Assembly: GCF_024505185.1 (NCBI RefSeq)
Contig: NZ_JANIBJ010000016.1
Span: forward strand, 1-64,000
Direction: 5' to 3'
Source of the DNA: Methylomonas subterranea
Lineage (GTDB): Bacteria; Pseudomonadota; Gammaproteobacteria; Methylococcales; Methylomonadaceae
Length of the DNA stretch: 64,000 nucleotides
In this document: positions 1 to 64,000 of the stretch, piece after piece
How the letters are laid out: each line of letters opens with the position of its first letter
Position numbering within the stretch: position 1 is the stretch's first letter
Program-made: the position numbers and the translations under genes
Notes under the pieces: model-generated
Databases searched by the model: none
What the model was told of the DNA's origin: nothing
Seen by the model: only the letters and a program-made list of their open reading frames with translations

Positions 1-1
1 C

Positions 2-289
2 AACCCGGATGTCGAATGTCTGGTGCAGAGCGTTACGCATGGCGAGTTGGTCGATGATCTTTGGCCGGCCCTGTTTGCCAGACGTCACATGAAGGACGAG
101 GAATTGAATCCGCTACAGTTGCAAGCCTTGTGGCAAGGCCGGTTGGAGGACGAGTTTGCCGAAGCCACCGTCATCGGCACCACGGCGGTGGCCTTGAAGT
201 TATTGGGCAAGGCCGACACCCAGGAGGCGGCTCACCAAATGGCCGACGGCTATTGGCAAAACCGCAACAGGCAACGCTTACCGGGCTGA
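2..289 (+). CDS. C-terminal fragment of a TrpD2/YbiB-like glycosyltransferase family protein
   Basis: The reading frame is open from the left edge of the window and ends with TGA, so only the last 95 or so residues are seen. The segment ending ATVIGTTAVALKLLG resembles the C-terminus of the anthranilate-phosphoribosyltransferase-like TrpD2/YbiB family, which binds nucleic acid and has no proven role in tryptophan synthesis. The catalytic and phosphoribosyl-binding parts lie outside the window, so the assignment rests on tail similarity only. The gene overlaps the 3' end of the convergent PilZ gene by 12 bases. Confidence 0.5.
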   Translation, partial: NPDVECLVQSVTHGELVDDLWPALFARRHMKDEELNPLQLQALWQGRLEDEFAEATVIGTTAVALKLLGKADTQEAAHQMADGYWQNRNRQRLPG

Positions 290-925
290 CAGCACCTGGT
301 CGCGGACGAATCGAGGCACGCCGGGCAATTGGTCCCGTTGCAAATGCACGTACTTTAAACCCAGCAATGTCGTGTGCTCATCGAAGTCGACCCAAATCAC
401 CTCGGCTTCGCCTTCAACCTGCTGATCCTTAAAGCTGAAGGACACCCGGCTCCCCGTTTGGATATCCAACACCCTGGCAATCCGCACCATCAAGCCGTCC
501 ACCGACACGTTCTGGGTGGTAAACACATATTCGCCGGCGCCGATGACGATTTCGCCCAAGGTGTTGAGATTTTTACGATAAGCGCGGCGGTTATACAGCA
601 AACTATCGATATCGTAGGACAGATCCCGAAATTCGATACCTATCAACAACCCGGCATCAACCGTCTCGACCCGCACCACTTCAGCCTCGCCGGCAATGCG
701 CATATCCGGCAAATAGATGTCCACCCGCGGCGAAACCTGTAAACTGTTAAAAATGTCCTTTACCCGGTGCCCGGGCTGTTTATCGCTTAATTCCGCCAAA
801 AATCCGCTCAGCGACAAATTGATGACTTTGATTGGAAGTTCCTCAAAGCCGAGATATATAAGCCCCTGGCAACTGACATTTTTACGGTAAGCCCTATGTT
901 CTTCCATCTGTGTTGTATTCGTCAT
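278..925 (-). CDS. Protein with two PilZ-type domains (c-di-GMP receptor)
   Basis: The protein has about 215 residues and two consecutive PilZ-like units, each opening with an arginine-rich motif (EHRAYRKN near the N-terminus, NRRAYRKN around residue 110). These are followed by beta-barrel signatures such as NLSLSGF and NVSVDGL, the D/NxSxxG part of the c-di-GMP site. PilZ proteins bind cyclic di-GMP and act on motility, exopolysaccharide or other outputs; the partner cannot be told from sequence. The start at 925 was preferred over an upstream in-frame codon at 976 because AAGGTG lies 8 bases before it. It fits the several c-di-GMP enzymes nearby. Confidence 0.85.
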   Translation of the reverse strand: MTNTTQMEEHRAYRKNVSCQGLIYLGFEELPIKVINLSLSGFLAELSDKQPGHRVKDIFNSLQVSPRVDIYLPDMRIAGEAEVVRVETVDAGLLIGIEFRDLSYDIDSLLYNRRAYRKNLNTLGEIVIGAGEYVFTTQNVSVDGLMVRIARVLDIQTGSRVSFSFKDQQVEGEAEVIWVDFDEHTTLLGLKYVHLQRDQLPGVPRFVRDQVLSAR

Positions 926-966
926 GTCATTCACCTTGCATTCATTTAACCGGGAACCTGGATGAA

Positions 967-1557
967 ATGAAACCAAATTCGTTTTTGATCATTAGCTTAG
1001 TCCTTTTATCCGCCTGCGCAACCATGCCGCCTAAAAATACTCAGGATGTTTGCATGATTTTCCGGGAAAAAGACGATTGGTACAAGGCCAGCCTGGCCGC
1101 TTCGCGGCGCTGGGGCGTGCCGATCGCGGTGCAGATGTCCATCATTTTTCAGGAATCCGGCTTTGTTGCCGATGCGCAGCCGCCGCGTCCGACCTTACTG
1201 GGCTTTATCCCCTGGTTTCGCTCCAGCAGCGCTTACGGCTATCCGCAGGCACAAGACGGCACTTGGTCCGATTATCGCCAACAAACCGGCCAGCACTGGG
1301 CGGACCGGGAAGATTTTGCCGATAGCTGCGACTTTGTGGCGTGGTATTGCGCCATGAGCAAAAAACAACTGGGCATTCCCCACACCGACGCCAAAAACCT
1401 TTATCTGGCCTACCACGAAGGCCACGCGGGTTACCGCCGCCAACAGTATAAAAACAAACACTGGCTGCTGAACACAGCCCAAAAAGTACATCAACGCGCC
1501 TGGCAATACGACGCGCAACTGACTGCTTGCCGGCAAGAGCTGGAAAGCGAAAACTGA
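967..1557 (+). CDS. Lipoprotein with lysozyme-like/SLT transglycosylase fold
   Basis: The protein has 196 residues. A lipoprotein signal peptide ends in the lipobox LLSAC, so it should be anchored in the outer or inner membrane. The body contains IFQESGF, where the glutamate sits as in soluble lytic transglycosylases, followed by AYGYPQAQDGTW and a YLAYHEGHAGY motif typical of the goose-lysozyme/SLT superfamily. This suggests cleavage of peptidoglycan glycan strands. The start at 967 gives a clean signal peptide; a longer frame from 910 would place extra residues before it. It is divergent from the PilZ gene, with only 41 bases between the starts. Confidence 0.7.
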   Translation: MKPNSFLIISLVLLSACATMPPKNTQDVCMIFREKDDWYKASLAASRRWGVPIAVQMSIIFQESGFVADAQPPRPTLLGFIPWFRSSSAYGYPQAQDGTWSDYRQQTGQHWADREDFADSCDFVAWYCAMSKKQLGIPHTDAKNLYLAYHEGHAGYRRQQYKNKHWLLNTAQKVHQRAWQYDAQLTACRQELESEN

Positions 1558-1677
1558 TAAACTAGCGCGATAACCGCTGGCCGAAAACGGCCCGGATGAG
1601 CCCTGGGCATGTTTTTCGCGGCGCATGCGGTTATGGCTTGTACCCGTTAAATCATGATTTTTTACCAGGAGCAACCC

Positions 1678-2157
1678 TTGAAATCTTTACGCAGCCGCAT
1701 CATAGCCACCTTAATCGCATTCATCACAGGATTTATTATGTTTTCCATGGCCAACGCCACCACTCCCGCCGAAAACAAAGCCGCCGGCGAAAAATTCTTG
1801 GCGGACAACGCCCAAACCGCCGGCGTCATCACTACCGCCAGCGGTTTGCAATATTTGGTCTTCAACGAAGGCAGCGGCGCAATGCCGAAAGCCACCGACA
1901 ATGTCACCGTGCACTACAAGGGCACCACCATAGACGGCAAGGAGTTCGACAGTTCTTACGGCCGCGGCGCGCCGGCTACCTTTCCGCTCAATCGGGTAAT
2001 CGCCGGCTGGACCGAAGGCCTGCAATTGATGAAGGAAGGCGCCAAGTACCGCTTTTTCATCCCGTCCAATCTGGCTTATGGCGAACGCGGCGCCGGTCGC
2101 GACATAGGCCCCAATGCCGCGTTGATTTTCGATGTGGAATTGATCAAGGTCGATTAA
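1678..2157 (+). CDS. Secreted FKBP-type peptidyl-prolyl cis-trans isomerase (Mip/FkpA-like)
   Basis: The protein has about 159 residues: a signal peptide (to ANA near residue 27), a short linker and one FKBP domain. Family hallmarks are visible: VTVHYKGTTIDGKEFDSSY, the VIAGWTEGLQLMKEGAKYRFFIPSNLAYG core and the final ALIFDVELIKV strand. It should catalyse proline isomerisation and act as a folding factor in the periplasm. A TTG start at 1678 is chosen because CAGGAG lies 6 bases upstream and translation then begins directly with the signal peptide; an ATG at 1654 lies upstream of that Shine-Dalgarno sequence. It lacks the long Mip dimerisation domain. Confidence 0.85.
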   Translation: MKSLRSRIIATLIAFITGFIMFSMANATTPAENKAAGEKFLADNAQTAGVITTASGLQYLVFNEGSGAMPKATDNVTVHYKGTTIDGKEFDSSYGRGAPATFPLNRVIAGWTEGLQLMKEGAKYRFFIPSNLAYGERGAGRDIGPNAALIFDVELIKVD

Positions 2158-2265
2158 AGCGAAATCGGCGGCCGGCAAGCATTTGCCAAGTCGGCCGCCT
2201 AGCCCGAGCTCAGGATTCCGCCCAAAATAACTTCCGCATTCCGTTCCGTAGGTTGTCGTAAAAAG

Positions 2266-2300
2266 CCCCTCTCCTTGCGGGAGAGGGTTGGGGTGAGGGA
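2266..2300. repeat. C/G-rich hairpin of the common 'CCCTCTCC...GGAGAGGG' type, possible terminator
   Basis: Eight to nine bases (CCCTCTCC and its complement GGAGAGGG) flank a short TTGCG loop, followed by GTTGGGGTGAGGG. This word family occurs as an intergenic repeat in many proteobacterial genomes. It lies between the convergent FKBP and OmpA genes, where a bidirectional terminator would be expected. There is an A-tract on the left side, which becomes a U-run for the minus-strand transcript. Confidence 0.55.
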
Positions 2301-2321
2301 TATCGAAGGAACGCCCCCCGC

Positions 2322-2942
2322 TTACCTGACGGTGACTTCCACCCGGCGATTTCTGGGTTCGTCGGTATTATCCGGCGTCGGCACCAACAGATTCTTTTCT
2401 CCGTGCGAATCCACCGTGACCTTTTCGGCGTCCGGCACGGCTTCCGCAAACAACACAGCCACCGATTTCGCCCTTTCCAAACTCAGGCGGGCATTGAGTT
2501 GCTCGTCGCCCTTGGTATCGGTATGTCCGATGATGGAAATGTCGGCCGCCGGCCGCCGCCGGATCTCCGCAATGATTTTAGGAATATCGGCCTTGGATTC
2601 CGCCGTCAAGTCCACCGTGCCGCCTTCGAAGTATAAATAAAACGGCAAGGGCTTTTCCGGGCTGGCCGCCAACGCGGAGCCGAAATCCTTTTGAATCTGT
2701 TGTTCGCTGACGGCAAAGATTTTGCCGGCGTCGCCCTTGAGATTCACTGCGTCCCGATTATTTTCCAACACAGTGCTGCCCCTTGGGGTCGTCACTTCCA
2801 CCTTGCCGAGACTGCCGTCTTCCTCAGCCAGCAACACCACATAGGATTGCGAACAAGCGCTTAGACCCAGGACGGCCGTCAGCGATAACAGCCGCAAGCC
2901 GCTAACATTAAATAGTGCCCGATTATTGAATTGTTTAGACAT
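2322..2942 (-). CDS. OmpA-family lipoprotein
   Basis: The protein has 206 residues. The signal peptide ends at LGLSAC, a lipobox, and the C-terminal half (about residues 95-206) is an OmpA/MotB peptidoglycan-binding domain with ISIIGHTDTKGDEQLNARLSLERAKSV and the final NRRVEV. It should tether the envelope to peptidoglycan. Its ATG overlaps the stop of the upstream FecR-domain gene by one base (TAATG), so the two are translationally coupled. FecR, OmpA and CHASE2-cyclase genes often cluster in proteobacteria, and the cyclase lies just across the divergent promoter region. Confidence 0.88.
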   Translation of the reverse strand: MSKQFNNRALFNVSGLRLLSLTAVLGLSACSQSYVVLLAEEDGSLGKVEVTTPRGSTVLENNRDAVNLKGDAGKIFAVSEQQIQKDFGSALAASPEKPLPFYLYFEGGTVDLTAESKADIPKIIAEIRRRPAADISIIGHTDTKGDEQLNARLSLERAKSVAVLFAEAVPDAEKVTVDSHGEKNLLVPTPDNTDEPRNRRVEVTVR

Positions 2943-3391
2943 TATTCCGCCTCCGCCTTGGCCAAAAATCGCGTGCCCCTGACGCCGATGATGCCGGCCG
3001 GCGTTTTTACCGATACCGCTTCCGGTTTAAGCTTGGCGATGACGCCCGAAATGTAATGCAAGGTACCCCTGGCCAGACTGGCGACGAGTTTCAATTCGTT
3101 TTTGGCGGGAGCGAACAGGTATTCATCGATACGCAGTTCGGTGTCCGGCCCCAAAGACATCACCGTATTATCTTTAAAGGTCACGCCCAAACGACCGTTC
3201 TCGCCGGTTTTAAGTAGATTGCCCAGATACACCGGCGTACCGGGCCGCGCGGGTGTAGAACCCTGTTCGTTGACAACGCTGACTTGGCCCTCCGCTATTT
3301 TGACGAAGCCGAGAATCTCGCCCTCGGCCCAAGCCCGCACCGACAACAGGCAGGCCGCCAATGTCAGCATCGTGATACATATTTTCAACAT
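2942..3391 (-). CDS. Periplasmic FecR-domain protein
   Basis: The protein has 149 residues with an N-terminal signal peptide (to AWA near residue 22). The rest matches the FecR periplasmic domain (GTPVYLGNLLKTGENGRLGVTFKDNTVMSLGPDTELRIDEY, then TPAGIIGVRGTRF). The domain stands alone without the membrane anchor of iron-signalling FecR proteins, so this is not a sigma-factor regulator of the FecIR kind. Standalone copies beside OmpA lipoproteins and CHASE2 cyclases are a known but poorly understood envelope module. GGAGGAG lies just upstream of the ATG. Confidence 0.85.
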   Translation of the reverse strand: MLKICITMLTLAACLLSVRAWAEGEILGFVKIAEGQVSVVNEQGSTPARPGTPVYLGNLLKTGENGRLGVTFKDNTVMSLGPDTELRIDEYLFAPAKNELKLVASLARGTLHYISGVIAKLKPEAVSVKTPAGIIGVRGTRFLAKAEAE

Positions 3392-3615
3392 TACTCCTCC
3401 TAAACGGGTTTTATTCGCTCTCTCTTTAATAATTTTTCCGGCCGTCTATACTTGACCGAATCCAATGGCGCGCGCTGGACAAGCTTCAATAATAGTCATA
3501 CATTGGCATTTAAGATCGAAAAATAGCCCAAATATTATTAAATATCTCCAATATCCAATCGTTGTTTGAATATATGAGTCCTAGTAATCTTCCCAATTGA
3601 TTATCGAATATTATT
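3392..3615. promoter_or_regulatory. AT-rich divergent intergenic region between fecR-like and HD-GYP genes
   Basis: This stretch of 224 bases separates two divergent operons and must hold both promoters. It is clearly more AT-rich than the flanking genes, with runs such as AATATTATTAAATATC. I do not see a convincing consensus pair of -35/-10 boxes or a long palindrome, so no individual site is claimed. Confidence 0.4.
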
Positions 3616-5805
3616 GTGAATGCCGAGCCTCTATCCGACATAGCCATGCAGCAAACTCATAACCTGATCTTGCTATATGGCGATATGCTCGGCGGACCGG
3701 CCCTACAACGCAGTATCGAATCAGCAGCCGACGGGTGCGACACCTACCTGCTGCACGACGCCGACCAAATCATTACAGAATTGCAACGGGGCAATTTCGA
3801 CATATTGGTGCTGGATGCCGATAACGAACTGCTCGAAGTAAGCGAATTACTGCCACTGCTGCGGCGGCAATTCCAGCCGGCCGAACTGCCGATCCTGGTT
3901 CTGTCCGACCGGCTATCCACCGACAATTGCAATATCGCCCTGAGTCTGGGCGCAAGCGACTTCATAACCAAACCCCTATCCGCCGATGAAGTAAAGATAA
4001 AAATCAGAAACGCGCTGGCCCTGAGACAGTGCTTTAAAGCGCAGCAACTGACGCGAAACCAGCTTGAGCAACAAGTCCGGATCAGAACCGCCAAATTGAA
4101 CATGCTGATAGACAGCGGCCTGATGATGTCGCGGGAAAAAAGCCGCGAACGTTTACTGGCGCACATCCTGCGCGAGGGCCAAAAACTGCTGCATTGCGAT
4201 GGCGGCACCATTTTTCTGGTCACCAAAAATCGATCCTTGCGTTTTGCCATACGCACCCGCGACGACACCCTGCCTTTCGATGAAATCGAACTATACGACC
4301 CGGTCTCCGGCCAAATCAATGACCGCTATGCCTCCACCTACGCCGCCAACCATAACGAAACCGTCATCATCGACAACGTCTACGCGGAGACCCGCTTCGA
4401 CTGCAGCGGCACCCAAGCCTTTGACGCCCAATCGGGCTACCGGACCGTTTCGCTGCTGACCGCGCCGATGGCGCCGCGCAGCGGACAGGTTATCGGCATT
4501 CTGCAGTTTTTCAACGCGCTGGATCCGCGGACCGGCGCGGTGATTCCGTTCCCGCCCGACATTGTGGAATTGGTGGAAGCCCTGGCGGCCCAGTCGGCGA
4601 TTGCCCTGGACAATTTACAACTGATCGAAGGACAGAAAAACACCACCGAGAGCATAATCCGAGTGCTGGCGTCCGCCATCGACACCAAAAGTCCACACAC
4701 CGGACACCACTGCGTGCGGGTGCCGGAATTGGCCGTCATGCTGGCCGACGCCGCCTGCCGGCAAACCGAGGGGCCGCTGGCCCATTTCAATTTCGAATCC
4801 GAAGATCAGTGGCTGGAATTCCGGGTCGGCGCCTGGCTGCACGATTGCGGCAAAGTTACCACCCCCGAATATGTGATTGAAAAGGCCACCAAACTGGACA
4901 TGCTGTTCAACCGCATCCACGAAATCCGCATGCGCTTTGAAGTGCTGCTGCGCGATGCCGACATCAGACGGCTCGAAACCCTGCTTGACGGCGGCGACAG
5001 CACCGAAGCCGACCGGCGTTTCGAACGGGAAAAAGCCGAGCTGATGCAAGACTTTGCCTTCATTGCCGAGTGCAACATGGGCCGCGAGTCCATGCACCCG
5101 AACGACTGCGATCGCATCAAGACCATCGCCGAAAAAACCTGGCTGCGCTATTTCGACGACACACTGGGATTATCCCAGCACGACACGCTGCGCTTGCGGG
5201 CCGAGGATAAGCCCAGCCTGCCGGTTGCGGAACGACTGCTGGCGGACAAGCCCAAGCACATCGTGCCGCGCCCCGAGCATAAAGTGCCGGACCCGGCCCT
5301 GGGCATCAAAATGGACATTCCGGAAAACATGTTCAATTACGGCGAAATTTACAATCTGTCCATCCAAAAAGGCACTCTGACCGCCGAAGAGCGTTACAAA
5401 ATCAACGAACACATCATCGAGACCATCAATCTGCTGGAAAAAATACCTTTTCCGGATTTTTTGCAGCGGGTACCGGAATACGCTTCCACCCACCACGAAA
5501 CCCTGGACGGGCGCGGCTACCCCCGCAAACTGACCGCCAAAGAGTTGTCCATTCCCGCCCGCATCATGGCGGTTGCCGATATTTTTGAAGCCATTACCGC
5601 CTCGGACAGGCCTTACAAAAAACCCTACACGCTCTCCGAATCCTTAAAAATTTTATGCGCCATGAAAAACAATCGCCATATCGACGCCGATATATTCGAG
5701 TTGTTTTTAACCTCCGGCGTCTACAGGCAGTTTGCCCTCAAATACCTGCTGCCGGAACAGATAGACGAAGTGGATATATTTGAATACCTCGACAAAGCCT
5801 CCTAG
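3616..5805 (+). CDS. Response regulator with REC, GAF and HD-GYP domains (c-di-GMP phosphodiesterase)
   Basis: The 729-residue protein begins with a receiver domain (phosphoacceptor D67 in FDILVLDAD, conserved lysine K119 in ITKP). A coiled linker and a GAF domain (about 165-340) follow, then an HD-GYP domain with H409-D410 (LHDCGK) and HHE...GRGYP at 626-636. HD-GYP enzymes hydrolyse c-di-GMP to GMP. About 225 residues separate the HD and GYP motifs, far more than the roughly 60 of canonical members, so a long insert lies inside the catalytic domain. The start is GTG at 3616; an in-frame ATG at 3646 is an alternative, and neither has a strong ribosome site. The CHASE2 cyclase gene follows after 27 bases. 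Confidence 0.9.
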   Translation: MNAEPLSDIAMQQTHNLILLYGDMLGGPALQRSIESAADGCDTYLLHDADQIITELQRGNFDILVLDADNELLEVSELLPLLRRQFQPAELPILVLSDRLSTDNCNIALSLGASDFITKPLSADEVKIKIRNALALRQCFKAQQLTRNQLEQQVRIRTAKLNMLIDSGLMMSREKSRERLLAHILREGQKLLHCDGGTIFLVTKNRSLRFAIRTRDDTLPFDEIELYDPVSGQINDRYASTYAANHNETVIIDNVYAETRFDCSGTQAFDAQSGYRTVSLLTAPMAPRSGQVIGILQFFNALDPRTGAVIPFPPDIVELVEALAAQSAIALDNLQLIEGQKNTTESIIRVLASAIDTKSPHTGHHCVRVPELAVMLADAACRQTEGPLAHFNFESEDQWLEFRVGAWLHDCGKVTTPEYVIEKATKLDMLFNRIHEIRMRFEVLLRDADIRRLETLLDGGDSTEADRRFEREKAELMQDFAFIAECNMGRESMHPNDCDRIKTIAEKTWLRYFDDTLGLSQHDTLRLRAEDKPSLPVAERLLADKPKHIVPRPEHKVPDPALGIKMDIPENMFNYGEIYNLSIQKGTLTAEERYKINEHIIETINLLEKIPFPDFLQRVPEYASTHHETLDGRGYPRKLTAKELSIPARIMAVADIFEAITASDRPYKKPYTLSESLKILCAMKNNRHIDADIFELFLTSGVYRQFALKYLLPEQIDEVDIFEYLDKAS

Positions 5806-5832
5806 GCAGGCGGCCGCCCTAACTTTCAAGCC

Positions 5833-7971
5833 ATGCCGTTAAAAGCCGGCCAGTTCCCTGCCTGGCTGGGTTTTGGCGTGCTGCTGCTTTCCCTGCTGGG
5901 CGGCTCCGGCCTCTATCTGTGGAATCCGGAACCGCTGCAAATTCTTCGCCATGCTGCTTTCGATCAATTCCAGCGCCTCAAACCGCGGCCTTACTCCGAT
6001 ACCGCGGTCAAAATCATCGATGTCGACGACGAAAGCCTGAAACGTCTGGGCCAATGGCCATGGCCGCGCACTCGCCTGGCCGAACTGCTGACCATGCTGC
6101 AAGCCGCCGAACCGGCCAGTATCGCCATCGATATTATTTTCGCCGAAAAAGACCGCACCTCGCCGCGGACCATGCTGGAATTTTGGCAATTGCCGGCCGA
6201 CAAAGCGCAATGGCTTGCCAATCTGCCCGATCACGATCAGGTGCTGGCCGAAGCCGTGGGGCATGGCAACACGGCCTTGGGCTTCGCCCTGTCGCCCAAC
6301 CCGTCCCTGGGGGACGTGCCGGCGATCAAGGCCCAATACGCCCTGATTGGCACCTCTCCGCTGTCCTATCTGTTGCCGTTTCAGGGCGCGTTGTCGCCCT
6401 TGCCCGCCCTGGAGGCCGCCGCCGCCGGCAACGGCGCCTTGACCTTTATCTCCGATGCCGACGGCGTAATCCGCAAAGTACCCTTGCTGTTGCGCTATCA
6501 AAACACCCTGGTGCCTTCGCTGGTGGCCGAAAGCTTGCGATTGGCGCAAAAAACCCGAAACTATACCTTGCACAGTCTGGCGGACGACGCGGGCATGGCC
6601 GCAATCGGCATCGGCCGCTTGCAAATTCCCACCACCGCCAACGGCGAAATCTGGATCCATTACAGCCAGCCCGACAGCCGGCGCTATATTCCGGCCTGGC
6701 GGATTCTGGCCGGCGAAATAGACAGCCGCCGCTTGCGCAACAACATTCTGCTGATCGGCACATCGGCGCAGGGTTTGATGGACTTGCGCTTCAGCCCCTT
6801 GGGCGGGATTATTCCCGGCATAGAAGTTCACGCCCAGGCCCTGGAGCAAATCCTCGGCGGCAAGCACCTGAGCCGGCCCGGCTGGGCCAATGCCCTGGAA
6901 CTGCTGGCCATCCTGCTGGGCGGCCTGCTGATAGGCGCTGTTGCACTGGGCAATGGCGCAATCTTCTCGTTTGTCGGCTTTATACTAGCGCTGTTGCTGC
7001 TATGGGGCTGCGCCTGGTGGGCCTATGCCTATCATCAGTTCCTGCTCGACCCGGTTTTACCATCCATAATCTGGCTAATGACTTTTCTTTTTACCAGCAT
7101 TTTCCGGCACATCTACAGCGAACGCAGCCAACGCTGGGTCAAGCAGGCCTTTTCTCGCTATATATCGCCCAATCTGGTGGAGTATCTGATCAGCCACCCG
7201 GAACAACTGGAACTGGGCGGGAGGCGCCAGACCTGCAGTTTTGTCTTCACCGACCTGGTGGACTTCACCGCCTTGATGGAGCGCCTGGACCCCGGCCAAG
7301 CCGTGAGTCTGTTGAATACCTATCTGGAAAACATGATAGCCATTGCCTTTTCCCATCACGGCACCCTGGACAGAATCGTCGGCGATGCCGTAGCCATCAT
7401 GTTTTCGGCCCCCATCCAGCAAACCGACCATCAACGCCGGGCCGTGCAATGCGCCCTGGATATGCAACGCTTTGCCAGCCGTTATGCGGCGGAGCTGAAC
7501 GCCCAAGGCTTGGCGTTCGGACAAACCCGTATCGGCGTACATAGCGGCGAAGTGATAGTCGGCAATTTCGGCGGCAAAACCATCTTCGATTACCGGGCGC
7601 TGGGCGACGTAGTCAATACCGCCTCGCGGCTGGAAGGCGCCAACAAATATCTCGGCACCCTGATCTGCGCGTCCGAAGCCACCCTGGCCGGCTGCCCCGA
7701 GATTGCCAGCCGCCGCATCGGCCACCTGCGGGTCAAGGGCAAGTCTATACCGCTGACCGTATACGAGCTATTGGATGAGACCAACCTGAATCCCGCCGCG
7801 CTGACGGCATACCAAACCGCCCATGAATTGATGTGCGCCACCGATCCGGGAGCCATCGGCGCCTTTCAACACCTGGTGGACGACCATCCCAGCGATAAAC
7901 TGGCCGCCTTTCACTTAAAACGCCTGCTGGACGGGGAAAGCGGCGATTTGATCGAGCTGAGCCAGAAATAA
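5833..7971 (+). CDS. CHASE2-domain class III adenylate/guanylate cyclase
   Basis: The 712-residue membrane protein has an N-terminal transmembrane segment (about 10-28), a periplasmic CHASE2 sensor (about 35-345), three transmembrane helices (about 355-425) and a cytoplasmic class III cyclase domain (about 465-645). The metal-binding aspartates are present in FVFTDLVDF and VGDAVAIMF, and DYRALGDVVNTASRLEG carries the second substrate-side aspartate. The usual purine-specifying lysine is arginine (LDRIVGD), so ATP versus GTP use cannot be stated. It probably forms a transcription unit with the HD-GYP gene, joining two second messengers to one envelope sensor cluster. Confidence 0.9.
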   Translation: MPLKAGQFPAWLGFGVLLLSLLGGSGLYLWNPEPLQILRHAAFDQFQRLKPRPYSDTAVKIIDVDDESLKRLGQWPWPRTRLAELLTMLQAAEPASIAIDIIFAEKDRTSPRTMLEFWQLPADKAQWLANLPDHDQVLAEAVGHGNTALGFALSPNPSLGDVPAIKAQYALIGTSPLSYLLPFQGALSPLPALEAAAAGNGALTFISDADGVIRKVPLLLRYQNTLVPSLVAESLRLAQKTRNYTLHSLADDAGMAAIGIGRLQIPTTANGEIWIHYSQPDSRRYIPAWRILAGEIDSRRLRNNILLIGTSAQGLMDLRFSPLGGIIPGIEVHAQALEQILGGKHLSRPGWANALELLAILLGGLLIGAVALGNGAIFSFVGFILALLLLWGCAWWAYAYHQFLLDPVLPSIIWLMTFLFTSIFRHIYSERSQRWVKQAFSRYISPNLVEYLISHPEQLELGGRRQTCSFVFTDLVDFTALMERLDPGQAVSLLNTYLENMIAIAFSHHGTLDRIVGDAVAIMFSAPIQQTDHQRRAVQCALDMQRFASRYAAELNAQGLAFGQTRIGVHSGEVIVGNFGGKTIFDYRALGDVVNTASRLEGANKYLGTLICASEATLAGCPEIASRRIGHLRVKGKSIPLTVYELLDETNLNPAALTAYQTAHELMCATDPGAIGAFQHLVDDHPSDKLAAFHLKRLLDGESGDLIELSQK

Positions 7972-8279
7972 GCCGGTACGAAGCAGACTGCCTAAACAAA
8001 TCCCCCACCGCCTCCATACCCCTGTATAGAGGATAAGGCTGCATATTCCAGCCTAATCCAGCCAACTGTTCCGATTGATTGTCCGCCACCGATTCCAATC
8101 GCAAAACCACCACCCATTCCGTTACGATTACTCAAGTTGTGGATGACGACTTTTGGAAGTGGCGAATTGACGCAATCGATCCAGGGTAGCCATTAACTAT
8201 GCAACGTTGTATGTTCGCTATTCGGCGCATACCCGACATTTAAAATTCACGATAAATGGCGATTAATTTTGAAACTCGG
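7972..8279. other. Intergenic stretch before the REP/RAYT unit, no gene seen
   Basis: No reading frame with protein-like composition or start signal was found here, and no tRNA fold or convincing terminator was recognised. The stretch separates the cyclase gene from the left REP sequence. Confidence 0.5.
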
Positions 8280-8310
8280 GTAGGATGTGCCAACCAACGG
8301 GCGGCGCATC
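8280..8310 (+). repeat. REP sequence, left copy, GTAG-headed
   Basis: The element starts with GTAG and contains an imperfect stem: GATGTGCC and GGCGCATC around the loop AACCAACGGGC. Its 31 bases are the reverse complement of 8886-8916 with a single mismatch. GTAG directly 5' of a hairpin is the mark recognised by REP-associated tyrosine transposases, and the transposase gene lies between the two copies. Confidence 0.9.
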
Positions 8311-8346
8311 GGTTGAGATAATAATGGCATAAACCATCGATTTAAT

Positions 8347-8878
8347 ATGACGGATTATCGTAGACTCTATATTCCCGGCGCATCATGGTTTTTTACCGTA
8401 AATTTGGCGCAACGAAAGGAAAACCGCTTATTGATTGATAATGTCGATTTATTGTGCAAGGCATTTGCCTATACCAAACGCCGACAGCCCTTTAAAATAG
8501 ATGCCGTGGTTGTTTTACCCGACCACATTCATTGTATTTGGACTTTACCTGCAGGGGATTCCGATTTCTCAACCCGCTGGAATGTTTTGAAAGGCGTCTT
8601 TTCCAAAAGCCTCGAAAAAGGGGGAACGAGTTTCAGCCAGTCGAAAATCCCGAAGGGAACGTGGCATTTGGCAGCGGCGATTTTGGGAACATGGCTTGCG
8701 CGATCAAGAAGATTACAGCCGGCACATGGATTACATCCATTGGAATCCGGTAAAGCATCAATGGGTAAAGTCGGTAAAAGACTGGCCTTATTCGAGTTTT
8801 CATAATTACCTCAAGCAAGGATTTTATCCCGAGAACTGGGGTAGCGTTATGCCGTTGGATATTGAAGGCATTGAATAA
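8347..8878 (+). pseudogene. REP-associated tyrosine transposase (RAYT, Y1_Tnp/TnpA-REP) with one frameshift
   Basis: The first frame encodes MTDYRRLYIPGASWFFTVNL and the metal-binding DHIHCIW motif, then runs out of frame. The rest of the family sequence (GIWQRRFWEHGLRDQEDYSRH, DYIHWNPVKH, WPYSSFHNYL) continues in the next frame to a stop at 8878. Removing one G from the five-G run at 8620-8624 restores an unbroken protein of about 176 residues. The catalytic tyrosine region (DYSRHMDYIHWNPVKH) is intact. RAYTs are single-copy, IS200/IS605-related enzymes that act on flanking REP hairpins. The frameshift could be a recent mutation, programmed slippage or a base-calling error; the otherwise intact second half favours a recent event. 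Confidence 0.9.
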
Positions 8879-8885
8879 CTCGAAA

Positions 8886-8916
8886 GATGCGCCGCCCGTT
8901 GGTTGGCGCATCCTAC
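8886..8916 (-). repeat. REP sequence, right copy, GTAG-headed on the minus strand
   Basis: Read on the minus strand it starts GTAGGATGCGCC and forms a perfect 8-base stem (GATGCGCC with GGCGCATC). It begins 8 bases after the transposase stop and is inverted relative to the copy at 8280-8310. Confidence 0.9.
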
Positions 8917-8957
8917 GGGCTGCAAAGCTCCCGAGCCAATTAGCATACCTTATGGCC

Positions 8958-9272
8958 TTATTTTAACCTGCCTCCTCTGATAGCCCTATTGCGCAGTTCA
9001 ATTATCCATTCGTTATTTATTTCAGATAGGCAGTCTTCTAATGGCCAATCGGGTGCAGTTTCTATTAAATGAACAAAAGATGAAGCCAAGCCAAAACATC
9101 CGTCTGATCCAAATAATTTAACTAAAATCCTAGCCTCTTCGTTAGTTATCGGTTTCGTTATTGATCGGTAAAGGTTTTCATAACAACGAATTAAATCTGG
9201 GTCCAAATTATTTTCGGATGGCAATGGGCCGAGTTTTTCTAAATCAAGAATTTGCTGCCTTATTTTTTTCAT
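8958..9272 (-). CDS. Small hypothetical protein, possibly immunity-like
   Basis: The frame encodes 104 residues of soluble protein without signal peptide or membrane segment. The stretch GCFGLASSFVHLIETAPDWP followed by NNEWIIELRNRA looks like a real folded domain, and the composition is noticeably more AT-rich than the neighbouring genes. Small orphan proteins of this kind are often immunity or antitoxin genes left by polymorphic-toxin loci, but no toxin fragment is seen here, so this is inference only. No good ribosome-binding site precedes the ATG. Confidence 0.55.
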   Translation of the reverse strand: MKKIRQQILDLEKLGPLPSENNLDPDLIRCYENLYRSITKPITNEEARILVKLFGSDGCFGLASSFVHLIETAPDWPLEDCLSEINNEWIIELRNRAIRGGRLK

Positions 9273-9305
9273 ATTTATTGCTTGTTTATCAATTCAAGGC
9301 CATAA

Positions 9306-9342
9306 GGTGCGCTGACTATAGGGTGACGCCGTCAGGCGCACC
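9306..9342. repeat. REP-like imperfect palindrome
   Basis: GGTGCGCTGAC pairs with GTCAGGCGCACC (one bulged base) around a 14-base loop. It lies 33 bases upstream of the small hypothetical gene, within the repeat-rich patch next to the transposase. It is not the same sequence as the GTAG elements and could be a different REP family or a structured leader. Confidence 0.5.
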
Positions 9343-9492
9343 GTTCGCGATCGTTGCGCCTCGCATGGCTCGGCACAACCTATAGGCAGTCGCACATTTT
9401 TGGGATTACAGCTGGCAGCTTTAGATCAATCAACAGACCTTCGCCATAAAAACCATCTGTCCACTTTTGGCCGACCGCCGACGGTCAGTTAA

Positions 9493-9582
9493 GTAGGTCG
9501 GAATAAGCCGGTAGGCGTTTCCGGCAAAGCTTTTGCAATTTGTCTCATTCCGCCGGAAACGCTATCGCTTATTCCGGCCTGC
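9493..9582. repeat. Inverted pair of GTAG-type REP sequences
   Basis: The left arm begins GTAGGTCGGAATAAG (9493) and ends CGTTTCCGGC (9525). The right arm, at about 9552-9582, is its inverted copy (GCCGGAAACG ... CTTATTCCGGCCTGC). About 26 bases separate the arms. This is a BIME-like arrangement, and the words differ from the pair flanking the transposase. The rest of 9273-9835 has no gene that I can support. Confidence 0.7.
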
Positions 9583-9835
9583 ATCCCGCATGTTCCCAAG
9601 TACCAGCTTTTCGGCATTAATGCCATTGGCAGAGGATTAAACATTTGGAAGCTTTATTTTTCAGACCAAGTCCAGCTTCTGAGTATCGCCATTGATCAGA
9701 ATTCTCCCCGGTGAAAGGTGATCCGGTAGGCCATTGGAAAGGCCAAAAATAAAAGCAATGCGTATCCAAAATCTTGAGTCTGCAGCAAACCAAATGATTG
9801 GCGGTAATGGTGCTTTCCGGAATTCACCAGGTTTT

Positions 9836-12800
9836 TTAGCCCATAAAGCGGGCATTAAATTGCGCCAGTGTCTCGGGGTTGCCGAACAAATAACCTTGAA
9901 AATAGCGGCAACCGCAATCGGTCAGATAGGCCTGCTGCGGCTCCGTTTCCACCCCTTCGGCGATGATTTGCAAATTCAGGCTGTCGCCCAAGGCCAAAAC
10001 GGTTCGTATGATCGCGGCATTATTCCCCTCGTTGCGCAATTCAGCGATGAAAGAACGGTCTATTTTCAATTGAGTCAGCGGCAAGCGCTGCAAATAGGCC
10101 AGCGAGGAATAACCGGTACCGAAATCGTCCATCGCAAACTCCACCCCCAGCTTATTCAGGGCCCGCATGACGGCTATGGCATTTTCCACATTACCCAGTA
10201 CCACGTCTTCGGTGATTTCCAGTTTCAAGCGCCGGGGATCCGCGCCGGTTTGGCGCAACAGGCTTTGCATCTGCCGCACAAAATCCTGCTGACTCAACTG
10301 TTTGGCGCTGATGTTTACCGCCAGACTCAATCCCGCCATCGCCGGCCGCCGGGCCCAGTTGGCCAATGCAGCGCAGGCCTCCCGCAAGGCGAAATTCCCC
10401 AGCGCCACTATCAAGCCGCTTTCCTCGGCCAGAGCAATAAACTCGGCCGGCGCCACGGTACCGCGCAAGGGATGATCCCAGCGCAGCAAGGCCTCCGCGC
10501 CAATCGCTCGCCGCTGCCGGTCGACTTGAATCTGATAAAACAATTTGAACTGGTTTTGCTCCAGGCCGCTGCGTAAGTCGGCTTCCAGCGCCGCCCGCTT
10601 GTTCAGTCCGGCCTGCATTTGCGGATCGAACAGACACAAGGTGTTGCGGCCGGCCTGCTTGGCTTGGTACATCGCCATATCCGCCTGCTTCAACAAATCC
10701 TCGCTGTTGACATCCAGCCCGTGAAACATCGCCACCCCTATGCTGGCGCTGGAATGATGTTCCACCAGGGACACGCCGCCGTCCGCATTGATTTGATGCA
10801 GGCGATAGACCTGGTTCATTTCCGCCAGAATCTTATTGCCGATTTTTTGCGCATTGACCGCCGCGATTTGCCTGTCCGCCGACAATTCTTCCAGCAGAAC
10901 CACAAATTCGTCCCCGCCATGCCGGGCAACTGTGTCCACTTCCCTGACCGAACGGCACAGGCGCTTTCCGGCCTCGATCAGCAACTGGTCGCCTAAATTA
11001 TGCCCCTGGGTATCGTTTAAAATCTTGAACCTGTCCAAATCCAAAAACATCACCGCGCCATGCCCGCCCTTGCGCTGATTGGCGGTTAGCGCGGCTTCCA
11101 TCTTCTCCAGCAATAAGCGGCGATTGGGTAAATCGGTCAGGGGATCGTAAAACGCCAGTTTATAAATACGCTCTTCATTCAACTTGCGTTCGGTAATATC
11201 GGTAAAGGTCACCACATAATGCGTCAGGCAACCCTCGCCATTCACCACCTTGATGATGGACAACCATTGCGGATAATGCAGACCGTCCTTGCGGCGGCTT
11301 TCCACTTCGCCTTGCCAGCATTGCTGGGTGTCGGTGTTATCCCAGATAGTCAAATTCAGGGCGGTTTGCCGGGGCCAGCACCCGATTTGCTCGGGGGTTT
11401 TGCCGATGCATTCTTCCGCCCGATAGCCGGTCAGCACGCTAAACATCAGATTGACGCGGCGGATGGTCTTATCGGCATCGGTGATCATGATGCCTTCCTG
11501 GCTGTTTTCGAATACCGACGCGGCCAGGGCCAGTTCGATTTCGCTTTGTTTGCGCTGCCTCTCGCGGTCGAAGTTATCCAGGGCATAGGACATATCGTTG
11601 ACCAAACCCGATAGCAGCGTGATGATATTGTCGCTAAAAAAATCCGTTTTTTCGGCATAGACCGCCAAGCCGCCGAAGATTTGCCGGTTTCGCAGCAAGG
11701 GAAACGCCGCAACGGATTTTATCCCCGCCTCCCTGGCGGCCTTGTGCCAGATTTGGGTACCGGCGTCGCTCAAAAAGTCGTTCTGGATACAGGCCTGCTT
11801 TTGGCGTATGGCATTGGCCAATACCGCATGACCGTAGGGCGAATCCGGGTCGATATCGATATGCAAGTTACTGACATAATTTGATTCATTGTCGCTATGC
11901 GCCGCGATTACGACACGACCCGTGGCGTCCAGCCTGCCGACAAACACCAGCCGCAACTGAATTTTTTCCGCCAGAATATTGCATATGCGCTTCAACAGGC
12001 TGCGCTCGTCGGCATCCCGCACAATGGCGGCCACGCTCTCCGTCCATGCCGCATACACCCGATTCAGCAGGTCCAGCTGCTGTTCCGAGGCCACCAAGGT
12101 ATCCAGCATATGATTCAGGGATAGCCCCAACTGGCTGATTTCGTCTCCGCCGCGCAATTCGCTACGCTCGCTACGCGAGCCGGTTTCTATCGCGGATGCC
12201 ACCGCCATCAAGGACTGCAGGGGTTTGATCAGGCTATTCGACAACCACAGCGACACCAACAACAAAATCAGCACGGTCGCCGCAATGAACTGCAAACCGA
12301 CCCAGGCGACCCTGCGTAAACTGGCCTGGGTGGCTTTTTGATCCAGTTCGATGCGGGCCCACCCTACCAGCCGCTGATTGACCATAATGGGCGCGGCCAC
12401 GTCTATCATATGCCGGTCGGCCAGCAACAAGGCGGGCTCCGGCGTCACTTGCTCCAGCAATTGCCGGCTTAGGGCATCGGTGACGTATAAACCGGTCTCG
12501 TCGTTTCTGCTGGAGGCCAACACCTGCCCGCGCGGCGACAGCACCAAGGCTCTGATCAGGTTAGGCGTTTTTTCGTAGCCTTGCAGCACCTCCCGCAAAC
12601 CCGCCACATCATTGGCCAACACCCAGGATCCGCTGCCGTTTGCCAAGCTATTGGCCAGGGTGTGCGCCCGCAATATCCCGGCCTGATCCAGAAAATTCTG
12701 TTGCTGTTTCAGCAACAAGCCGGCCAGTCCCAACATCATCAGTAAGGAAACCCCGCCGAATGCCAACGCCAGCCGACGGTGCAGGGATTGTCGGCCGAAG

Positions 12801-12844
12801 CGGCGCAAGACCTGCCAAGGGCGAAAGCGGGAAAAAGTATTCAC
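9836..12844 (-). CDS. Membrane GGDEF-EAL protein with HAMP, GAF and PAS domains
   Basis: The 1002-residue protein has a transmembrane segment at about 27-46, a periplasmic sensor region, a second transmembrane segment at about 182-203, then HAMP, GAF, PAS, GGDEF and EAL domains. The diguanylate cyclase motif is intact (RHGGDEF), and so are the phosphodiesterase motifs (GAEALLRWDHP, MDDFGTGYSS, KIDRSF, EGVET). It could therefore both make and break c-di-GMP. It starts at GTG 12844, and its start overlaps the stop of the PhnD-like gene by four bases (GTGA). This coupling suggests the periplasmic protein is its sensory partner. Confidence 0.93.
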   Translation of the reverse strand: MNTFSRFRPWQVLRRFGRQSLHRRLALAFGGVSLLMMLGLAGLLLKQQQNFLDQAGILRAHTLANSLANGSGSWVLANDVAGLREVLQGYEKTPNLIRALVLSPRGQVLASSRNDETGLYVTDALSRQLLEQVTPEPALLLADRHMIDVAAPIMVNQRLVGWARIELDQKATQASLRRVAWVGLQFIAATVLILLLVSLWLSNSLIKPLQSLMAVASAIETGSRSERSELRGGDEISQLGLSLNHMLDTLVASEQQLDLLNRVYAAWTESVAAIVRDADERSLLKRICNILAEKIQLRLVFVGRLDATGRVVIAAHSDNESNYVSNLHIDIDPDSPYGHAVLANAIRQKQACIQNDFLSDAGTQIWHKAAREAGIKSVAAFPLLRNRQIFGGLAVYAEKTDFFSDNIITLLSGLVNDMSYALDNFDRERQRKQSEIELALAASVFENSQEGIMITDADKTIRRVNLMFSVLTGYRAEECIGKTPEQIGCWPRQTALNLTIWDNTDTQQCWQGEVESRRKDGLHYPQWLSIIKVVNGEGCLTHYVVTFTDITERKLNEERIYKLAFYDPLTDLPNRRLLLEKMEAALTANQRKGGHGAVMFLDLDRFKILNDTQGHNLGDQLLIEAGKRLCRSVREVDTVARHGGDEFVVLLEELSADRQIAAVNAQKIGNKILAEMNQVYRLHQINADGGVSLVEHHSSASIGVAMFHGLDVNSEDLLKQADMAMYQAKQAGRNTLCLFDPQMQAGLNKRAALEADLRSGLEQNQFKLFYQIQVDRQRRAIGAEALLRWDHPLRGTVAPAEFIALAEESGLIVALGNFALREACAALANWARRPAMAGLSLAVNISAKQLSQQDFVRQMQSLLRQTGADPRRLKLEITEDVVLGNVENAIAVMRALNKLGVEFAMDDFGTGYSSLAYLQRLPLTQLKIDRSFIAELRNEGNNAAIIRTVLALGDSLNLQIIAEGVETEPQQAYLTDCGCRYFQGYLFGNPETLAQFNARFMG

Positions 12845-13821
12845 GGGCTAACGGAATGCACGGTTTGGGAAAAGCGTTCTAAAAACGCCTGGACCGGCGC
12901 ATAAGTTCGATTGTCGGCGGCTTCGAAACGCGAGACGGGCACGGCGGCCAGCATGGCGCGACCGCTCTCGCTGTCCCGCAAGGAAAACAAGAAACCGGAA
13001 AATTTATCGACGACTTCGGCGGGTACGTCGTCCCGCACCACCCAGGCGTTGTTTAGCAGCGGCTCGGTTTGCCATTTCACGACCAATTCGCCGGCTTGTT
13101 GCGGATGTTCCGCCATAAATAATTTCCACGGTACCGGCCAGGTCGCCGCCGCCGCCACTTCCCCCATCAACACATTCATGATCGAAGATTCCTGCGAACC
13201 CACATAACGGTTTTCGATATCCCGGTTCACATCCAGGCCGTGAGTATGCAAAAAATATTGCGGCATCATGGTCGCCGCCAGCGCCGTTTTGGCCGGATAG
13301 GCCACCGCCTTGCCCTTGAGGTCGGCCACGCTGTCGATACCGCTATCCTTGCGCACCAATATGATGCCGCGAAAATCCTCGTCATCCGCCATTTTTCCGA
13401 ACACCCGGTAACCATGCTTCAGGGCGCCGATAGTTTGATATGGATTGGGCATGGCGATAGCAAAATGCCGGCCATAGAGTTTTTTATCGAACTCCTCATA
13501 ATTGCGCGACGCCTCCAGTTTCAACTCGACCTCCGGCATCCGCTGATTGATGTATTCGACAATCGGCCCATACACTTCGAACAAGCGCTTGGGGTTATGC
13601 AAGGGATGCACGCCGACGATGTACTCGGTGACCTGCTTTAAGGGTTGAGAACTGAAACTCGGCTGATATCCGCTTGCCGAATCCGCGCTCAAGTAATCCC
13701 GCAGCCGATGGATCCATTCCCAGGGCTCGACAGCTTTCAACGGCTCCGCGCGCGCCACGTCCGGCCCGCCCAGCCAGATCGAACAGCACAACAGCAGAAT
13801 CCGCCCCGCACTCGGCATCAC
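12841..13821 (-). CDS. PhnD-like periplasmic phosphate/phosphonate-binding protein
   Basis: The protein has 326 residues with a signal peptide ending VARA (about residue 25). The body matches the PhnD/SsuA-like group of solute-binding proteins (IVGVHPLHNPKRLFEVYGPIVEYINQR, DLKGKAVAYPAKTALAATMMPQYFL, SQESSIMNVLMGEVAAAATW). No ABC permease or ATPase lies nearby. Instead the gene overlaps the GGDEF-EAL gene, so it is probably a ligand sensor for c-di-GMP signalling rather than an importer component. The ligand is unknown. Confidence 0.85.
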   Translation of the reverse strand: MMPSAGRILLLCCSIWLGGPDVARAEPLKAVEPWEWIHRLRDYLSADSASGYQPSFSSQPLKQVTEYIVGVHPLHNPKRLFEVYGPIVEYINQRMPEVELKLEASRNYEEFDKKLYGRHFAIAMPNPYQTIGALKHGYRVFGKMADDEDFRGIILVRKDSGIDSVADLKGKAVAYPAKTALAATMMPQYFLHTHGLDVNRDIENRYVGSQESSIMNVLMGEVAAAATWPVPWKLFMAEHPQQAGELVVKWQTEPLLNNAWVVRDDVPAEVVDKFSGFLFSLRDSESGRAMLAAVPVSRFEAADNRTYAPVQAFLERFSQTVHSVSP

Positions 13822-13945
13822 TCATCACTCTCCGGCATATTCATCGGCATCGCATCGCTCAGACATTGCAAATTATGGTTCCGAAACATTCTAACCGCTA
13901 TTTCTGACTACAATTGCCATTGCATTCGCCTCCGGAGCACTAAAC

Positions 13946-16900
13946 ATGAATCACGTTCGCATATTTACGCTATTTCTGTTGCTGCTTTGTCAGCCTCATG
14001 CGGCCGCCGGGTTTGACGACAAATCCGTGCCGGAGGTCTTAAAGGCCTGGATACCCTGGGTTTTGTCTGATCAAGCGCAATTCGACTGCCCGTTTTTCCA
14101 TAACGACTTTCAGCAAAAAAACTGCAGCTGGCCGGGGCCGCTAAAGCTGGAATTGCAAGATGGAAACGGCAGCTTCAGCGGCGAATGGACCCTGTATCAA
14201 CCCGCCTGGATAAGCCTGCCCGGCGACAGCCGGCATTGGCCGCAACAAGTATCTATCAACCAAAAGCCGGCGGTGGTGACAGCCCGCCAAGACAAACCCG
14301 CCATTTGGATGCCGGCCGGGCAGTATCAAGTCAGCGGCACATTCAATTGGGACAAGCTGCCGGAAAGTCTGGCTATCGCCGACGACTCCGGTTTGATACA
14401 GCTCAGCCTGAACGGTAAATCCGTAGCCTATCCGCGCCTGGACCAAGGCGCGCTATGGTTGCGAAACCAAATCGACACGTCCGCCGCCACTCAACAGGAT
14501 AGTCTGGATATACAAGTCTTTAGACAAATCATGGACGACAATCCCTTGCAGGTGTCCACCCGTCTGGAACTGAACGTGTCCGGCCGGGCGCGGGAAATCA
14601 GTCTGCCTTACGCTCTGTTGCCATCCTTCATTCCCGTTCTGCTGGACAGCCCGCTGCCGGCGCGCCTGGAAGCCGATGGTCGTCTGTTGCTGCAAGTTCG
14701 CCCCGGCCACTGGCGGATCGGCTTGCTGGCCCGCCACCCGCAAGCCCTGTCGCAACTAGACCTGAGCATTCAAGACCCGACTTGGCCGGAATCCGAACTG
14801 TGGGCCTTTCAAGCCATGCCGGGCCTGCGCTTGGTGGAAATCGAGGCCTTGCCGGCGGTGGACCCCAGCCAAACCAACCTGCCCGAGGAATGGCAACATC
14901 TGCCTACTTATCAAATCAAACAGGGACAAAGTATGCGGTTTAAATTGATTCGCCGCGGCGATCCGGAACCGGAGCCCAATCAACTGAGCCTGCAACGCAA
15001 GCTCTGGCTGGACTTCGACGGCGCCGGTTATAGCGTCAGCGACCAAATCAACGGCAAAATGAGCCGGGACTGGCGCTTGAATGCCTTGACCGATACCCGC
15101 TTGGGGCAAGTTCTGCTGAACGGCCAAAATCAACTGATCACTCAATTGAGCGATAAGCGGCAAGGCGTTGAAGTGCGCCGGGGCGACATTCAATTGCAAG
15201 CCGACAGCAGAATTGAAGCCGGCATTACCCAGCTGAATGCAGTCGGCTGGCAAGAATCCTTCCAAAGCGCGCAAGCGGAATTGAACATTCCGCCCGGCTG
15301 GCGCCTGCTGGCCGTGGGCGGAGTGGACAACGATCCCGACAGCTGGCTGAGCCGTTGGAGTTTGCTGGATCTGTTTTTAGTCTTGATCGTGGCGTTGGCG
15401 GTTACCCGTCTGTGGTGTTGGCAATGGGGTCTGCTGGCCTTGTTAAGCCTGACCCTGTTCTGGCACGAGACGGAAGCCCCCCAATGGATATGGCTGCATA
15501 CCCTGGCGGCCCTGGCCTTGTTGAAAGCCTTGCCGGAGAATCGTTTTTCCCGCTGGGTCAAGTGGTATCGAAACCTGTGTTGGCTCGGTCTGGCGATCAT
15601 CGTGATTCCCTTCATGATCGCGCAAATCCGCTTCGGGATTTATCCGCAACTGGAACGGCCCTGGCAACCGATTCAACCCAGTCCGTATGCTGCCCAAGGC
15701 ATGGTGGCCGGCGAGGACTATGCCGAGGAAAGTTTGTCCATGGCCGCGCCCGCCTCATCCGCGCCACGGGTAGCCAGAAAACTGATGGGCAAGGCCTATT
15801 CCTCCGTGGCCGACGCCGTCGGCGCCGCCAACTTCGACCGCATCGACCCGGAAGCCAATTTGCAAACCGGCCCCGGCCTCCCGCAATGGCAATGGCAAAC
15901 CGTGCATTTGTCCTGGAACGGCGCGGTAGACAGCCAACAACAGCTCCGGCTGTGGTATTTGTCGCCGACCTGGAACTTGTTGCTGCACATTCTGCAAGCC
16001 CTACTGGCCGCGTTGTTGAGCTTAAAAATGCTCAACTTGATCGATAAGCAATGGCGTATCGGCTGGCCTAACTTGACAGCCTGGCTGCTGTTGCCGCTGC
16101 TGGTCGCTCCCACGGGAGACAGTTGGGCCGACATGCCCGATCAGGCACTGTTGGATCAATTGAAAGCCCGGCTGCTGCGGGCGCCCGAATGCCTGCCGTC
16201 CTGCGCGCAAATAGCCGATATGACTATCCATATCAAACCGGACGACATGCGGATCGAGCTGTCGATTCACGCGAGGGAAGCGCTTGCACTGCCCTTGCCG
16301 GCTCAACTGAAGCAGTGGTTTCCCGAGCAGATCAGCAACGACGGCCATCCCGCCCAAACCCTGCTCAGACAAGACGACGGCACACTTTGGCTAGGTCTGG
16401 AGCGGGGCGTGCACCAGGTGATATTACGAGGCCGGCATACCCCCCAATACAAATTCACCTTACCGTTGGCCTTGCCACCGCAACGAACGCAAATCGACAG
16501 CGAGGGCTGGCGGGTCGACGGGCTTTACGAGGACGGAAAAACCGGCCCGCAACTGGAATTTACCAGGCTGAACCCCGAGGCGAATCAAGCCGCCGATCAT
16601 ACGCCGCAAACCGCCATGCCGGCCTTTGTGCGGATTGAAAGAACCCTGCAACTGGGCCTGGACTGGCGCATCGCCACCCGGGTGGTCAAACTGGCCGGCA
16701 GCGACGGCCCAGTGGTATTGGAGCTGCCGCTGTTGGCGGGCGAAGCCGTCACCAGCGCCCAAATTCGCGTCAAGGATGGCAAGGTGCTGGTCAACCTGCC
16801 GGCCGGCCAAACCAGCCTGGAATGGCAATCGCTGCTGGAAAAACGCGAACAGTTGCAACTGACCGCCGCCGACAATCCGGCTTGGAGCGAATTGTGGCGC

Positions 16901-17977
16901 GCCGACGTCAGCCCGATCTGGCATTTACAGCCCAGCGGCATCGCCGTAGTGCATCATCAGGATCAACAGGGCGCATGGTTGCCGGAATGGCGACCCTGGC
17001 CGGGCGAAAGCGTAAGCCTGCATATCAGCCGGCCGCAAGCCGTGCCGGGCTCGACCCTGACCATAGACAAAAGCCAGCTGAGCGTCGTTCCGGGTAAGCG
17101 CAGTCAACAGGTCAGTCTGGAAATTCAGTTGCGGAGTTCCAAGGGGGGCCAACACAACCTGCTTTTGCCGCCGCAAGCCGTGCTGCAAAGTGTCGCTATC
17201 GACGGTGTGGTTCAACCGGTGCGGCAAAAAGAGCGGACCGTGACCCTGCCGATACGACCGGGCGCGCAACAAATTGCTCTGAGCTGGCAAACCCCGAGCG
17301 AACAATCCCCGCTATTGACTACCCCGGAGGTCGATTTGGGCATTGCCAGCGTCAACAGCCATCTCCGAGTCAGTTCCGGCGAGGATAGATGGGTGCTGTT
17401 GACCTTCGGCCCCAAATTCGGCCCAGCCGCGTTGATTTGGGGTTTACTGCCCGTCTTGTTGCTATTGGCCGCAGGCCTGGACAAAACCAACCTGACCCCG
17501 TTAAAAACCCGGCATTGGTTTTTATTGCTGCTGGGCCTGAGCCAAATCCATATTGCCGCCGGCCTAGTGGTGGTCGGCTGGATTTTTGCGCTGGGCTGGC
17601 GGGAAAAATTCAGCCCGCAAACCCGGGGCTATTTTAATCTGGCGCAAGTCGGCTTGGGGCTGTTGACACTGCTTTCGGTGTCATTGTTATTTAGCGCCGT
17701 CCAGCAAGGCCTACTCGGCGCACCGGATATGCAAATTACCGGCAATCAATCCACGCCGCAAAACTTGAACTGGTACCAAGACCACAGCACGGCCAGTTTG
17801 CCGACCGCAACCGTAATAGCCCTGCCGTTGACGGTTTATCGCCTGTTGATGTTGGGCTGGTCTTTATGGATGGCCTTGGCGCTGTTGAATTGGCTGCAAT
17901 GGGGCTGGTCCTGCTTTGCGCGGGGCGGCATCTGGAAGCATAAGACCGCCTCCTTGCCGGCAAAAACATCCGAATGA
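13946..17977 (+). CDS. Very large membrane protein of unknown function (1343 residues)
   Basis: A cleavable signal peptide (MNHVRIFTLFLLLLCQPHAAA) is followed by a long beta-rich, tryptophan- and glutamine-rich periplasmic part of about 440 residues. Next come a helical membrane region at about 468-560, a short linker, more membrane helices at about 675-735, a second large periplasmic region at about 740-1165, and C-terminal helices up to 1330. Repeated jelly-roll-like phrases such as LELQDGNGSFSGEWTLY suggest domain duplication. I do not recognise a family with a known role. GGAG lies 9 bases before the ATG. It is a single-gene unit closed by a strong terminator. Confidence 0.85.
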   Translation: MNHVRIFTLFLLLLCQPHAAAGFDDKSVPEVLKAWIPWVLSDQAQFDCPFFHNDFQQKNCSWPGPLKLELQDGNGSFSGEWTLYQPAWISLPGDSRHWPQQVSINQKPAVVTARQDKPAIWMPAGQYQVSGTFNWDKLPESLAIADDSGLIQLSLNGKSVAYPRLDQGALWLRNQIDTSAATQQDSLDIQVFRQIMDDNPLQVSTRLELNVSGRAREISLPYALLPSFIPVLLDSPLPARLEADGRLLLQVRPGHWRIGLLARHPQALSQLDLSIQDPTWPESELWAFQAMPGLRLVEIEALPAVDPSQTNLPEEWQHLPTYQIKQGQSMRFKLIRRGDPEPEPNQLSLQRKLWLDFDGAGYSVSDQINGKMSRDWRLNALTDTRLGQVLLNGQNQLITQLSDKRQGVEVRRGDIQLQADSRIEAGITQLNAVGWQESFQSAQAELNIPPGWRLLAVGGVDNDPDSWLSRWSLLDLFLVLIVALAVTRLWCWQWGLLALLSLTLFWHETEAPQWIWLHTLAALALLKALPENRFSRWVKWYRNLCWLGLAIIVIPFMIAQIRFGIYPQLERPWQPIQPSPYAAQGMVAGEDYAEESLSMAAPASSAPRVARKLMGKAYSSVADAVGAANFDRIDPEANLQTGPGLPQWQWQTVHLSWNGAVDSQQQLRLWYLSPTWNLLLHILQALLAALLSLKMLNLIDKQWRIGWPNLTAWLLLPLLVAPTGDSWADMPDQALLDQLKARLLRAPECLPSCAQIADMTIHIKPDDMRIELSIHAREALALPLPAQLKQWFPEQISNDGHPAQTLLRQDDGTLWLGLERGVHQVILRGRHTPQYKFTLPLALPPQRTQIDSEGWRVDGLYEDGKTGPQLEFTRLNPEANQAADHTPQTAMPAFVRIERTLQLGLDWRIATRVVKLAGSDGPVVLELPLLAGEAVTSAQIRVKDGKVLVNLPAGQTSLEWQSLLEKREQLQLTAADNPAWSELWRADVSPIWHLQPSGIAVVHHQDQQGAWLPEWRPWPGESVSLHISRPQAVPGSTLTIDKSQLSVVPGKRSQQVSLEIQLRSSKGGQHNLLLPPQAVLQSVAIDGVVQPVRQKERTVTLPIRPGAQQIALSWQTPSEQSPLLTTPEVDLGIASVNSHLRVSSGEDRWVLLTFGPKFGPAALIWGLLPVLLLLAAGLDKTNLTPLKTRHWFLLLLGLSQIHIAAGLVVVGWIFALGWREKFSPQTRGYFNLAQVGLGLLTLLSVSLLFSAVQQGLLGAPDMQITGNQSTPQNLNWYQDHSTASLPTATVIALPLTVYRLLMLGWSLWMALALLNWLQWGWSCFARGGIWKHKTASLPAKTSE

Positions 17978-17979
17978 AA

Positions 17980-18013
17980 AAAGCCCGGATAGCTGGCGAG
18001 CTATCCGGGCTTT
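17980..18013. terminator. Strong bidirectional terminator hairpin
   Basis: A perfect 15-base stem (AAAGCCCGGATAGCT and its complement) closes a GGCG loop. It sits 3 bases after the large membrane-protein stop and serves the convergent chemoreceptor gene as well, with an A-tract on the left. Confidence 0.93.
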
Positions 18014-18074
18014 CCGCGCCGGCATCCCTATTCGGCATCGGCCCATGCGGGCCGCCCGTTTGTCGAAGGTTAAG

Positions 18075-19547
18075 CTACTTCAGTCTATTCTTTTCTTCCA
18101 CCATTTCATCGATGTATTGCATGACCAGACTGCTGGCGGCTTCCGATGCGTGCATTTGTTTGATGATTTCGTCGAGCTTGAACGAATCGTTCACCCAATC
18201 GCCCCTGGAAAGCTCATAGGCCAACTGCGTGGATTGATGTACATCCAGATGCGGCAAATCCAGTTTGCTGTAGGCCTCGGTAGTCCTGAATTTTTCGTAG
18301 CCTATGCCTTCGTAATACCACTTGCCCAGCCGACAGTTATGGTTATCCACCTTGATGGCGTGATATTGCGGGCAATCTTCCGTGTGCTCGATGGCAATAT
18401 AGCCGTTTTGTTTATAAATGATGTGATCCAGCTTGGTCAGCAAACCGAAGGATTTATCCTTGGCATAGGTTATGAAGCCCACGGACGCCTTGGCCGAATC
18501 CGACAAACCCGAAAACTGATGCCTGAACGAACTGACCTGCTGCATGACTTCCTGCGACAGGGAAGACGAACTTTCCGCTTCCTGATGCATGCGTTCGACC
18601 CGTTTGTTGAAGGCCCGCAGGGTTTTCGATACCTCCAGCGCGGCATTTTTGGTATGTTCGGACAGATTTTTCACCTCGTCGGCCACCACGGCAAAACCGC
18701 GACCGTGTTCGCCGGCCCTGGCCGCCTCTATGGAGGCATTCAAGGCCAACAAGTTGGTTTGGTCGGCGATACCGGTAATCATCGATAACGATTCGGTAAT
18801 TTTTTTGCTGTCGTTGATCAAGGCGGTAATCACTTCGGAGACCGAATGCACGGTGGAATTGATGTTTTGCAGCGACGAACTGATCTGTTCGACGGTACCC
18901 AGACTGTCGTCGGCGTTCCGGCCGGTTTCCATGGTGATGTTTTCCACCTTTTGCAATTGTTCGGTAATGCCGATCAAATCGTTTTGACAGGCTTTTAAAT
19001 TGCCGGACAAATTGGCCGTATTCAAGGAATGCAGGCCGGCGGACAGGCGCCTTTTCACCATCAGGCGGGCATTCTCATTCATATGCCCCAAGGCGAAATT
19101 GATGTTCTTGGTGGATTGCTTCAACAAACCGGGCAAGCCGTCCCCCAAGGCATAGCGGTCGTGATTGCCCTTGTCGGCTTCCCTGAAGCAGGTATTGATT
19201 TCCTTGAAATACGCTTCGATGATATCCAGGGTTTCGTTGAGTTCCCAGGCCACCTTGCCCACTTCACCCAGGCCTCGGGTACCGGTGATGCGGTGGTATA
19301 GCTCGCCCTGGTTGGTCAACTCCAGAACCTTTTCCATGCGCTCCAGCACCTCCAGGTTTTGCTTGGCGATTTTCCAGATATACCAGGCTATGACGGGATG
19401 AGGAATGGTCAGGGCCAACGCCACCCAGGTAAACCCCGATGACGCTAGGCAATAAACGAACAATGCCAGGGCAAAAAACAAAATCCCGGCAACCGCGTAA
19501 CCGATCCGGGTTTTCAGAAAGGGAATGTTGGCATTGCTTCGCTTCAT
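18075..19547 (-). CDS. Methyl-accepting chemotaxis protein with C-terminal CZB zinc-binding domain
   Basis: The 490-residue protein has two closely spaced N-terminal membrane helices (about 14-55) with almost no periplasmic loop. A HAMP-like coiled coil and the MCP signalling hairpin follow (tip region [20 protein letters not shown], then [15 protein letters not shown]). The last 120 residues form a chemoreceptor zinc-binding (CZB) domain with the Cys/His pattern [12 protein letters not shown] and a later LDVHQ. CZB domains bind zinc and respond to oxidants or zinc. With no external sensor of its own, its input probably comes from the PAS protein whose gene overlaps it by four bases. Confidence 0.93.
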
Positions 19548-20089
19548 TTCGACACTCCGTTCGGTTTGTATAGTTGCAACACCAGATTGTTATAACTTTT
19601 GGCACCGGATTGTTTGACCACGTCAAACAGATAATCCAACGACCTCCCCGGTGCTTCCTTAACGGAAGCGTTCTTTTCGATAGCCAACATTTCGTTGTAA
19701 ATGGGTGTAATCGCCTCGAGCGCCGAGCGCGGCGGGTTGCGGCGCACGGAATAATAGCCCTGCAGTTTGCCGTCCTTGTCATAGTCCGGCGTGATATTGG
19801 CAAACACCCAGTAAAAACCGCCGTCCGCGCACATGTTTTTGGCGAAGCCGAAAAACTCCTCGCCGGCTTTCAGGGTATCCCACATAAAGCGGAACACCCC
19901 TCTCGGCATATCCGGGTGACGAATGATGTTATGTTGCACGCCCAGCAGTTCATGCTCCGGGTAGCCGGCTATCTCCATGAATATCCGGTTGGCGTAGGTT
20001 ATCCTGCCGGATTTGTCGGTCTTGGAGACGATGAAATCCTCCTCTGCCAACTTATGTTCTGTTTTATTGGGGGTAATACCGGGTTTCAT
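19544..20089 (-). CDS. Aer-like PAS-domain protein
   Basis: The 181-residue soluble protein is essentially one PAS domain ([25 protein letters not shown] ... [44 protein letters not shown] ... GYYSVRRNP). This matches the FAD-binding PAS of the Aer redox receptor. Here the PAS is a separate gene, and its stop overlaps the start of the CZB chemoreceptor gene. The pair looks like a split Aer energy-taxis receptor. FAD binding is inferred from family resemblance. Confidence 0.88.
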
Positions 20090-20291
20090 GTGTCCACACC
20101 TTGTTTTTATTTTCCAGGTAAATTCTAGGCCTTTTTCGCAAAAAAACTAAATCGCATGTCGTTTTATGCAATGCATCCGACATTCCCGCGAGGCGAAGCC
20201 CGCCCGCCTGTCCGTCGGCGCGAAAATCGGATCTGGGGGAGGTGGCGGAGCCGAGATGCGCCAGCGTTATTTCCTGGCGCCATGACGTCAA

Positions 20292-20330
20292 CGATGACGG
20301 GTAAGCGAAGGCATCGATTGCCCGTCATCG
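20292..20330. repeat. Long imperfect hairpin downstream of the glycine-zipper lipoprotein gene
   Basis: CGATGACGGG and CCCGTCATCG flank a centre that continues to pair with two mismatches, giving a stem of about 16 positions. There is no U-run after it on either strand, so it is more likely a dispersed palindrome than a standard terminator. The remaining bases of 20090-20341 hold no supported gene. Confidence 0.5.
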
Positions 20331-20341
20331 CGAAGGGAAAA

Positions 20342-20734
20342 TCAGTTGAGCACCGTGTGACCGCGCTGCCGCAGGCAGCTTCGATATGCATTTCTATAAC
20401 CGTCGTCGGATTGTATGCCTTGCTTGGCGGCCCCGCCGATACCGCCGGCGGCGGCACCGATAGCCGCCCCCTTGCCCGGACTACCGGTCACGGCGCCAAT
20501 CGCCGCGCCGCCCGCCGCGCCGATCAAGCCACCCACCACGGCGCCCGTGGCTGTTTCCTTAACGGAACTGGCTGCTTGGGATGCCAATTGCTGGCATTCA
20601 TGCATGTCCTGCTCCAGTCTATAGGCATTCCTGTCATTATATGTATCCACGGTGGGTCGCCAACCCGTGGTCGCCGCGCAACCCGCCACCGATACTCCCG
20701 CTATCAATGAAACCAAAAGGTTAACTGTTTTCAT
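20342..20734 (-). CDS. Glycine-zipper lipoprotein
   Basis: The protein has 130 residues. Its lipoprotein signal peptide ends in VSVAGC. The mature part contains a long Gly/Ala zipper (ATGAVVGGLIGAAGGAAIGAVTG and onward) like that of Rickettsia 17-kDa antigen/OmpA-like glycine-zipper proteins, which insert or oligomerise in the outer membrane. A C-terminal YRNAYRSCLRQRGH segment follows. The start at 20734 was chosen because AGGAG lies 7 bases upstream and the longer frame adds residues before the signal peptide. Confidence 0.85.
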   Translation of the reverse strand: MKTVNLLVSLIAGVSVAGCAATTGWRPTVDTYNDRNAYRLEQDMHECQQLASQAASSVKETATGAVVGGLIGAAGGAAIGAVTGSPGKGAAIGAAAGGIGGAAKQGIQSDDGYRNAYRSCLRQRGHTVLN

Positions 20735-20820
20735 GTCGACACTCCTGCTATTTTGATGAAAAACTCCGAATACAGTATACCGCATCTGCTGTATTACCAA
20801 CTTGATAAGCCCAAGTCAAA

Positions 20821-20849
20821 TTGACAGTATCCGGCGCTTAACGTATTAT
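20821..20849 (+). promoter_or_regulatory. Sigma-70 promoter of rpmH operon
   Basis: TTGACA at 20821-20826 and TATTAT at 20844-20849 are separated by exactly 17 bases and lie 44 bases before the rpmH start. No cluster of DnaA boxes and no dnaA gene lies upstream. Confidence 0.85.
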
Positions 20850-20892
20850 CCGCAGCCTTTTTTATCCGTTTTATTTAATAAGGCAAACTCCC

Positions 20893-21027
20893 ATGAAAAG
20901 AACCTACCAACCCAGCAAATTGAAACGTGTAAGAACTCACGGCTTCCGCGCCAGAATGGCAACCGTGGGCGGTCGCAAGGTCATCAATGCGCGCAGAGCG
21001 AAAGGTCGCGCTTCCTTGACAGTCTAA
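20893..21027 (+). CDS. rpmH: 50S ribosomal protein L34
   Basis: The 44-residue basic protein [18 protein letters not shown]...[14 protein letters not shown] is a full-length, typical L34, part of the large ribosomal subunit. It heads the conserved rpmH-rnpA-yidD-yidC-mnmE cluster. Confidence 0.98.
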
Positions 21028-21396
21028 TTGTTGGCCGAAGACTTCGGCTTTCCCGATTTATATCGGCTCAGGACGCCCGCCGAGTATAAAAATGTCTTTG
21101 CAAACCCAGTAAAATCGTCTGACAAGTATTTTACCGTGTTGGCGACCAATAGCCCCCTGCCGCACCCGCGGCTGGGACTGGCCATCGCCAAAAAAGCCAT
21201 TAAAAAAGCAGTCGCGCGGAATCGCATTAAAAGAACTGTTCGGGAAAGCTTCCGCCTGCAAAAACAACTGATTGTCAATATAGATATTGTGGTTTTGGCG
21301 CGCGGCGACGCGGCAACCGCTGACCTGCAAATATTGAGGAAGTCACTGGAAAGGCATTGGCTTAAATTGGTGGATCGATGCGATTCCTGCTCATAA
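21028..21396 (+). CDS. rnpA: Ribonuclease P protein component
   Basis: The 122-residue basic protein has the RnpA signature ([27 protein letters not shown], with the RNR box). It binds the RNase P RNA and helps process tRNA 5' ends. No ATG is available; translation must begin at TTG 21028 (or the next TTG, 21031), directly against the rpmH stop codon, so it depends on coupling with rpmH. The last 19 bases overlap yidD. Confidence 0.95.
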
Positions 21397-21602
21397 CCCT
21401 GATCAAGGTTTATAAATACTTCATTAGCCCCCTCCTGGGACCGAGATGTCGTTTCTATCCCAGTTGCTCAAGTTATGGCCTGGAGGCAATCCAGCTGCAT
21501 GGCGCCGCCAAGGGCTCCTACCTCACGCTTCGACGATTATTAAAATGCCACCCGTTCCACGAAGGTGGCATCGATCCTGTTCCGGAAAAATTGAGTAAAT
21601 AA
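21378..21602 (+). CDS. yidD: Membrane protein insertion efficiency factor
   Basis: The 74-residue protein contains the family core [27 protein letters not shown] and [13 protein letters not shown]. YidD is a small membrane-associated protein that supports YidC-dependent insertion. It sits between rnpA and yidC as in most bacteria. Confidence 0.96.
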
Positions 21603-21605
21603 ACA

Positions 21606-23306
21606 ATGGATAACATTAGATTTGTACTTGTCATGGCGATGTTGATGATCTCCTACATGCTTTGGGAATCATGGCAGATTGACTACGGCCCGAAACCGAA
21701 AGCCATCGTCTCGGACACTCCCACGGTAGCCGGAGGCAACGATATTGCTTCGTCCGCCGACTCCGTCCAAGCCCAAGATACCCGGCAAGCAGCCACGGCA
21801 ACCGAATCCAACGCACGCATCATCCGGATCAAAACCGACGTATTTGCCCTGGAAATCGATCCAGTGGGCGGTACACTGCGCAACCTCGACCTGCTGCAAT
21901 ACCCGCACGAAAAAGAAAATACCTACGTTAACAAGGCCTGGGAACTGATAGGCATGCAAGCTCCGGAAAGAGATTTGTCGCCCATCCGCCTGTTCGACGC
22001 CAATCCGGAAAAACTGTTTCTGGCTCAAAGCGGCTTGGTTGCCAGCGGCGAATCCGCCGGCGCGCCCGACCACCATGCCCAATACCAAAGTGAAAAAACC
22101 AGTTACGAATTACAGGAAGGCCAGGACGAGCTGAACGTTCCGCTGACCTGGACCAACGAGCAAGGCCTGCGCATCACCAAAACCTTTACCTTCAAACGCG
22201 GCAGTTACGCGGTCGATGTAAGCCATAAGGTCAGCAACCAGTCTGGAAAACCCTGGGCGGGCCGCCAATACAATCAACTCTTGCGCGTCGAGCACAGCGA
22301 CAAAAGCGGCAACAACTTCATCAGAACCTATTCCGGCGGTGTGATTTACACCCAAAAAGACAAGTACCAAAAAATCAAATACGAAGACATGACCGACGGC
22401 AACCTGGATGTCGCCAGCCAAGGCGGCTGGAGCGCATTCATCCAGCATTATTTCGCCAGCGCCTGGATTCCACCGGCGGATCAGGAAAACCATTTCTATA
22501 CCAAGGCGCTTAACGAAGGCCGCTTCGTAATCGGCTCCTATTCGCAAGACCTTACCGTGCAACCTTCCAGCGAAGGCGTTTTCAACGCGCAAATGTTTGT
22601 CGGCCCCAAAATTCAGCCGCTCATGGAGGCCCTTGCCCCCGGCCTGGAACTGACTGTGGACTACAGCTGGCTGACCATCATCGCCAAACCGATTTACTGG
22701 CTGCTGAACGAAATATACAGCTTCGTCGGCAACTGGGGCGTTGCCATTCTGGGCGTCACCTTCTTCATCAAGGCCCTGTTCTTCAAGCTGTCCAAGGCCA
22801 GTTTCCAGTCCATGGCCAAGATGCGCAAGATTCAACCCAAGCTGAAGGAATTGCAAGAGCGTTATGCCGACGACAGACAGAAATTCAATACCGAAATGAT
22901 GGCCATGTATAAACGGGAAAAGGTCAACCCGCTGGGCGGCTGTCTGCCCATGCTGGTACAAATTCCGGTATTCATTTCGCTGTATTGGGTACTGATCGAA
23001 ACCGTGGAATTGCGCCAGGCCGATTTCATGCTGTGGATACAGGACCTGTCCGCGCAAGACCCCTTCTACCTGCTGCCGATTCTTTACGGTATCACCATGA
23101 AGATTCAGCAAGGCCTGAATCCCGCTCCGGTCGATCCGTTGCAAGCCCAGGTCATGAAAATGTTCCCCATTGTGTTCACGGTGTTCTTCCTGTTCTTCCC
23201 CTCCGGCTTGGTCGTGTACTGGATCTGCAACAACAGCTTGTCTATCATCCAACAGTGGTACATCACCAAACACGTACTGGCGGAAGACTCGCATCACCAT
23301 CACTAG
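21606..23306 (+). CDS. yidC: Membrane protein insertase YidC
   Basis: The 566-residue protein has an N-terminal membrane anchor (about 5-20), a large periplasmic domain typical of Gram-negative YidC, and five core helices from about residue 365. These include GVAILGVTFFIKALFFKLSKASFQSMAKM and the KREKVNPLGGCLPMLVQIPVF loop. It inserts inner-membrane proteins alone or with SecYEG. It ends in a natural run of four histidines. Confidence 0.97.
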   Translation: MDNIRFVLVMAMLMISYMLWESWQIDYGPKPKAIVSDTPTVAGGNDIASSADSVQAQDTRQAATATESNARIIRIKTDVFALEIDPVGGTLRNLDLLQYPHEKENTYVNKAWELIGMQAPERDLSPIRLFDANPEKLFLAQSGLVASGESAGAPDHHAQYQSEKTSYELQEGQDELNVPLTWTNEQGLRITKTFTFKRGSYAVDVSHKVSNQSGKPWAGRQYNQLLRVEHSDKSGNNFIRTYSGGVIYTQKDKYQKIKYEDMTDGNLDVASQGGWSAFIQHYFASAWIPPADQENHFYTKALNEGRFVIGSYSQDLTVQPSSEGVFNAQMFVGPKIQPLMEALAPGLELTVDYSWLTIIAKPIYWLLNEIYSFVGNWGVAILGVTFFIKALFFKLSKASFQSMAKMRKIQPKLKELQERYADDRQKFNTEMMAMYKREKVNPLGGCLPMLVQIPVFISLYWVLIETVELRQADFMLWIQDLSAQDPFYLLPILYGITMKIQQGLNPAPVDPLQAQVMKMFPIVFTVFFLFFPSGLVVYWICNNSLSIIQQWYITKHVLAEDSHHHH

Positions 23307-23312
23307 AAACGG

Positions 23313-24650
23313 ATGAGCACCGGCGACACCATAGCCGCCATCGCCACACCGCCGGGTAACGGCGGTGTCGGCATCATCCGCATTTCCGGGCCAGCCGCAT
23401 TCGACATCGGCCGCCAAATCACCCGCAAAACCCTCAAGCCCCGCTACGCCCGCTTTAGCCATTTTCACGATGCCGACTCCGGCGTCATCGACTCCGGTCT
23501 GGCCTTGTATTTTCCCGGCCCGGCCTCCTTTACCGGCGAAGACATACTGGAACTGCAAGGCCACGGCGGCAGCGTGGTTCTGGACATGCTGCTACGCCGG
23601 GTGTTGAGCCTGGGCGCGCGGCCGGCCAATCCCGGCGAATTCAGCCAACGGGCGTTTCTAAACAACAAAATCGACCTGGCCCAGGCCGAAGCCATTGCCG
23701 ATCTGATCACCAGCGGCACCGAGCAAGCCGTGCGCTCGGCCCAGCAATCGATGCGGGGGGTATTCTCGGACCGAATCAACGAACTGATAGACGAACTGAT
23801 CGAACTGAGAGTGTATATCGAAGCCGCGATAGACTTTGTCGACGAAGAAATCGACTTTCTCAGCGACGGCATGGTGGCCGGTAAAATCGAACAGCTGCGG
23901 GCCAAAATTCAATCCATACACGCCACCGCCCGCCAGGGCCGCTTACTGCACGACGGTATCAGCGTGGTGCTGGCGGGTAAACCCAACGCCGGCAAGTCCA
24001 GCCTGCTAAACGCACTGGCCGGCCACGATGCCGCCATAGTCACCGACATTGCCGGCACCACCCGCGACGTATTGCGCGAACGCATCCAAATCGACGGCAT
24101 GCCCGTGCACATCATCGACACCGCGGGCCTGCGCGACAGCGATAGCATTGTCGAACAGGAAGGCATCCGCCGCGCGCATAGAGAAATCGAGACCGCCGAC
24201 AAAGTTTTACTGCTGATGGACAGTACGGACCGCGAAAACATAGCCATGGTGGACAAACTGCCAGCCGACATCGACGTCACACGGATATTCAACAAGATAG
24301 ACCTGTCTGGACAAGCGCCGCATATCGTCCAGCGCGAACACGGCACCGAAATTTATTTGTCGGCAAAAACCGGCGCCGGCCTGGAGTTGCTGAAACAATA
24401 CCTGAAGAATAGCGTCGGCTTCGGCGAAACCGGCGACAACGTCTTCATCGCCCGACGCCGCCATCTGCAAGCCCTGAATCTGGCGCAACAAGCACTGGCA
24501 AACGCCGACCACCAGCTCAAAAACCAGGCCCCGGAACTAGTCGCCGAAGACCTAAGACTGGCCCAAAGCCATTTATCCGAAATCACCGGAGAATTCACCC
24601 CGGACGATCTTCTAGGTGAAATTTTCGGCAGTTTCTGTATCGGAAAGTGA
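23313..24650 (+). CDS. mnmE: tRNA modification GTPase MnmE
   Basis: The 445-residue protein has an N-terminal folate-binding domain (GDTIAAIATPPGNGGVGIIRISG), a helical domain and an inserted G domain with GKPNAGKSSLLNAL, DTAG and NKID. It ends with the invariant FCIGK whose cysteine is needed for activity. With MnmG it makes the cmnm5 modification of wobble uridine in tRNA. Its last codons form one half of a direct repeat that recurs at 26024, suggesting use as an integration site. Confidence 0.97.
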   Translation: MSTGDTIAAIATPPGNGGVGIIRISGPAAFDIGRQITRKTLKPRYARFSHFHDADSGVIDSGLALYFPGPASFTGEDILELQGHGGSVVLDMLLRRVLSLGARPANPGEFSQRAFLNNKIDLAQAEAIADLITSGTEQAVRSAQQSMRGVFSDRINELIDELIELRVYIEAAIDFVDEEIDFLSDGMVAGKIEQLRAKIQSIHATARQGRLLHDGISVVLAGKPNAGKSSLLNALAGHDAAIVTDIAGTTRDVLRERIQIDGMPVHIIDTAGLRDSDSIVEQEGIRRAHREIETADKVLLLMDSTDRENIAMVDKLPADIDVTRIFNKIDLSGQAPHIVQREHGTEIYLSAKTGAGLELLKQYLKNSVGFGETGDNVFIARRRHLQALNLAQQALANADHQLKNQAPELVAEDLRLAQSHLSEITGEFTPDDLLGEIFGSFCIGK

Positions 24651-24659
24651 AGCGGCAAA
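24632..24659 (+). repeat. Putative attL-like direct repeat inside the mnmE 3' end
   Basis: This is the left copy of the duplicated mnmE terminus. It encodes the final FCIGK residues and the stop, so integration here leaves MnmE intact, as with other islands that use this site. Confidence 0.6.
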
Positions 24660-24784
24660 GCAAGGGAAAACAAAGGTGCATATTCCGCTCCAACGTTGCC
24701 ATCTAATCCGCCAACAACGCTTAGCCGGCTTGTGTGCATAGTGAAAACGTATCCAATCTGAACTGGCATATGCGACAATGCCAA

Positions 24785-24805
24785 TGTGTAGAAAATTTCT
24801 ACACA
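24785..24805. promoter_or_regulatory. Perfect 21-base palindrome, probable toxin-antitoxin operator
   Basis: TGTGTAGAAA and its reverse complement flank a central A. The palindrome lies just upstream of a TATTAT box (24812-24817) and 37 bases before the antitoxin ATG. That is the expected place for autorepression by a ribbon-helix-helix antitoxin. No T-run follows, so it is unlikely to be an mnmE terminator. Confidence 0.7.
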
Positions 24806-24842
24806 AGACTGTATTATAAATTGACACACATAAGGGGCTGCC

Positions 24843-25130
24843 ATGATACAAGCTCACACCAACGAAACACCATCCGTATCTATCAATATCCGTGCTAAAG
24901 CCAAGCAACGAGACCTGATTGATCAAGCCGCGGAACGGCTGGGTCGCAGTCGGTCAGACTTTATGTTGGAAGCCGCCTGTCGAGAAGCAGAAGATGTGCT
25001 GCTTGACCAAGCATTTTTTACCGTCGACGAGGGTACGTTTGCACAATTTCAAACCTTGCTCGATCAACCATTGCCGCCAACGGATAAACTGCGTCGCCTG
25101 CTAAAGACAAAAGCCCCTTGGGATCAATGA
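24843..25130 (+). CDS. DUF1778 ribbon-helix-helix antitoxin (TacA-like)
   Basis: The 95-residue protein has an N-terminal ribbon-helix-helix (SVSINIRAKAKQRDLIDQAAERLGRSRSDFMLEAACREAEDVL) typical of DUF1778 antitoxins. An acidic or hydrophobic C-terminal tail (FTVDEGTFAQFQTLLDQPLPP) would wrap the toxin. It should neutralise the GNAT toxin and repress the operon through the upstream palindrome. Its TGA stop overlaps the toxin ATG (ATGA). Confidence 0.92.
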   Translation: MIQAHTNETPSVSINIRAKAKQRDLIDQAAERLGRSRSDFMLEAACREAEDVLLDQAFFTVDEGTFAQFQTLLDQPLPPTDKLRRLLKTKAPWDQ

Positions 25131-25639
25131 TTCCCTTGTCGCTTTCGAAACCTGAACCCGTTGCCGCAACTCATCAGCTGACGAATTTCGACTGTGGCGA
25201 GCCATCATTAAATGATTGGCTAAAAAAACGGGCACTTAAAAATCACGCATCCGGCGCATCTCGGTGCTTTGTAGTCTGCGCTGATTCGCAAGTGGTTGGC
25301 TACTATTGTTTGTCAACAGGTGCGATCAGTCATGAGCTCGCGCCGAAAGGTATGCGGCGAAATATGCCCAACCCATTGCCTATTTTGGTATTGGGTCGAC
25401 TCGCTGTGGATCAGCGCTATCACAATCAAGGCCTTGGCCAAGCTCTGTTGCGGGACGCCATGCTGAGATCGGTCAATGTATCCGGTGATGCGGGGGTATT
25501 TGCGTTATTAGTGCATGCGTTGTCTGAACCGGCGAAACAATTCTATCTGTCACGTGGTTTTGTTAACTCGCCGCTTCAGCCCATGACATTGCTGATGACG
25601 CTTGAAACCATTCGAGTCATTTTGGCGGAGCCTGAGTGA
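25127..25639 (+). CDS. GNAT-family acetyltransferase toxin (TacT-like)
   Basis: The 170-residue protein has the acetyl-CoA-binding core ILVLGRLAVDQRYHNQGLGQALLRDAM and the C-terminal FYLSRGF with the tyrosine that acts as catalytic residue in this toxin group. TacT-type toxins acetylate the amino group of charged tRNAs and stop translation. The start at 25127 (ATG, overlapping the antitoxin stop) is preferred over TTG at 25118. The pair lies inside the segment bounded by mnmE-end repeats. Confidence 0.92.
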   Translation: MIPLSLSKPEPVAATHQLTNFDCGEPSLNDWLKKRALKNHASGASRCFVVCADSQVVGYYCLSTGAISHELAPKGMRRNMPNPLPILVLGRLAVDQRYHNQGLGQALLRDAMLRSVNVSGDAGVFALLVHALSEPAKQFYLSRGFVNSPLQPMTLLMTLETIRVILAEPE

Positions 25640-25719
25640 ATTAGCGCGGATGGCTGGTTGAAAAATTAACCGAAGAAGTTTTCTATTGCTTCTTAACCCG
25701 TTACACCCATGTTACACCA

Positions 25720-25891
25720 TAACGCTCATGAAGGCTGGGCATCGCCCCGGCAGATGAAAGTAGTGCAGCTGGGCACGGTTCCTCGCCGGACAGGACGCCG
25801 TAAATACGTCCGTGTAGGCTCGTCGGCAGTATCCTTGCTGCCGACGCCTGTCCAACAAGCAACCGTACCCGCCCGATTTTTACTTTCAGAG
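25720..25891. repeat. Dispersed repeat unit, copy 1, with conserved ends and variable centre
   Basis: The head reads TAACGCTCATGAAGG, then GCATCGCCCCGGCAGATGAAAG, and the tail is ACTTTCAGAG. ATGAAAGT at the head and ACTTTCA at the tail are complementary. The centre holds its own inverted repeat (GGACAGG ... CCTGTCC, with CGTCGGCAG ... CTGCCGACG inside). Similar heads and tails occur at 25892 and at 46808 with unrelated centres. Confidence 0.65.
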
Positions 25892-25988
25892 TAACGCTCA
25901 TGAAGGCCTGGCAATCACCCCGACATATGAAAGTCAACGGCGTTATGTCGTTAGTTTTTGGGCGGTTGCCGCGTGACTTTCAGAGTAA
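25892..25988. repeat. Dispersed repeat unit, copy 2, in tandem with copy 1
   Basis: The head TAACGCTCATGAAGGCC continues to CCGACATATGAAAG, and the tail is TGACTTTCAGAGTAA. The 40-base centre differs from copy 1. The two copies share a junction without spacer. Apart from these repeats, 25640-26136 holds only the second mnmE-end repeat and no supported gene. Confidence 0.65.
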
Positions 25989-26023
25989 TACGCATAAGGC
26001 TATGATATTAGAAGTTATTTCAC

Positions 26024-26051
26024 TTTCTGTATCGAAAAGTGAAGCGGTAAA
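26024..26051 (+). repeat. Putative attR-like direct repeat (copy of mnmE 3' end)
   Basis: TTTCTGTATCGAAAAGTGA followed by AGCGGTAAA repeats 24632-24659 with two transitions. It is not part of any gene here, which makes chance or coding constraint unlikely reasons for the match. Confidence 0.6.
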
Positions 26052-26136
26052 AACGGATAAAGGTCTTAGCCTGGCACATAAGCCCCCTTTCAAATCAGCG
26101 CCACCAAAACAACTGCTTGGATAAAAGCCAAATACC

Positions 26137-28011
26137 TCATTGCCCCGTCTTGGCAATACCAAGCTTTTGCATGCGATAACGTAGCGTACTGGGCTTGAGA
26201 TTCAGCCGCCTTGCCGCGCCTTTCGAGCCTTCGATGACCCAGCGGGTTTGCTCGAGAACGCTGAGTATATGCTCCCTGGTTATCGTATCGAGACTGGCAT
26301 CGTTTGTTTGCGGCGAATCCGGGTGGCGAGCATCCGAGCTGCCCGGCAACTGATCGGCCCCTATCTCCAGAACGGCTCCGTCGGCCAGAATGACGGCCCG
26401 CTCTATGACGTTTTCCAGTTCGCGGATATTGCCAGGCCAGCGGTATTGCTGCAGACGCCGCATGGACCCAAGACTGACCGAAGTTATTTTCTTGCCGATT
26501 TTCGGGGCGAATTTGCCAAGCAAAAAATCCACCAACAAGGGGATATCTTCCAGCCGCTCGCGCAAAGGTGGGGTAGTCAACGGAAACACGTTCAAGCGGT
26601 AAAATAAATCTTCGCGAAAGTTTTTTGCCTCAACCTCATGCAACAGATTACGGTTGGTGGCGGTAATGACCCGCACATTCATCTTGATCGACGTTTGGCC
26701 ACCCACACGTTCGAACTCGCGCTCCTGAATAACCCGCAACAATTTCACCTGCATATCCAGCGGAATTTCGCCTATTTCGTCCAGAAACAGCGTGCCGCCT
26801 TCCGCCAGCTCAAAGCGGCCGATGCGTTTATTCACCGCGCCGGTGAATGCGCCTTTTTCGTGGCCGAACAATTCGCTCTCGATTAAATTGGACGGCAGCG
26901 CCGCGCAATTGACTTTGATCAAAGGTTGGTTTTTACGTTTGCTGGCGGAATGGATGGCGCGGGCAATCAATTCCTTGCCCGTACCCGATTCACCTTGGAT
27001 CAATACCGAGGCATCGGTTTGGGCGACGCGTTGCACCTGATTCAATAACGACCGCAAGGCCGGACTGCGGCCAACGATCTCGTCAAAGTTATGCGCCGAC
27101 TTGATTTCTTCCTGCAAATACAGATTTTGCGCTTGCAGCCGGGCTTGCGCCTGTTCCATCAGTACCCGCTCGGTAATGTCGATAAACAGGGTACGCATGA
27201 ATTGGCCGCTGGGATCGGTTTTCGACCACCACTGGATCCAGACAGGCCGACCATTATCCTTGCGGCGCAATTCCAGCACCACGCCGGCACTGTCGGTACC
27301 TTTTTCCACGCAGGCGAATGCCGCTCGCAGCCGGGCCTGGGCGTCGGGGGTATCGGGTACCAGGGAAATACCCCGTATACCGGGCACTTGTTCGGGACTG
27401 ATGCCCAGGATGCGCAGCGCCGCCTGATTGGCCTGCAGAAAACGGCTATCTCTATCCTCGTGTACATAGGCAATCGGCGCTTCGTCGAACAGCTCCCGAT
27501 AACGTTTTTCGCTGAGCCGTAGTTGCGTTTCCATGCGTAATCGGTTCAGTTCCGCGGCGGCCCGGGCGGCAAAAATCTTGAAGGTGTACAGCAAACGGGG
27601 TTGTTCAGGCATCGGTTGTTGGCCGAACAACGCCAGATGGCCGAGAATCTGACCTTCGCTGTCTTGCAAGGGCACGCCCAAATAGCTTTCCACCCCTTCT
27701 TCGTGCGGGAATTTCTTGCTAAGTTCGGATGGGTAATGACATAGATTGCCGCGCAGCACATCCTCGCAGGGTGTGCCGGATAGCTCCCATTCCTGTTGCG
27801 GTAGAAATTCGCCGTCCGCCCAGAAGGCCAGAGACCTTACCCGGGTTTTAGCCTCGGTAAATTCCGCAATAAAGCCGTTAGCAACACCGGTAGCCAGACA
27901 CAGATTGCGCACCAGCGAACGCAGGAAATCGTCCCCAGTGGCCAGCACTGTACCTTCCACCACTGCCTGCAGTATGGATAACTCATTTAAATCCACGGGT
28001 TGTGTTGCCAT
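26137..28011 (-). CDS. Sigma-54-dependent activator with GAF and PAS domains
   Basis: The protein has about 624 residues: GAF (about 20-170), PAS (about 185-305), AAA+ (about 325-555) and a Fis-type helix-turn-helix at the C-terminus. The AAA+ module is complete, with Walker A GESGTGKE, the sigma-54 contact loop GAFTGA and Walker B LFLDEIGE. The start at 28011 follows AAGGTG by 6 bases; an upstream in-frame ATG at 28161 would add an unlikely N-terminus. It is divergent from the bufferin operon, whose promoter has a sigma-54 sequence, so it is probably the operon's regulator. The GAF domain is the likely signal input. Confidence 0.93.
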
Positions 28012-28083
28012 GCCGACACCTTGCCTGGGGTTAAACAACAAAATAAACGCCGCCGGCATTCTAATCCTCCCCACCAAACCAGG

Positions 28084-28124
28084 CCACCAACATTGGCGGT
28101 ATCCACCACTATTGGTGACACCAA
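28084..28124. promoter_or_regulatory. Two short inverted repeats, candidate upstream activator sites
   Basis: CCACCAA-CA-TTGGCGG (28084-28099, one mismatch) and the perfect TTGGTG-A-CACCAA (28112-28124) are spaced 28 bases centre to centre. They lie about 90-120 bases upstream of the -24 element of the bufferin promoter. That is a normal distance for binding of a sigma-54 activator. Confidence 0.6.
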
Positions 28125-28204
28125 AAATGCACGCGTCAAACCGAAACCCATGCATAAACACCTCAACACCATGATTTTAAATGTAATTTTTTTATGACGC
28201 GTAT

Positions 28205-28220
28205 TTGGCACGCGGCTTGC
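28205..28220 (+). promoter_or_regulatory. Sigma-54 (-24/-12) promoter of the bufferin operon
   Basis: TTGGCACGCGGCTTGC matches the RpoN consensus TGGCACG-N4-TTGC at every conserved position. It lies 67 bases upstream of the precursor ATG, on the strand of the operon. Confidence 0.9.
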
Positions 28221-28287
28221 CATATAGGGATGTGTCAGTCGGTGCTTACCGGCGACACTTCTAAATTCTAACTTTTGGAGAACACCC

Positions 28288-28563
28288 ATGAAATCTGCTA
28301 ACCCTGCCGTATCCACCACCTTAGCCACACTGCTTGCATTGAGCGCCTTAGGCGCGCAGAGTCAGGCATTCGCCGCCGACAAGCCTGATCACGAAAAATG
28401 CTACGGCGTCGCCAAAGCCGGTAAAAACGACTGCAAAACCCTGTCCAACGCCTGCGCGGGACATGCCATCATGGACAATCAAAAGGATGCCTTTATCGCC
28501 CTTCCCGCGGGCACCTGCGAGCGTATCGTCGGCGGCAGTCTGGAAATGCCGTCCGGCATGTAG
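28288..28563 (+). CDS. bufA: Bufferin-type RiPP precursor (DUF2282 family)
   Basis: The 91-residue protein has an unusually long signal peptide cut after AFAA (about residue 30). The short mature part contains four cysteines: EKCYGVAKAGKNDC, SNACAG and PAGTCERIVGG. This is the pattern of the DUF2282 bufferin precursors whose core cysteines are turned into thiooxazoles by MNIO enzymes, giving copper-binding periplasmic peptides. GGAG lies 9 bases upstream. The following maturase genes confirm the assignment. Bufferins protect against copper excess in Caulobacter; the role in a methanotroph, which needs copper for methane oxidation, is inferred. Confidence 0.92.
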   Translation: MKSANPAVSTTLATLLALSALGAQSQAFAADKPDHEKCYGVAKAGKNDCKTLSNACAGHAIMDNQKDAFIALPAGTCERIVGGSLEMPSGM

Positions 28564-28575
28564 GCTGAGTCTGTC

Positions 28576-29457
28576 ATGGCGCAGTCGATTCAAGCTCCCC
28601 ACATGCGCGTGGCAACAGCTGCGATTCCGGCCAATGCCGGAATCGGGCTGCGCTCCCGCCATTATCGCGACGTGTTGAATGAGCAGCCCGCAGTGGCTTG
28701 GTTTGAAGTACACAGCGAAAACTATTTCGGTAAAGGTGGAGCACCGTTGAGGTATCTGGAAGCAGTGCGCAACGATTACCCGCTCAGCCTGCATGGCGTA
28801 GGGATGTCGTTGGGCTCGGTTGACGAACTGGACAGCCGGCACCTGCGGCAACTCAAGGAGTTGATAACCCGCATCGAACCGGCGCTGGTGTCGGAGCATT
28901 TAGCCTGGAATAGTTTTGCTGGCCGCTATTTAAACGATCTTGCCCCGATACCCTATACGGACGCGGCATTGACGCATCTAGCGACGCGAATTTCCCGCGT
29001 GCAGGATTTCTTGAGCAGGCAAATTCTGCTGGAGAATCCGTCCAGTTACCTCGAGTACCGCTTTTCCAGCTATGGCGAAGCCGAATTCCTCAACGAACTG
29101 AGCAAACGAAGCGGCTGCGGCATTTTGCTGGACGTGAACAACGTTTACGTGTCCTGCCAAAACCACGGCTGGAATGCTTTGGCCTATCTGCGCGGCATCG
29201 ATGCGGCGCGGGTGGCGGAAATGCATTTGGCTGGACATAGCCGGAACGCTGCCGGCGAACGCGGTATTTTGATCGATACCCACGACCGGCCGGTGTGCGA
29301 GGCGGTGTGGCAACTTTACCAAGCGGCATTGCGTATCATCGGCAAGCGGCCCACGTTGATCGAATGGGACGCGGATTTGCCGAGTTGGCAAGTCCTGGTT
29401 GAGCAAGCGGCACGAGCTGACACTTACATGAGGCAAAATTATGAACAGGCTGCATGA
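28576..29457 (+). CDS. bufB: MNIO-family (DUF692) bufferin maturase
   Basis: The 293-residue protein is a TIM-barrel DUF692/multinuclear non-heme iron oxidase. The His, Glu, Asp and Asn metal-ligand motifs are visible in order: SLHGVGMSLGS, SEHLAWN, LLENPSSY, LLDVNNVYVS, EMHLAGH, DTHDRPV and LIEWD. It should modify cysteines of the upstream precursor with oxygen. It starts 12 bases after the precursor stop and overlaps the next gene by 17 bases. Confidence 0.95.
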   Translation: MAQSIQAPHMRVATAAIPANAGIGLRSRHYRDVLNEQPAVAWFEVHSENYFGKGGAPLRYLEAVRNDYPLSLHGVGMSLGSVDELDSRHLRQLKELITRIEPALVSEHLAWNSFAGRYLNDLAPIPYTDAALTHLATRISRVQDFLSRQILLENPSSYLEYRFSSYGEAEFLNELSKRSGCGILLDVNNVYVSCQNHGWNALAYLRGIDAARVAEMHLAGHSRNAAGERGILIDTHDRPVCEAVWQLYQAALRIIGKRPTLIEWDADLPSWQVLVEQAARADTYMRQNYEQAA

Positions 29458-30211
29458 CACGCAACGGGATTTTGCCCGCTTCGCCTTCCGGGAATCCGAG
29501 GATGTACCGGACGGCATCGTGGCTAATGGCTTGGAACCAGCGCGACGGCTAGCCATTTACCGCCACAACACGCTGTCCGGACTGACGGAAGCCTTGCGGG
29601 ATGTCTACCCGGTCGTCAACCGCCTGGTGGGCGAGGGCTTTTTCCAACGTCTTGCCCGTGCCTACATCGCCAGTCGGCCGCCAAAATCCGCCTGTTTGCT
29701 GGAGTTTGGCGGCGAGTTTGCTGATCTGATCGCCGGATTTACCGACGCGCGCGGCTTGGCGTATTTGCCGGACATTGCCCGGCTGGAATGGTCGTTTCAC
29801 CAGGCTTACCATGCGGAAAATGCCACACCGCTGACGTCTGCTGATTTGGCGCTTATAGCTCCGGCCAACCATGTCCGGCTGGCTTTCAAGCTGCATCCGA
29901 GCGTCCGGCTGTTGGCGTCGAGGTATCCGATAGACCGTATCTGGCTGGTCAATCAGCCCGATGATACAGACAGCGGCTTGATCGATCTCGACCAAGGTGG
30001 CTGCCGGCTGCTGTTGTTCCGCCCGAATCTGGAGGTGAACATACAGCGCTTGAGCGAGGCCGAGTACCTGTGCCTGTCCGCGCTGGCCGCCGGCGACTGT
30101 CTGGTGCAAGCGGTCGAAACAGCCATGGCCAGGCAAGCCGATTTCGCGCCGCAAGCCCTTTTGCGGGACGGTTTATCGAAAGGTTTGCTGAGCGGGTTTT
30201 ACTTTGTTTAA
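29441..30211 (+). CDS. bufC: BufC-type (DUF2063) maturase partner
   Basis: The 256-residue protein has the HvfC/BufC N-terminal domain (FARFAFRESEDV, ARRLAIYRHNTLSGLTEALRDVYPVVNRLVGEGFF) and a less conserved C-terminal part. Partners of this family present the precursor to the MNIO enzyme. It overlaps bufB, so a 1:1 complex is likely. Confidence 0.93.
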   Translation: MNRLHDTQRDFARFAFRESEDVPDGIVANGLEPARRLAIYRHNTLSGLTEALRDVYPVVNRLVGEGFFQRLARAYIASRPPKSACLLEFGGEFADLIAGFTDARGLAYLPDIARLEWSFHQAYHAENATPLTSADLALIAPANHVRLAFKLHPSVRLLASRYPIDRIWLVNQPDDTDSGLIDLDQGGCRLLLFRPNLEVNIQRLSEAEYLCLSALAAGDCLVQAVETAMARQADFAPQALLRDGLSKGLLSGFYFV

Positions 30212-30225
30212 CAGGATCATGCATT

Positions 30226-30705
30226 ATGAACACACTCGGTATCAACGACTATAAACCGGTAAGTCGCAGTCCACTGAATTACCTGACCAAGCTGGCATAC
30301 ATGCTTAATCGCGCAAGCCCGTTCGGCGATTTATTGCTGCGCTGCTGGGTGGCTTATGCCTTCTGGATCTCCGGCTTGCTGAAAGTGCGAAATTGGGACA
30401 GCACTTTGTACTTATTCGAGTACGAATACGCGGTGCCCTTGCTGCCGCCTGAAACGGCGGCGATTCTGGGAACGGCGATCGAACTGTGCGGGCCGGTATT
30501 GCTGGCTTTGGGCTGGCGCGGACGCAGTGCCGCCGCACTGCTGTTTCTGTTTAATATCGTCGCGGTTATTTCATACCCGGAGCTGGGCTCCGCCGGTATC
30601 GAGCAACATAAGGTTTGGGGTGTGATGCTGCTGGTTTGCATACTGCACGGCCCCGGCAAATGCTCGCTCGACGCCTGGCTGAAACCACGGCTTTTTTGCG
30701 GCTGA
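30226..30705 (+). CDS. DoxX-family membrane protein of the bufferin operon
   Basis: The 159-residue protein has four predicted membrane helices (about 32-50, 75-95, 98-118, 125-145). The DoxX core is recognisable (RCWVAYAFWISGLLKVRNWDSTLYLFEYEYAVPLLPPETAAILGTAIELCGPVLLALG). DoxX proteins are the usual fourth gene of bufferin (gig/buf) operons. AGGA lies 9 bases before the ATG. Confidence 0.9.
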   Translation: MNTLGINDYKPVSRSPLNYLTKLAYMLNRASPFGDLLLRCWVAYAFWISGLLKVRNWDSTLYLFEYEYAVPLLPPETAAILGTAIELCGPVLLALGWRGRSAAALLFLFNIVAVISYPELGSAGIEQHKVWGVMLLVCILHGPGKCSLDAWLKPRLFCG

Positions 30706-30719
30706 GCTTGGAGAGCCGC

Positions 30720-31148
30720 GTGCCCGCCGCCGAATTAATTCAGCCCTTGCGGGGCCGCATCGCCCTGGTACTTGCCGCCACCTCGCCGGCGGCTTCCGCC
30801 GCGGCCGAAGCCTTGGCCGAGGCGGGCACCAAAGTCATGCTGAATTATTCGGAGCAGCGGCATCGGGCTGAACAACTGGCCGAGCGTATCCGCAATAAGC
30901 GCGGCCAAGCCATGATATTTCAAGCCGATGTTGCCCAGCCCGACCAGATGACAAGCCTGTGCGACGTGCTGACCGCCTATTGGGGCCGCCTGGATATTCT
31001 GGTGGACGACAGCGGCTTGCATGCCGATGCGGTGCGAACAGCCATGCGGGCGGCACGATCGACTGAATTGATCGTTTTCGATTGCACCGGCCTGTTCCGC
31101 TATTTGGCCGGGCTTTCCCGCCCGGATGGAAGCACCGAGCAACCCTGA
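30720..31148 (+). CDS. Degenerate SDR-like Rossmann protein at the end of the bufferin operon
   Basis: The protein has about 142 residues from GTG 30720 (GGAG 7 bases upstream). The first 110 follow the short-chain dehydrogenase fold (GRIALVLAATSPAASAAAEALAEAG, MIFQADVAQPDQM, YWGRLDILVDDSG). The glycine-rich TGxxxGIG motif is replaced by AATSPAAS, NNAG by VDDSG, and the protein ends before the YxxxK catalytic pair. It cannot be a working SDR enzyme by known rules. It starts 14 bases after the DoxX gene, so it is probably co-transcribed. It is either a decaying gene or a binding protein with a new job. Confidence 0.7.
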   Translation: MPAAELIQPLRGRIALVLAATSPAASAAAEALAEAGTKVMLNYSEQRHRAEQLAERIRNKRGQAMIFQADVAQPDQMTSLCDVLTAYWGRLDILVDDSGLHADAVRTAMRAARSTELIVFDCTGLFRYLAGLSRPDGSTEQP

Positions 31149-31298
31149 ACGGCTTTTCAGGCTCGCCAAGGGCGGCTTCAGCTTACTCAGCGCGCGAGTC
31201 GAGCGAAACTTGATTACGAAAATTTTATCCGCTGTTAACGTACACTGCCGGAAACGGAAATCGCCGGCCCACCCATTTTTATTGCCGAGGAACGCAAC

Positions 31299-32231
31299 AT
31301 GAAACCCTATAAAGCGCCAGCGATACCCGCTTCGGAAATCACCCCCAAGGCCCTGTTTTACGCCCGCCGCAAATTCATGCAAACCGCCGGCGGCGCGGCT
31401 TTGGCGGCCTTATTGCCGCAGACGACCCGGGCCGCCGGCTCGTTCGGCGACTTGAAAAAGTCCACCTACGGCGCGGAGGAGGAATTAACCCCGCTGACAG
31501 CCATCACGGCCTACAACAACTTCTACGAATTCGGCACCGGCAAGGAAGATCCCGCCGCCCGCGCCGGCAGCTTGAAAACCCGGCCCTGGAGCGTGTCGGT
31601 CGAAGGTGAAGTACATAAACCCAAAGTCTTCGATATCGACGACATTTTAAAAATGGCGCCCCTGGAAGAGCGCATATACCGCTTGCGTTGCGTGGAGGCC
31701 TGGTCGATGGTGGTGCCGTGGCTGGGATTTCCGCTGGCGGAACTGCTGAAACGGGTGGAACCCACCGGCAACGCCAAATATGTCGAGTTCGTCAGCCTGC
31801 ACGATCCGGCGCAAATGCCCGGGCAAAAATCCACCGTGCTGGACTGGCCGTACCGGGAAGGCCTGCGCATCGACGAAGCCATGCACCCCCTGACATTATT
31901 GACGTTGGGTCTTTACGGCGACGTGTTGCCCAATCAAAACGGCGCGCCAATCCGGATGGTGATACCTTGGAAATACGGTTTCAAAAGCGCCAAGTCCATC
32001 GTCGGCATCCGTTTGCTGGAACAACAGCCTGTTACCAGCTGGATGCGGACCGGCCCCAACGAATACGGTTTTTACGCCAACGTGAATCCGGAGGTGGATC
32101 ACCCGCGCTGGAGCCAGGCCAAGGAACGCCGTATCGGCGAATTTTTAAAACGCAAAACCCTGATGTTCAATGGCTACGCGGATGAAGTGGCGCCACTGTA
32201 CGCCGGCATGGATTTGAGCAAATACTTCTAG
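31299..32231 (+). CDS. msrP: Protein-methionine-sulfoxide reductase catalytic subunit MsrP
   Basis: The 310-residue molybdopterin enzyme has a Tat signal ([18 protein letters not shown]) and the molybdenum-ligand cysteine in [15 protein letters not shown]. It repairs oxidised methionines in periplasmic proteins, taking electrons from MsrQ, encoded 4 bases downstream. Confidence 0.95.
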
Positions 32232-32235
32232 GCGC

Positions 32236-32856
32236 ATGGCGATTAAAAATCTCGACAACAAAATCGTGGGCCGGATTAAAGCCGGGGTGTTTTTGCTGGC
32301 CTTGATCCCGCTGCTCAAGTTAAGCATCGGCGCATATCTGGGCAAACTGGGCGCCAATCCCATCGAAAAAATCAGCCATGTCACCGGTTACTGGACGCTG
32401 ACTTTTTTGCTAATCACCCTGACCCCAACCCCGCTCAGACGCCTGTCGGGTTGGTCGTGGCCGGTAAGGCTGCGGCGCATGCTGGGTTTGTTCACATTCT
32501 TTTACGGTTGCCTGCATTTTTTAACGTATCTGGTGCTGGATCAGTTTTTCGACTGGGACGGCATTCTGAAGGACATCGTCAAGCGGCCCTATATCACGGT
32601 GGGTTTCCCGGCCTTTTTGTCGATGATCCCGCTAGCCATCACCTCCACCGATAACATGATGCGCCGGCTGGGCGGCAAATACTGGCGCTTGCTGCATACA
32701 CTGGTCTACCCATGCGCCATCGGCGGCGTTGTACATTACTGGTGGCTGGTGAAAAACGACCTCAGCAACCCCATCATCTTTGCGGTGCTGCTGGGCATTT
32801 TACTGGGTACGCGGGTAGTTTACCGTCTGCGGCCAACGGGACAGGGGAAGCAATAA
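32236..32856 (+). CDS. msrQ: Heme-binding membrane subunit MsrQ
   Basis: The 206-residue protein has about six membrane helices of the ferric-reductase-like fold with heme-ligand histidines (FFYGCLHFLTY, WRLLHTLVYPCAIGGVVHYWW). It passes quinone-pool electrons to MsrP. It is tightly linked to msrP. Confidence 0.95.
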   Translation: MAIKNLDNKIVGRIKAGVFLLALIPLLKLSIGAYLGKLGANPIEKISHVTGYWTLTFLLITLTPTPLRRLSGWSWPVRLRRMLGLFTFFYGCLHFLTYLVLDQFFDWDGILKDIVKRPYITVGFPAFLSMIPLAITSTDNMMRRLGGKYWRLLHTLVYPCAIGGVVHYWWLVKNDLSNPIIFAVLLGILLGTRVVYRLRPTGQGKQ

Positions 32857-32889
32857 CCGCGTAATGATAAAAGATGGCCTTGGACTTGT

Positions 32890-34425
32890 TTAAGGCAATG
32901 TATCGCTGATTTTGCTTAAGAACCAACGGCTGGACTGAGCTACTTGCTGCCACAATCGGGTCCATTTCTCATGGCTTTTGGCGTCTTTCAAGCATCTCAA
33001 CAAGCGGGCTCGATTGGCTTCATCCATTTGCCGCCCCATGGCCAACAATAACGAATCTAGGTTATAGGGCCCCAAGCCGTCGTTATCACTCAAACTAACC
33101 GGAACGATTACAGTATTATCAAAGAGCGATAAATCCTGCTGAATGGCGTCCATGGCGGCCCGGATGTTGGCAGCCTTGACGCAATTGGGCTCTATCACAT
33201 CATAGGGCGGCTGCCATTCTCGAACCGGATGCAGTTCGTCGATATGTGTAACCACAACTAACATGGGTGGAATTTTTCGGTTCGGTTGAGCCTTGAAGTG
33301 TTGCTGAAAGCCTTGTAGAAACCGGCGATCAGCCGATCTTGCGGCATTATTGGCATTACAGACCAATAGCACTAAATCGGTTTTATCCAACACTTGACTA
33401 TTGTCGGCCAACCAACTGGTGATTTCGCCATAACCCGGTGTGTCGAAAATTAACCCAGAAAACTGTCCCTCTTTCTCCAGTACATAAGGCATGATGGCAT
33501 CCGTGCACGACACCACGTCCGCCGCCGCGCGTGGTGAATCGAACAAGCTATTGATCAAGCTTGATTTGCCGGCATTGGTTTGTCCGGCCAGCAAAAACCG
33601 TAACGGCTCCCGAATCGATGCTGTCTTTTGAGCCTGTTGACCGTCAGCCTTAGACTTGGCTGACAAGACATCGATTTTTTGTGGCTCTACCGCCACGCGC
33701 CCACTATATAACAGAATCGCATAATGCCCTACTTTCTGGATATACATCTCCAGCAGCCAATCTTGCAGCCGGGGCAGCGTTAAGGCTAATACTTTGCTTT
33801 GGGCATAATTTTTAGCTTCGTATAAACCGCCCGTCAGGGGATTTAATATCAGCCGGCCCAAGCGTAATGCAGTATTGGCAGTACTCAAATGCTCCAGCCA
33901 TCGCTGCAGATTCAAACCGTCGGCCAGGGTCACCACGTGACTCAGAGGCAAATTGCCCTGAATTTGTTCGTGCAAATCATGGCAAACCTGCTCGGCCATG
34001 CGCAACAGCTCGGTAACCGGTATATCCATTTCAGGGTGCTTTGCCTTGGGGCGATAATGCCGAGCCACCAATATCAATACCTGCTGCCCCATCGCCAGCC
34101 AGGTATCGATTTGATCCAGTTTTTGTCGCGTATCCTGGCCAATGATGGGAATCAAAGCCTGCACAGCATCCCAAGCCGCTTGATCGCGTTGCGAAAATGG
34201 CGTGTCGAATTTAATGGCGCTATCGGCCAATGGTCTTTTTTGATATCGATTGAGCTGACGTGCGGCAATCCAGACAATGCCGCTACACAATACCGCCAGA
34301 TTCAGCCATAGCCAAAACCACTGCTGCTGCCACACCCACCAAGCCCCGATCACCGTCAAGGCCAAAAAAGGGATTATCCCGACAAGCAACAGTGTTAGCC
34401 AAGGCCATAACGCATGTTTCATCAT
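32890..34425 (-). CDS. Membrane-anchored Era/YcjX-like GTPase
   Basis: The 511-residue protein has two N-terminal membrane helices (about 10-50), a helical region and a GTPase domain. The G1 motif is FLLAGQTNAGKSSLINSLF, G3 is IFDTPGYGE and G4 is VVVTHIDEL. The substrate process is unknown. Its ATG overlaps the stop of the partner GTPase gene by four bases, so the two GTPases are made together. Confidence 0.85.
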   Translation of the reverse strand: MMKHALWPWLTLLLVGIIPFLALTVIGAWWVWQQQWFWLWLNLAVLCSGIVWIAARQLNRYQKRPLADSAIKFDTPFSQRDQAAWDAVQALIPIIGQDTRQKLDQIDTWLAMGQQVLILVARHYRPKAKHPEMDIPVTELLRMAEQVCHDLHEQIQGNLPLSHVVTLADGLNLQRWLEHLSTANTALRLGRLILNPLTGGLYEAKNYAQSKVLALTLPRLQDWLLEMYIQKVGHYAILLYSGRVAVEPQKIDVLSAKSKADGQQAQKTASIREPLRFLLAGQTNAGKSSLINSLFDSPRAAADVVSCTDAIMPYVLEKEGQFSGLIFDTPGYGEITSWLADNSQVLDKTDLVLLVCNANNAARSADRRFLQGFQQHFKAQPNRKIPPMLVVVTHIDELHPVREWQPPYDVIEPNCVKAANIRAAMDAIQQDLSLFDNTVIVPVSLSDNDGLGPYNLDSLLLAMGRQMDEANRARLLRCLKDAKSHEKWTRLWQQVAQSSRWFLSKISDTLP

Positions 34426-35627
34426 GATCCCGGATTTTGCGTGAAGCGTGCTTTTAGCAACTCACGGCCACATTGCAACTGCTCCTGATAAACCGTCTTC
34501 AGCATTTTGGCGCTAAAGGCATGGCCTTGTTGAGTTTGGGCGTAGTAAAAACATAAGGTCATGCCCAGGGCATAGGTAATGGCGGCAGTTGAGAGCCCGG
34601 AAATCAAAGATCCCCAGCCGGGGATCAATTTAGCCAGTTCGCGCGCGCCAAAGCCAATGCCGATCCCACCGACACCCACCGCACTGACCACTTCGTAAAC
34701 GCTCCGTTTCGTCAGCGACAGGCCGTAAATCGACGCTATGCTGTGAAACATTTTGCCTTGCAGCGCGATGACCAGCGGCATGCCGGCGGCCGGTACCGGA
34801 GTCATCGCCAACAACCCGGCGGAAACGGCATAGCCCATCACATGAGGATAGGCATGTTGCGCATAGACATCGTTGAGTTGGCCGGATTGCAGGCGGTTTT
34901 GCAATAACATGTGCCGCAAGCCCAACGGCAGCGCCGCTTCGATGGCTTCCCACAAGGCCTCCAATCCGTAATGCACCGGCTGATAGCCGTCTTCGACCCG
35001 AGTCAGATCAACGGCGACGAATTGTGCGCCCAAGGCTTTGAAATGTTGCCTTTGCACACTGATAGAGCGAGCCAAATCCGCCGGACAACGCATATCCAAT
35101 CTATCCTCCGCAAACGGATAGGGTTGCGGATGGTTGCTGGCTTTACTCGGATAGCCCTCATGCAGGCAGGTCTGTATGACCAATACCGGCCATTCGGGAT
35201 GTACGGCCCGAATGGTTCGAGTTGCCGACAGTACGCCATCCAACTCGTGATCCATGGCTTTGACGACCACCATCAGCAAATGCGCCTGACTCCGGCACCA
35301 CGCCATGTCTTCGCTGGGATCATAGTCCGCTTCGCCCAAACCCTTGGTATCCAAAAACCGCAGGAAAGCGCTATCTTCGTTGGGAAAGTCGTAGACCGCC
35401 GACTGGCGGGTACAGGCGCGAAAACCTTGCCCGATCTCGGCGCGGCTGGAACCGGTCAAGGCCTGAATGACGGAGGACTTGCCGCTTTGGGTTTTACCCA
35501 ACAACCAAAACACCGGCATGGGCATGTTTTGCCGGGCCTGTTGCAGCTTTGCATGCAGCTGAATTTCCGAAACAGCGGGATTGAGGATTCTATGGATCCA
35601 CTCCCCGTGCAAAAGTTTATTGATCAT
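34422..35627 (-). CDS. GTPase with C-terminal DUF697-like membrane region
   Basis: The protein has about 401 residues. The N-terminal G domain has WLLGKTQSGKSSVIQAL and FLDTKGLGE. The C-terminal part has hydrophobic glycine-rich helices (AVSAGLLAMTPVPAAGMPLVIALQGKM, SAVGVGGIGIGFGARELAKLIPGWGSLISGLSTAAITYALG) like DUF697/YcjF. The start at ATG 35627 is preferred; GTG at 35675 is possible. Together with the overlapping downstream gene it forms a two-GTPase membrane module of unknown role. Confidence 0.85.
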   Translation of the reverse strand: MINKLLHGEWIHRILNPAVSEIQLHAKLQQARQNMPMPVFWLLGKTQSGKSSVIQALTGSSRAEIGQGFRACTRQSAVYDFPNEDSAFLRFLDTKGLGEADYDPSEDMAWCRSQAHLLMVVVKAMDHELDGVLSATRTIRAVHPEWPVLVIQTCLHEGYPSKASNHPQPYPFAEDRLDMRCPADLARSISVQRQHFKALGAQFVAVDLTRVEDGYQPVHYGLEALWEAIEAALPLGLRHMLLQNRLQSGQLNDVYAQHAYPHVMGYAVSAGLLAMTPVPAAGMPLVIALQGKMFHSIASIYGLSLTKRSVYEVVSAVGVGGIGIGFGARELAKLIPGWGSLISGLSTAAITYALGMTLCFYYAQTQQGHAFSAKMLKTVYQEQLQCGRELLKARFTQNPGS

Positions 35628-35741
35628 GGATTTACCGGGTTGCAAAACGACATTGCCGACGCGGCAGTTTGCCACGGAATCCGTTTGACAGTGGCCGAAA
35701 AAATACGGAATTCGCCCCGCCGGCCTTGGCGGCGGCGATTT

Positions 35742-37748
35742 TCAGTTCAGCATTTCCCGCAGTTGCGCCAGACTGGCCTTGCCGCGCTGTTTGATTTCTT
35801 CCGGCGGCAGTTTTTTCTTGTTGGCCCATTCCAGATCGTCTTCCGGCAGTTCGCTTAAAAACCGGCTGGGTTCGGATTCGCTGATTTCACCGTAACGTTT
35901 GCGGTGGGTGCAATAACTGAAGGTCAGCGTCTTCTGCGCGCGGGTGATGCCGACGTAGGCCAGCCGGCGTTCTTCCTCGATATTGCCGGTGTCTATGCTA
36001 TTTTGATGCGGCAACAGGTTCTCCTCCATGCCGATCAGAAATACATGCGGGAATTCCAGACCCTTGGCGGCATGCAGCGTCATCAGGCTGACCTGGTCGC
36101 CGGCCTCCTGTTCCTGATTGCGGTCCATAATATCCAGCAGCATGACCTTGGCAATCACCTCCGCCAGCGATTTTTCCCCGCCCGTCTCGTTATTGGCAAT
36201 GCGTTGCAACCATTCGACCAATTCAAAAACATTGCCCATGCGCCGCTCGGCGGCGGCCGGGGTCTTGCTGTTTTCCCGCAGCCATTGCTCATAGTTGAGC
36301 TGCTCCAACATTTGCGGAATGACTTTAAAGGTATCTTCCCGCTCGATTTTGCCGGCGGTTTCGTTGAGCCAGCCGCAAAACTGGCGCAGCCGATGCACCG
36401 ATTTTTCCGACAGGCGCTGCTGCAAACCGAATTCGGAACAGGCGTCGAACAGGCTAATATGCCGTTCGTTGGCGTAAGCGCCCAGCTTTTCCAGCGTGGT
36501 GGGGCCAATCTCCCTTCTGGGAGTGTTGATGATGCGCAGAAAAGCCGCATCGTCGCCAGGGTTAACCATCAGCCGCAGGTAGGCCAGTACGTCCTTGATT
36601 TCCGCGTAGCTAAAAAACGAGGTACTGCCGCTGATGAAGTAGGGCACGTTGTTTTCGCGCAGCTCTTTTTCGAACAAGCGCGATTGGTGGTTACCGCGAT
36701 ACAGAATTGCGTAATCGGCATAGCTGCCGCCGTGCTTGAAGCGGTGATGGACGATTTCGGCGGCGATTTGCTTGGCTTCCTGCTGGTCGGATTTATGGCT
36801 CAATACCCGCAGCGGCTCGCCGTAACCCAATTCGCTCCAGAGTTTTTTCTCAAAGGTATGCGGATTGTTCGAGATCAACTGGTTGGCGACTTTCAAAATC
36901 CGCCCGGAGGAGCGGTAGTTCTGCTCCAGTTTGATGACCTGCAGCCGGCTGTAATCTTTCTGCAACTGGCCAAGGTTTTCCGGTTGGGCGCCGCGCCAGG
37001 CATAAATGGATTGGTCGTCGTCGCCGACCACGGTGAAACGGCCCAAATTGCCGGCCAACAAGCGTACCAGCTGATACTGGGTGATGTTGGTGTCCTGGTA
37101 TTCGTCCACCAGCAGATAGCGGATTTTGTTTTGCCATTTTTCCAACACCGGCGCATGCTGCTTAAATAACAATACCGGCAGCAAAATCAGATCGTCGAAA
37201 TCCACTGCGTTATAGGCTTTCAGGCTGCGGGTGTAGGCATCGTAGAGCAGCGCCGCACCCGGATTAACGGCATCGGCGCCGGATAAGGCCTGTTCCGGGG
37301 TCACAAAAGCGTTTTTCCACTGGCCAATTTGCCGATTGTATTGCTCGACCTCGTCGATGTTGCAATCTTGCAGGCCGTGGCTGATCAGATTCCGCAACAG
37401 GGTCAATCTGTCCTGCTCGTCGAACAGGGTGATGGCGGCCTTGTAACCCAAGGTTTTGTGTTCCGCCCGCAAGATGTCCAGACCCAGCGAATGAAAGGTC
37501 GATACCCTGAGACCGCGACTTTGTTTGTCGTCCAGCAACTTGGACACCCGGCTTCTCATTTCCCGCGCCGCCTTGTTGGTAAAAGTGACGGCGGCAATAT
37601 GGCGGGCGGGCGTGCCTTGCTGCACCAGATAGGCGATTTTCTCGGTAATTACGCGGGTTTTGCCGCTACCGGCGCCCGCCAGTACCAGCAAGGGGCGATC
37701 GATAATTTTAACGGCGGCTTGTTGTTGCGGGTTAAGCTTGGGGGACAC
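35742..37748 (-). CDS. rep: ATP-dependent DNA helicase Rep
   Basis: The 668-residue UvrD/Rep-family superfamily 1 helicase has all motifs visible: LVLAGAGSGKTRVI, LVDEYQDTN, GDDDQSIYAWRGA, LEQNYRSSG, LMTLHAAKGLEF and VGITRAQ. Rep moves 3'-5' and helps forks pass protein blocks. The start is a GTG (SPKLNPQQQAAV). Length and N-terminus fit Rep rather than the longer UvrD. Confidence 0.95.
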   Translation of the reverse strand: MSPKLNPQQQAAVKIIDRPLLVLAGAGSGKTRVITEKIAYLVQQGTPARHIAAVTFTNKAAREMRSRVSKLLDDKQSRGLRVSTFHSLGLDILRAEHKTLGYKAAITLFDEQDRLTLLRNLISHGLQDCNIDEVEQYNRQIGQWKNAFVTPEQALSGADAVNPGAALLYDAYTRSLKAYNAVDFDDLILLPVLLFKQHAPVLEKWQNKIRYLLVDEYQDTNITQYQLVRLLAGNLGRFTVVGDDDQSIYAWRGAQPENLGQLQKDYSRLQVIKLEQNYRSSGRILKVANQLISNNPHTFEKKLWSELGYGEPLRVLSHKSDQQEAKQIAAEIVHHRFKHGGSYADYAILYRGNHQSRLFEKELRENNVPYFISGSTSFFSYAEIKDVLAYLRLMVNPGDDAAFLRIINTPRREIGPTTLEKLGAYANERHISLFDACSEFGLQQRLSEKSVHRLRQFCGWLNETAGKIEREDTFKVIPQMLEQLNYEQWLRENSKTPAAAERRMGNVFELVEWLQRIANNETGGEKSLAEVIAKVMLLDIMDRNQEQEAGDQVSLMTLHAAKGLEFPHVFLIGMEENLLPHQNSIDTGNIEEERRLAYVGITRAQKTLTFSYCTHRKRYGEISESEPSRFLSELPEDDLEWANKKKLPPEEIKQRGKASLAQLREMLN

Positions 37749-37836
37749 GAAAAGGAAGAACCGGCTAATAAAACCCGTATTATCCCAGCATCGGACTATT
37801 TTTGCTGAGTTGCCCCGCCTTTAGCGGCGCCCCTCG

Positions 37837-38955
37837 TCAGCCAAAGCGGTTGGGTAGCCAGCCATTTTCCACGCAATCCCTAAAACACCATTGCGGCATG
37901 TTTTCGGTTTTGTAACTCCAGAAAAACCAGCCCAGGTATTTTTCGAAACAGGCCAGTTGGGCGGCGGCGTACCCCCGGTAAGCCACGTTCAGCTGAAAGT
38001 CGTCCATGCCGGACGTCGGGTAATCGAAGGCACCCGCCGCCCAGCTTGCGGCCATTTTTAAATCCAGGCCCAGACTCCACTCGCCGACATAAGTCGGTAT
38101 GCCGGCATGAGCGATGATATCCTCGGCTTCGTTCTTCCAGTCGACCACTGCCTTGTTTAAATGACCGAATACGTCCAACTCGACATCTTCCCGAATGAAA
38201 CATTGGTAGCGATGAATGTCGAAAATCACATTGCGGTATTGCGGACCGCTCATGAAGCGTTCGTATTCGCGGAAGCCGCGAAAACCGTCGTGAAAAATCA
38301 CCGCCACGTCGTCCGCCCGGCAATGTCGGCGGATGATGTCGTAGCCGGCCTGGGTATAGCGTTTCAGCAACTCGGTATCAATGTCCCAGCGCGGTTCGTT
38401 GAGCACTTCGATACCGCACAAGGCCGGATGCCCGCCGTAGCGTTGCGCAAGACGCTCCAGGCTTTTCAGGGCGTAGTCTATATATTCCCGCCGGGTATGC
38501 CATTCGCAGACATCCTGGATGCCGCCGTTATCGAAACCGTTCTGACAACCGGGCGCGGCGTGCAGGTCCACCACCACCGCCAAACCGAACTCACTTGCCC
38601 AAGCGAATGCCTGGTCCAGAATGTCCGCGCCGCCTTGCACGAAGGGATAGGGGTTTACGCCGTAACTGGCGTGATAAGGGTAATCGGCCTCGAACAACCA
38701 GTGGCCGACCGGGATGCGCACGGCATTGATGCCGACTTCCGCCAGCCAGGCGAAATCTTCGCGATTGATAAAGGTACGCCAGTGTTTTTGTAATATCCAC
38801 TCGGCCTTGTCGCCCAATTCGACACACCAAGCGGTTTCGTCGCGCGCCGCCATGCCGCTGAACAGGCTGGGCGTCATCCATTTTTCCAATACCAGCCAGC
38901 CACCGAGATTGACACCCCTGAGTTTTTTGACCGGTCTGTCGGCATCAATCGGCAT
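37837..38955 (-). CDS. Glycoside hydrolase family 5 protein (exo-1,3-beta-glucanase-like)
   Basis: The protein has about 372 residues and no signal peptide, so it is probably cytoplasmic. It has GVNLGGWLVLEKWMTPSLF at the N-terminus, the acid/base glutamate in IEVLNEPRWD and the nucleophile glutamate in YVGEWSLGL, matching the GH5_9 glucan 1,3-beta-glucosidase type. GAGG lies 6 bases before ATG 38955; an upstream codon would overlap the preceding gene. It starts 7 bases after the stop of the ABC protein gene, so the two are likely one operon. Confidence 0.88.
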   Translation of the reverse strand: MPIDADRPVKKLRGVNLGGWLVLEKWMTPSLFSGMAARDETAWCVELGDKAEWILQKHWRTFINREDFAWLAEVGINAVRIPVGHWLFEADYPYHASYGVNPYPFVQGGADILDQAFAWASEFGLAVVVDLHAAPGCQNGFDNGGIQDVCEWHTRREYIDYALKSLERLAQRYGGHPALCGIEVLNEPRWDIDTELLKRYTQAGYDIIRRHCRADDVAVIFHDGFRGFREYERFMSGPQYRNVIFDIHRYQCFIREDVELDVFGHLNKAVVDWKNEAEDIIAHAGIPTYVGEWSLGLDLKMAASWAAGAFDYPTSGMDDFQLNVAYRGYAAAQLACFEKYLGWFFWSYKTENMPQWCFRDCVENGWLPNRFG

Positions 38956-38962
38956 GTTTACC

Positions 38963-40663
38963 TCACCCCAGCACAATACGGCGCTTGTGCATGGCCTGAA
39001 TGGTCGGTTGCTTGGTTATGGTCAATACCGTCGAGTCGGGCAATTTACGGTTGATGATCTTGATCATATCGACTTCTCCCTCCGGATCCAGGGAGTCGAA
39101 GGCTTCCTGCATCATGATCCATTTGGGTTTTTGCAGCAACACCCTGACCAAACCCAGCCGTTGCTGCTGCTCCCGCTCCAGGTTTTTTTCCCAATCGGCG
39201 ACTTCATCCAGTTGCGCCACCAATTCGCCGACGCCGGCCAAGCCCAAGGCATATTCCAGATCGTCCTGGGCAAAATCCTTGCTGCTGGAGGGATAACAAA
39301 TCGCCGAACGCAGTTTACCGGTCGGCAAGAACGGCCGCGGTGGCATGAAAAACATAGGTTCTCCGTTCGGTAACTCGATGGTGCCCTCGCCCCACGGCCA
39401 GAGGCCGGCTATGGCTTTAAACAACTTGTTGCCGGTAAAGGCATTGCCGGCGATCAATACCCGCTCACCCGCCGTTATCTCTTCATTCAGCGATTCAATG
39501 CAAACTAAGCCGTCCAGGCGGCACAAACTGAGATTTTTAAAACTCAAGGCGGAGCGGTCTTTTTTGATCAAATGAATGCGGTGAGGATCGGGCTTGGCAA
39601 TTTCCTTTTCCAGTTGTTCCAGGGCCGAGGACAGACCCAATACCCGCTCGACGGAAGCGCGCCATTCAGCCACCCGGCCCATGTTGTCGACCGGCCAGGA
39701 TAAGGCGGATACCATGTGTTGAAAGGATTGCGCCGACTGCATCAGTGCGCCCAGCGTGATACTGCCCAGGATATAACGGGGCGCCGAAACCATGACGGGA
39801 AAGGCCATCGACAACACCGAATAACCGGAGCCAAACAGCATGATGCGCTCCCAGGCCTTGGTTTGCCTGTCCCAGGCATTGACGATGTCGCCGAACAGAC
39901 GATGAAAATGCGGAGCCTCGTGCCGTTCGCCGTGTATCAAGGCAATGGCCAACGAATTTTCGCGGGCTTTAACCAGACCAAAGCGAAAGTTCGCTTCAAC
40001 GGTCTGCCTATCGTCGGTAGCCTTGGTCAAAGGCCTGCCTATCCACCAACCCAACATGGAGGCACTGGCGGCATAGATCATGGCTATCCAGACCAGATGA
40101 CCCTGAATAGCCATTTGGAAAATCCCCAAATCCAGGGTTACCGTGCCGGACAGGTCCCACAAGATTTGAGTAAAGCTCACCAACAGTAAAATGCTGTAAA
40201 TCAGGCTGTGTATCAGGTCGATGGCATATTCGGTGGCGATTCTGGCGTCTTCGGCAATCCGGCCGTCCGGGTTATCGTGCTTGCCCGGCAGATGCGTTAC
40301 CAGATAGTGCCGGCCTTCGTGCATCCACTGGCTGATCAGTTTATCGGTCAACCAGCCGCGCCAACCCAGCTGGATGCGGCGCTTCACCATCAAGTGTGTG
40401 ACGGTGATGGCCATATTGGCGATAAATATCAATACCACCAGCCCTAACTGAGTAAAAAAGCGGGACATCGAGCGTTGATCCAGCGCATCGAACAAATCCG
40501 CGCTCCATACCGTAATCACGACCGAAATGACAATTTGCAATATGGTCAATAGCAACAGCGCCAGGGATAAGCCGCGAATGGTCGCCTTGTGCTCGGAATT
40601 CCAATAAGGTCCGGCAAGCTTGATGAACTGAATAAAAAATCTGCTGGTCGTTTGCAAAGCCAT
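38963..40663 (-). CDS. SbmA/BacA-YddA-like ABC protein with degenerate nucleotide-binding domain
   Basis: The 566-residue fused protein has a six-helix SbmA/BacA-type membrane domain (about 1-330) and a C-terminal domain with ABC-ATPase fold. The ATPase motifs are badly altered: Walker A reads GNAFTGNKL, not GxxGxGKST; the signature reads LEREQQQRL, not LSxGEQQRL; Walker B ends WIMMQEAFDSLD with Q for D; and the switch histidine is lysine (LTITKQ). The frame is intact over its whole length, so this is not a broken gene. It may be a non-hydrolysing member. GAGGAG precedes the ATG closely. Confidence 0.88.
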   Translation of the reverse strand: MALQTTSRFFIQFIKLAGPYWNSEHKATIRGLSLALLLLTILQIVISVVITVWSADLFDALDQRSMSRFFTQLGLVVLIFIANMAITVTHLMVKRRIQLGWRGWLTDKLISQWMHEGRHYLVTHLPGKHDNPDGRIAEDARIATEYAIDLIHSLIYSILLLVSFTQILWDLSGTVTLDLGIFQMAIQGHLVWIAMIYAASASMLGWWIGRPLTKATDDRQTVEANFRFGLVKARENSLAIALIHGERHEAPHFHRLFGDIVNAWDRQTKAWERIMLFGSGYSVLSMAFPVMVSAPRYILGSITLGALMQSAQSFQHMVSALSWPVDNMGRVAEWRASVERVLGLSSALEQLEKEIAKPDPHRIHLIKKDRSALSFKNLSLCRLDGLVCIESLNEEITAGERVLIAGNAFTGNKLFKAIAGLWPWGEGTIELPNGEPMFFMPPRPFLPTGKLRSAICYPSSSKDFAQDDLEYALGLAGVGELVAQLDEVADWEKNLEREQQQRLGLVRVLLQKPKWIMMQEAFDSLDPEGEVDMIKIINRKLPDSTVLTITKQPTIQAMHKRRIVLG

Positions 40664-40795
40664 ACTCCTCTTTCAAGTGAGCAGGCAATATACAAATTAG
40701 CCGTACTAATAACAATAAAAACCGTTGGCGGCAGAGTGTGGCTTCCAGCGGCGCGACGTAGCGAATCCCCCCCTGTTTCCAGACCGCCGCGCATA

Positions 40796-40834
40796 AAAAA
40801 GCCGGTTTGGCTTTAAAACCCAAACCGGCTTTTT
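40796..40834. terminator. Strong terminator downstream of rho
   Basis: The 10-base stem GCCGGTTTGG with its complement, flanked by A5 and T5 tracts that extend the pairing, encloses a 9-base loop. It can work on both strands and lies 18 bases beyond the rho stop. Confidence 0.93.
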
Positions 40835-40852
40835 GACGCTGACACAATCCGC

Positions 40853-42109
40853 TTAACGCTTCATGGAATCAAAAAATTCGGCGTTGGTCTTGAAGTCTTT
40901 GAGCTTGCCCAATAAAAATTCGGATGCGGCCAATTCGTCCATCGGTTGCAGAATTTTGCGCAGGATCCAGGTTTTTTGCAGTTCGTCCGGATCGACCAGA
41001 TATTCTTCGCGGCGGGTGCCGGAACGGTTGATATTGATGGCGGGGTAAATGCGTTTTTCGGCGATTTTGCGTTCCAGATGCAACTCCATGTTGCCGGTGC
41101 CCTTAAATTCCTCGAAGATCACCTCGTCCATGCGGGAGCCGGTTTCCACCAACGCGGTGGCGATAATGGTCAAACTGCCGCCTTCCTCGATGTTTCTGGC
41201 CGCGCCGAAGAAGCGCTTGGGCTTTTCCAGTGCGTTGGCATCCACACCGCCGGACAACAATTTGCCGGAGGACGGCACTACCATATTGTAGGCGCGGGCC
41301 AAGCGGGTGATGGAGTCTAACAGAATGACCACGTCGTGTTTATGTTCGACCATGCGGCGGGCTTTTTCAATGACCATGTCCGCCACCTGCACATGGCGGG
41401 TGGCCGGTTCGTCGAAGGTGCTGGACACAACTTCGCCGCGCACGCAGCGTTCCATTTCCGTCACCTCTTCGGGACGCTCGTCGATCAGCAGCACGATCAG
41501 ATAGCATTCGGGATTCTTCTCGGCGATCGCATGGGCGATGCTTTGCATGATCATGGTTTTACCGGCCTTGGGCGGCGATACGATCAAGCCGCGCTGACCC
41601 TTGCCTATGGGAGCGATCAAATCGATGATGCGGGCGGTAAGGTCTTCGCTGGTACCGTTGCCTTGTTCCAAACGGAAGCGTTTGTTGGCGAATAAGGGCG
41701 TCAGGTTGGAAAAGGAAATTTTGTTCTTGGCGTGTTCGGGCGATTCGAAATTGATGCTCTCGACCTTGAGCATGGCGAAATAGCGTTCGCCTTCCTTGGG
41801 CGGGCGGATTTTGCCGCTGACCGTATCGCCGGTGCGCAGGCCGAAGCGCCTGATTTGGCTGGGCGAAACATAAATATCGTCCGGGCCGGCCAGATAAGAA
41901 CATCCGGGCGTGCGCAGAAAACCGAAGCCGTCTTGCAGAATCTCCAAAACCCCATCCCCGAATATATCTTCCCCACTCTTCGCCTGCTTCTTGAGAATGG
42001 CGAAAATCAATTCCTGCTTTCGAGCTCTGTCGATATTTTCTAAACCCAGGGATTCGGCAATGGCAATGATTTCAGTGGCTTGTTTAAGTTTTAACTCGGT
42101 AAGGTTCAT
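40853..42109 (-). CDS. rho: Transcription termination factor Rho
   Basis: The 418-residue protein starts [25 protein letters not shown], has the RNA-binding cold-shock domain ([23 protein letters not shown]) and the hexameric ATPase core ([34 protein letters not shown]). The longer frame upstream of 42109 is rejected because the family start fits exactly here. It lies downstream of trxA, as in E. coli. Confidence 0.97.
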
Positions 42110-42286
42110 AAGGGTTATGGGAAAAGAAGAAAAGCAAAACGGCATGAAACCGTTTATGGCAGAGGTCGTTGTTGGAAAAAATACGAAGCTTATGGATGCG
42201 TAAGAGGCAAGCGCGGGCGATTTTAGCGCAATTACCGGACTTATCAAAACGATTTGTTGAAAAGTCCGGTGATCGGGAGCGAAATA

Positions 42287-42613
42287 TTAGATGTTACTAT
42301 CGATAAATGCGGTCAATTGCGACTTGGTGAGCGCACCCACCTTGGTCGCTTCCACTTCTCCGCCCTTGAACAGCATCAGCGTGGGAATGCCGCGCACGCC
42401 GTAATGCTGAGGGGTTTTGGGGTTTTCGTCGATATTCAGCTTGGCAATAGTCAATTTGCCTTGATATTCAGCCGCAACCTCATCCAGAACCGGTGCAATC
42501 ATTTTGCAGGGACCGCACCATTCGGCCCAGTAATCCACTAACACCGGACCGTTGGCTTTAATTACCGTATCGTTAAAATCAGCATCTGATACATGAAGGA
42601 CTAAGTCGCTCAC
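42287..42613 (-). CDS. trxA: Thioredoxin 1
   Basis: The 108-residue thioredoxin has the active site WAEWCGPCK and the cis-proline GIPTLM. GTG 42613 is chosen as the start because GGAGA lies 6 bases upstream and the protein then begins SDLVLHVSD, as in the family; an extended frame to 42625 would include the ribosome site. It reduces cytoplasmic disulfides, including those of peroxiredoxins. Confidence 0.96.
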
Positions 42614-42714
42614 GCCGTTCTCCACTAGTTTACAAAGCCAAAACTATAGTAATGTCCACCCGCGATTGTCAATCGATTTCATCGGCACGGCATTTTACGA
42701 TATGCTATCGGCCT

Positions 42715-44046
42715 ATGAAAAAAGCACATCTGACGGAAACACGTTTTAGCAATCTGGAGCTTTCCGACTCCATCATCAAAGGCCTGAAGGAAGCGGGATT
42801 TATCAACTGCACACCGATACAGGACAAATCGCTGCCGCTGGCCTTGCGCGATAAAGACGTCGCCGGCCAGGCCCAAACCGGCACCGGCAAGACCGCCAGT
42901 TTCCTGCTGGCCACCTTTCAGCGCCTGTTGAACGACGAAAGCGAGCAGATCAAAAATCCTCGCGCCCTGATTGTGGCGCCCACCCGCGAGTTGGCGATTC
43001 AGATTCACAAAGACGCGCTGGTGCTGGGCAAATATCTGAACCTGAAGTTCGCCCTGATCTACGGCGGCACCGATTACCAAAAACAGCTCGACAAGCTGAA
43101 AACCAATGTCGACATCATTATCGGCACCCCCGGTCGCATCATAGACTTTTATAAACAAAACGCCTTTACGCTGGACAACATTCAGGTCACCGTGATGGAC
43201 GAAGCCGACCGCATGTTCGACCTGGGTTTCATCAAGGACATCCGCTTCCTGTTGCGGCGCATGCCGCCGCCGGAAAAGCGCCTGAATCTGCTATTTTCGG
43301 CTACCCTGTCGTACAAAGTGACCGAATTGGCCTATGAGCACATGAACAATCCGGTGCTGATCCGTATCGAATCGGAAGAAGTCACCTCCAAGGCCATCAA
43401 TCAAATCGCCTACTGCCCGGCGAATGACCAGAAAATCCCGTTGTTGCTGGGACTATTGAAGCACCACCAGCCGCAGCGCAGCATCGTATTCGTCAATACC
43501 AAGCGTTGCGCGGAACGACTCGACGACTACCTGGATGCCAACGGCTACAAGGTAGCCATGCTCAGCGGCGACGTACCGCAGGAAAAGCGCCAACGGCTGC
43601 TGAACGATTTTCAGGAAAACCGGGTTACCTTATTGATAGCCACCGACGTGGCGGCGCGCGGCCTGCATATCCCCGATGTTTCGCATGTGTTCAATTACGA
43701 CCTGCCGCAGGACGTGGAAGATTACGTGCACCGCATCGGCCGTACCGCCCGCTTCGGCGCCAGCGGCGAAGCCATCAGTTTTATCTGCGAGGAATATGCT
43801 TATTCGATGCCGGACATCGAAGACTATATCGGCGAAAAAGTACCTGTTGCCTCCATAAGCCCTGAATTACTGGTCGAGGACGTCGTCAAGCCGCGGCGGA
43901 AAGAGCCGCGCGAAAGAGTCATCCCGCACGACAAGCGGCCGCCGCGTCCGCGCCAGGAACGCAAACCTCGGGAATTCAAACCCGGAAATCCGGAATCAGC
44001 CCAACCATTAGGGCCCGAAAATCCTCCGCTGCCGGAAACTCCGTAA
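42715..44046 (+). CDS. rhlB: ATP-dependent RNA helicase RhlB
   Basis: The 443-residue DEAD-box protein starts MKKAHLTETRFSNLELSDSI and has AQTGTGKT, PTRELA, MDEADRMFD, FSATLS and HRIGRTARFG, with a short basic proline-rich tail. The start and gene order (divergent from trxA-rho) identify RhlB, the helicase of the RNA degradosome. Its last 71 bases overlap the 3' end of the convergent HAD gene. Confidence 0.95.
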   Translation: MKKAHLTETRFSNLELSDSIIKGLKEAGFINCTPIQDKSLPLALRDKDVAGQAQTGTGKTASFLLATFQRLLNDESEQIKNPRALIVAPTRELAIQIHKDALVLGKYLNLKFALIYGGTDYQKQLDKLKTNVDIIIGTPGRIIDFYKQNAFTLDNIQVTVMDEADRMFDLGFIKDIRFLLRRMPPPEKRLNLLFSATLSYKVTELAYEHMNNPVLIRIESEEVTSKAINQIAYCPANDQKIPLLLGLLKHHQPQRSIVFVNTKRCAERLDDYLDANGYKVAMLSGDVPQEKRQRLLNDFQENRVTLLIATDVAARGLHIPDVSHVFNYDLPQDVEDYVHRIGRTARFGASGEAISFICEEYAYSMPDIEDYIGEKVPVASISPELLVEDVVKPRRKEPRERVIPHDKRPPRPRQERKPREFKPGNPESAQPLGPENPPLPETP

Positions 44047-44650
44047 TTTGTCGAACCGGCGACCGGCTGTCGGGCTTGCTGATGGCCGCCAGATACGCAA
44101 TGCCGAAGCTTTGCGCCGAGCGCAACACCGGCAAACTGTCGTCCACCAGCAGGCAGCTGGTTTTTTCCAGGACGTGGGTTTCTTGCAGCGTACGCCAAAA
44201 ACCCTGCTGTTCCTTGGCAAAGCCATAGTCGTGCGACGAAACGATAGCGTCGAAAAATTGCCTTAAACAGGTTTTTTCCATTTTCAGGGACAAACTGCCG
44301 CGATGCGCATTGGTCACCAACAACAGGCGGCGCCCACTACCGCGCACCGCATCCAGAAACTCGGTGACATGCGGATGCACCGCAATCAACCCGGCCAGCT
44401 CCTGTTTCAGGCCGGCGATATCCAATTTTAATTCCGCGCTCCAGTAATCCAGGCAATACCACTCCAGACGGCCTTCCATGGCTTTGAAGCGCGGCCGCAA
44501 TTGATGCTTGGCCTCTTCCAGCGACAAGCCATGCAGTACGGCAAACCGTTGGGGAACGAATTCCTGCCAGAAGTGATTGTCGAAATTCAAATCCAGCAAG
44601 GTGCCATCCATATCCAGCAATACAGTTTCGATTTTTGTCCAATCCAACAT
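43976..44650 (-). CDS. yrfG: GMP/IMP nucleotidase YrfG (HAD family)
   Basis: The 224-residue HAD hydrolase has motif I LLDMDGTLLDL, motif II LLVTNA and motif III/IV LLVDDSLPVL. YrfG dephosphorylates purine nucleotides. ATG 44650 follows AGGGAG by 5 bases. Its 3' end overlaps rhlB on the other strand. Confidence 0.9.
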   Translation of the reverse strand: MLDWTKIETVLLDMDGTLLDLNFDNHFWQEFVPQRFAVLHGLSLEEAKHQLRPRFKAMEGRLEWYCLDYWSAELKLDIAGLKQELAGLIAVHPHVTEFLDAVRGSGRRLLLVTNAHRGSLSLKMEKTCLRQFFDAIVSSHDYGFAKEQQGFWRTLQETHVLEKTSCLLVDDSLPVLRSAQSFGIAYLAAISKPDSRSPVRQITEFPAAEDFRALMVGLIPDFRV

Positions 44651-44757
44651 AATGACTCCCTGACGATTCAATGTAACCCCGATGTTAGCGAAAAAGCCGA
44701 GGCTTTGTCAGCACGGCTCTGTTACGATTGGACACCCGACAACCGACCGATTTCGCC

Positions 44758-45330
44758 ATGTCACGAAAAATGCCCATTATTCACAGTAAGGCGGTGATTG
44801 CGGAAACCCGCCAATTCCGTATCGAAGCCCTGCAACTGGAATTCAGCAGCGGCCAGCAGCGTCGATACGAACGTCTGGCGCGGGGCGGTTCGCACGGCGC
44901 CGTGCTGGTGGTGCCAATGCTGGATCACCAAACCGTCCTGCTGGTCAGAGAATATGCCGCCGGACTGCATCGCTACGAACTGGGCCTGCCCAAGGGCAAG
45001 ATAGACCCCGGCGAAGACAATCTGAGCGCCGCCAACCGGGAGCTGAAGGAAGAAGTCGGCTACGGCGCTCGGCGCCTACGGCATCTGCATACGGTATCCA
45101 TGGCCCCGGCCTATCTGGAGCACACCATAGACATCATTCTCGCCGAACAACTGTACCCGGAAAAACTGGCGGGCGACGAGCCGGAAGAACTGGAAGTGGT
45201 GCCCTGGAGCATACACGAAATCGACAGACTGATGCGCTGCGGCGAATGCAGCGAAGCGCGTTCCATAGCCGCCTTGTATTTAACCGCCGCCCATCTGCGC
45301 GACAGGCTTATCGATCAGCCAAGGCCTTGA
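44758..45330 (+). CDS. nudE: ADP compounds hydrolase NudE
   Basis: The 190-residue Nudix enzyme has an intact Nudix box (GKIDPGEDNLSAANRELKEEVGYG). The flanking sequence (LGLPKGKID, SMAPAYLEHTIDIILAEQL) is that of NudE, which hydrolyses ADP-ribose, Ap3A and NADH. The start MSRKMPIIHSK was chosen over a frame extended by 10 residues. It ends 23 bases inside the convergent ampD. Confidence 0.93.
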   Translation: MSRKMPIIHSKAVIAETRQFRIEALQLEFSSGQQRRYERLARGGSHGAVLVVPMLDHQTVLLVREYAAGLHRYELGLPKGKIDPGEDNLSAANRELKEEVGYGARRLRHLHTVSMAPAYLEHTIDIILAEQLYPEKLAGDEPEELEVVPWSIHEIDRLMRCGECSEARSIAALYLTAAHLRDRLIDQPRP

Positions 45331-45856
45331 AATAGGCTTGCCAATCGAACCAAGGCCCCGGATCATCCTTTCTGCCCGGCGCAATATCGCTATGGCCAAC
45401 TATCCTGTCCCGACTCAACTCGGGAAAGTGCACGAGCAATAGCCGGGTCACCTCGACCAGTCTTTGGTACTGCCGCTCTTCAAAAGCCTGATTCACCGAG
45501 CCTTCCAATTCGATGCCGATGGAATAATCGTTGCAGCGCTGCCGGCCTTGAAATTGCGACAGGCCGGCATGCCAGGCCCGCCGGTCGAAAGGAACGAATT
45601 GCAACAACTCGCCATCGCGGCGGATCAACAAATGCGCGGATACCTTCAGCGGGGCAACTTCCGCAAAATAGCGGTGTTCATGCGGATTCAAGGCATTGCA
45701 AAACAGCTGCTCGATATACGGGCCGCCAAACTGCTCGGGCGGCAGACTGATGCAATGGATCACCAACAGGGAAATATCGGCGGCGTCCGGTCTGGCATCG
45801 CAATTGGGCGAAGGCAGGAATCTGGCTTTATCGATGCGATGGTCAAGAATATTCAT
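45308..45856 (-). CDS. ampD: 1,6-anhydro-N-acetylmuramyl-L-alanine amidase AmpD
   Basis: The 182-residue cytoplasmic amidase has the zinc-ligand histidines (LLVIHCISLP, VGHSDIAPGRKDDPGPWFDW) and NDYSIGIELEG. It removes peptides from anhydromuropeptides in wall recycling. No signal peptide is present. Confidence 0.96.
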   Translation of the reverse strand: MNILDHRIDKARFLPSPNCDARPDAADISLLVIHCISLPPEQFGGPYIEQLFCNALNPHEHRYFAEVAPLKVSAHLLIRRDGELLQFVPFDRRAWHAGLSQFQGRQRCNDYSIGIELEGSVNQAFEERQYQRLVEVTRLLLVHFPELSRDRIVGHSDIAPGRKDDPGPWFDWQAYFKALADR

Positions 45857-45976
45857 GCAATTGTGTTAAGCGTAAATAGCGTATTTTCCCACAATCCGCC
45901 GCGCCGCTGACGCCAGGAAGCCCTTTGGCATGGTTTATAATGCCGTACTTGTTAATGCTTAGCTTGGATACCCTTG

Positions 45977-46810
45977 ATGAAACCGCAGCCCAACCCGACA
46001 GACATTGCCGCCTACCTAGCCGAAGATGTCGGTAGCGGCGATCTGACCGCCGGCATTATTCCGGAAACCACCAATGCCAGCGCCCGGGTCGTCACCCGCG
46101 ACAACATGGTGTTATGCGGCCAAGCTTGGTTCGAGGCAGTGTTCCGGCAACTGAGTAAGGACATCGTCATCGAATGGACTTGCAATGAAGGCGACGATGT
46201 AACCGCCGGCGGCACGCTTTGCCAACTGCGAGGCCCTGCCAGGGCCTTGTTAACCGGCGAACGCACCGCCTTGAATCTGCTGCAAACCCTGTCGGCCACC
46301 GCCAGCGTGGCGCGCCGATATGCGCGGGCCGTCGCCGGCACGGATTGCAAAGTGCTGGACACCCGCAAAACCATACCCGGCCTTAGATTGGCGCAAAAAT
46401 ACGCCGTCGGCTGCGGCGGCTGTGTCAATCACCGGATTGGTTTGTTCGACGCGATTTTGATCAAGGAAAACCATATCATTGCCGCCGGCTCCATTAGCGC
46501 GGCGATAGCCAAAGCCAGAACGCTCGGCAATGTGATGGTGGAAATAGAAGTGGAAAACATGGAGGAATTGCGTGAGGCGCTAACGGCGCAACCCGATCGC
46601 ATCATGCTGGATAACTTTTCCGTTGACGATTTGAGACGCGCGGTGGCAATAAACCAAGGCAAAGTCGAATTGGAGGCATCCGGCAATGTAGGCTTGGCAG
46701 ACATTCGCGGCATAGCCGAAACCGGCGTGGATTACATTTCGATCGGTGCCTTGACCAAAAATGTCGCTGCCATCGATTTATCTATGCGCATCGAATTATC
46801 TACCGCCTAA
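45977..46810 (+). CDS. nadC: Nicotinate-nucleotide pyrophosphorylase (quinolinate phosphoribosyltransferase)
   Basis: The 277-residue enzyme has AEDVGSGDLTAG, LDTRKTIPGLRLAQKYAVGCGGCVNHRIGLFDAILIKENH and the EASGNV...GVDYISIGALTKN end. It makes nicotinate mononucleotide in NAD synthesis. ATG 45977 is preferred over the TTG one codon earlier. Confidence 0.97.
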   Translation: MKPQPNPTDIAAYLAEDVGSGDLTAGIIPETTNASARVVTRDNMVLCGQAWFEAVFRQLSKDIVIEWTCNEGDDVTAGGTLCQLRGPARALLTGERTALNLLQTLSATASVARRYARAVAGTDCKVLDTRKTIPGLRLAQKYAVGCGGCVNHRIGLFDAILIKENHIIAAGSISAAIAKARTLGNVMVEIEVENMEELREALTAQPDRIMLDNFSVDDLRRAVAINQGKVELEASGNVGLADIRGIAETGVDYISIGALTKNVAAIDLSMRIELSTA

Positions 46811-46911
46811 CGATCATGAAGCCAGTGCATCGCCCCGGCAAATGAAAGACAGTCGCGATGATGAACTTGCGAACGCGACTATGCGTCGCTCCCACCATGA
46901 CTTTCAGAGTA
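46808..46911. repeat. Dispersed repeat unit, copy 3, abutting nadC
   Basis: The head TAACGATCATGAAG, then GCATCGCCCCGGCAAATGAAAG, and the tail TGACTTTCAGAGTA match the ends of the units at 25720-25988. The centre is different and contains a perfect AGTCGCG ... CGCGACT inverted repeat. The element begins inside the nadC stop codon. Confidence 0.65.
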
Positions 46912-46977
46912 GACAAAAGCTTGATTGGCGGGCGTTATAACAACCCGCCAATGCCGGACCCCATAGTCAGCTTCGAC

Positions 46978-47490
46978 TCAGGAAACCACGTTAAGATTTT
47001 CGTTTTCGTACAAGCGTGTTTTTTTCCAATTTACAAATTTGCTGTCGTCGAAATGCGCATCGTGATCGATGGCATGCTCATAACAGCTGCGGAACAGTCG
47101 CGCGGTACGAAAAGCATGCAATTCGTCATCGGCGGTAACGGTTTGTACGTTGCCGACCTGGAAGGTTTTATTTCTCGACTTGCCGTCCTTCACCCAAAAC
47201 ACCGTGTAGCACAAATAACTTTTATCCTTGCGGTGATCGAATTTAATCGTGCGGGACACCCCGGTAACCCCGGTGGTAGTCTTGTTTTTCGGCGGCTTTA
47301 AAAAACGGGTCTTGCTGCCTTTCAGCACAACCAGCATTTGGTCCCGCCATGTAATGGCAGCCTTCAAAGACTTGGTTTTGCTGCCCCACAGCTTATGGGA
47401 AAAATAGCGGCTGCTTTCTTTACCGCGCCGGACGATGCGAACTTGGAAACCAAATGCATCGGGTTCTGTTATATGTTTAACTTTTGCCAT
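46978..47490 (-). CDS. AP2/ERF-like DNA-binding protein
   Basis: The 170-residue basic protein has no signal peptide. The region TTTGVTGVSRTIKFDHRKDKSYLCYTVFW ... KTFQVGN ... HAFRTARLFRSCYEHA has the three-strand-plus-helix pattern of bacterial AP2 domains, and the N-terminal FGFQVRIVRRGKESSRYFSHKLWGSKTKSLKAAITWRDQM looks like a second, weaker copy. In bacteria AP2 domains occur in homing endonucleases and small DNA-binding proteins. It is divergent from the peroxiredoxin gene, with a palindrome between them. It is more AT-rich than nadC, suggesting acquisition. Confidence 0.6.
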   Translation of the reverse strand: MAKVKHITEPDAFGFQVRIVRRGKESSRYFSHKLWGSKTKSLKAAITWRDQMLVVLKGSKTRFLKPPKNKTTTGVTGVSRTIKFDHRKDKSYLCYTVFWVKDGKSRNKTFQVGNVQTVTADDELHAFRTARLFRSCYEHAIDHDAHFDDSKFVNWKKTRLYENENLNVVS

Positions 47491-47573
47491 ACGTATCAAC
47501 CTTCAATCAACAAAAGCCCACAAGGTGATCCTGTTAGTCCGATACCATCCGTTAGTCATGTAAGCGTTAGACT

Positions 47574-47593
47574 ACAAATTAACGTTAATTTGT
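47574..47593. promoter_or_regulatory. Perfect 20-base palindrome in the AP2-like/peroxiredoxin intergenic region
   Basis: ACAAATTAAC and its reverse complement GTTAATTTGT join without spacer. It lies 84 bases upstream of the AP2-like ATG and 138 bases upstream of the peroxiredoxin ATG. The length and symmetry suit a dimeric regulator. I see no convincing -35/-10 pair to place it more exactly. Confidence 0.6.
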
Positions 47594-47730
47594 CAGTTGC
47601 GCAAGTTAAATTTACTAGGATTGATACATGATTCCCTACTAATTTAGTGTAGAATAGCGGTCAGCCCTATCTGATAGGCGGATTCACCCTCATAACTTTT
47701 TGTTTTATAAATGAATTTGGAGAGAAATCA

Positions 47731-48333
47731 ATGAGCGTTTTAGTAGGAAAGCAAGCACCTGATTTTACAGTTCCAGCCGTATTGGCCGACGGCCAAATCG
47801 TTGACTCGTTCAGCTTTTCCGAGGCAACTCGCGGTAAATATGCCGTGGTTTTCTTCTACCCACTGGATTTTACCTTCGTCTGCCCTAGTGAATTGATCGC
47901 ATTCGACCACCGTATTGATGAGTTCAAAAGCCGCGGCGTGGAAGTTATCGGCGTCTCCATCGACTCTCACTTTACTCACAATGCCTGGCGCAATACCCCG
48001 GTCAACCAAGGCGGCATCGGCCCGGTCCGTTACACCTTGGCGGCAGACATCAGCCACGGCATCTGCAAGGATTACGATGTCGAATCCGCCGGCGGCGTCG
48101 CCTTCCGCGGCAGCTTCCTGATCGACAAAAACGGCCTGGTTCGCCACCAAGTGGTCAACGATCTGCCGCTGGGCCGCAATATCGACGAAATGCTGCGCAT
48201 GATAGACGCCCTGCAATTCCACGAAGAACACGGCGAAGTTTGCCCGGCCGGCTGGAACAAAGGCGATTCCGGCATGAACGCCAGCCCTGCCGGCGTGGCG
48301 GAGTACCTGAGTCAAAATGCTGACAAACTGTAA
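47731..48333 (+). CDS. 2-Cys peroxiredoxin (AhpC/Prx1 type)
   Basis: The 200-residue peroxiredoxin has the peroxidatic cysteine in DFTFVCPSE and the resolving cysteine in GEVCPAGW. It reduces hydrogen and organic peroxides with electrons from thioredoxin or AhpF; trxA lies elsewhere in this window and no ahpF is present. GGAG precedes the ATG by 9 bases, and a strong terminator follows. Confidence 0.95.
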   Translation: MSVLVGKQAPDFTVPAVLADGQIVDSFSFSEATRGKYAVVFFYPLDFTFVCPSELIAFDHRIDEFKSRGVEVIGVSIDSHFTHNAWRNTPVNQGGIGPVRYTLAADISHGICKDYDVESAGGVAFRGSFLIDKNGLVRHQVVNDLPLGRNIDEMLRMIDALQFHEEHGEVCPAGWNKGDSGMNASPAGVAEYLSQNADKL

Positions 48334-48356
48334 TTTTTAGCTGTCCCAGCGTAAAC

Positions 48357-48388
48357 AAAAGGCGCATTGTTTAGGCAATGCGCCTTTT
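48357..48388 (+). terminator. Terminator of the peroxiredoxin gene
   Basis: AAAAGGCGCATTG pairs with CAATGCGCCTTTT around a TTTAGG loop, and six Ts follow the stem base. It lies 24 bases after the stop. Confidence 0.93.
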
Positions 48389-48743
48389 TTAATATAGGCC
48401 CGTGCCGTAAAAACAACCGGGGCAGGTTTTATTGCATGAGTCGAGGCGGCAACTTCATGATCGTCAGCTTGAAACCCAAATCAATTCCAGGCGATTAATT
48501 TTTCGGCATGACCGACGCGAAAGACCCCGAGCACCCTCCGCACGGAATCCGCAACATGCGCGACCATGCTCAAGCAGAAAAATTTACATTGGGACGTTGA
48601 CTACAAACCGGACAAAGCGCGCGAACAGCTTCGACCGGCGACAAGAGGGCGTCTCTCTATCAACCGCGCAACCAAAGCCCCCTCGCCTATTGTTGAACAT
48701 CTTGCTGAAGATTGAACGAATGGTTCTGCCATGCCCACCGATT
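48389..48743. other. Intergenic stretch, no gene supported
   Basis: No frame here has recognisable protein-like sequence or a good start. One long plus-strand frame crossing into 48989 is arginine- and proline-rich and looks like the shadow of the minus-strand gene beyond. Confidence 0.5.
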
Positions 48744-49064
48744 TTAGGCCTCAAACCCAATCGGGCTGAAAGGACGGTCGGATTCGTCTCCGTAAAGCCA
48801 GGAAAGACCGGCCGACCCCGGCCCATCGATACGGCTGGCCGAATAGGCGTCCAGCAACGGGGTAATATGCCGCACCGATTCTGGTGTGGCGTACACAAAA
48901 TATCGAGCACCATCGTCGCTCCAACCGCCGAACATCGCCATGCCCGCCGGCCCGTTTCGCGCCACATAGGCGGCACGGAAGGCGCCTAACAGCAGCGCCA
49001 TTTCTCCGGATTCGTATTCCCGCTTCGACAACGTGATGCGGTACCAACTGGTAATTTTCGTCAT
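48744..49064 (-). CDS. Small hypothetical protein
   Basis: The protein has about 106 residues, no signal peptide and no membrane helix. The sequence (MTKITSWYRITLSKREYESGEMALLLGAF, MAMFGGWSDDGARYFVYATPESV) reads like a genuine soluble domain with alternating strands and a helix. I do not recognise the family. The ATG at 49064 has GCGAGG close upstream. It follows ydbL on the same strand after 58 bases and may belong to that operon. Confidence 0.6.
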   Translation of the reverse strand: MTKITSWYRITLSKREYESGEMALLLGAFRAAYVARNGPAGMAMFGGWSDDGARYFVYATPESVRHITPLLDAYSASRIDGPGSAGLSWLYGDESDRPFSPIGFEA

Positions 49065-49122
49065 GCCTCGCCTGCTTTCTATCAATTGCCTTAGTTCGCC
49101 CGGCGGGCCAACTCAAAACGGA

Positions 49123-49464
49123 TTAGCGCCGTTTCCAGCCCGACGGAGTTTGCACAAAATGTCCGCCCGCCGCCTGCCCGATGACTTTTTGCGCGGTCAG
49201 CTTGGCTACTTCCTCGGCCGGAACGCCGTTCTTGGCGGCTATGCGCTGGTACTCGGCGCGCCGCTGCGCGTTGATACTATCGACCAGCGCTTTTACGTCC
49301 GCCGGCGCATTGCCATCAACCAGGCCCAGATAGCCGTTCATCAACTCGCCCACCAGACCGGCCGCCTTGGCCTGCCCCAAATCCGCCGCGTTGACTGGCG
49401 TGATCGCAAACCAAAGGCAAAAGGTTAAGGCCGCCAACAGTTTTATCGCATCATTGTTTTTCAT
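49123..49464 (-). CDS. ydbL: YdbL family protein (DUF1318)
   Basis: The 113-residue periplasmic protein has a signal peptide to VNAA. The mature part (AKAAGLVGELMNGYLGLV, INAQRRAEYQRIAAKNGVPAEEVAKLTAQKVI) is DUF1318. YdbL belongs to the YdbH-YnbE system, which acts in lipid transport between the membranes, and is thought to modulate the YdbH-YnbE complex. Confidence 0.93.
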   Translation of the reverse strand: MKNNDAIKLLAALTFCLWFAITPVNAADLGQAKAAGLVGELMNGYLGLVDGNAPADVKALVDSINAQRRAEYQRIAAKNGVPAEEVAKLTAQKVIGQAAGGHFVQTPSGWKRR

Positions 49465-49475
49465 CGTCCACTCCT

Positions 49476-49673
49476 TTAAAACAGGTCTTTGTTGCCACTA
49501 ATCAGTGCGTCTACATCTTTTTCCACCTTCAAGCGTATTTCGTGTTCGATTTTGACGTTCATGGTGATTTCGATGGGTTTTTCCGGCGCTTCCAATCTGA
49601 CTGACGGCGAACAGCCGCTCAGATACAGGGCTGCGCCGATGACGCCGATAATATTGATTGCACTCCAATTCAT
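49476..49673 (-). CDS. ynbE: YnbE family lipoprotein
   Basis: The 65-residue lipoprotein has the lipobox YLSGC and the family tail ITMNVKIEHEIRLKVEKDVDALISGNKDLF. In E. coli YnbE extends the beta-groove of YdbH towards the outer membrane. A longer frame upstream is rejected because it overlaps ydbH and precedes the signal peptide. Confidence 0.93.
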   Translation of the reverse strand: MNWSAINIIGVIGAALYLSGCSPSVRLEAPEKPIEITMNVKIEHEIRLKVEKDVDALISGNKDLF

Positions 49674-49719
49674 TGGTTTCTCCGCTTCGCGTTGATATTC
49701 CCCCAGAAGAGGCCGATTT

Positions 49720-51540
49720 TCATGGTTGGCCGGCCTTGATTTGTTCCAGGATAGGTTTGTCAAAGTCACCGGCCAAAAGACCTTTTTGCAACAAATCCGG
49801 CAAGTGGCCATTTAAATTCAGATTGAAAGCCACGGGATGCCCGGAAAATACCCGCGGGTTTTTACCTTCCAGACGCAAGCCCACCCGATAATCGCCATCG
49901 GCTTGATAATTCAGCGTGGCTTGCAGCTTATGGTACTGCAAATTGCGCAGCGCGCTAAAAGCCGGGTTTTCGCTTTCCGTTACCGGCGTATCGTAACGCA
50001 GCACACCCGGCCGCAAACCGTGCAATTTGCCGTCTTTTATTTCGATACTGTCGGTGGTCAAACTTAACGGCAACTTACCGTCCAATTCGCCGCTACCGGA
50101 CAACTGGGGGTAATTCAGACTATCCAGCAATTGAGCCAAATCCAGTTTTTTGACTTCCAACGTCAACTTAAGCGGTAGTTCGTCGATATTGACCGTGTCC
50201 TGCACAATCGACATCTGCCCGCCGAACGCCGGCATGCCAAACCTGTCCACGGCCAGAATCCGGTTGTTGAGCCGCACGTTTAGTTGCAGCGCCTGCAATA
50301 TGGTTTCCTTGCCTACATGCAGTTTGGGTAGCGCCATTTCCAATTGCAAAGCCGGCTTGACGATGTCTTCAACCGCTAAACGGATATATCCGTCCTCGGC
50401 CTCGATCGGTCCCGCCAGCATGCCCAAGCTATAACCGTTCAGATATATCCGGCCTGTCGACGGGCCGTCAGGCAACCAATTGAAATGCACGGCGCCCATT
50501 ACCTGTCCGGTGGAAGCTTGCCAGCCGCCCAGGGTTTCCGGCAGCCAAGGCTTGATTAAACCCGTCAACTCGCCGAACGGCATATCCAAATGGCCGTCAA
50601 TTGCCAATTGCGATTTGGCGGCGTTCAAGGCCAGTTCGGCACTTGCCCGATAGGCTTGATTACGGGTTAGTTCTAAACGGCCGGCTAAATTCGCCAATTT
50701 GTCGTTGGACCACGCCGACAGATTCAATTGCATGCCGGCCAGATTGGGTGCCGCGCGGATAAGGGCCGCATTGGAAACAGTCTCCCGCAAACTCGCCGGA
50801 ATCAATTCCTCCATTTGCACCCAGCGCAGCAATTCGGACAAATCCCCCTGCAAATTACCTTGCAGCCGGGTTGGCCCTGGTTGGTCTGCATTCAACGCCA
50901 AAACGCCCGAACCAACGGTTGGTTCGACTGTCAACGAGGCATTGGTCAAGTTTGGATCAATTTGCAGTTTTATGGTGCGCTCCGCGTTGGCAAGCCGGAT
51001 AAGCAGCGGCTTTTCCGGCTGAGCGTCGCCATCCAGGCGGCCGCTGAAACGGCTGACACCCCAGGGTGTGTCCACTTCGAGTTCCAGCCGCTTGATATTC
51101 AATCGCCGAAACGGCAGGGCCAATACCGGGTCATTTGCTTGCCGAGTGCCGGTCGCTTGATCGACTGCTTGATAGCTAATCCGCAGTTTGGCCTTGGTCA
51201 TTTCGATAACGCCGAGACGTCCGGCGCGCAAGTCGTAATCGGCCTTGATGCCTTCAAGATCGGCCGTTATCGCCCCATTGCCGGCCCGCAGACCAAACTG
51301 CAGCCTTGCCAGTTCAGCTTGGCGAAAATCCACGCGGGCGCCGGATATTTCGGGGTTCAACAGTGGAATTTGTTGCAAGCCTTGCACTATGGCCCATTGC
51401 AAAACCGCCTCGTGCCGCGACCAGATAGCAGCGGCAGCGACAACAATCAACAGCCAAAACCCAGCCCCCGGATGGCGTCGCCGACACGACGCAGCCAGAC
51501 CGGCCAGTTTTCGGGAAGCGGCGGGGCGCGGATAGGTCAA
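49720..51540 (-). CDS. ydbH: YdbH family AsmA-like phospholipid transport protein
   Basis: The protein has about 606 residues, shorter than E. coli YdbH (about 880). One N-terminal membrane helix (PGAGFWLLIVVAAAAIW) is followed by a long beta-rich periplasmic region with the conserved C-terminal part (LDGKLPLSLTTDSIEIKDGKLHGLRPGVLRY). YdbH, TamB and YhdP bridge the membranes for phospholipid traffic. A TTG at 51540, overlapping the oxidoreductase stop (TTGA), is the likely start; the frame stays open further upstream, but that part lies inside the oxidoreductase gene. Confidence 0.88.
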   Translation of the reverse strand: MTYPRPAASRKLAGLAASCRRRHPGAGFWLLIVVAAAAIWSRHEAVLQWAIVQGLQQIPLLNPEISGARVDFRQAELARLQFGLRAGNGAITADLEGIKADYDLRAGRLGVIEMTKAKLRISYQAVDQATGTRQANDPVLALPFRRLNIKRLELEVDTPWGVSRFSGRLDGDAQPEKPLLIRLANAERTIKLQIDPNLTNASLTVEPTVGSGVLALNADQPGPTRLQGNLQGDLSELLRWVQMEELIPASLRETVSNAALIRAAPNLAGMQLNLSAWSNDKLANLAGRLELTRNQAYRASAELALNAAKSQLAIDGHLDMPFGELTGLIKPWLPETLGGWQASTGQVMGAVHFNWLPDGPSTGRIYLNGYSLGMLAGPIEAEDGYIRLAVEDIVKPALQLEMALPKLHVGKETILQALQLNVRLNNRILAVDRFGMPAFGGQMSIVQDTVNIDELPLKLTLEVKKLDLAQLLDSLNYPQLSGSGELDGKLPLSLTTDSIEIKDGKLHGLRPGVLRYDTPVTESENPAFSALRNLQYHKLQATLNYQADGDYRVGLRLEGKNPRVFSGHPVAFNLNLNGHLPDLLQKGLLAGDFDKPILEQIKAGQP

Positions 51541-52547
51541 ATGTTGACGACCCGCCCGCTTGCGGCCGACTGCAAGGCAGCAACGATGATTTGGCAGTTT
51601 TCCCTGGCATCCTCGAACGTCAGCGACGGCTCCGTGCCGTTCAACACGCAATCGCTGAAATGTTCGATTTCCAAATCGAAATGATTGGAGGCCGGCAAAC
51701 GTTCTTCGCCTTGGCGGCCGTCCTCTGTCCACCAGGAAATCACCGGCACATCCCCCGGCAATTGCCACACCACGTGACATTTCAAACCGCCACGGGTACC
51801 GACGATTTCGTATTCGCAGCGCCGGGCTCGCTCGAAGCTGAAATCGAACTGAGCAAACCTGCCGTCGCCGTAATCCAGAATGCCGCTGGCGGAAATATCG
51901 GCGCCGCTGTCCGCATATCGCGCCATGGCCGTTACCGCCAGCGGCGGACGATCGAAAAACATCCGCAGCGAATGGATTGCATAACAGCCGATGTCCCACA
52001 TGGCGCCGCCGCCCTGGTCCACATTTTTAGCCAAGCGGTACATCCTGGCCGGACGCATCATGAAGGAAAAACTGGTCCGTACGGAGCGAGTTTCTCCGAT
52101 CAGGCCCGAATTCAAGAGCTCGCGGACCCTGCCGTGTTGCGGGTGAAACCGGTACATAAACCCTTCCATTACCGTAACCTTGTAACGGCGGGCGGCTGTT
52201 TCGATGGCATCGATGTCCGCGACGGTCAAGGCCATGGGTTTTTCGCACAACACATGCTTACGACTGGCTATGGCGCGCAGTGCCCATTCGGCGTGTTCAT
52301 GGTTTGCCATGGGCAAATATACCGCCTGAATATCGGGATCGGCCAGCAACGCATCCGGATCGTCGTAGGCCCGTATATGCGGATAACAAGGCGCATACTT
52401 CGCCAGCGTTTCGGCGCTCGCGCCGGGCCGGCGGCTAGCGACGGCAATCAATTCGGCATTTGGCGCCGCCAGTATGGCCGGCAACAGTCTCTCGTTGACA
52501 CGCGCCGCACCCAATATCCCCCAACGCAATTTGGCCTGATTTTTCAT
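51537..52547 (-). CDS. Gfo/Idh/MocA family oxidoreductase
   Basis: The 336-residue NAD(P)-dependent oxidoreductase has the Rossmann start RWGILGAARVNERLLPAI, the EKPMA lysine motif and a C-terminal alpha/beta domain (MWDIGCYAIHSLRMFF). The substrate is probably a sugar or polyol derivative but cannot be named. ATG 52547 follows GGGAG by 9 bases. Its stop overlaps the ydbH start. Confidence 0.9.
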   Translation of the reverse strand: MKNQAKLRWGILGAARVNERLLPAILAAPNAELIAVASRRPGASAETLAKYAPCYPHIRAYDDPDALLADPDIQAVYLPMANHEHAEWALRAIASRKHVLCEKPMALTVADIDAIETAARRYKVTVMEGFMYRFHPQHGRVRELLNSGLIGETRSVRTSFSFMMRPARMYRLAKNVDQGGGAMWDIGCYAIHSLRMFFDRPPLAVTAMARYADSGADISASGILDYGDGRFAQFDFSFERARRCEYEIVGTRGGLKCHVVWQLPGDVPVISWWTEDGRQGEERLPASNHFDLEIEHFSDCVLNGTEPSLTFEDARENCQIIVAALQSAASGRVVNI

Positions 52548-52783
52548 TTTCGCAATCTCCCGCTGAATATTTTTTGTTATCAAGCCCGGAGTTTGCAGCC
52601 TATCGGACAGCGAGTCAATCCGCAATCGGGCGCATAAATAGCCCTCGGCGGAATTTAACATGACTATCGCGGATCGAATTTCGGCATTAAGGTAAGAAGC
52701 GTGACATCACCTCCGACCCATGCAAGAAATACCCATGGGGGTAAAATTACCGCCAAAGCAACAATTGTCTGCAACGCCGATTC

Positions 52784-53731
52784 TCAAAATAACCGTCTGC
52801 CTCGGCGCAGGCGTTTTTTTATCCTGTCCGCCAACAACAGGAACAACTTATTCAATTCAACCAAATTTCTCCGATTCGCTTCATTGTTCAACCATTGCTT
52901 CCAAACGCTATTCGCGCAATGCCATCCCCGTATAAGCTTGGCCCAAATCCTTCCCGAAATCAAAGCCATTCGGCTTGCTGAAACGCTCAACCGGCTTTGC
53001 AAACTTTTCGCCCAGGCCTCGGGCAACCACATTTGATACAGACTCAATATAATTTGAAAATTCAACGACAAGCCCATCAGCCCGCCGCTCAGCACCAATA
53101 AATAAGCAAACTCCGGGGTTTCCCTGGTCAGATACCAAGCAAAAATATCGGTCAACATACTCATGAATGGAATGCCGATAGTCAATCGCTTCAACCAGAC
53201 CGGGATCTCGCATAACACGAATAATTTTCCGACGAAAAACAGGATAAAGGCAATGCCGAACAGATGGATGTGAGATACCCTCACCAGCGATGGGATCGAC
53301 GCGCCCCGGTCGGCCTCGGTCAATATAACGACTTGTTCATAGCTGGTTAATGACGGCAGATTCATGCCACTGGCCGGCGAATGACAAGCCACACAGTCGC
53401 GCCGCAGAATAGGGGCAACCTGGGCATGGTAGACGGCTTGCCCGGCGCCGGACGCTATCCAATCCAATATGACTATCCTGTCTGCCGGGGATTTGAGATT
53501 GCCGGCCATGGGTCCGTTGATGGCAGCCGCCAGACGGGTTTGTTCCGGGCTGCCGTGATAGGCGATGGCAATGTCGGCTATCGACAGGCCCGGTTGTCCA
53601 TCTCGGCCCTGGTGCGCAAAAAACACTTGCCCCAGCGAAAACAGATAACCCAGAGCAATACTTAACAAAAACAAGCTGTTCAGTATCCTTTCCGAAATGG
53701 ATATATCGCTAAAACGTTGACAGTTTGCCAT
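52784..53731 (-). CDS. Membrane protein with a single CxxCH heme-binding site
   Basis: The protein has about 315 residues. One membrane helix near the N-terminus precedes a periplasmic region with PILRRDCVACHSPASGMNLPSL, a c-type heme motif. About four more helices follow (IHLFGIAFILFFVGKLF, IPFMSMLTDIFAW, FAYLLVLSGGLMGLSLNFQIIL) and then a very basic cytoplasmic tail. It could carry electrons or sense redox state. No function is established. ATG 53731 has GAGG 7 bases upstream, better than a frame from 53779. Confidence 0.75.
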   Translation of the reverse strand: MANCQRFSDISISERILNSLFLLSIALGYLFSLGQVFFAHQGRDGQPGLSIADIAIAYHGSPEQTRLAAAINGPMAGNLKSPADRIVILDWIASGAGQAVYHAQVAPILRRDCVACHSPASGMNLPSLTSYEQVVILTEADRGASIPSLVRVSHIHLFGIAFILFFVGKLFVLCEIPVWLKRLTIGIPFMSMLTDIFAWYLTRETPEFAYLLVLSGGLMGLSLNFQIILSLYQMWLPEAWAKSLQSRLSVSASRMALISGRIWAKLIRGWHCANSVWKQWLNNEANRRNLVELNKLFLLLADRIKKRLRRGRRLF

Positions 53732-53893
53732 GGGGCACCTCGTTCCAACAGAACACCCATTAATTTCAGCAAGATGCATGCCTTACAAATATATAATTTA
53801 TATCAATGATTTACGTAATTGTAGATGCATTTATTAATCCCCAACTGGTGCGCCGCGCACCTCTGTTGTGCATATTCAACAATAGTTGCCAAA

Positions 53894-54808
53894 TTACAAC
53901 TTTCGAATAAACGGCAATACCACGCCAAAAATTAAAATAAGCAAGGAACCCACCAAGGCATTTTGACCAGGCCATTGCGCAAAAAAGGCAAACCCCCAGA
54001 CCAAACTCAATACCGGCGCCAAGTAAGCTACCGCGCTCACCAAGGCTGCCGGCGCGGCCTGATAAGCCCTCGTCATGCAAAATTGCGCGCCGCTGCCCAG
54101 CACCCCGATCAACAGTAACAAACCCCATATTTTCGGCTTATACGGCAATTGAAATCCAAATTTGGCGAAATATAAAACGTGCAGCAACACGGCCACCACG
54201 CAAAAATAAAAGATCACCGACCGGGGCGCATTGCTCCGCCCGGCACGCGCCACCATCAAGTAAGCCAGCGCGGATAAGAATCCGGATATTAAGGCCATGG
54301 CTCGGCCCATTAAATCCATACCGTGCCCATCCGGTTTGAATAATAAAGCCGCACCGGCAAATGAGCCCAAAATTGCCAGCCATACCAACCAGGTATTTTT
54401 CTGCCCCAACACCCAAGGTCCCAGCAAAACCACAAACACACCGCTGGTGGCGGTCAGGAAGGCGCTTTCGCCCGGCCCGATTCGGCTGATGGCGGCAAAC
54501 GACAGCATCAGCGCCGTAGAGCCGAATAAACCGCGTAACCACAATGAAGGCCGCCTGTCGCCGTATAATGAAACCAGATTGCGGCAATATAGCGCCGGCA
54601 GGATCAATAACAGCAGATTACTCAACACTCTGACAAAACTCACCATGGAGGCCGGCATCTCGTTATCGTAAAACCTGACGGCATATACGCAGGCATTCAT
54701 CAGCGAAAATAGCACACTGGCCAGCAACATGTCCGTCAGGCCTTTTTTTCCGTGGAATGATGATGGATTGGCTTTCTGCTTGGAAGCAGCGGTGTTTGTT
54801 TTCGACAT
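53894..54808 (-). CDS. DMT/EamA-family transporter
   Basis: The 304-residue protein has ten predicted helices in two EamA halves (LTDMLLASVLFSLMNACVYAVRFY at the start, ALVGSLLILIFGVVLPFIRKL at the end). These carriers export metabolites or amino acids. The substrate is unknown. It is divergent from the ABC permease genes. Confidence 0.9.
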   Translation of the reverse strand: MSKTNTAASKQKANPSSFHGKKGLTDMLLASVLFSLMNACVYAVRFYDNEMPASMVSFVRVLSNLLLLILPALYCRNLVSLYGDRRPSLWLRGLFGSTALMLSFAAISRIGPGESAFLTATSGVFVVLLGPWVLGQKNTWLVWLAILGSFAGAALLFKPDGHGMDLMGRAMALISGFLSALAYLMVARAGRSNAPRSVIFYFCVVAVLLHVLYFAKFGFQLPYKPKIWGLLLLIGVLGSGAQFCMTRAYQAAPAALVSAVAYLAPVLSLVWGFAFFAQWPGQNALVGSLLILIFGVVLPFIRKL

Positions 54809-54925
54809 GGAGTGGATTGAATAGTAATAAGCTGGAAAATGTTGCCGACTGACTGGCGAGCGGATTTTCGGTTAAAGTGTGATCCCCCCTGTCTGCGCCC
54901 GACCCGAAGATACCGGACTTAAGCC

Positions 54926-56131
54926 ATGTTGACACAAGACATTCTGCTGCAAGCCTTTAAGGCGATAATGACCCAGCCGGTCCGAACAGGCTTGATCATT
55001 CTGGCCATGAGTATCGGCGTGGCTTCCGTAAACGTACTAACCGCATTGGGAGACAGCGCTCGCCAATATGTCATCAACGAGTTCGAGTCGCTTGGCACTC
55101 ATTTGGTGATTGTGTTGCCCGGCCGCTCGGAAACCACCGGAGGACATCCACCTATTTTCGGAGAAACACCCCGCGACTTGACGCTTGACGATGCCAATGC
55201 ATTGCTCAAAAGTCGCCATATCGCCGCCATGGCTCCGGTCGTCATCGGCTCCGCGCCGATTTCCTCCGGCGGTCTGGAACGCGAAACCAATATAATGGGC
55301 TCCAACCATGCACTGTTAAAGGTCAGGCACTTGACCATTCAACATGGTCAATTCCTGCCCGATGCACCGACCGACAAGGAAATTCCGGTATGCGTGATAG
55401 GCTTGACCATAGCCGAACAACTCTTTCCCAATCGGCTGGCCGTCGGTCAATGGCTGCGCATAAATGATCGTCGTTTTCGGGTAATCGGCGTTCTGGCGAA
55501 AGAGGGGCAATCCATTGGCGTTGGCTTCGATGAAATTGTCATAATCCCCGTTGCGTCCGCCTTGGCCTTATTCGACAGCCATTCACTGTTCCGTATATTG
55601 GTCGAAACCCACTCACAGCAAGCCATGTATAAAGCGGTCGAAGAAATCAAGCGCATCATTACCGTTCGACATGACGGCGAGGAAGATGTCACGATTATCA
55701 CCCAGGACAGTGTCGTCAACACTTTCAATAAAATATTGTCAGCCCTAACCCTTTCGGTTGCCGGCATTGCGGCCGTCAGCCTTGCGGTTGCCGGAGTATT
55801 GGTCATGAACGTCATGCTGATCAGCGTCAGCCAGCGAACTGCGGAAATCGGCTTATTAAAGGCGCTTGGCGCGACGCGGCGTAAGTTGCTGCAACTTTTT
55901 CTGGCGGAAGCCGCGCTACTGTCCCTCGTTGGCGCGCTGGTCGGCAGTTTGCTCGGCATTGGCGGCATCATGATTCTGCAATGGTGGTATCCCGGCTTTC
56001 CTCTCAGCCTACCCCTATGGTCCTGGCTATCCGCCATTGGCGTTGCACTCGGCACCGGTTTACTCTTCGGGGTTCTTCCCGCTCGCCAGGCGGCCGGCTT
56101 GGATCCCGTTTCTTCTCTGTCCAGGCGCTGA
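54926..56131 (+). CDS. MacB/FtsX-type ABC transporter permease
   Basis: The 401-residue permease has one N-terminal helix (RTGLIILAMSIGVASVNVL), a periplasmic MacB-like domain of about 240 residues and three C-terminal FtsX-type helices (VSQRTAEIGLLKALGATRRKLLQLFLAEAALLSLVGALVGSLLG). Members work with a separate ATPase and an adaptor protein in efflux or lipoprotein handling. A second permease gene follows after 3 bases. Confidence 0.92.
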   Translation: MLTQDILLQAFKAIMTQPVRTGLIILAMSIGVASVNVLTALGDSARQYVINEFESLGTHLVIVLPGRSETTGGHPPIFGETPRDLTLDDANALLKSRHIAAMAPVVIGSAPISSGGLERETNIMGSNHALLKVRHLTIQHGQFLPDAPTDKEIPVCVIGLTIAEQLFPNRLAVGQWLRINDRRFRVIGVLAKEGQSIGVGFDEIVIIPVASALALFDSHSLFRILVETHSQQAMYKAVEEIKRIITVRHDGEEDVTIITQDSVVNTFNKILSALTLSVAGIAAVSLAVAGVLVMNVMLISVSQRTAEIGLLKALGATRRKLLQLFLAEAALLSLVGALVGSLLGIGGIMILQWWYPGFPLSLPLWSWLSAIGVALGTGLLFGVLPARQAAGLDPVSSLSRR

Positions 56132-56134
56132 ATC

Positions 56135-57334
56135 ATGCATTGGCCTGATTTATTAAGGCTTGCTACCCGCAGCATTACCAGCCATAAGCAACGTTCGGCA
56201 TTAACCACTCTCGGCTTGATCATCGGCATTGCCGCTGTCGTTATTCTGACTTCCATCGGCCGGGGCGTACATCGGTTTGTGCTATCCGAATTCACTCAAT
56301 TCGGCACACATTTAATTGCAATTTATCCCGGAAAAACCTCGACTTTCGGATTATCCGGCGCTACTTTCAGCACCGTTCGCCCACTATCGATCGGCGATGC
56401 CGCCAGCCTGCAACAGCTTGACCAAGTCATAGCCGCCATGCCTGTCATTCAAGGCAATGCCCGCATCGAAGCCGACAAGCGGCAGCGTAGAGCCAACATT
56501 TTCGGCGTCAGTTCGGCTTTACCCTTGGTGTGGCAGTTCAAAATTCAAAGCGGCCGGTTCTTACCCGATGACAGCCTGGAAAACCCGCGCGCATTCGTGG
56601 TGTTGGGTAATAAAGTACAAACGGAGCTGTTTGGCACCTCTTCTTCTCTTGGCAAACGCATTCGTATCGGCGAAGACCGATTCATTGTTGTGGGCGTCAT
56701 GGAAGCAAAGGGTCAGATGCTGGGTTTTGATTTGGATGACAGTGTCTATATTCCGTGCGGCAAGGCCATGGAAATGTTCGACCGACAAAGCTTGATGGAA
56801 ATCGACGTTCTCTATGACAGTTCAGCAGCCAGCGAAGTTATCGAGCAGCGTATCAAGCGCCGACTTATCGCTCGCCACGGCTTCGAAGATTTTACCATTG
56901 TGACCCAAAATCAAATGCTGAAGAAAATGGATTCCGTATTGAGGATACTTACCTTGGCTATCGCCGCCTTGGGCGGCATCTCCTTGCTGGTCGGGTCCGT
57001 GGGCATCTTGACTATCATGACCATTGCCGTTTCCGAGCGGTTTAGCGAAATCGGTCTTTTGCGCGCCATTGGTGCCGAGCGCTTTGTTATTTTTCGACTA
57101 TTTTTAAGCGAAGCTTTATTGCTAAGCTTGACCGGCGGCATTGGCGGCATCGCCTTGGGTATTTTGGCGACGCAATTAATGGCGGTCTCAATACCGGCAT
57201 TGCCGGTACAGCTTGCTTGGAATTACATTTTACTGGCCTTTTTCATTTCTTTTGCAATCGGGATAGCGTCCGGCGTAGTGCCTGCCATTAAAGCGTCGCG
57301 ATTAAGCCCCTTGGATGCTTTAAGGGCTGAATAG
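56135..57334 (+). CDS. MacB/FtsX-type ABC transporter permease
   Basis: The 399-residue permease has the same layout as its neighbour (SALTTLGLIIGIAAVVILTSIG near the N-terminus, FSEIGLLRAIGAERFVIFRLFLSEALLLSLTGGIGG near the C-terminus), but the two are clearly diverged. A heterodimeric permease is plausible. No ATPase or membrane-fusion gene lies next to them in the window, so they must be supplied from elsewhere. Confidence 0.92.
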   Translation: MHWPDLLRLATRSITSHKQRSALTTLGLIIGIAAVVILTSIGRGVHRFVLSEFTQFGTHLIAIYPGKTSTFGLSGATFSTVRPLSIGDAASLQQLDQVIAAMPVIQGNARIEADKRQRRANIFGVSSALPLVWQFKIQSGRFLPDDSLENPRAFVVLGNKVQTELFGTSSSLGKRIRIGEDRFIVVGVMEAKGQMLGFDLDDSVYIPCGKAMEMFDRQSLMEIDVLYDSSAASEVIEQRIKRRLIARHGFEDFTIVTQNQMLKKMDSVLRILTLAIAALGGISLLVGSVGILTIMTIAVSERFSEIGLLRAIGAERFVIFRLFLSEALLLSLTGGIGGIALGILATQLMAVSIPALPVQLAWNYILLAFFISFAIGIASGVVPAIKASRLSPLDALRAE

Positions 57335-57432
57335 CTTTAAATTAACGGCGGACAAGACGCTCACTATCTTTACAGGGTCTTTTCGAATAAGCTTCCCTTC
57401 ATCCCTGAATATGTTTTATTAACGAGGAACCC

Positions 57433-57708
57433 ATGTTTGACATTTGCAATTATTACGAACAATTAGTTTATGACCATTTGTGGCATTTGAAGGAAATAAG
57501 CCCGGAACCCTTATCTCAATCTTTCCTTATGGACGTGGCCTGCATCGCACTTAATTCTTTACCCAACTGCTATGTGTGCAACCTCGTAGACAAGGGCGCC
57601 AACCTGACCGAAAGCGAACATCAGGACATGCGGAACGATGCCGTTAAGGCTATCGAAAGAGCAATCTTGATCGTTAGCGAAAATCCGCATGAAACCCGGG
57701 ATCAATAA
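57433..57708 (+). CDS. ComFB-family protein
   Basis: The 91-residue protein has the ComFB pattern (NYYEQLVYDHL, DVACIALNSLPNCYVCNLVD, AVKAIERAI). ComFB domains have been described as cyclic-nucleotide receptors in other bacteria, which would fit the many second-messenger enzymes here, but this is inference. GAGGA lies 6 bases upstream of the ATG. Confidence 0.8.
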   Translation: MFDICNYYEQLVYDHLWHLKEISPEPLSQSFLMDVACIALNSLPNCYVCNLVDKGANLTESEHQDMRNDAVKAIERAILIVSENPHETRDQ

Positions 57709-57787
57709 AACTTCCCGTCCTTCAAATTGCTTGCCGGTAATTTGATCAGCGGAGCTGATTTACTTAACGTCGATTGATCATGGTCTT

Positions 57788-59083
57788 TTATCGACTTGAT
57801 ATCGGTTGCACGTCGCGCTTGGCGACGCCACGATATAATTGCCGCGGCCTGCCGATTTTAAGCTCGGGGTCTGAAATCATTTCATCCCATTGCGCAATCC
57901 AGCCAACCGAACGGGACAAGGCAAAAATGGCGGTGAACATTTCTGTTGGAATCCCCAAGGCCCTCAGCACGATGCCGGAGTAGAAATCCACGTTCGGGTA
58001 GAGTTTCCTTTCGACAAAATACTCGTCTTCCAATGCAATTCGCTCCAATTCCATGGCCAGCTTAAACATTGGGTCGTTGTTTAGATTTAGCTCATCCAAG
58101 ACTTCATGACAAGTTTGCCTCATCAATTTCGCTCGCGGATCGTAATTTTTATATACCCGATGACCAAATCCCATCAGTCTGAAAGGGTCGCTCTTATCTT
58201 TCGCCTTGGCGACATATTCCGGAATTTTAGTCACATCTCCTATTTCTTCCAGCATATTCAACACGGCTTCGTTTGCGCCACCATGTGCCGCGCCCCACAA
58301 ACATGCGATACCTGCCGCGACGCAAGCGTATGGATTGGCGCCGCTTGAACCGGCTAGCCTGACCGTTGATGTGGAGGCATTTTGTTCGTGATCGGCGTGT
58401 AGTATCAATATCCGGTCCAGCGCCCGAATCAACACGGGATTGGCAATATAGTCGTCGTATGGATCCCCCATCATCATACGCATGAAGTTTTCCGCATAAC
58501 CTAACTTTCTTTTCGGGTATATAAACGGCATGCCCGTGCTGTATTTATGACACATCGCCACTATATTCGGCATTTTGGCAATCAAGCGTATGGCGGCAAT
58601 ATAGCGGTCTTCAGGGCGGGTAACATCGGTCACATCGTGATAGAAAGCTGACAATGCGCCGACTACACCCACCAATACTGCCATTGGGTGAGCATCTCGG
58701 CGAAATCCGCTATAAAATTTCGTCAATTGCTCATGCACCATTACATGCTGGCTAATAATGGTTACAAATTCTTTCATTTGCGCGCCATTTGGCAATTCGC
58801 CGTTCAGCAATAAATAACAGACCTCCAGAAAGTCGCATTTTTCCGCCAGTTGCTCAATCGGATAACCCCGGTACAACAAGATACCGTTATCTCCATCTAT
58901 ATAAGTTATTTTTGACGAACAACTCGCGGTTGATGTGAAGCCTGGATCATAGGTAAAGTAACCGGTTTGCGCATACAGGCTACGGATATCAACGACCGAT
59001 GGCCCCATTGTGCCGTCCATGATTGGTAGCTTTGACGCCTTTTCTTTATCGTCCTCTGTTAAGGACACATAGTTTTCAGCCAT
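57788..59083 (-). CDS. gltA: Citrate synthase
   Basis: The 431-residue enzyme is the long, hexameric type I form of Gram-negative bacteria. It has the catalytic histidines and aspartate in [28 protein letters not shown] and [10 protein letters not shown], and the [19 protein letters not shown]-terminal motif. It joins acetyl-CoA and oxaloacetate. AGGAG lies 7 bases upstream. Confidence 0.97.
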
Positions 59084-59228
59084 TGAATCGCTCCTACTGT
59101 TGATATTTTTACGTCAGTGCCGGTTACTTGTATTCTATTCGATGTATCTACCGGCAACTACGCATCATTGTTTACCGTTACTGACTTTACTATTTCTCAT
59201 ATCTCTTAGCTCGACAGCTGCGAAATCG

Positions 59229-59651
59229 TTATTGTTTTTTGTCGCCGATTTTTAGCCCCTCTTCTTCCCCGGTAACCAAACCTGACATGCATTCCACTAC
59301 GCTCTCGGCGTAATTAGCATGTGCCTCTGCCAAGGCTTTAGGCGATCCAAAGGCATTTCTCAGGTCTTCCAGTGTTTTTTTGGGATCTTCGGATTCGTTC
59401 AGTTTTAACATTTTTGTGTAATTTATATACGCCTGTCTGCGCTGCGGATCGACCGGAATCATTCCTGGCATATCCTTTGACGATGTGACTACGACGCATT
59501 CGACCATTTTTTCGGGTGCGATATTGTAGTCCTTAATATCTTTATCCTTTTGCATCTGTGCCAGTATTGCTTGCTCATATTCCCCTTTTTCGGCACAACC
59601 TGTCATCGTGATAATTGTTGTAATTGCCAATATTAATTTTGCATTTCTCAT
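59229..59651 (-). CDS. Small lipoprotein of unknown function
   Basis: The 140-residue protein has a lipoprotein signal (IITMTGC) and a helical, charged mature part with VECVVVTSSKDMPGMIP and AEAHANYAESVVECMSGL, in which two cysteines may form a disulfide. It lies on the pmo strand 229 bases beyond the pmoB stop, behind a strong terminator, so it is likely a separate unit. It is AT-rich like the pmo genes. Confidence 0.7.
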   Translation of the reverse strand: MRNAKLILAITTIITMTGCAEKGEYEQAILAQMQKDKDIKDYNIAPEKMVECVVVTSSKDMPGMIPVDPQRRQAYINYTKMLKLNESEDPKKTLEDLRNAFGSPKALAEAHANYAESVVECMSGLVTGEEEGLKIGDKKQ

Positions 59652-59802
59652 TTTTTCCAACATTCTGTTATTTATTTTTACCGCTGAATTTAAACTTTTC
59701 GGGCCGGAATTTTTCTACTTTTTCCAGCTCTATCAATTCGTTTTATTTCCGAGCATTATTTTTGAACTGAGTTTATCGCTCATAAATCAAGCAACCGCAC
59801 CC

Positions 59803-59842
59803 AAAAAAAAACCCCCGCCACCCTAAGGTAACGGAGGTTTTC
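59803..59842 (-). terminator. Terminator of the pmoCAB operon
   Basis: Read on the minus strand, AAAACCTCCGTTACC and GGTGGCGGGGGTTTT pair along 15 positions if G-U pairs are allowed, around a TTAG loop. The stem runs into nine Ts. It lies 38 bases after the pmoB stop. Confidence 0.9.
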
Positions 59843-59879
59843 CTCCTATCAATCCAAGACGAATCTTAGATTTCTTTCA

Positions 59880-61124
59880 TTAGATGAAAGATGGGATTAA
59901 TGGAGCGTCAACTGTTACCATTTGACGTGTACCGTTTTCATCCCAGAAGAACAACAAACCAGCGAAACGGCTGTCTGGATCGTAGATCAAGTCAGCTAAG
60001 CGGTATACTTCCCATGCTGCGTCAGAAGCTGTAACTTCAACAGTACGTGTCTCACCTGGAGCCAGTGGGCTGTTGTCGCTAACAGTCAAACCTTCTTCTG
60101 CCAACAAGTCATCTGGATAGCTGGTTTCATCTTCATGAACAGCAGGATCCAAGAAACGTACGCCAGCAGTGTTGAATTCGCCCAAACGAACAGGTGAATC
60201 GCCATTGTTGGTGATGGTCAGTGTCATTTGCATAGCACGACCTGGAACGCGGTAGGTAGCATCATCAACTTTTACTGAAACAGTAGATTCAGGCATTTGA
60301 TAAGTTTTCATACCACGCAACAAACCAGCTTGCAGTGGGGTGGTCACTGGGTATTTTTCGTTGGTTGCGCCCATTGAAGCAGCAACGATAACCATAGTAC
60401 CTACAGCGAATACCATACCGACTTTTTTATCGCCAGCAGAGATCAGAGTGTCTGCTTTGCCAGTGCTAACAGCGATGTGGCGTGGAACGAACATAGGACG
60501 TTTGATCCAGAACAACAACCAAGCAAAGGCGATTGCAAACCATACTGCGTGCCAGAAATAAACGTTATCCAGAGCGTAGGTTTCCAAGTTGATTGTTTGG
60601 CCAGTCAAAGTTGTAACTGGGTTAACAAACTCGCTCATAGAACCAGTAATGGTTACCCATTTGCCTGGGCCGATGATTGGACCACCGCCTTGTACGTTCA
60701 TCATAGAGTGAACGTGCCAGTCACCTGGACGACGTGCTTTCAGCAGTACTTTGAACTCATAAACTTCGCCCAGTTCCAGAGAAACTGAACGAGGAACCAA
60801 CTGACCACCGATCCAAGAACCAGCACGGATAAATACTGGACCAGGGATACCAACGTTCAGGAACGATACTTCTGGCTTATCAACAGTTTCAGGCCATCCC
60901 GCGAAAACCAGGAATTTACCGGAAATGGTCATAGTGTCGTTAACAGGCACTTCTTCTTTTGACCAGTTCAAGTCAAACCAGTGAATAGTACGCATACGCA
61001 TGAACGCAGCCTGTGACTTTTCACCGTGAGCAGATGCTGTTGGAGCGTAGAACATCGCTGCTGTCATTGTGATCAGCAGTGCGACAAAGGACAGTTTTGC
61101 AACTTTGTCTTTAATTATTTTCAT
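59880..61124 (-). CDS. pmoB: Particulate methane monooxygenase subunit B
   Basis: The 414-residue protein has a signal peptide cut after ASA, so the mature chain starts at H33. The periplasmic copper ligands H33, H137 and H139 (GDWHVHS) and H48 (RTIHWF) are at the same numbers as in Methylococcus capsulatus PmoB. Two cupredoxin domains flank two membrane helices (about 185-205 and 232-253). It is part of the membrane enzyme that oxidises methane to methanol. GAGGAGG precedes the ATG. Base composition is flatter than in neighbouring genes, with codons typical of highly expressed genes. Confidence 0.98.
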   Translation of the reverse strand: MKIIKDKVAKLSFVALLITMTAAMFYAPTASAHGEKSQAAFMRMRTIHWFDLNWSKEEVPVNDTMTISGKFLVFAGWPETVDKPEVSFLNVGIPGPVFIRAGSWIGGQLVPRSVSLELGEVYEFKVLLKARRPGDWHVHSMMNVQGGGPIIGPGKWVTITGSMSEFVNPVTTLTGQTINLETYALDNVYFWHAVWFAIAFAWLLFWIKRPMFVPRHIAVSTGKADTLISAGDKKVGMVFAVGTMVIVAASMGATNEKYPVTTPLQAGLLRGMKTYQMPESTVSVKVDDATYRVPGRAMQMTLTITNNGDSPVRLGEFNTAGVRFLDPAVHEDETSYPDDLLAEEGLTVSDNSPLAPGETRTVEVTASDAAWEVYRLADLIYDPDSRFAGLLFFWDENGTRQMVTVDAPLIPSFI

Positions 61125-61222
61125 ATTTCCTCCTCTATTACTAGAGAATCTTGTAATTAAGATCTACTGACAAACTTGTTAATTCAAATTCGTCAGATGT
61201 CATTTTCAATCAAAACTTCAGA

Positions 61223-61972
61223 TTAGGACGCGTCGTCGGCGATGAAGTCGGTTTTTGCGAACCAACGGCCGAAGAAGTGCCACAAGAAGTAAATGATGAT
61301 AGAAACGAATCCAGAGAAGAACGCTGATACTGGAGCAACGTCTTTACCGAAAGTTCTTAATGTACCTTTCTCTACCATACGGATGTACTCAGGTGTACCA
61401 GTTCTAACGTAGTGGTAACCTTGCAAGTCAGCCAGAGTCATCATCATGCCGTTGTATTCAACGGGCACGTGCAATGGCGCGATTACAGGCCAGTTACCTG
61501 GGTAGAACAACAAGCCATAAGCCAAACCACCAACAACAGCGGTCAGAGTCATGCTGTTACCCAACATCAGGATAACGTCCAGAACGATAGCGCCTGGCAG
61601 CAGGTTGGATGGGAAGCAGATGTTTACTGGGAAGTAAGTCCAGCCCCAGAAGTTCATGTATCTGTTGATCCACTCACCGATCATCAGAGCAACTACAGAC
61701 AGTGTTGCGCCAACTGGCAAACGGTATCTCCACCACAAGCAAGCTTGAACAGCCGCAGGGAATGTAATAGAAACGATAGGTGCCACGGTTACCCACAGAC
61801 GTCTATCTTTCCAGTCGGTCCAGAAGTCCCAGTCACCACCAGTCAACATATAGTGAATGTGATAACCGCCCAGAACCGCTGTGAACAGTGTAAAAAGAAT
61901 CATCCAGTCAAACGTACGGGAAACTTGTACTGCTTCCGCACGAGAACGTACAGCTGATTGAGATGCGCTCAT
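61223..61972 (-). CDS. pmoA: Particulate methane monooxygenase subunit A
   Basis: The 249-residue membrane protein has the primer-site motif GGDWDFWTDWKDRR and the later LHVPVEYNGMMMTLADLQGYHYVRTGTPEYIRMVEKGTLRTFG. These mark a gammaproteobacterial (type Ia) PmoA rather than AmoA or PxmA. TAGGAGGT precedes the ATG by 6 bases. Confidence 0.98.
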   Translation of the reverse strand: MSASQSAVRSRAEAVQVSRTFDWMILFTLFTAVLGGYHIHYMLTGGDWDFWTDWKDRRLWVTVAPIVSITFPAAVQACLWWRYRLPVGATLSVVALMIGEWINRYMNFWGWTYFPVNICFPSNLLPGAIVLDVILMLGNSMTLTAVVGGLAYGLLFYPGNWPVIAPLHVPVEYNGMMMTLADLQGYHYVRTGTPEYIRMVEKGTLRTFGKDVAPVSAFFSGFVSIIIYFLWHFFGRWFAKTDFIADDAS

Positions 61973-62084
61973 TAGCTTACCTCCTAAAGAATTAAAATTA
62001 TATTTTTTTACTTTCCCTTATCCTGCCCCACCTAAATTTAAGCGAGGCAAGAAAGGAGATAGTATTTACTTTTACCGACTTGGA

Positions 62085-62837
62085 TTAGGCCAGGTCTTTT
62101 TTCAGCAATTTGGTAATTGCCATTACTTCGGTATTCACAACACCCATGATAGCCAGAGCAGCCCAACCAAAGAATACGAAACCGTAGTGCAATGGAGCAA
62201 CGAACAACTCTTCCATAAACCAGAATGTGTGACCCCACTCATTCAAACCAACGTTTGGCAGAATCATGAATGGGCCGATAACCGCAACCAGATACATCAA
62301 GTGCAGACCTTCATGGTATGTAGGCAGTCTTGTTTTTGCATACATAAATGCTGCTGTACCAGTGATGATGTAGATTGGGTAAGACAGGTAGAATTCGATG
62401 ATGTGACTTGGAGTAAAGTCAGTATCACGAACGATGGTTTGGTGCCAAGTACCGTCTTGCTCGGTGAAGTATGAAGCACCCCAGTAGATCGCCCAACCGT
62501 AGCAAACCAACCAGATCCAGTGTGTGAAATGACGACGCAGTTCTTCACGTGGAGTGATTGACATTACTTTACGATCACGAGTTTTCCAGATCCAACCGTT
62601 GATGCCTGCAAACAGCAGAACTTCGATTACGATCTCGATGTACAACATGTTCATCCAGTATGTTTCAAACTCTGGAGCAAATGAATCAAGACCAGCGGAC
62701 CAGCCATAGACACCTTCGTACCAACGAATGAAAGAATAGAAAACCAAATAGAGCAACATGCCCAATGTCAGGTTTCTTTTGTTTAAAAGCGGTGCTTCCG
62801 CAGCATCAGCCTTAACTGATTCAGTTGTAGCAGCCAT
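62085..62837 (-). CDS. pmoC: Particulate methane monooxygenase subunit C
   Basis: The 250-residue membrane protein is the first gene of the operon. D128, H132 (DGTWH) and H145 (TPSH) have the spacing of the D156/H160/H173 metal site of M. capsulatus PmoC, so the metal site is intact. A perfect TAGGAGGT Shine-Dalgarno sequence lies 5 bases before the ATG. It is followed by pmoA after a 112-base gap. Confidence 0.98.
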   Translation of the reverse strand: MAATTESVKADAAEAPLLNKRNLTLGMLLYLVFYSFIRWYEGVYGWSAGLDSFAPEFETYWMNMLYIEIVIEVLLFAGINGWIWKTRDRKVMSITPREELRRHFTHWIWLVCYGWAIYWGASYFTEQDGTWHQTIVRDTDFTPSHIIEFYLSYPIYIITGTAAFMYAKTRLPTYHEGLHLMYLVAVIGPFMILPNVGLNEWGHTFWFMEELFVAPLHYGFVFFGWAALAIMGVVNTEVMAITKLLKKDLA

Positions 62838-62864
62838 TTCTACCTCCTAAAAGATTTTTAAATC

Positions 62865-62881
62865 CCCGGAACATTACCGGG
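62865..62881 (-). promoter_or_regulatory. Hairpin in the pmoC leader
   Basis: CCCGG and CCGGG flank a 7-base AT-rich loop, ending 17 bases before the Shine-Dalgarno sequence. It may stabilise the mRNA or affect translation; no riboswitch pattern is recognised. Confidence 0.5.
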
Positions 62882-62955
62882 AGTTCTTTGTTTTTCCCTT
62901 TGTTAAAAATTTATTCAACTTCGAATAAACCACCCCCTCCCTAAGAGTGCCTGGC

Positions 62956-62983
62956 AGTCTACCATCTCGACACTCCTTGTCAA
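62956..62983 (-). promoter_or_regulatory. Sigma-70-type promoter of pmoCAB
   Basis: On the minus strand TTGACA (62983-62978) is followed after 16 bases by TAGACT (62961-62956). The start point would lie near 62949, giving a leader of about 110 bases. Confidence 0.75.
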
Positions 62984-63121
62984 TACCGGCTCGCTGTTTT
63001 TTATCTATTTTCATTTATCCCGTTGCCAGAGACCATTCACTTAACGCTTGCAACGGTTTTTTTGCTAGAATCGCCGCTGCTTTCGCGCACCCCGACAACA
63101 ACACCTCACCCGAAAATAGCC

Positions 63122-63562
63122 ATGAACAAAAAAAAAATAGTTCTATTTGTCGCCTGTCTGGCCATCTTACTTGCGCTTCAAATCAAGTTCCTGCTGCCCC
63201 TGATGTACGACATCGCCGCGTCCGATTTATTTCTGGTTGAAAGCAAGGACAACGCCGACCCCATGCCGATATCAAACGACATGACCGCTCTTGCATTTAC
63301 CCACTGCAACAGCCATATCAACAGCCAACTTGGCTCAACCGAAACCAGCGCAGCTTTCGCCAACCAGCCAACCAATGCCTGGAGCATTGGAAACTACGAA
63401 TACATAATTAATGCAACGGTTGAAATTGCCACGAAAGATGCGCCAAGCACCCCTTACCAATATGTTTGCCGCATTCAATACGAAAATGGCGACGACCTGT
63501 CCGGCGCCGGCAATATCGAAAATTGGTCCGTTGAAGGCCTGACCGGCCTGCCTGATTTATAA
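63122..63562 (+). CDS. Small membrane-anchored hypothetical protein
   Basis: The 146-residue protein has one N-terminal helix (IVLFVACLAILLALQIKFLLPLMY) and a periplasmic part with WSIGNYEYIINATVEIA and YVCRIQYENGDDLSGAGNIENWSVEGLTGL. It probably folds as a small beta-domain. No family is recognised. The start at 63122 is chosen over a frame extended by 33 residues, since the helix then begins directly. It is divergent from pmoCAB. Confidence 0.65.
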   Translation: MNKKKIVLFVACLAILLALQIKFLLPLMYDIAASDLFLVESKDNADPMPISNDMTALAFTHCNSHINSQLGSTETSAAFANQPTNAWSIGNYEYIINATVEIATKDAPSTPYQYVCRIQYENGDDLSGAGNIENWSVEGLTGLPDL

Positions 63563-64000
63563 AGAGGCCATCCCGGCGACAACATGCCTGCTTTTGATCG
63601 GCCACAACCCTTTTCAAAAGCAGCGCTACCGCTCTTACCCCCCCGACATCAATAGCTTTCGGCCGCACGCGGGCCACTATTACTCCCAACCTGCTAATCC
63701 GCAAAATGCCCGAATTTTAACGACGTTTATGCCCCAGGCACTCAAAACGGCGGCAAGGACTATAAGCGAGCGAGACCCCAACCAGACCGAATTCGAGCGG
63801 ACAACAGGCAAAATTCCGGCCTACCGACAGCTCTGGAAGTAATTTGAGCTTGGAGGACGGGCGCCAGCCTATACGATTGTATTCACGGCGTCCCACCCTG
63901 CAAGCAGTCCTACCCTATCCGCGCTTTCATGATCGTTACGTCGTCAAATCGTCGCTCAGCTGCCGCCTTGCCTTATACCAATACAACAATAGCCCAAGCC
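63563..64000 (+). other. Right-end stretch, no gene supported
   Basis: One frame of 82 codons (63594-63842) exists but has an irregular composition and no ribosome site. A short phrase in it (ERDPNQTEF) recalls the N-terminus of NADP-glutamate dehydrogenase, but the following sequence does not continue that family. The rest holds nothing I can name. Confidence 0.4.

Follow-up and report, generated by a model that had tools for sequence, protein, structure and literature searches.

Bufferins are a large and recently recognised class of copper-protective RiPPs. In the 64,000-nucleotide stretch of Methylomonas subterranea DNA analysed here (contig NZ_JANIBJ010000016.1, positions 1 to 64,000; hereafter the window), the interval 28288-30705 is, judged by the domains of its translated genes, a DUF2282 bufferin operon made up of the precursor gene bufA, the MNIO maturase gene bufB, the DUF2063 partner gene bufC and doxX, with the gene for a sigma-54 activator on the opposite strand (Table 1). 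A preliminary description made from the letters alone had proposed a DUF2282 precursor with four cysteines, an MNIO maturase, a BufC partner and DoxX alongside a divergent GAF-PAS-AAA+-Fis activator, and profile searches agree with it on every one of these genes; bufC and doxX score under the cut-offs of the NCBIfam equivalogs HvfC and HvfX, respectively. The four cysteines of BufA (C38, C49, C56 and C77 of the translation) are invariant in an alignment of 20 precursors taken from among the loci described below, and its N-terminus resembles, by eye, a signal peptide. At this locus the adjacent regulator is the sigma-54 activator, with no ECF sigma or NrsF regulator as a neighbour of the operon; some Buf1 clusters contain ECF genes (PMC12452194), which are not defining for the clusters. 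The unit is also larger than was originally described, with a dyad pair, a short SDR-like ORF and msrPQ (31299-32856) now added to it.

Table 1. Features of the bufferin locus and of the distal pmoA gene, with positions in the window
Feature	Position	Strand	Evidence or remark
GAF-PAS-AAA+-Fis sigma-54 activator (bEBP)	26137..28011	-	Pfam GAF, PAS_4, Sigma54_activat, HTH_8
Probable enhancer, dyad 1	28084..28099		CCACCAACATTGGCGG
Probable enhancer, dyad 2	28103..28118		CCACCACTATTGGTGA
RpoN -24/-12 element	28205..28221	+	TTGGCACGCGGCTTGCC; 83 bp 5' of bufA ATG
bufA, DUF2282 (Buf1) precursor, 91 aa	28288..28563	+	PF10048, 85.4 bits
bufB, MNIO maturase	28576..29457	+	PF05114; NCBIfam BufB NF050167, 392.1 bits, cut-off 310
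bufC, DUF2063 partner protein	29441..30211	+	PF09836, 82.7 bits, above Pfam cut-off
doxX-family membrane protein	30226..30705	+	PF07681, 60.5 bits, above Pfam cut-off
Short SDR-like ORF, 142 aa from GTG 30720	30720..31148	+	
msrP, periplasmic methionine sulfoxide reductase catalytic subunit	31299..32231	+	NCBIfam MsrP, 483 bits, cut-off 207
msrQ, heme-binding membrane subunit	32236..32856	+	NCBIfam MsrQ, 181.5 bits, cut-off 130
pmoA	61241..61951	-	

Promoter, paired dyads and their distribution

An RpoN promoter fully matching the consensus had been proposed ahead of bufA; the promoter is there, but the match is not full, the final consensus position (W) being C. RpoN itself has one match in the genome. 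Across 201 genomes of the Methylococcales there are 49 bufB-type loci, 23 of a close type (57-100% bufB identity) and 26 distant (46-51%), the split at 57/51% identity having been set after the data were seen. At 22 of the 23 close-type loci the DNA 5' of bufA holds an RpoN-like site with a score of 13.5 or more out of 15.5; L085 reaches 12.5, and distances are approximate for L087, L090 and L091, whose bufA anchors were shifted by hand because the BLAST match started away from the start codon. By these counts the sites exceed chance; in L085, L097 and L099 the -12 GC is changed. It is barely credible that the element is a chance match and that the operon is transcribed from an unseen sigma-70 promoter: a genome-wide scan with the pattern TGGCAYN5TTGC returned 41 RpoN-like sites and the reversed pattern 8, so that part of the 41 are chance, but the close-type loci combine the element (22 of 23 at threshold) with an upstream dyad pair in every case, and a sigma-70 scan of 28000-33000 gave two weak minus-strand sites, where shuffled sequence yielded 3.0.

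The dyad follows the consensus CCRCNA-N4-TNGYGG, and its two copies, spaced 19 bp at 28084-28118, are the probable enhancer of the activator. They form the sole pair in the window that scores at least 18 of 20, a threshold chosen after the data were seen, and among the 41 RpoN-like sites of the genome (a test limited to matches of the pattern above) the buf site alone carries a pair. Pairs occur at 23/23 close-type loci, a count that is partly circular because the dyad was defined on those same loci, against 0/26 distant loci, among them L193, L198, L204, L205 and L206 on contigs shorter than 10 kb, where upstream DNA is possibly missing. Five close-type loci have no activator next to them (L093, L095, L097, L099 and L103), and all five retain the pair; no pair is present at L092, L094, L096 and L098, loci of unlinked activators. 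Over the 925 kb scanned there are 36 pairs, the 23 defining sites and 13 others, whereas 20 resamplings gave a mean of 0.2 and a maximum of 1. Three Methylocaldum-type loci (L082, L083 and L100) carry dyads ahead of lactonase-fold, YHS/MOSC and STAS genes without a close-type bufB; an RpoN site scoring 13.5 or more accompanies the YHS and STAS genes, and none at that score was seen for the lactonase genes. A stray pair at L085:735 has no known link. Two loci from beyond the Methylococcales, L144 and L146, combine the activator with bufB and RpoN sites, yet show no dyad pair at threshold.

The activator itself was found in 23/23 genomes with close-type bufB and in 4 of the 178 others in an order-wide search that scored six candidates per genome, and a genus-wide search with up to 34 candidates per genome returned identical carriers among the genomes covered before. 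On this genomic evidence the bufferin operon, its RpoN promoter and the GAF-type enhancer-binding protein are co-inherited in part of the Methylococcales. The laboratory methanotroph Methylomonas sp. LW13 (L116, NZ_CP033381.1) is among the carriers of the unit. Among four non-core ORFs taken from the distant loci L105, L106, L109 and L191, Pfam searches identified no ECF or NrsF genes.

Downstream genes and the divergent activator

The SDR-like ORF is probably a truncated SDR; in L101 a full-length SDR precedes msrP. At 17 of the 23 close-type loci msrP and/or msrQ lie within 1 kb 3' of doxX on the same strand, and in some relatives an extra dyad pair with an RpoN site stands ahead of the msrPQ operon, directly in L252, with the SDR first in L101, and with lactonase-fold and DsrE ORFs intervening in L081. 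A terminator scan (11 candidates against 6.1 in shuffles) placed none between the SDR ORF and msrP, and cotranscription from the buf promoter probably extends through both the SDR ORF and msrPQ.

The activator, its start placed at ATG 28011, contains GESGTGKE and GAFTGA, which we take to be the motifs of a sigma-54 activator (AAA+); an AAA+ domain with GAFTGA, a Fis-type HTH, a -24/-12 promoter and an upstream repeated dyad are all present in the activator and its divergent operon. It shares GAF, AAA+ and a Fis-type HTH with FhlA, NifA and NorR, but identity with any of the three was rejected, all scores falling under the NCBIfam equivalog cut-offs (bits against cut-off: NorR 362/476, FhlA 401/830, NifA 411/528.85), and it differs further in a TPC-x8-CH motif within its GAF domain (Cys82, Cys91 and His92) and in its putative site, the dyad described above. 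Regulation of the sMMO is copper-dependent. MmoR, the bEBP of the sMMO operons, is likewise a sigma-54 activator of methanotrophs, in some cases with a GAF domain, but its target is mmoX; it is compared here by its published description only (PMC5874634).

Among 108 aligned relatives of the activator, in which some rows represent the same genome twice, Cys82 is kept in 108, Cys91 in 93 and His92 in 86. The predicted structure of the GAF-PAS region is confident for GAF (block means 86-94, residues 31-130) and poor for PAS, and a fold search of the PDB with this model returned generic GAF proteins (phosphodiesterases and phytochromes) and no ligand clue. The family reaches Nitrospira and Planctomycetes, often adjoining an ECF sigma gene, and its members there mostly lack a bufB-like gene (L168 is the one exception), several loci of relatives duplicating genomes of other loci and not being independent. 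With this range, the signal of the family need not be copper. More speculatively, and in our estimate improbably, the activator may represent a sigma-54 activator family not described before, whose members detect metal or oxidant directly by means of a GAF pocket with an invariant TPC and a mostly conserved CH (Cys82, Cys91 and His92) and read a paired-dyad code already used before recruitment to bufferins; the family would span Methylococcales, other Pseudomonadota, Planctomycetes and Nitrospira, in the last two often beside an ECF sigma gene instead. Direct sensing of copper or oxidant by the GAF domain would make the activator a sigma-54 stress sensor of a new kind, and would provide an inducible promoter for methanotroph engineering.

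The proposed regulon and its possible signals

In Caulobacter crescentus the bufferin operons CC3254-3257 and CC2907-2905 and msrPQ belong to the SigF/NrsF regulon, which is induced by copper, chromate and cadmium, and these published accounts bear out the ECF control that the preliminary description had given for this species (PMC3511200, PMC8224329). As proposed for Methylomonas, DUF2282, MNIO (DUF692), DUF2063 and DoxX proteins and MsrPQ make up one small regulon there, in which the msrP gene CC2748 is described as only partly SigF-dependent. Caulobacter employs an ECF sigma and an anti-sigma, whereas Methylomonas has RpoN, dyads and a GAF-PAS AAA+ activator, and places msrPQ behind doxX. 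Since the target set matches that of the copper-induced ECF regulon, the regulon looks shared and the regulator different; in effect, the Caulobacter gene set appears to stand under a sigma-54 switch in the Methylomonas lineage. That the same kinds of target (bufferin operon, DoxX and MsrPQ) recur under an unrelated switch makes the composition look functional, not accidental. In Cupriavidus metallidurans the copper-induced gigPABT comprises four genes of the same kinds and also diverges from a regulator gene, but this gene, rpoQ, encodes an ECF sigma with an anti-sigma, whose control of gigPABT was assumed but could not be shown in that study (PMC10304878). The literature searched yielded no case of bufferins controlled by RpoN; the control shown there is ECF SigF in Caulobacter, and the Methylomonas switch is unrelated and ATP-dependent. 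What appears here from sequence comparison is a copper-peptide operon of known kind, beside a periplasmic protein-repair pair, under a sigma-54 activator that has paired DNA sites of its own, in place of an ECF sigma, and this arrangement offers a sharp, testable enhancer code.

From the gene content, the promoter and a dyad pair that is co-inherited with the activator and also precedes msrPQ in some relatives, we infer, with a probability of roughly two in three, an envelope-protection regulon driven by the activator under copper stress or accompanying oxidative damage. Under either condition the GAF-PAS activator would become ATPase-competent, bind both dyads and remodel the RpoN-RNA polymerase waiting at the -24/-12 element, which would permit transcription of bufABC-doxX and, probably, of the SDR ORF with msrPQ; BufB and BufC would turn the cysteines of BufA into copper-binding heterocycles, the exported peptide would tie up periplasmic copper, and MsrPQ would repair oxidised methionine in the periplasm. 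Copper is the presumed signal, and in E. coli MsrPQ is copper-induced (PMC9302797). Weighing against this reading are the spread of the activator family, the dyads ahead of other genes in the Methylocaldum-type loci, the missing pairs at the unlinked activators and at L144 and L146, the stray pair of L085 and the changed -12 GC of three loci. A live, if rather doubtful, rival keeps the circuit and changes the signal: the conserved cysteines of the GAF domain would let the activator sense oxidants or electrophiles, such as hypochlorite, peroxide or reactive carbonyls, bufferin would be a general periplasmic thiol/metal shield, and copper an indirect inducer only. The retention of those residues among relatives would fit, as would msrPQ as a steady co-target, the SDR, DsrE and FMN reductase genes as further candidate targets, and one genome (G208) that retains the activator, dyad promoter and msrPQ with a mere bufB remnant; E. 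coli MsrPQ is, moreover, triggered by reactive chlorine (PMC9302797), and a Caulobacter sigF mutant is reportedly impaired in stationary-phase oxidative stress resistance. Against it, the published accounts consulted describe the bufferin core as a copper system, and SigF-dependent genes of Caulobacter are described as induced by metals and not by generators of ROS.

The preliminary description further reasoned that the host must manage large copper fluxes for pMMO, encoded 30 kb away. The distance holds, with pmoA about 30 kb from the operon, but the rationale is weakened: pmoA-family genes occur in 31/31 good genomes of the genus and bufB in 15 of those 31, and 18 of 33 pmoA-positive genomes are without bufB, a pattern of presence that does not support a pMMO-linked role for the operon. 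It is accordingly very improbable that the BufA peptide serves copper supply or storage for pMMO and not protection; the pmoA gene 30 kb away and the fact that MNIO enzymes, as the family name implies, also make methanobactins would favour such a role, but BufA is a DUF2282 (Buf1) precursor placed with msrPQ, and the best NCBIfam model for bufB is BufB (392 bits), with MbnB reaching only 73.

The buf unit and its regulatory region

The ORFs and domains that the preliminary description had assigned to a bufferin-type copper RiPP operon are confirmed by ORF calls and by Pfam and NCBIfam profiles (see table). An alignment of bufB to 3bww, a DUF692 protein of solved structure, brings the HG, S(E/D)H, EN, DVNN, H(L/I)AGH and DTH blocks into register, MbnB being the less close match, and all four cysteines of BufA are invariant across an alignment of 20 precursors. 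The short SDR-like ORF behind doxX, which spans just the initial portion of the fold and has a full-length counterpart in locus L101 and a split one in L081, is probably a decaying member of the buf/msrPQ unit. Elsewhere, bufA occurs in two copies 1.2 kb apart (L071:7945-9695), and the bufA-bufB gap in L075 and L079 is similar in size to that spacing. On the other side, the unit adjoins two overlapping ORFs, for a TacA1-type antitoxin and a GNAT acetyltransferase, which are likely a TacAT-like toxin-antitoxin pair.

Features of the buf region (positions in the window)
Feature	Position	Product or description	Profile evidence
tacAT-like ORFs	24843-25639	TacA1-type antitoxin, GNAT acetyltransferase	
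activator	26137-28011	GAF-PAS-AAA+-Fis, divergent from buf	
dyad pair	28084-28118	putative enhancer	
RpoN element	28205-28221	TTGGCACGCGGCTTGCC	
bufA	28288-28563	DUF2282 protein, 91 aa	PF10048, 85.4 bits
bufB	28576-29457	MNIO enzyme	NCBIfam BufB, 392 (cut-off 310)
bufC	29441-30211	DUF2063	
doxX	30226-30705	DoxX	
SDR-like ORF	30720-31148	142 aa, behind doxX	
msrP	31299-32231		above NCBIfam cut-off
msrQ	32236-32856		above NCBIfam cut-off

The RpoN element, 83 bp upstream of the bufA start, had been taken as a full match to consensus; it agrees with YTGGCACGN4TTGCW, near-identical to the consensus quoted in PMC5874634, at all positions except the last base. The source genome has one match for the RpoN gene itself (C22:7949-8419). 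An alternative start of the activator ORF at 28161 is possible but would extend it through the dyads, and the ATG at 28011 agrees with the alignment of relatives. Across 108 aligned rows of the activator's GAF domain, Pro81 and Cys82 are invariant; 93 rows have Cys91 and 86 have His92. Such a pattern would be in keeping with a thiol or metal sensor; comparison of folds offered no hint of the ligand.

Side-by-side comparison of upstream regions revealed two copies of a CCRCNA-N4-TNGYGG dyad, 19-20 bp apart, upstream of bufA. The pair, a putative enhancer for the activator, begins 199-220 bp upstream of the bufA anchor (203-208 in 21 of 23 loci), and the window copy, whose start coincides with that of the feature in the preliminary description, is the sole pair scoring at least 18 of 20 in 64 kb. 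Over 61 sources (924,771 bases) 36 pairs were found, 23 of them the sites from which the motif was derived; 20 dinucleotide resamplings gave 0.2 pairs on average and never more than 1. The remaining 13 (a second pair in L081, four in L082, three in L100, and one each in L083, L086, L089, L101 and L085) all belong to loci that hold the activator or a paralogue, except that of L085, a stray pair (L085:735-770; 18 of 20) without known link to the activator's targets. TGGCAYN5TTGC sites number 41 in the source genome versus 8 for the reversed pattern; the 40 outside buf (38 stretches) reach a dyad-pair score of 16 of 20 at most, compared with 19 at buf, which would thus be the single target among such sites, as far as tested.

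Conservation within Methylococcales

A search of 201 genomes of the order with bufB (E 1e-60) gave 49 matches in 46 genomes, which split into 23 close-type sequences (57-100% identity) and 26 distant ones (46-51%). The regulator-promoter pair, whose conservation across Methylococcales the preliminary description had proposed to check, is retained with the former group: the dyad pair stands at 23 of 23 close-type loci and 0 of 26 distant ones, and of the 27 genomes with the activator (E 1e-150), 23 are those with close-type bufB, all of which have it, and four are others (G001, G055, G079 and G099). In 22 of the 23, the best RpoN-like element within 500 bp upstream reaches 13.5 of 15.5 or more (12.5 in L085), with the -24 GG kept throughout and the -12 GC in 20 (altered in L085, L097 and L099); of the distant loci, three with bufA found were scored (L105, L106, L109), with best values of 11 to 11.5. 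The activator adjoins the operon in 18 loci, 17 divergently and one in tandem (L081). In the five where it lies apart (L093, L095, L097 and L099, and L103, whose activator is just 48% identical and about 10 kb away), bufA retains dyads and promoter. On a bufB tree of 57 rows, 28 were labelled (26 with the dyad pair, L144 and L146 on activator and RpoN site alone); the label needs 3 changes versus 19.3 in shuffles, a result that stops short of establishing a single origin.

Among 37 Methylomonas genomes, 16 carry the activator and 15 of those bufB. The sixteenth, G208 (locus L252), keeps activator and msrPQ with bufB only as a remnant, and has two dyad pairs, one before that remnant and an SDR gene, the other before msrPQ. 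G040 (L254) has neither activator nor bufB; its msrPQ sits beside remnants of doxX and activator. Both are decayed buf loci.

Two further MNIO genes in the source genome, L107 (C12:60000-74000) and L108 (C29:1-12000), are distant from BufB, and the dyad pair is absent from both; in L107 the MNIO gene is flanked by an ORF of 168 aa whose N-terminus is signal-like, and L108 has a DoxX ORF nearby. The genome also holds a second pmoA-family gene (G000:C38:19638-20342).

msrPQ and the candidate signal

Gene order suggests that msrPQ belongs to the buf unit: in 17 of 23 loci, msrP and/or msrQ follow doxX on its own strand at no more than 1 kb; they lie apart from it in the stretch read in three (L081, L087, L103) and are absent from the stretch read in L084, L085 and L095. 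Further dyad pairs with RpoN sites precede msrP in L252 (site 6450, msrP 6501), SDR, msrP and msrQ in L101 (10266, adjoining a paralogous activator with 48% identity), and lactonase-fold and DsrE ORFs, msrP and msrQ in L081 (5994, minus strand). The pair is absent at nine other Methylomonas msrP loci without a buf operon (L253, L254, L256-L262), three of them in activator-owning genomes (L258, L259, L262). For the window, we infer cotranscription of msrPQ with buf.

By analogy, copper is favoured as the activator's signal because this target set matches the Caulobacter SigF regulon. According to PMC8224329 and PMC3511200, two bufferin operons, DoxX and MsrPQ are under SigF control, these genes are listed as copper-induced under every condition tested (in one condition, two of the entries by a weaker test), and a sigF mutant is copper-sensitive. 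In Escherichia coli, copper induces MsrPQ via CusSR, and reactive chlorine is a further trigger (PMC9302797). The copper-induced gigPABT of Cupriavidus is divergent from an ECF sigma gene, whereas the window operon faces a sigma-54 activator; ECF control of gigPABT is assumed, without demonstration, in PMC10304878. Excerpts of PMC12452194, where clusters are defined through a list of chosen domains, assign both ECF sigma genes and NrsF genes to Buf1 clusters and mention no sigma-54 factor; those of PMC13097082 report co-occurring transcriptional regulators and name none, and those of PMC12538549 and PMC12316311 hold no match to the queried terms. Since the operon itself is of a known kind and no paper among the literature matches listed describes RpoN control of bufferins, the regulation, rather than the operon, would be the new part.

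Activator and dyads beyond bufferin loci

A named-genome search with the GAF-PAS alignment, covering partly the same genomes as the order survey, kept 80 of 141 loci. The dyad pair occurs in 36 of the 80 (hand count); 15 have a bufB-like gene nearby, 13 of these with the pair. The 15 exclude L118, whose bufB remnant is on the contig of G208, and L168, whose bufB-like gene (51%) is some 4 kb away. The activator family extends to Planctomycetes and Nitrospira, and in Methylocaldum-type loci pairs stand before lactonase-fold propeller, YHS/MOSC and STAS genes, L082 having four, L100 three and L083, where a cytochrome P460 gene is close by, one; the activator-dyad-promoter module therefore appears, from its distribution, to be older or more mobile than its bufferin link. 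In several groups, genes for small STAS-like proteins come after that of the activator, and one cluster of neighbours, comprising 43 proteins from 42 of 90 loci, is represented by an ECF sigma factor (one protein tested). In L141 (Planctomycetia), msrPQ occurs together with activator, dyad pair and one protein of this ECF cluster, and a sigma-54 to ECF cascade is possible in the Planctomycetes and Nitrospira loci. Within L129-L190, loci of these two groups often have an ECF sigma gene next to that of the activator family, some of them along with a zf-HC2 protein.
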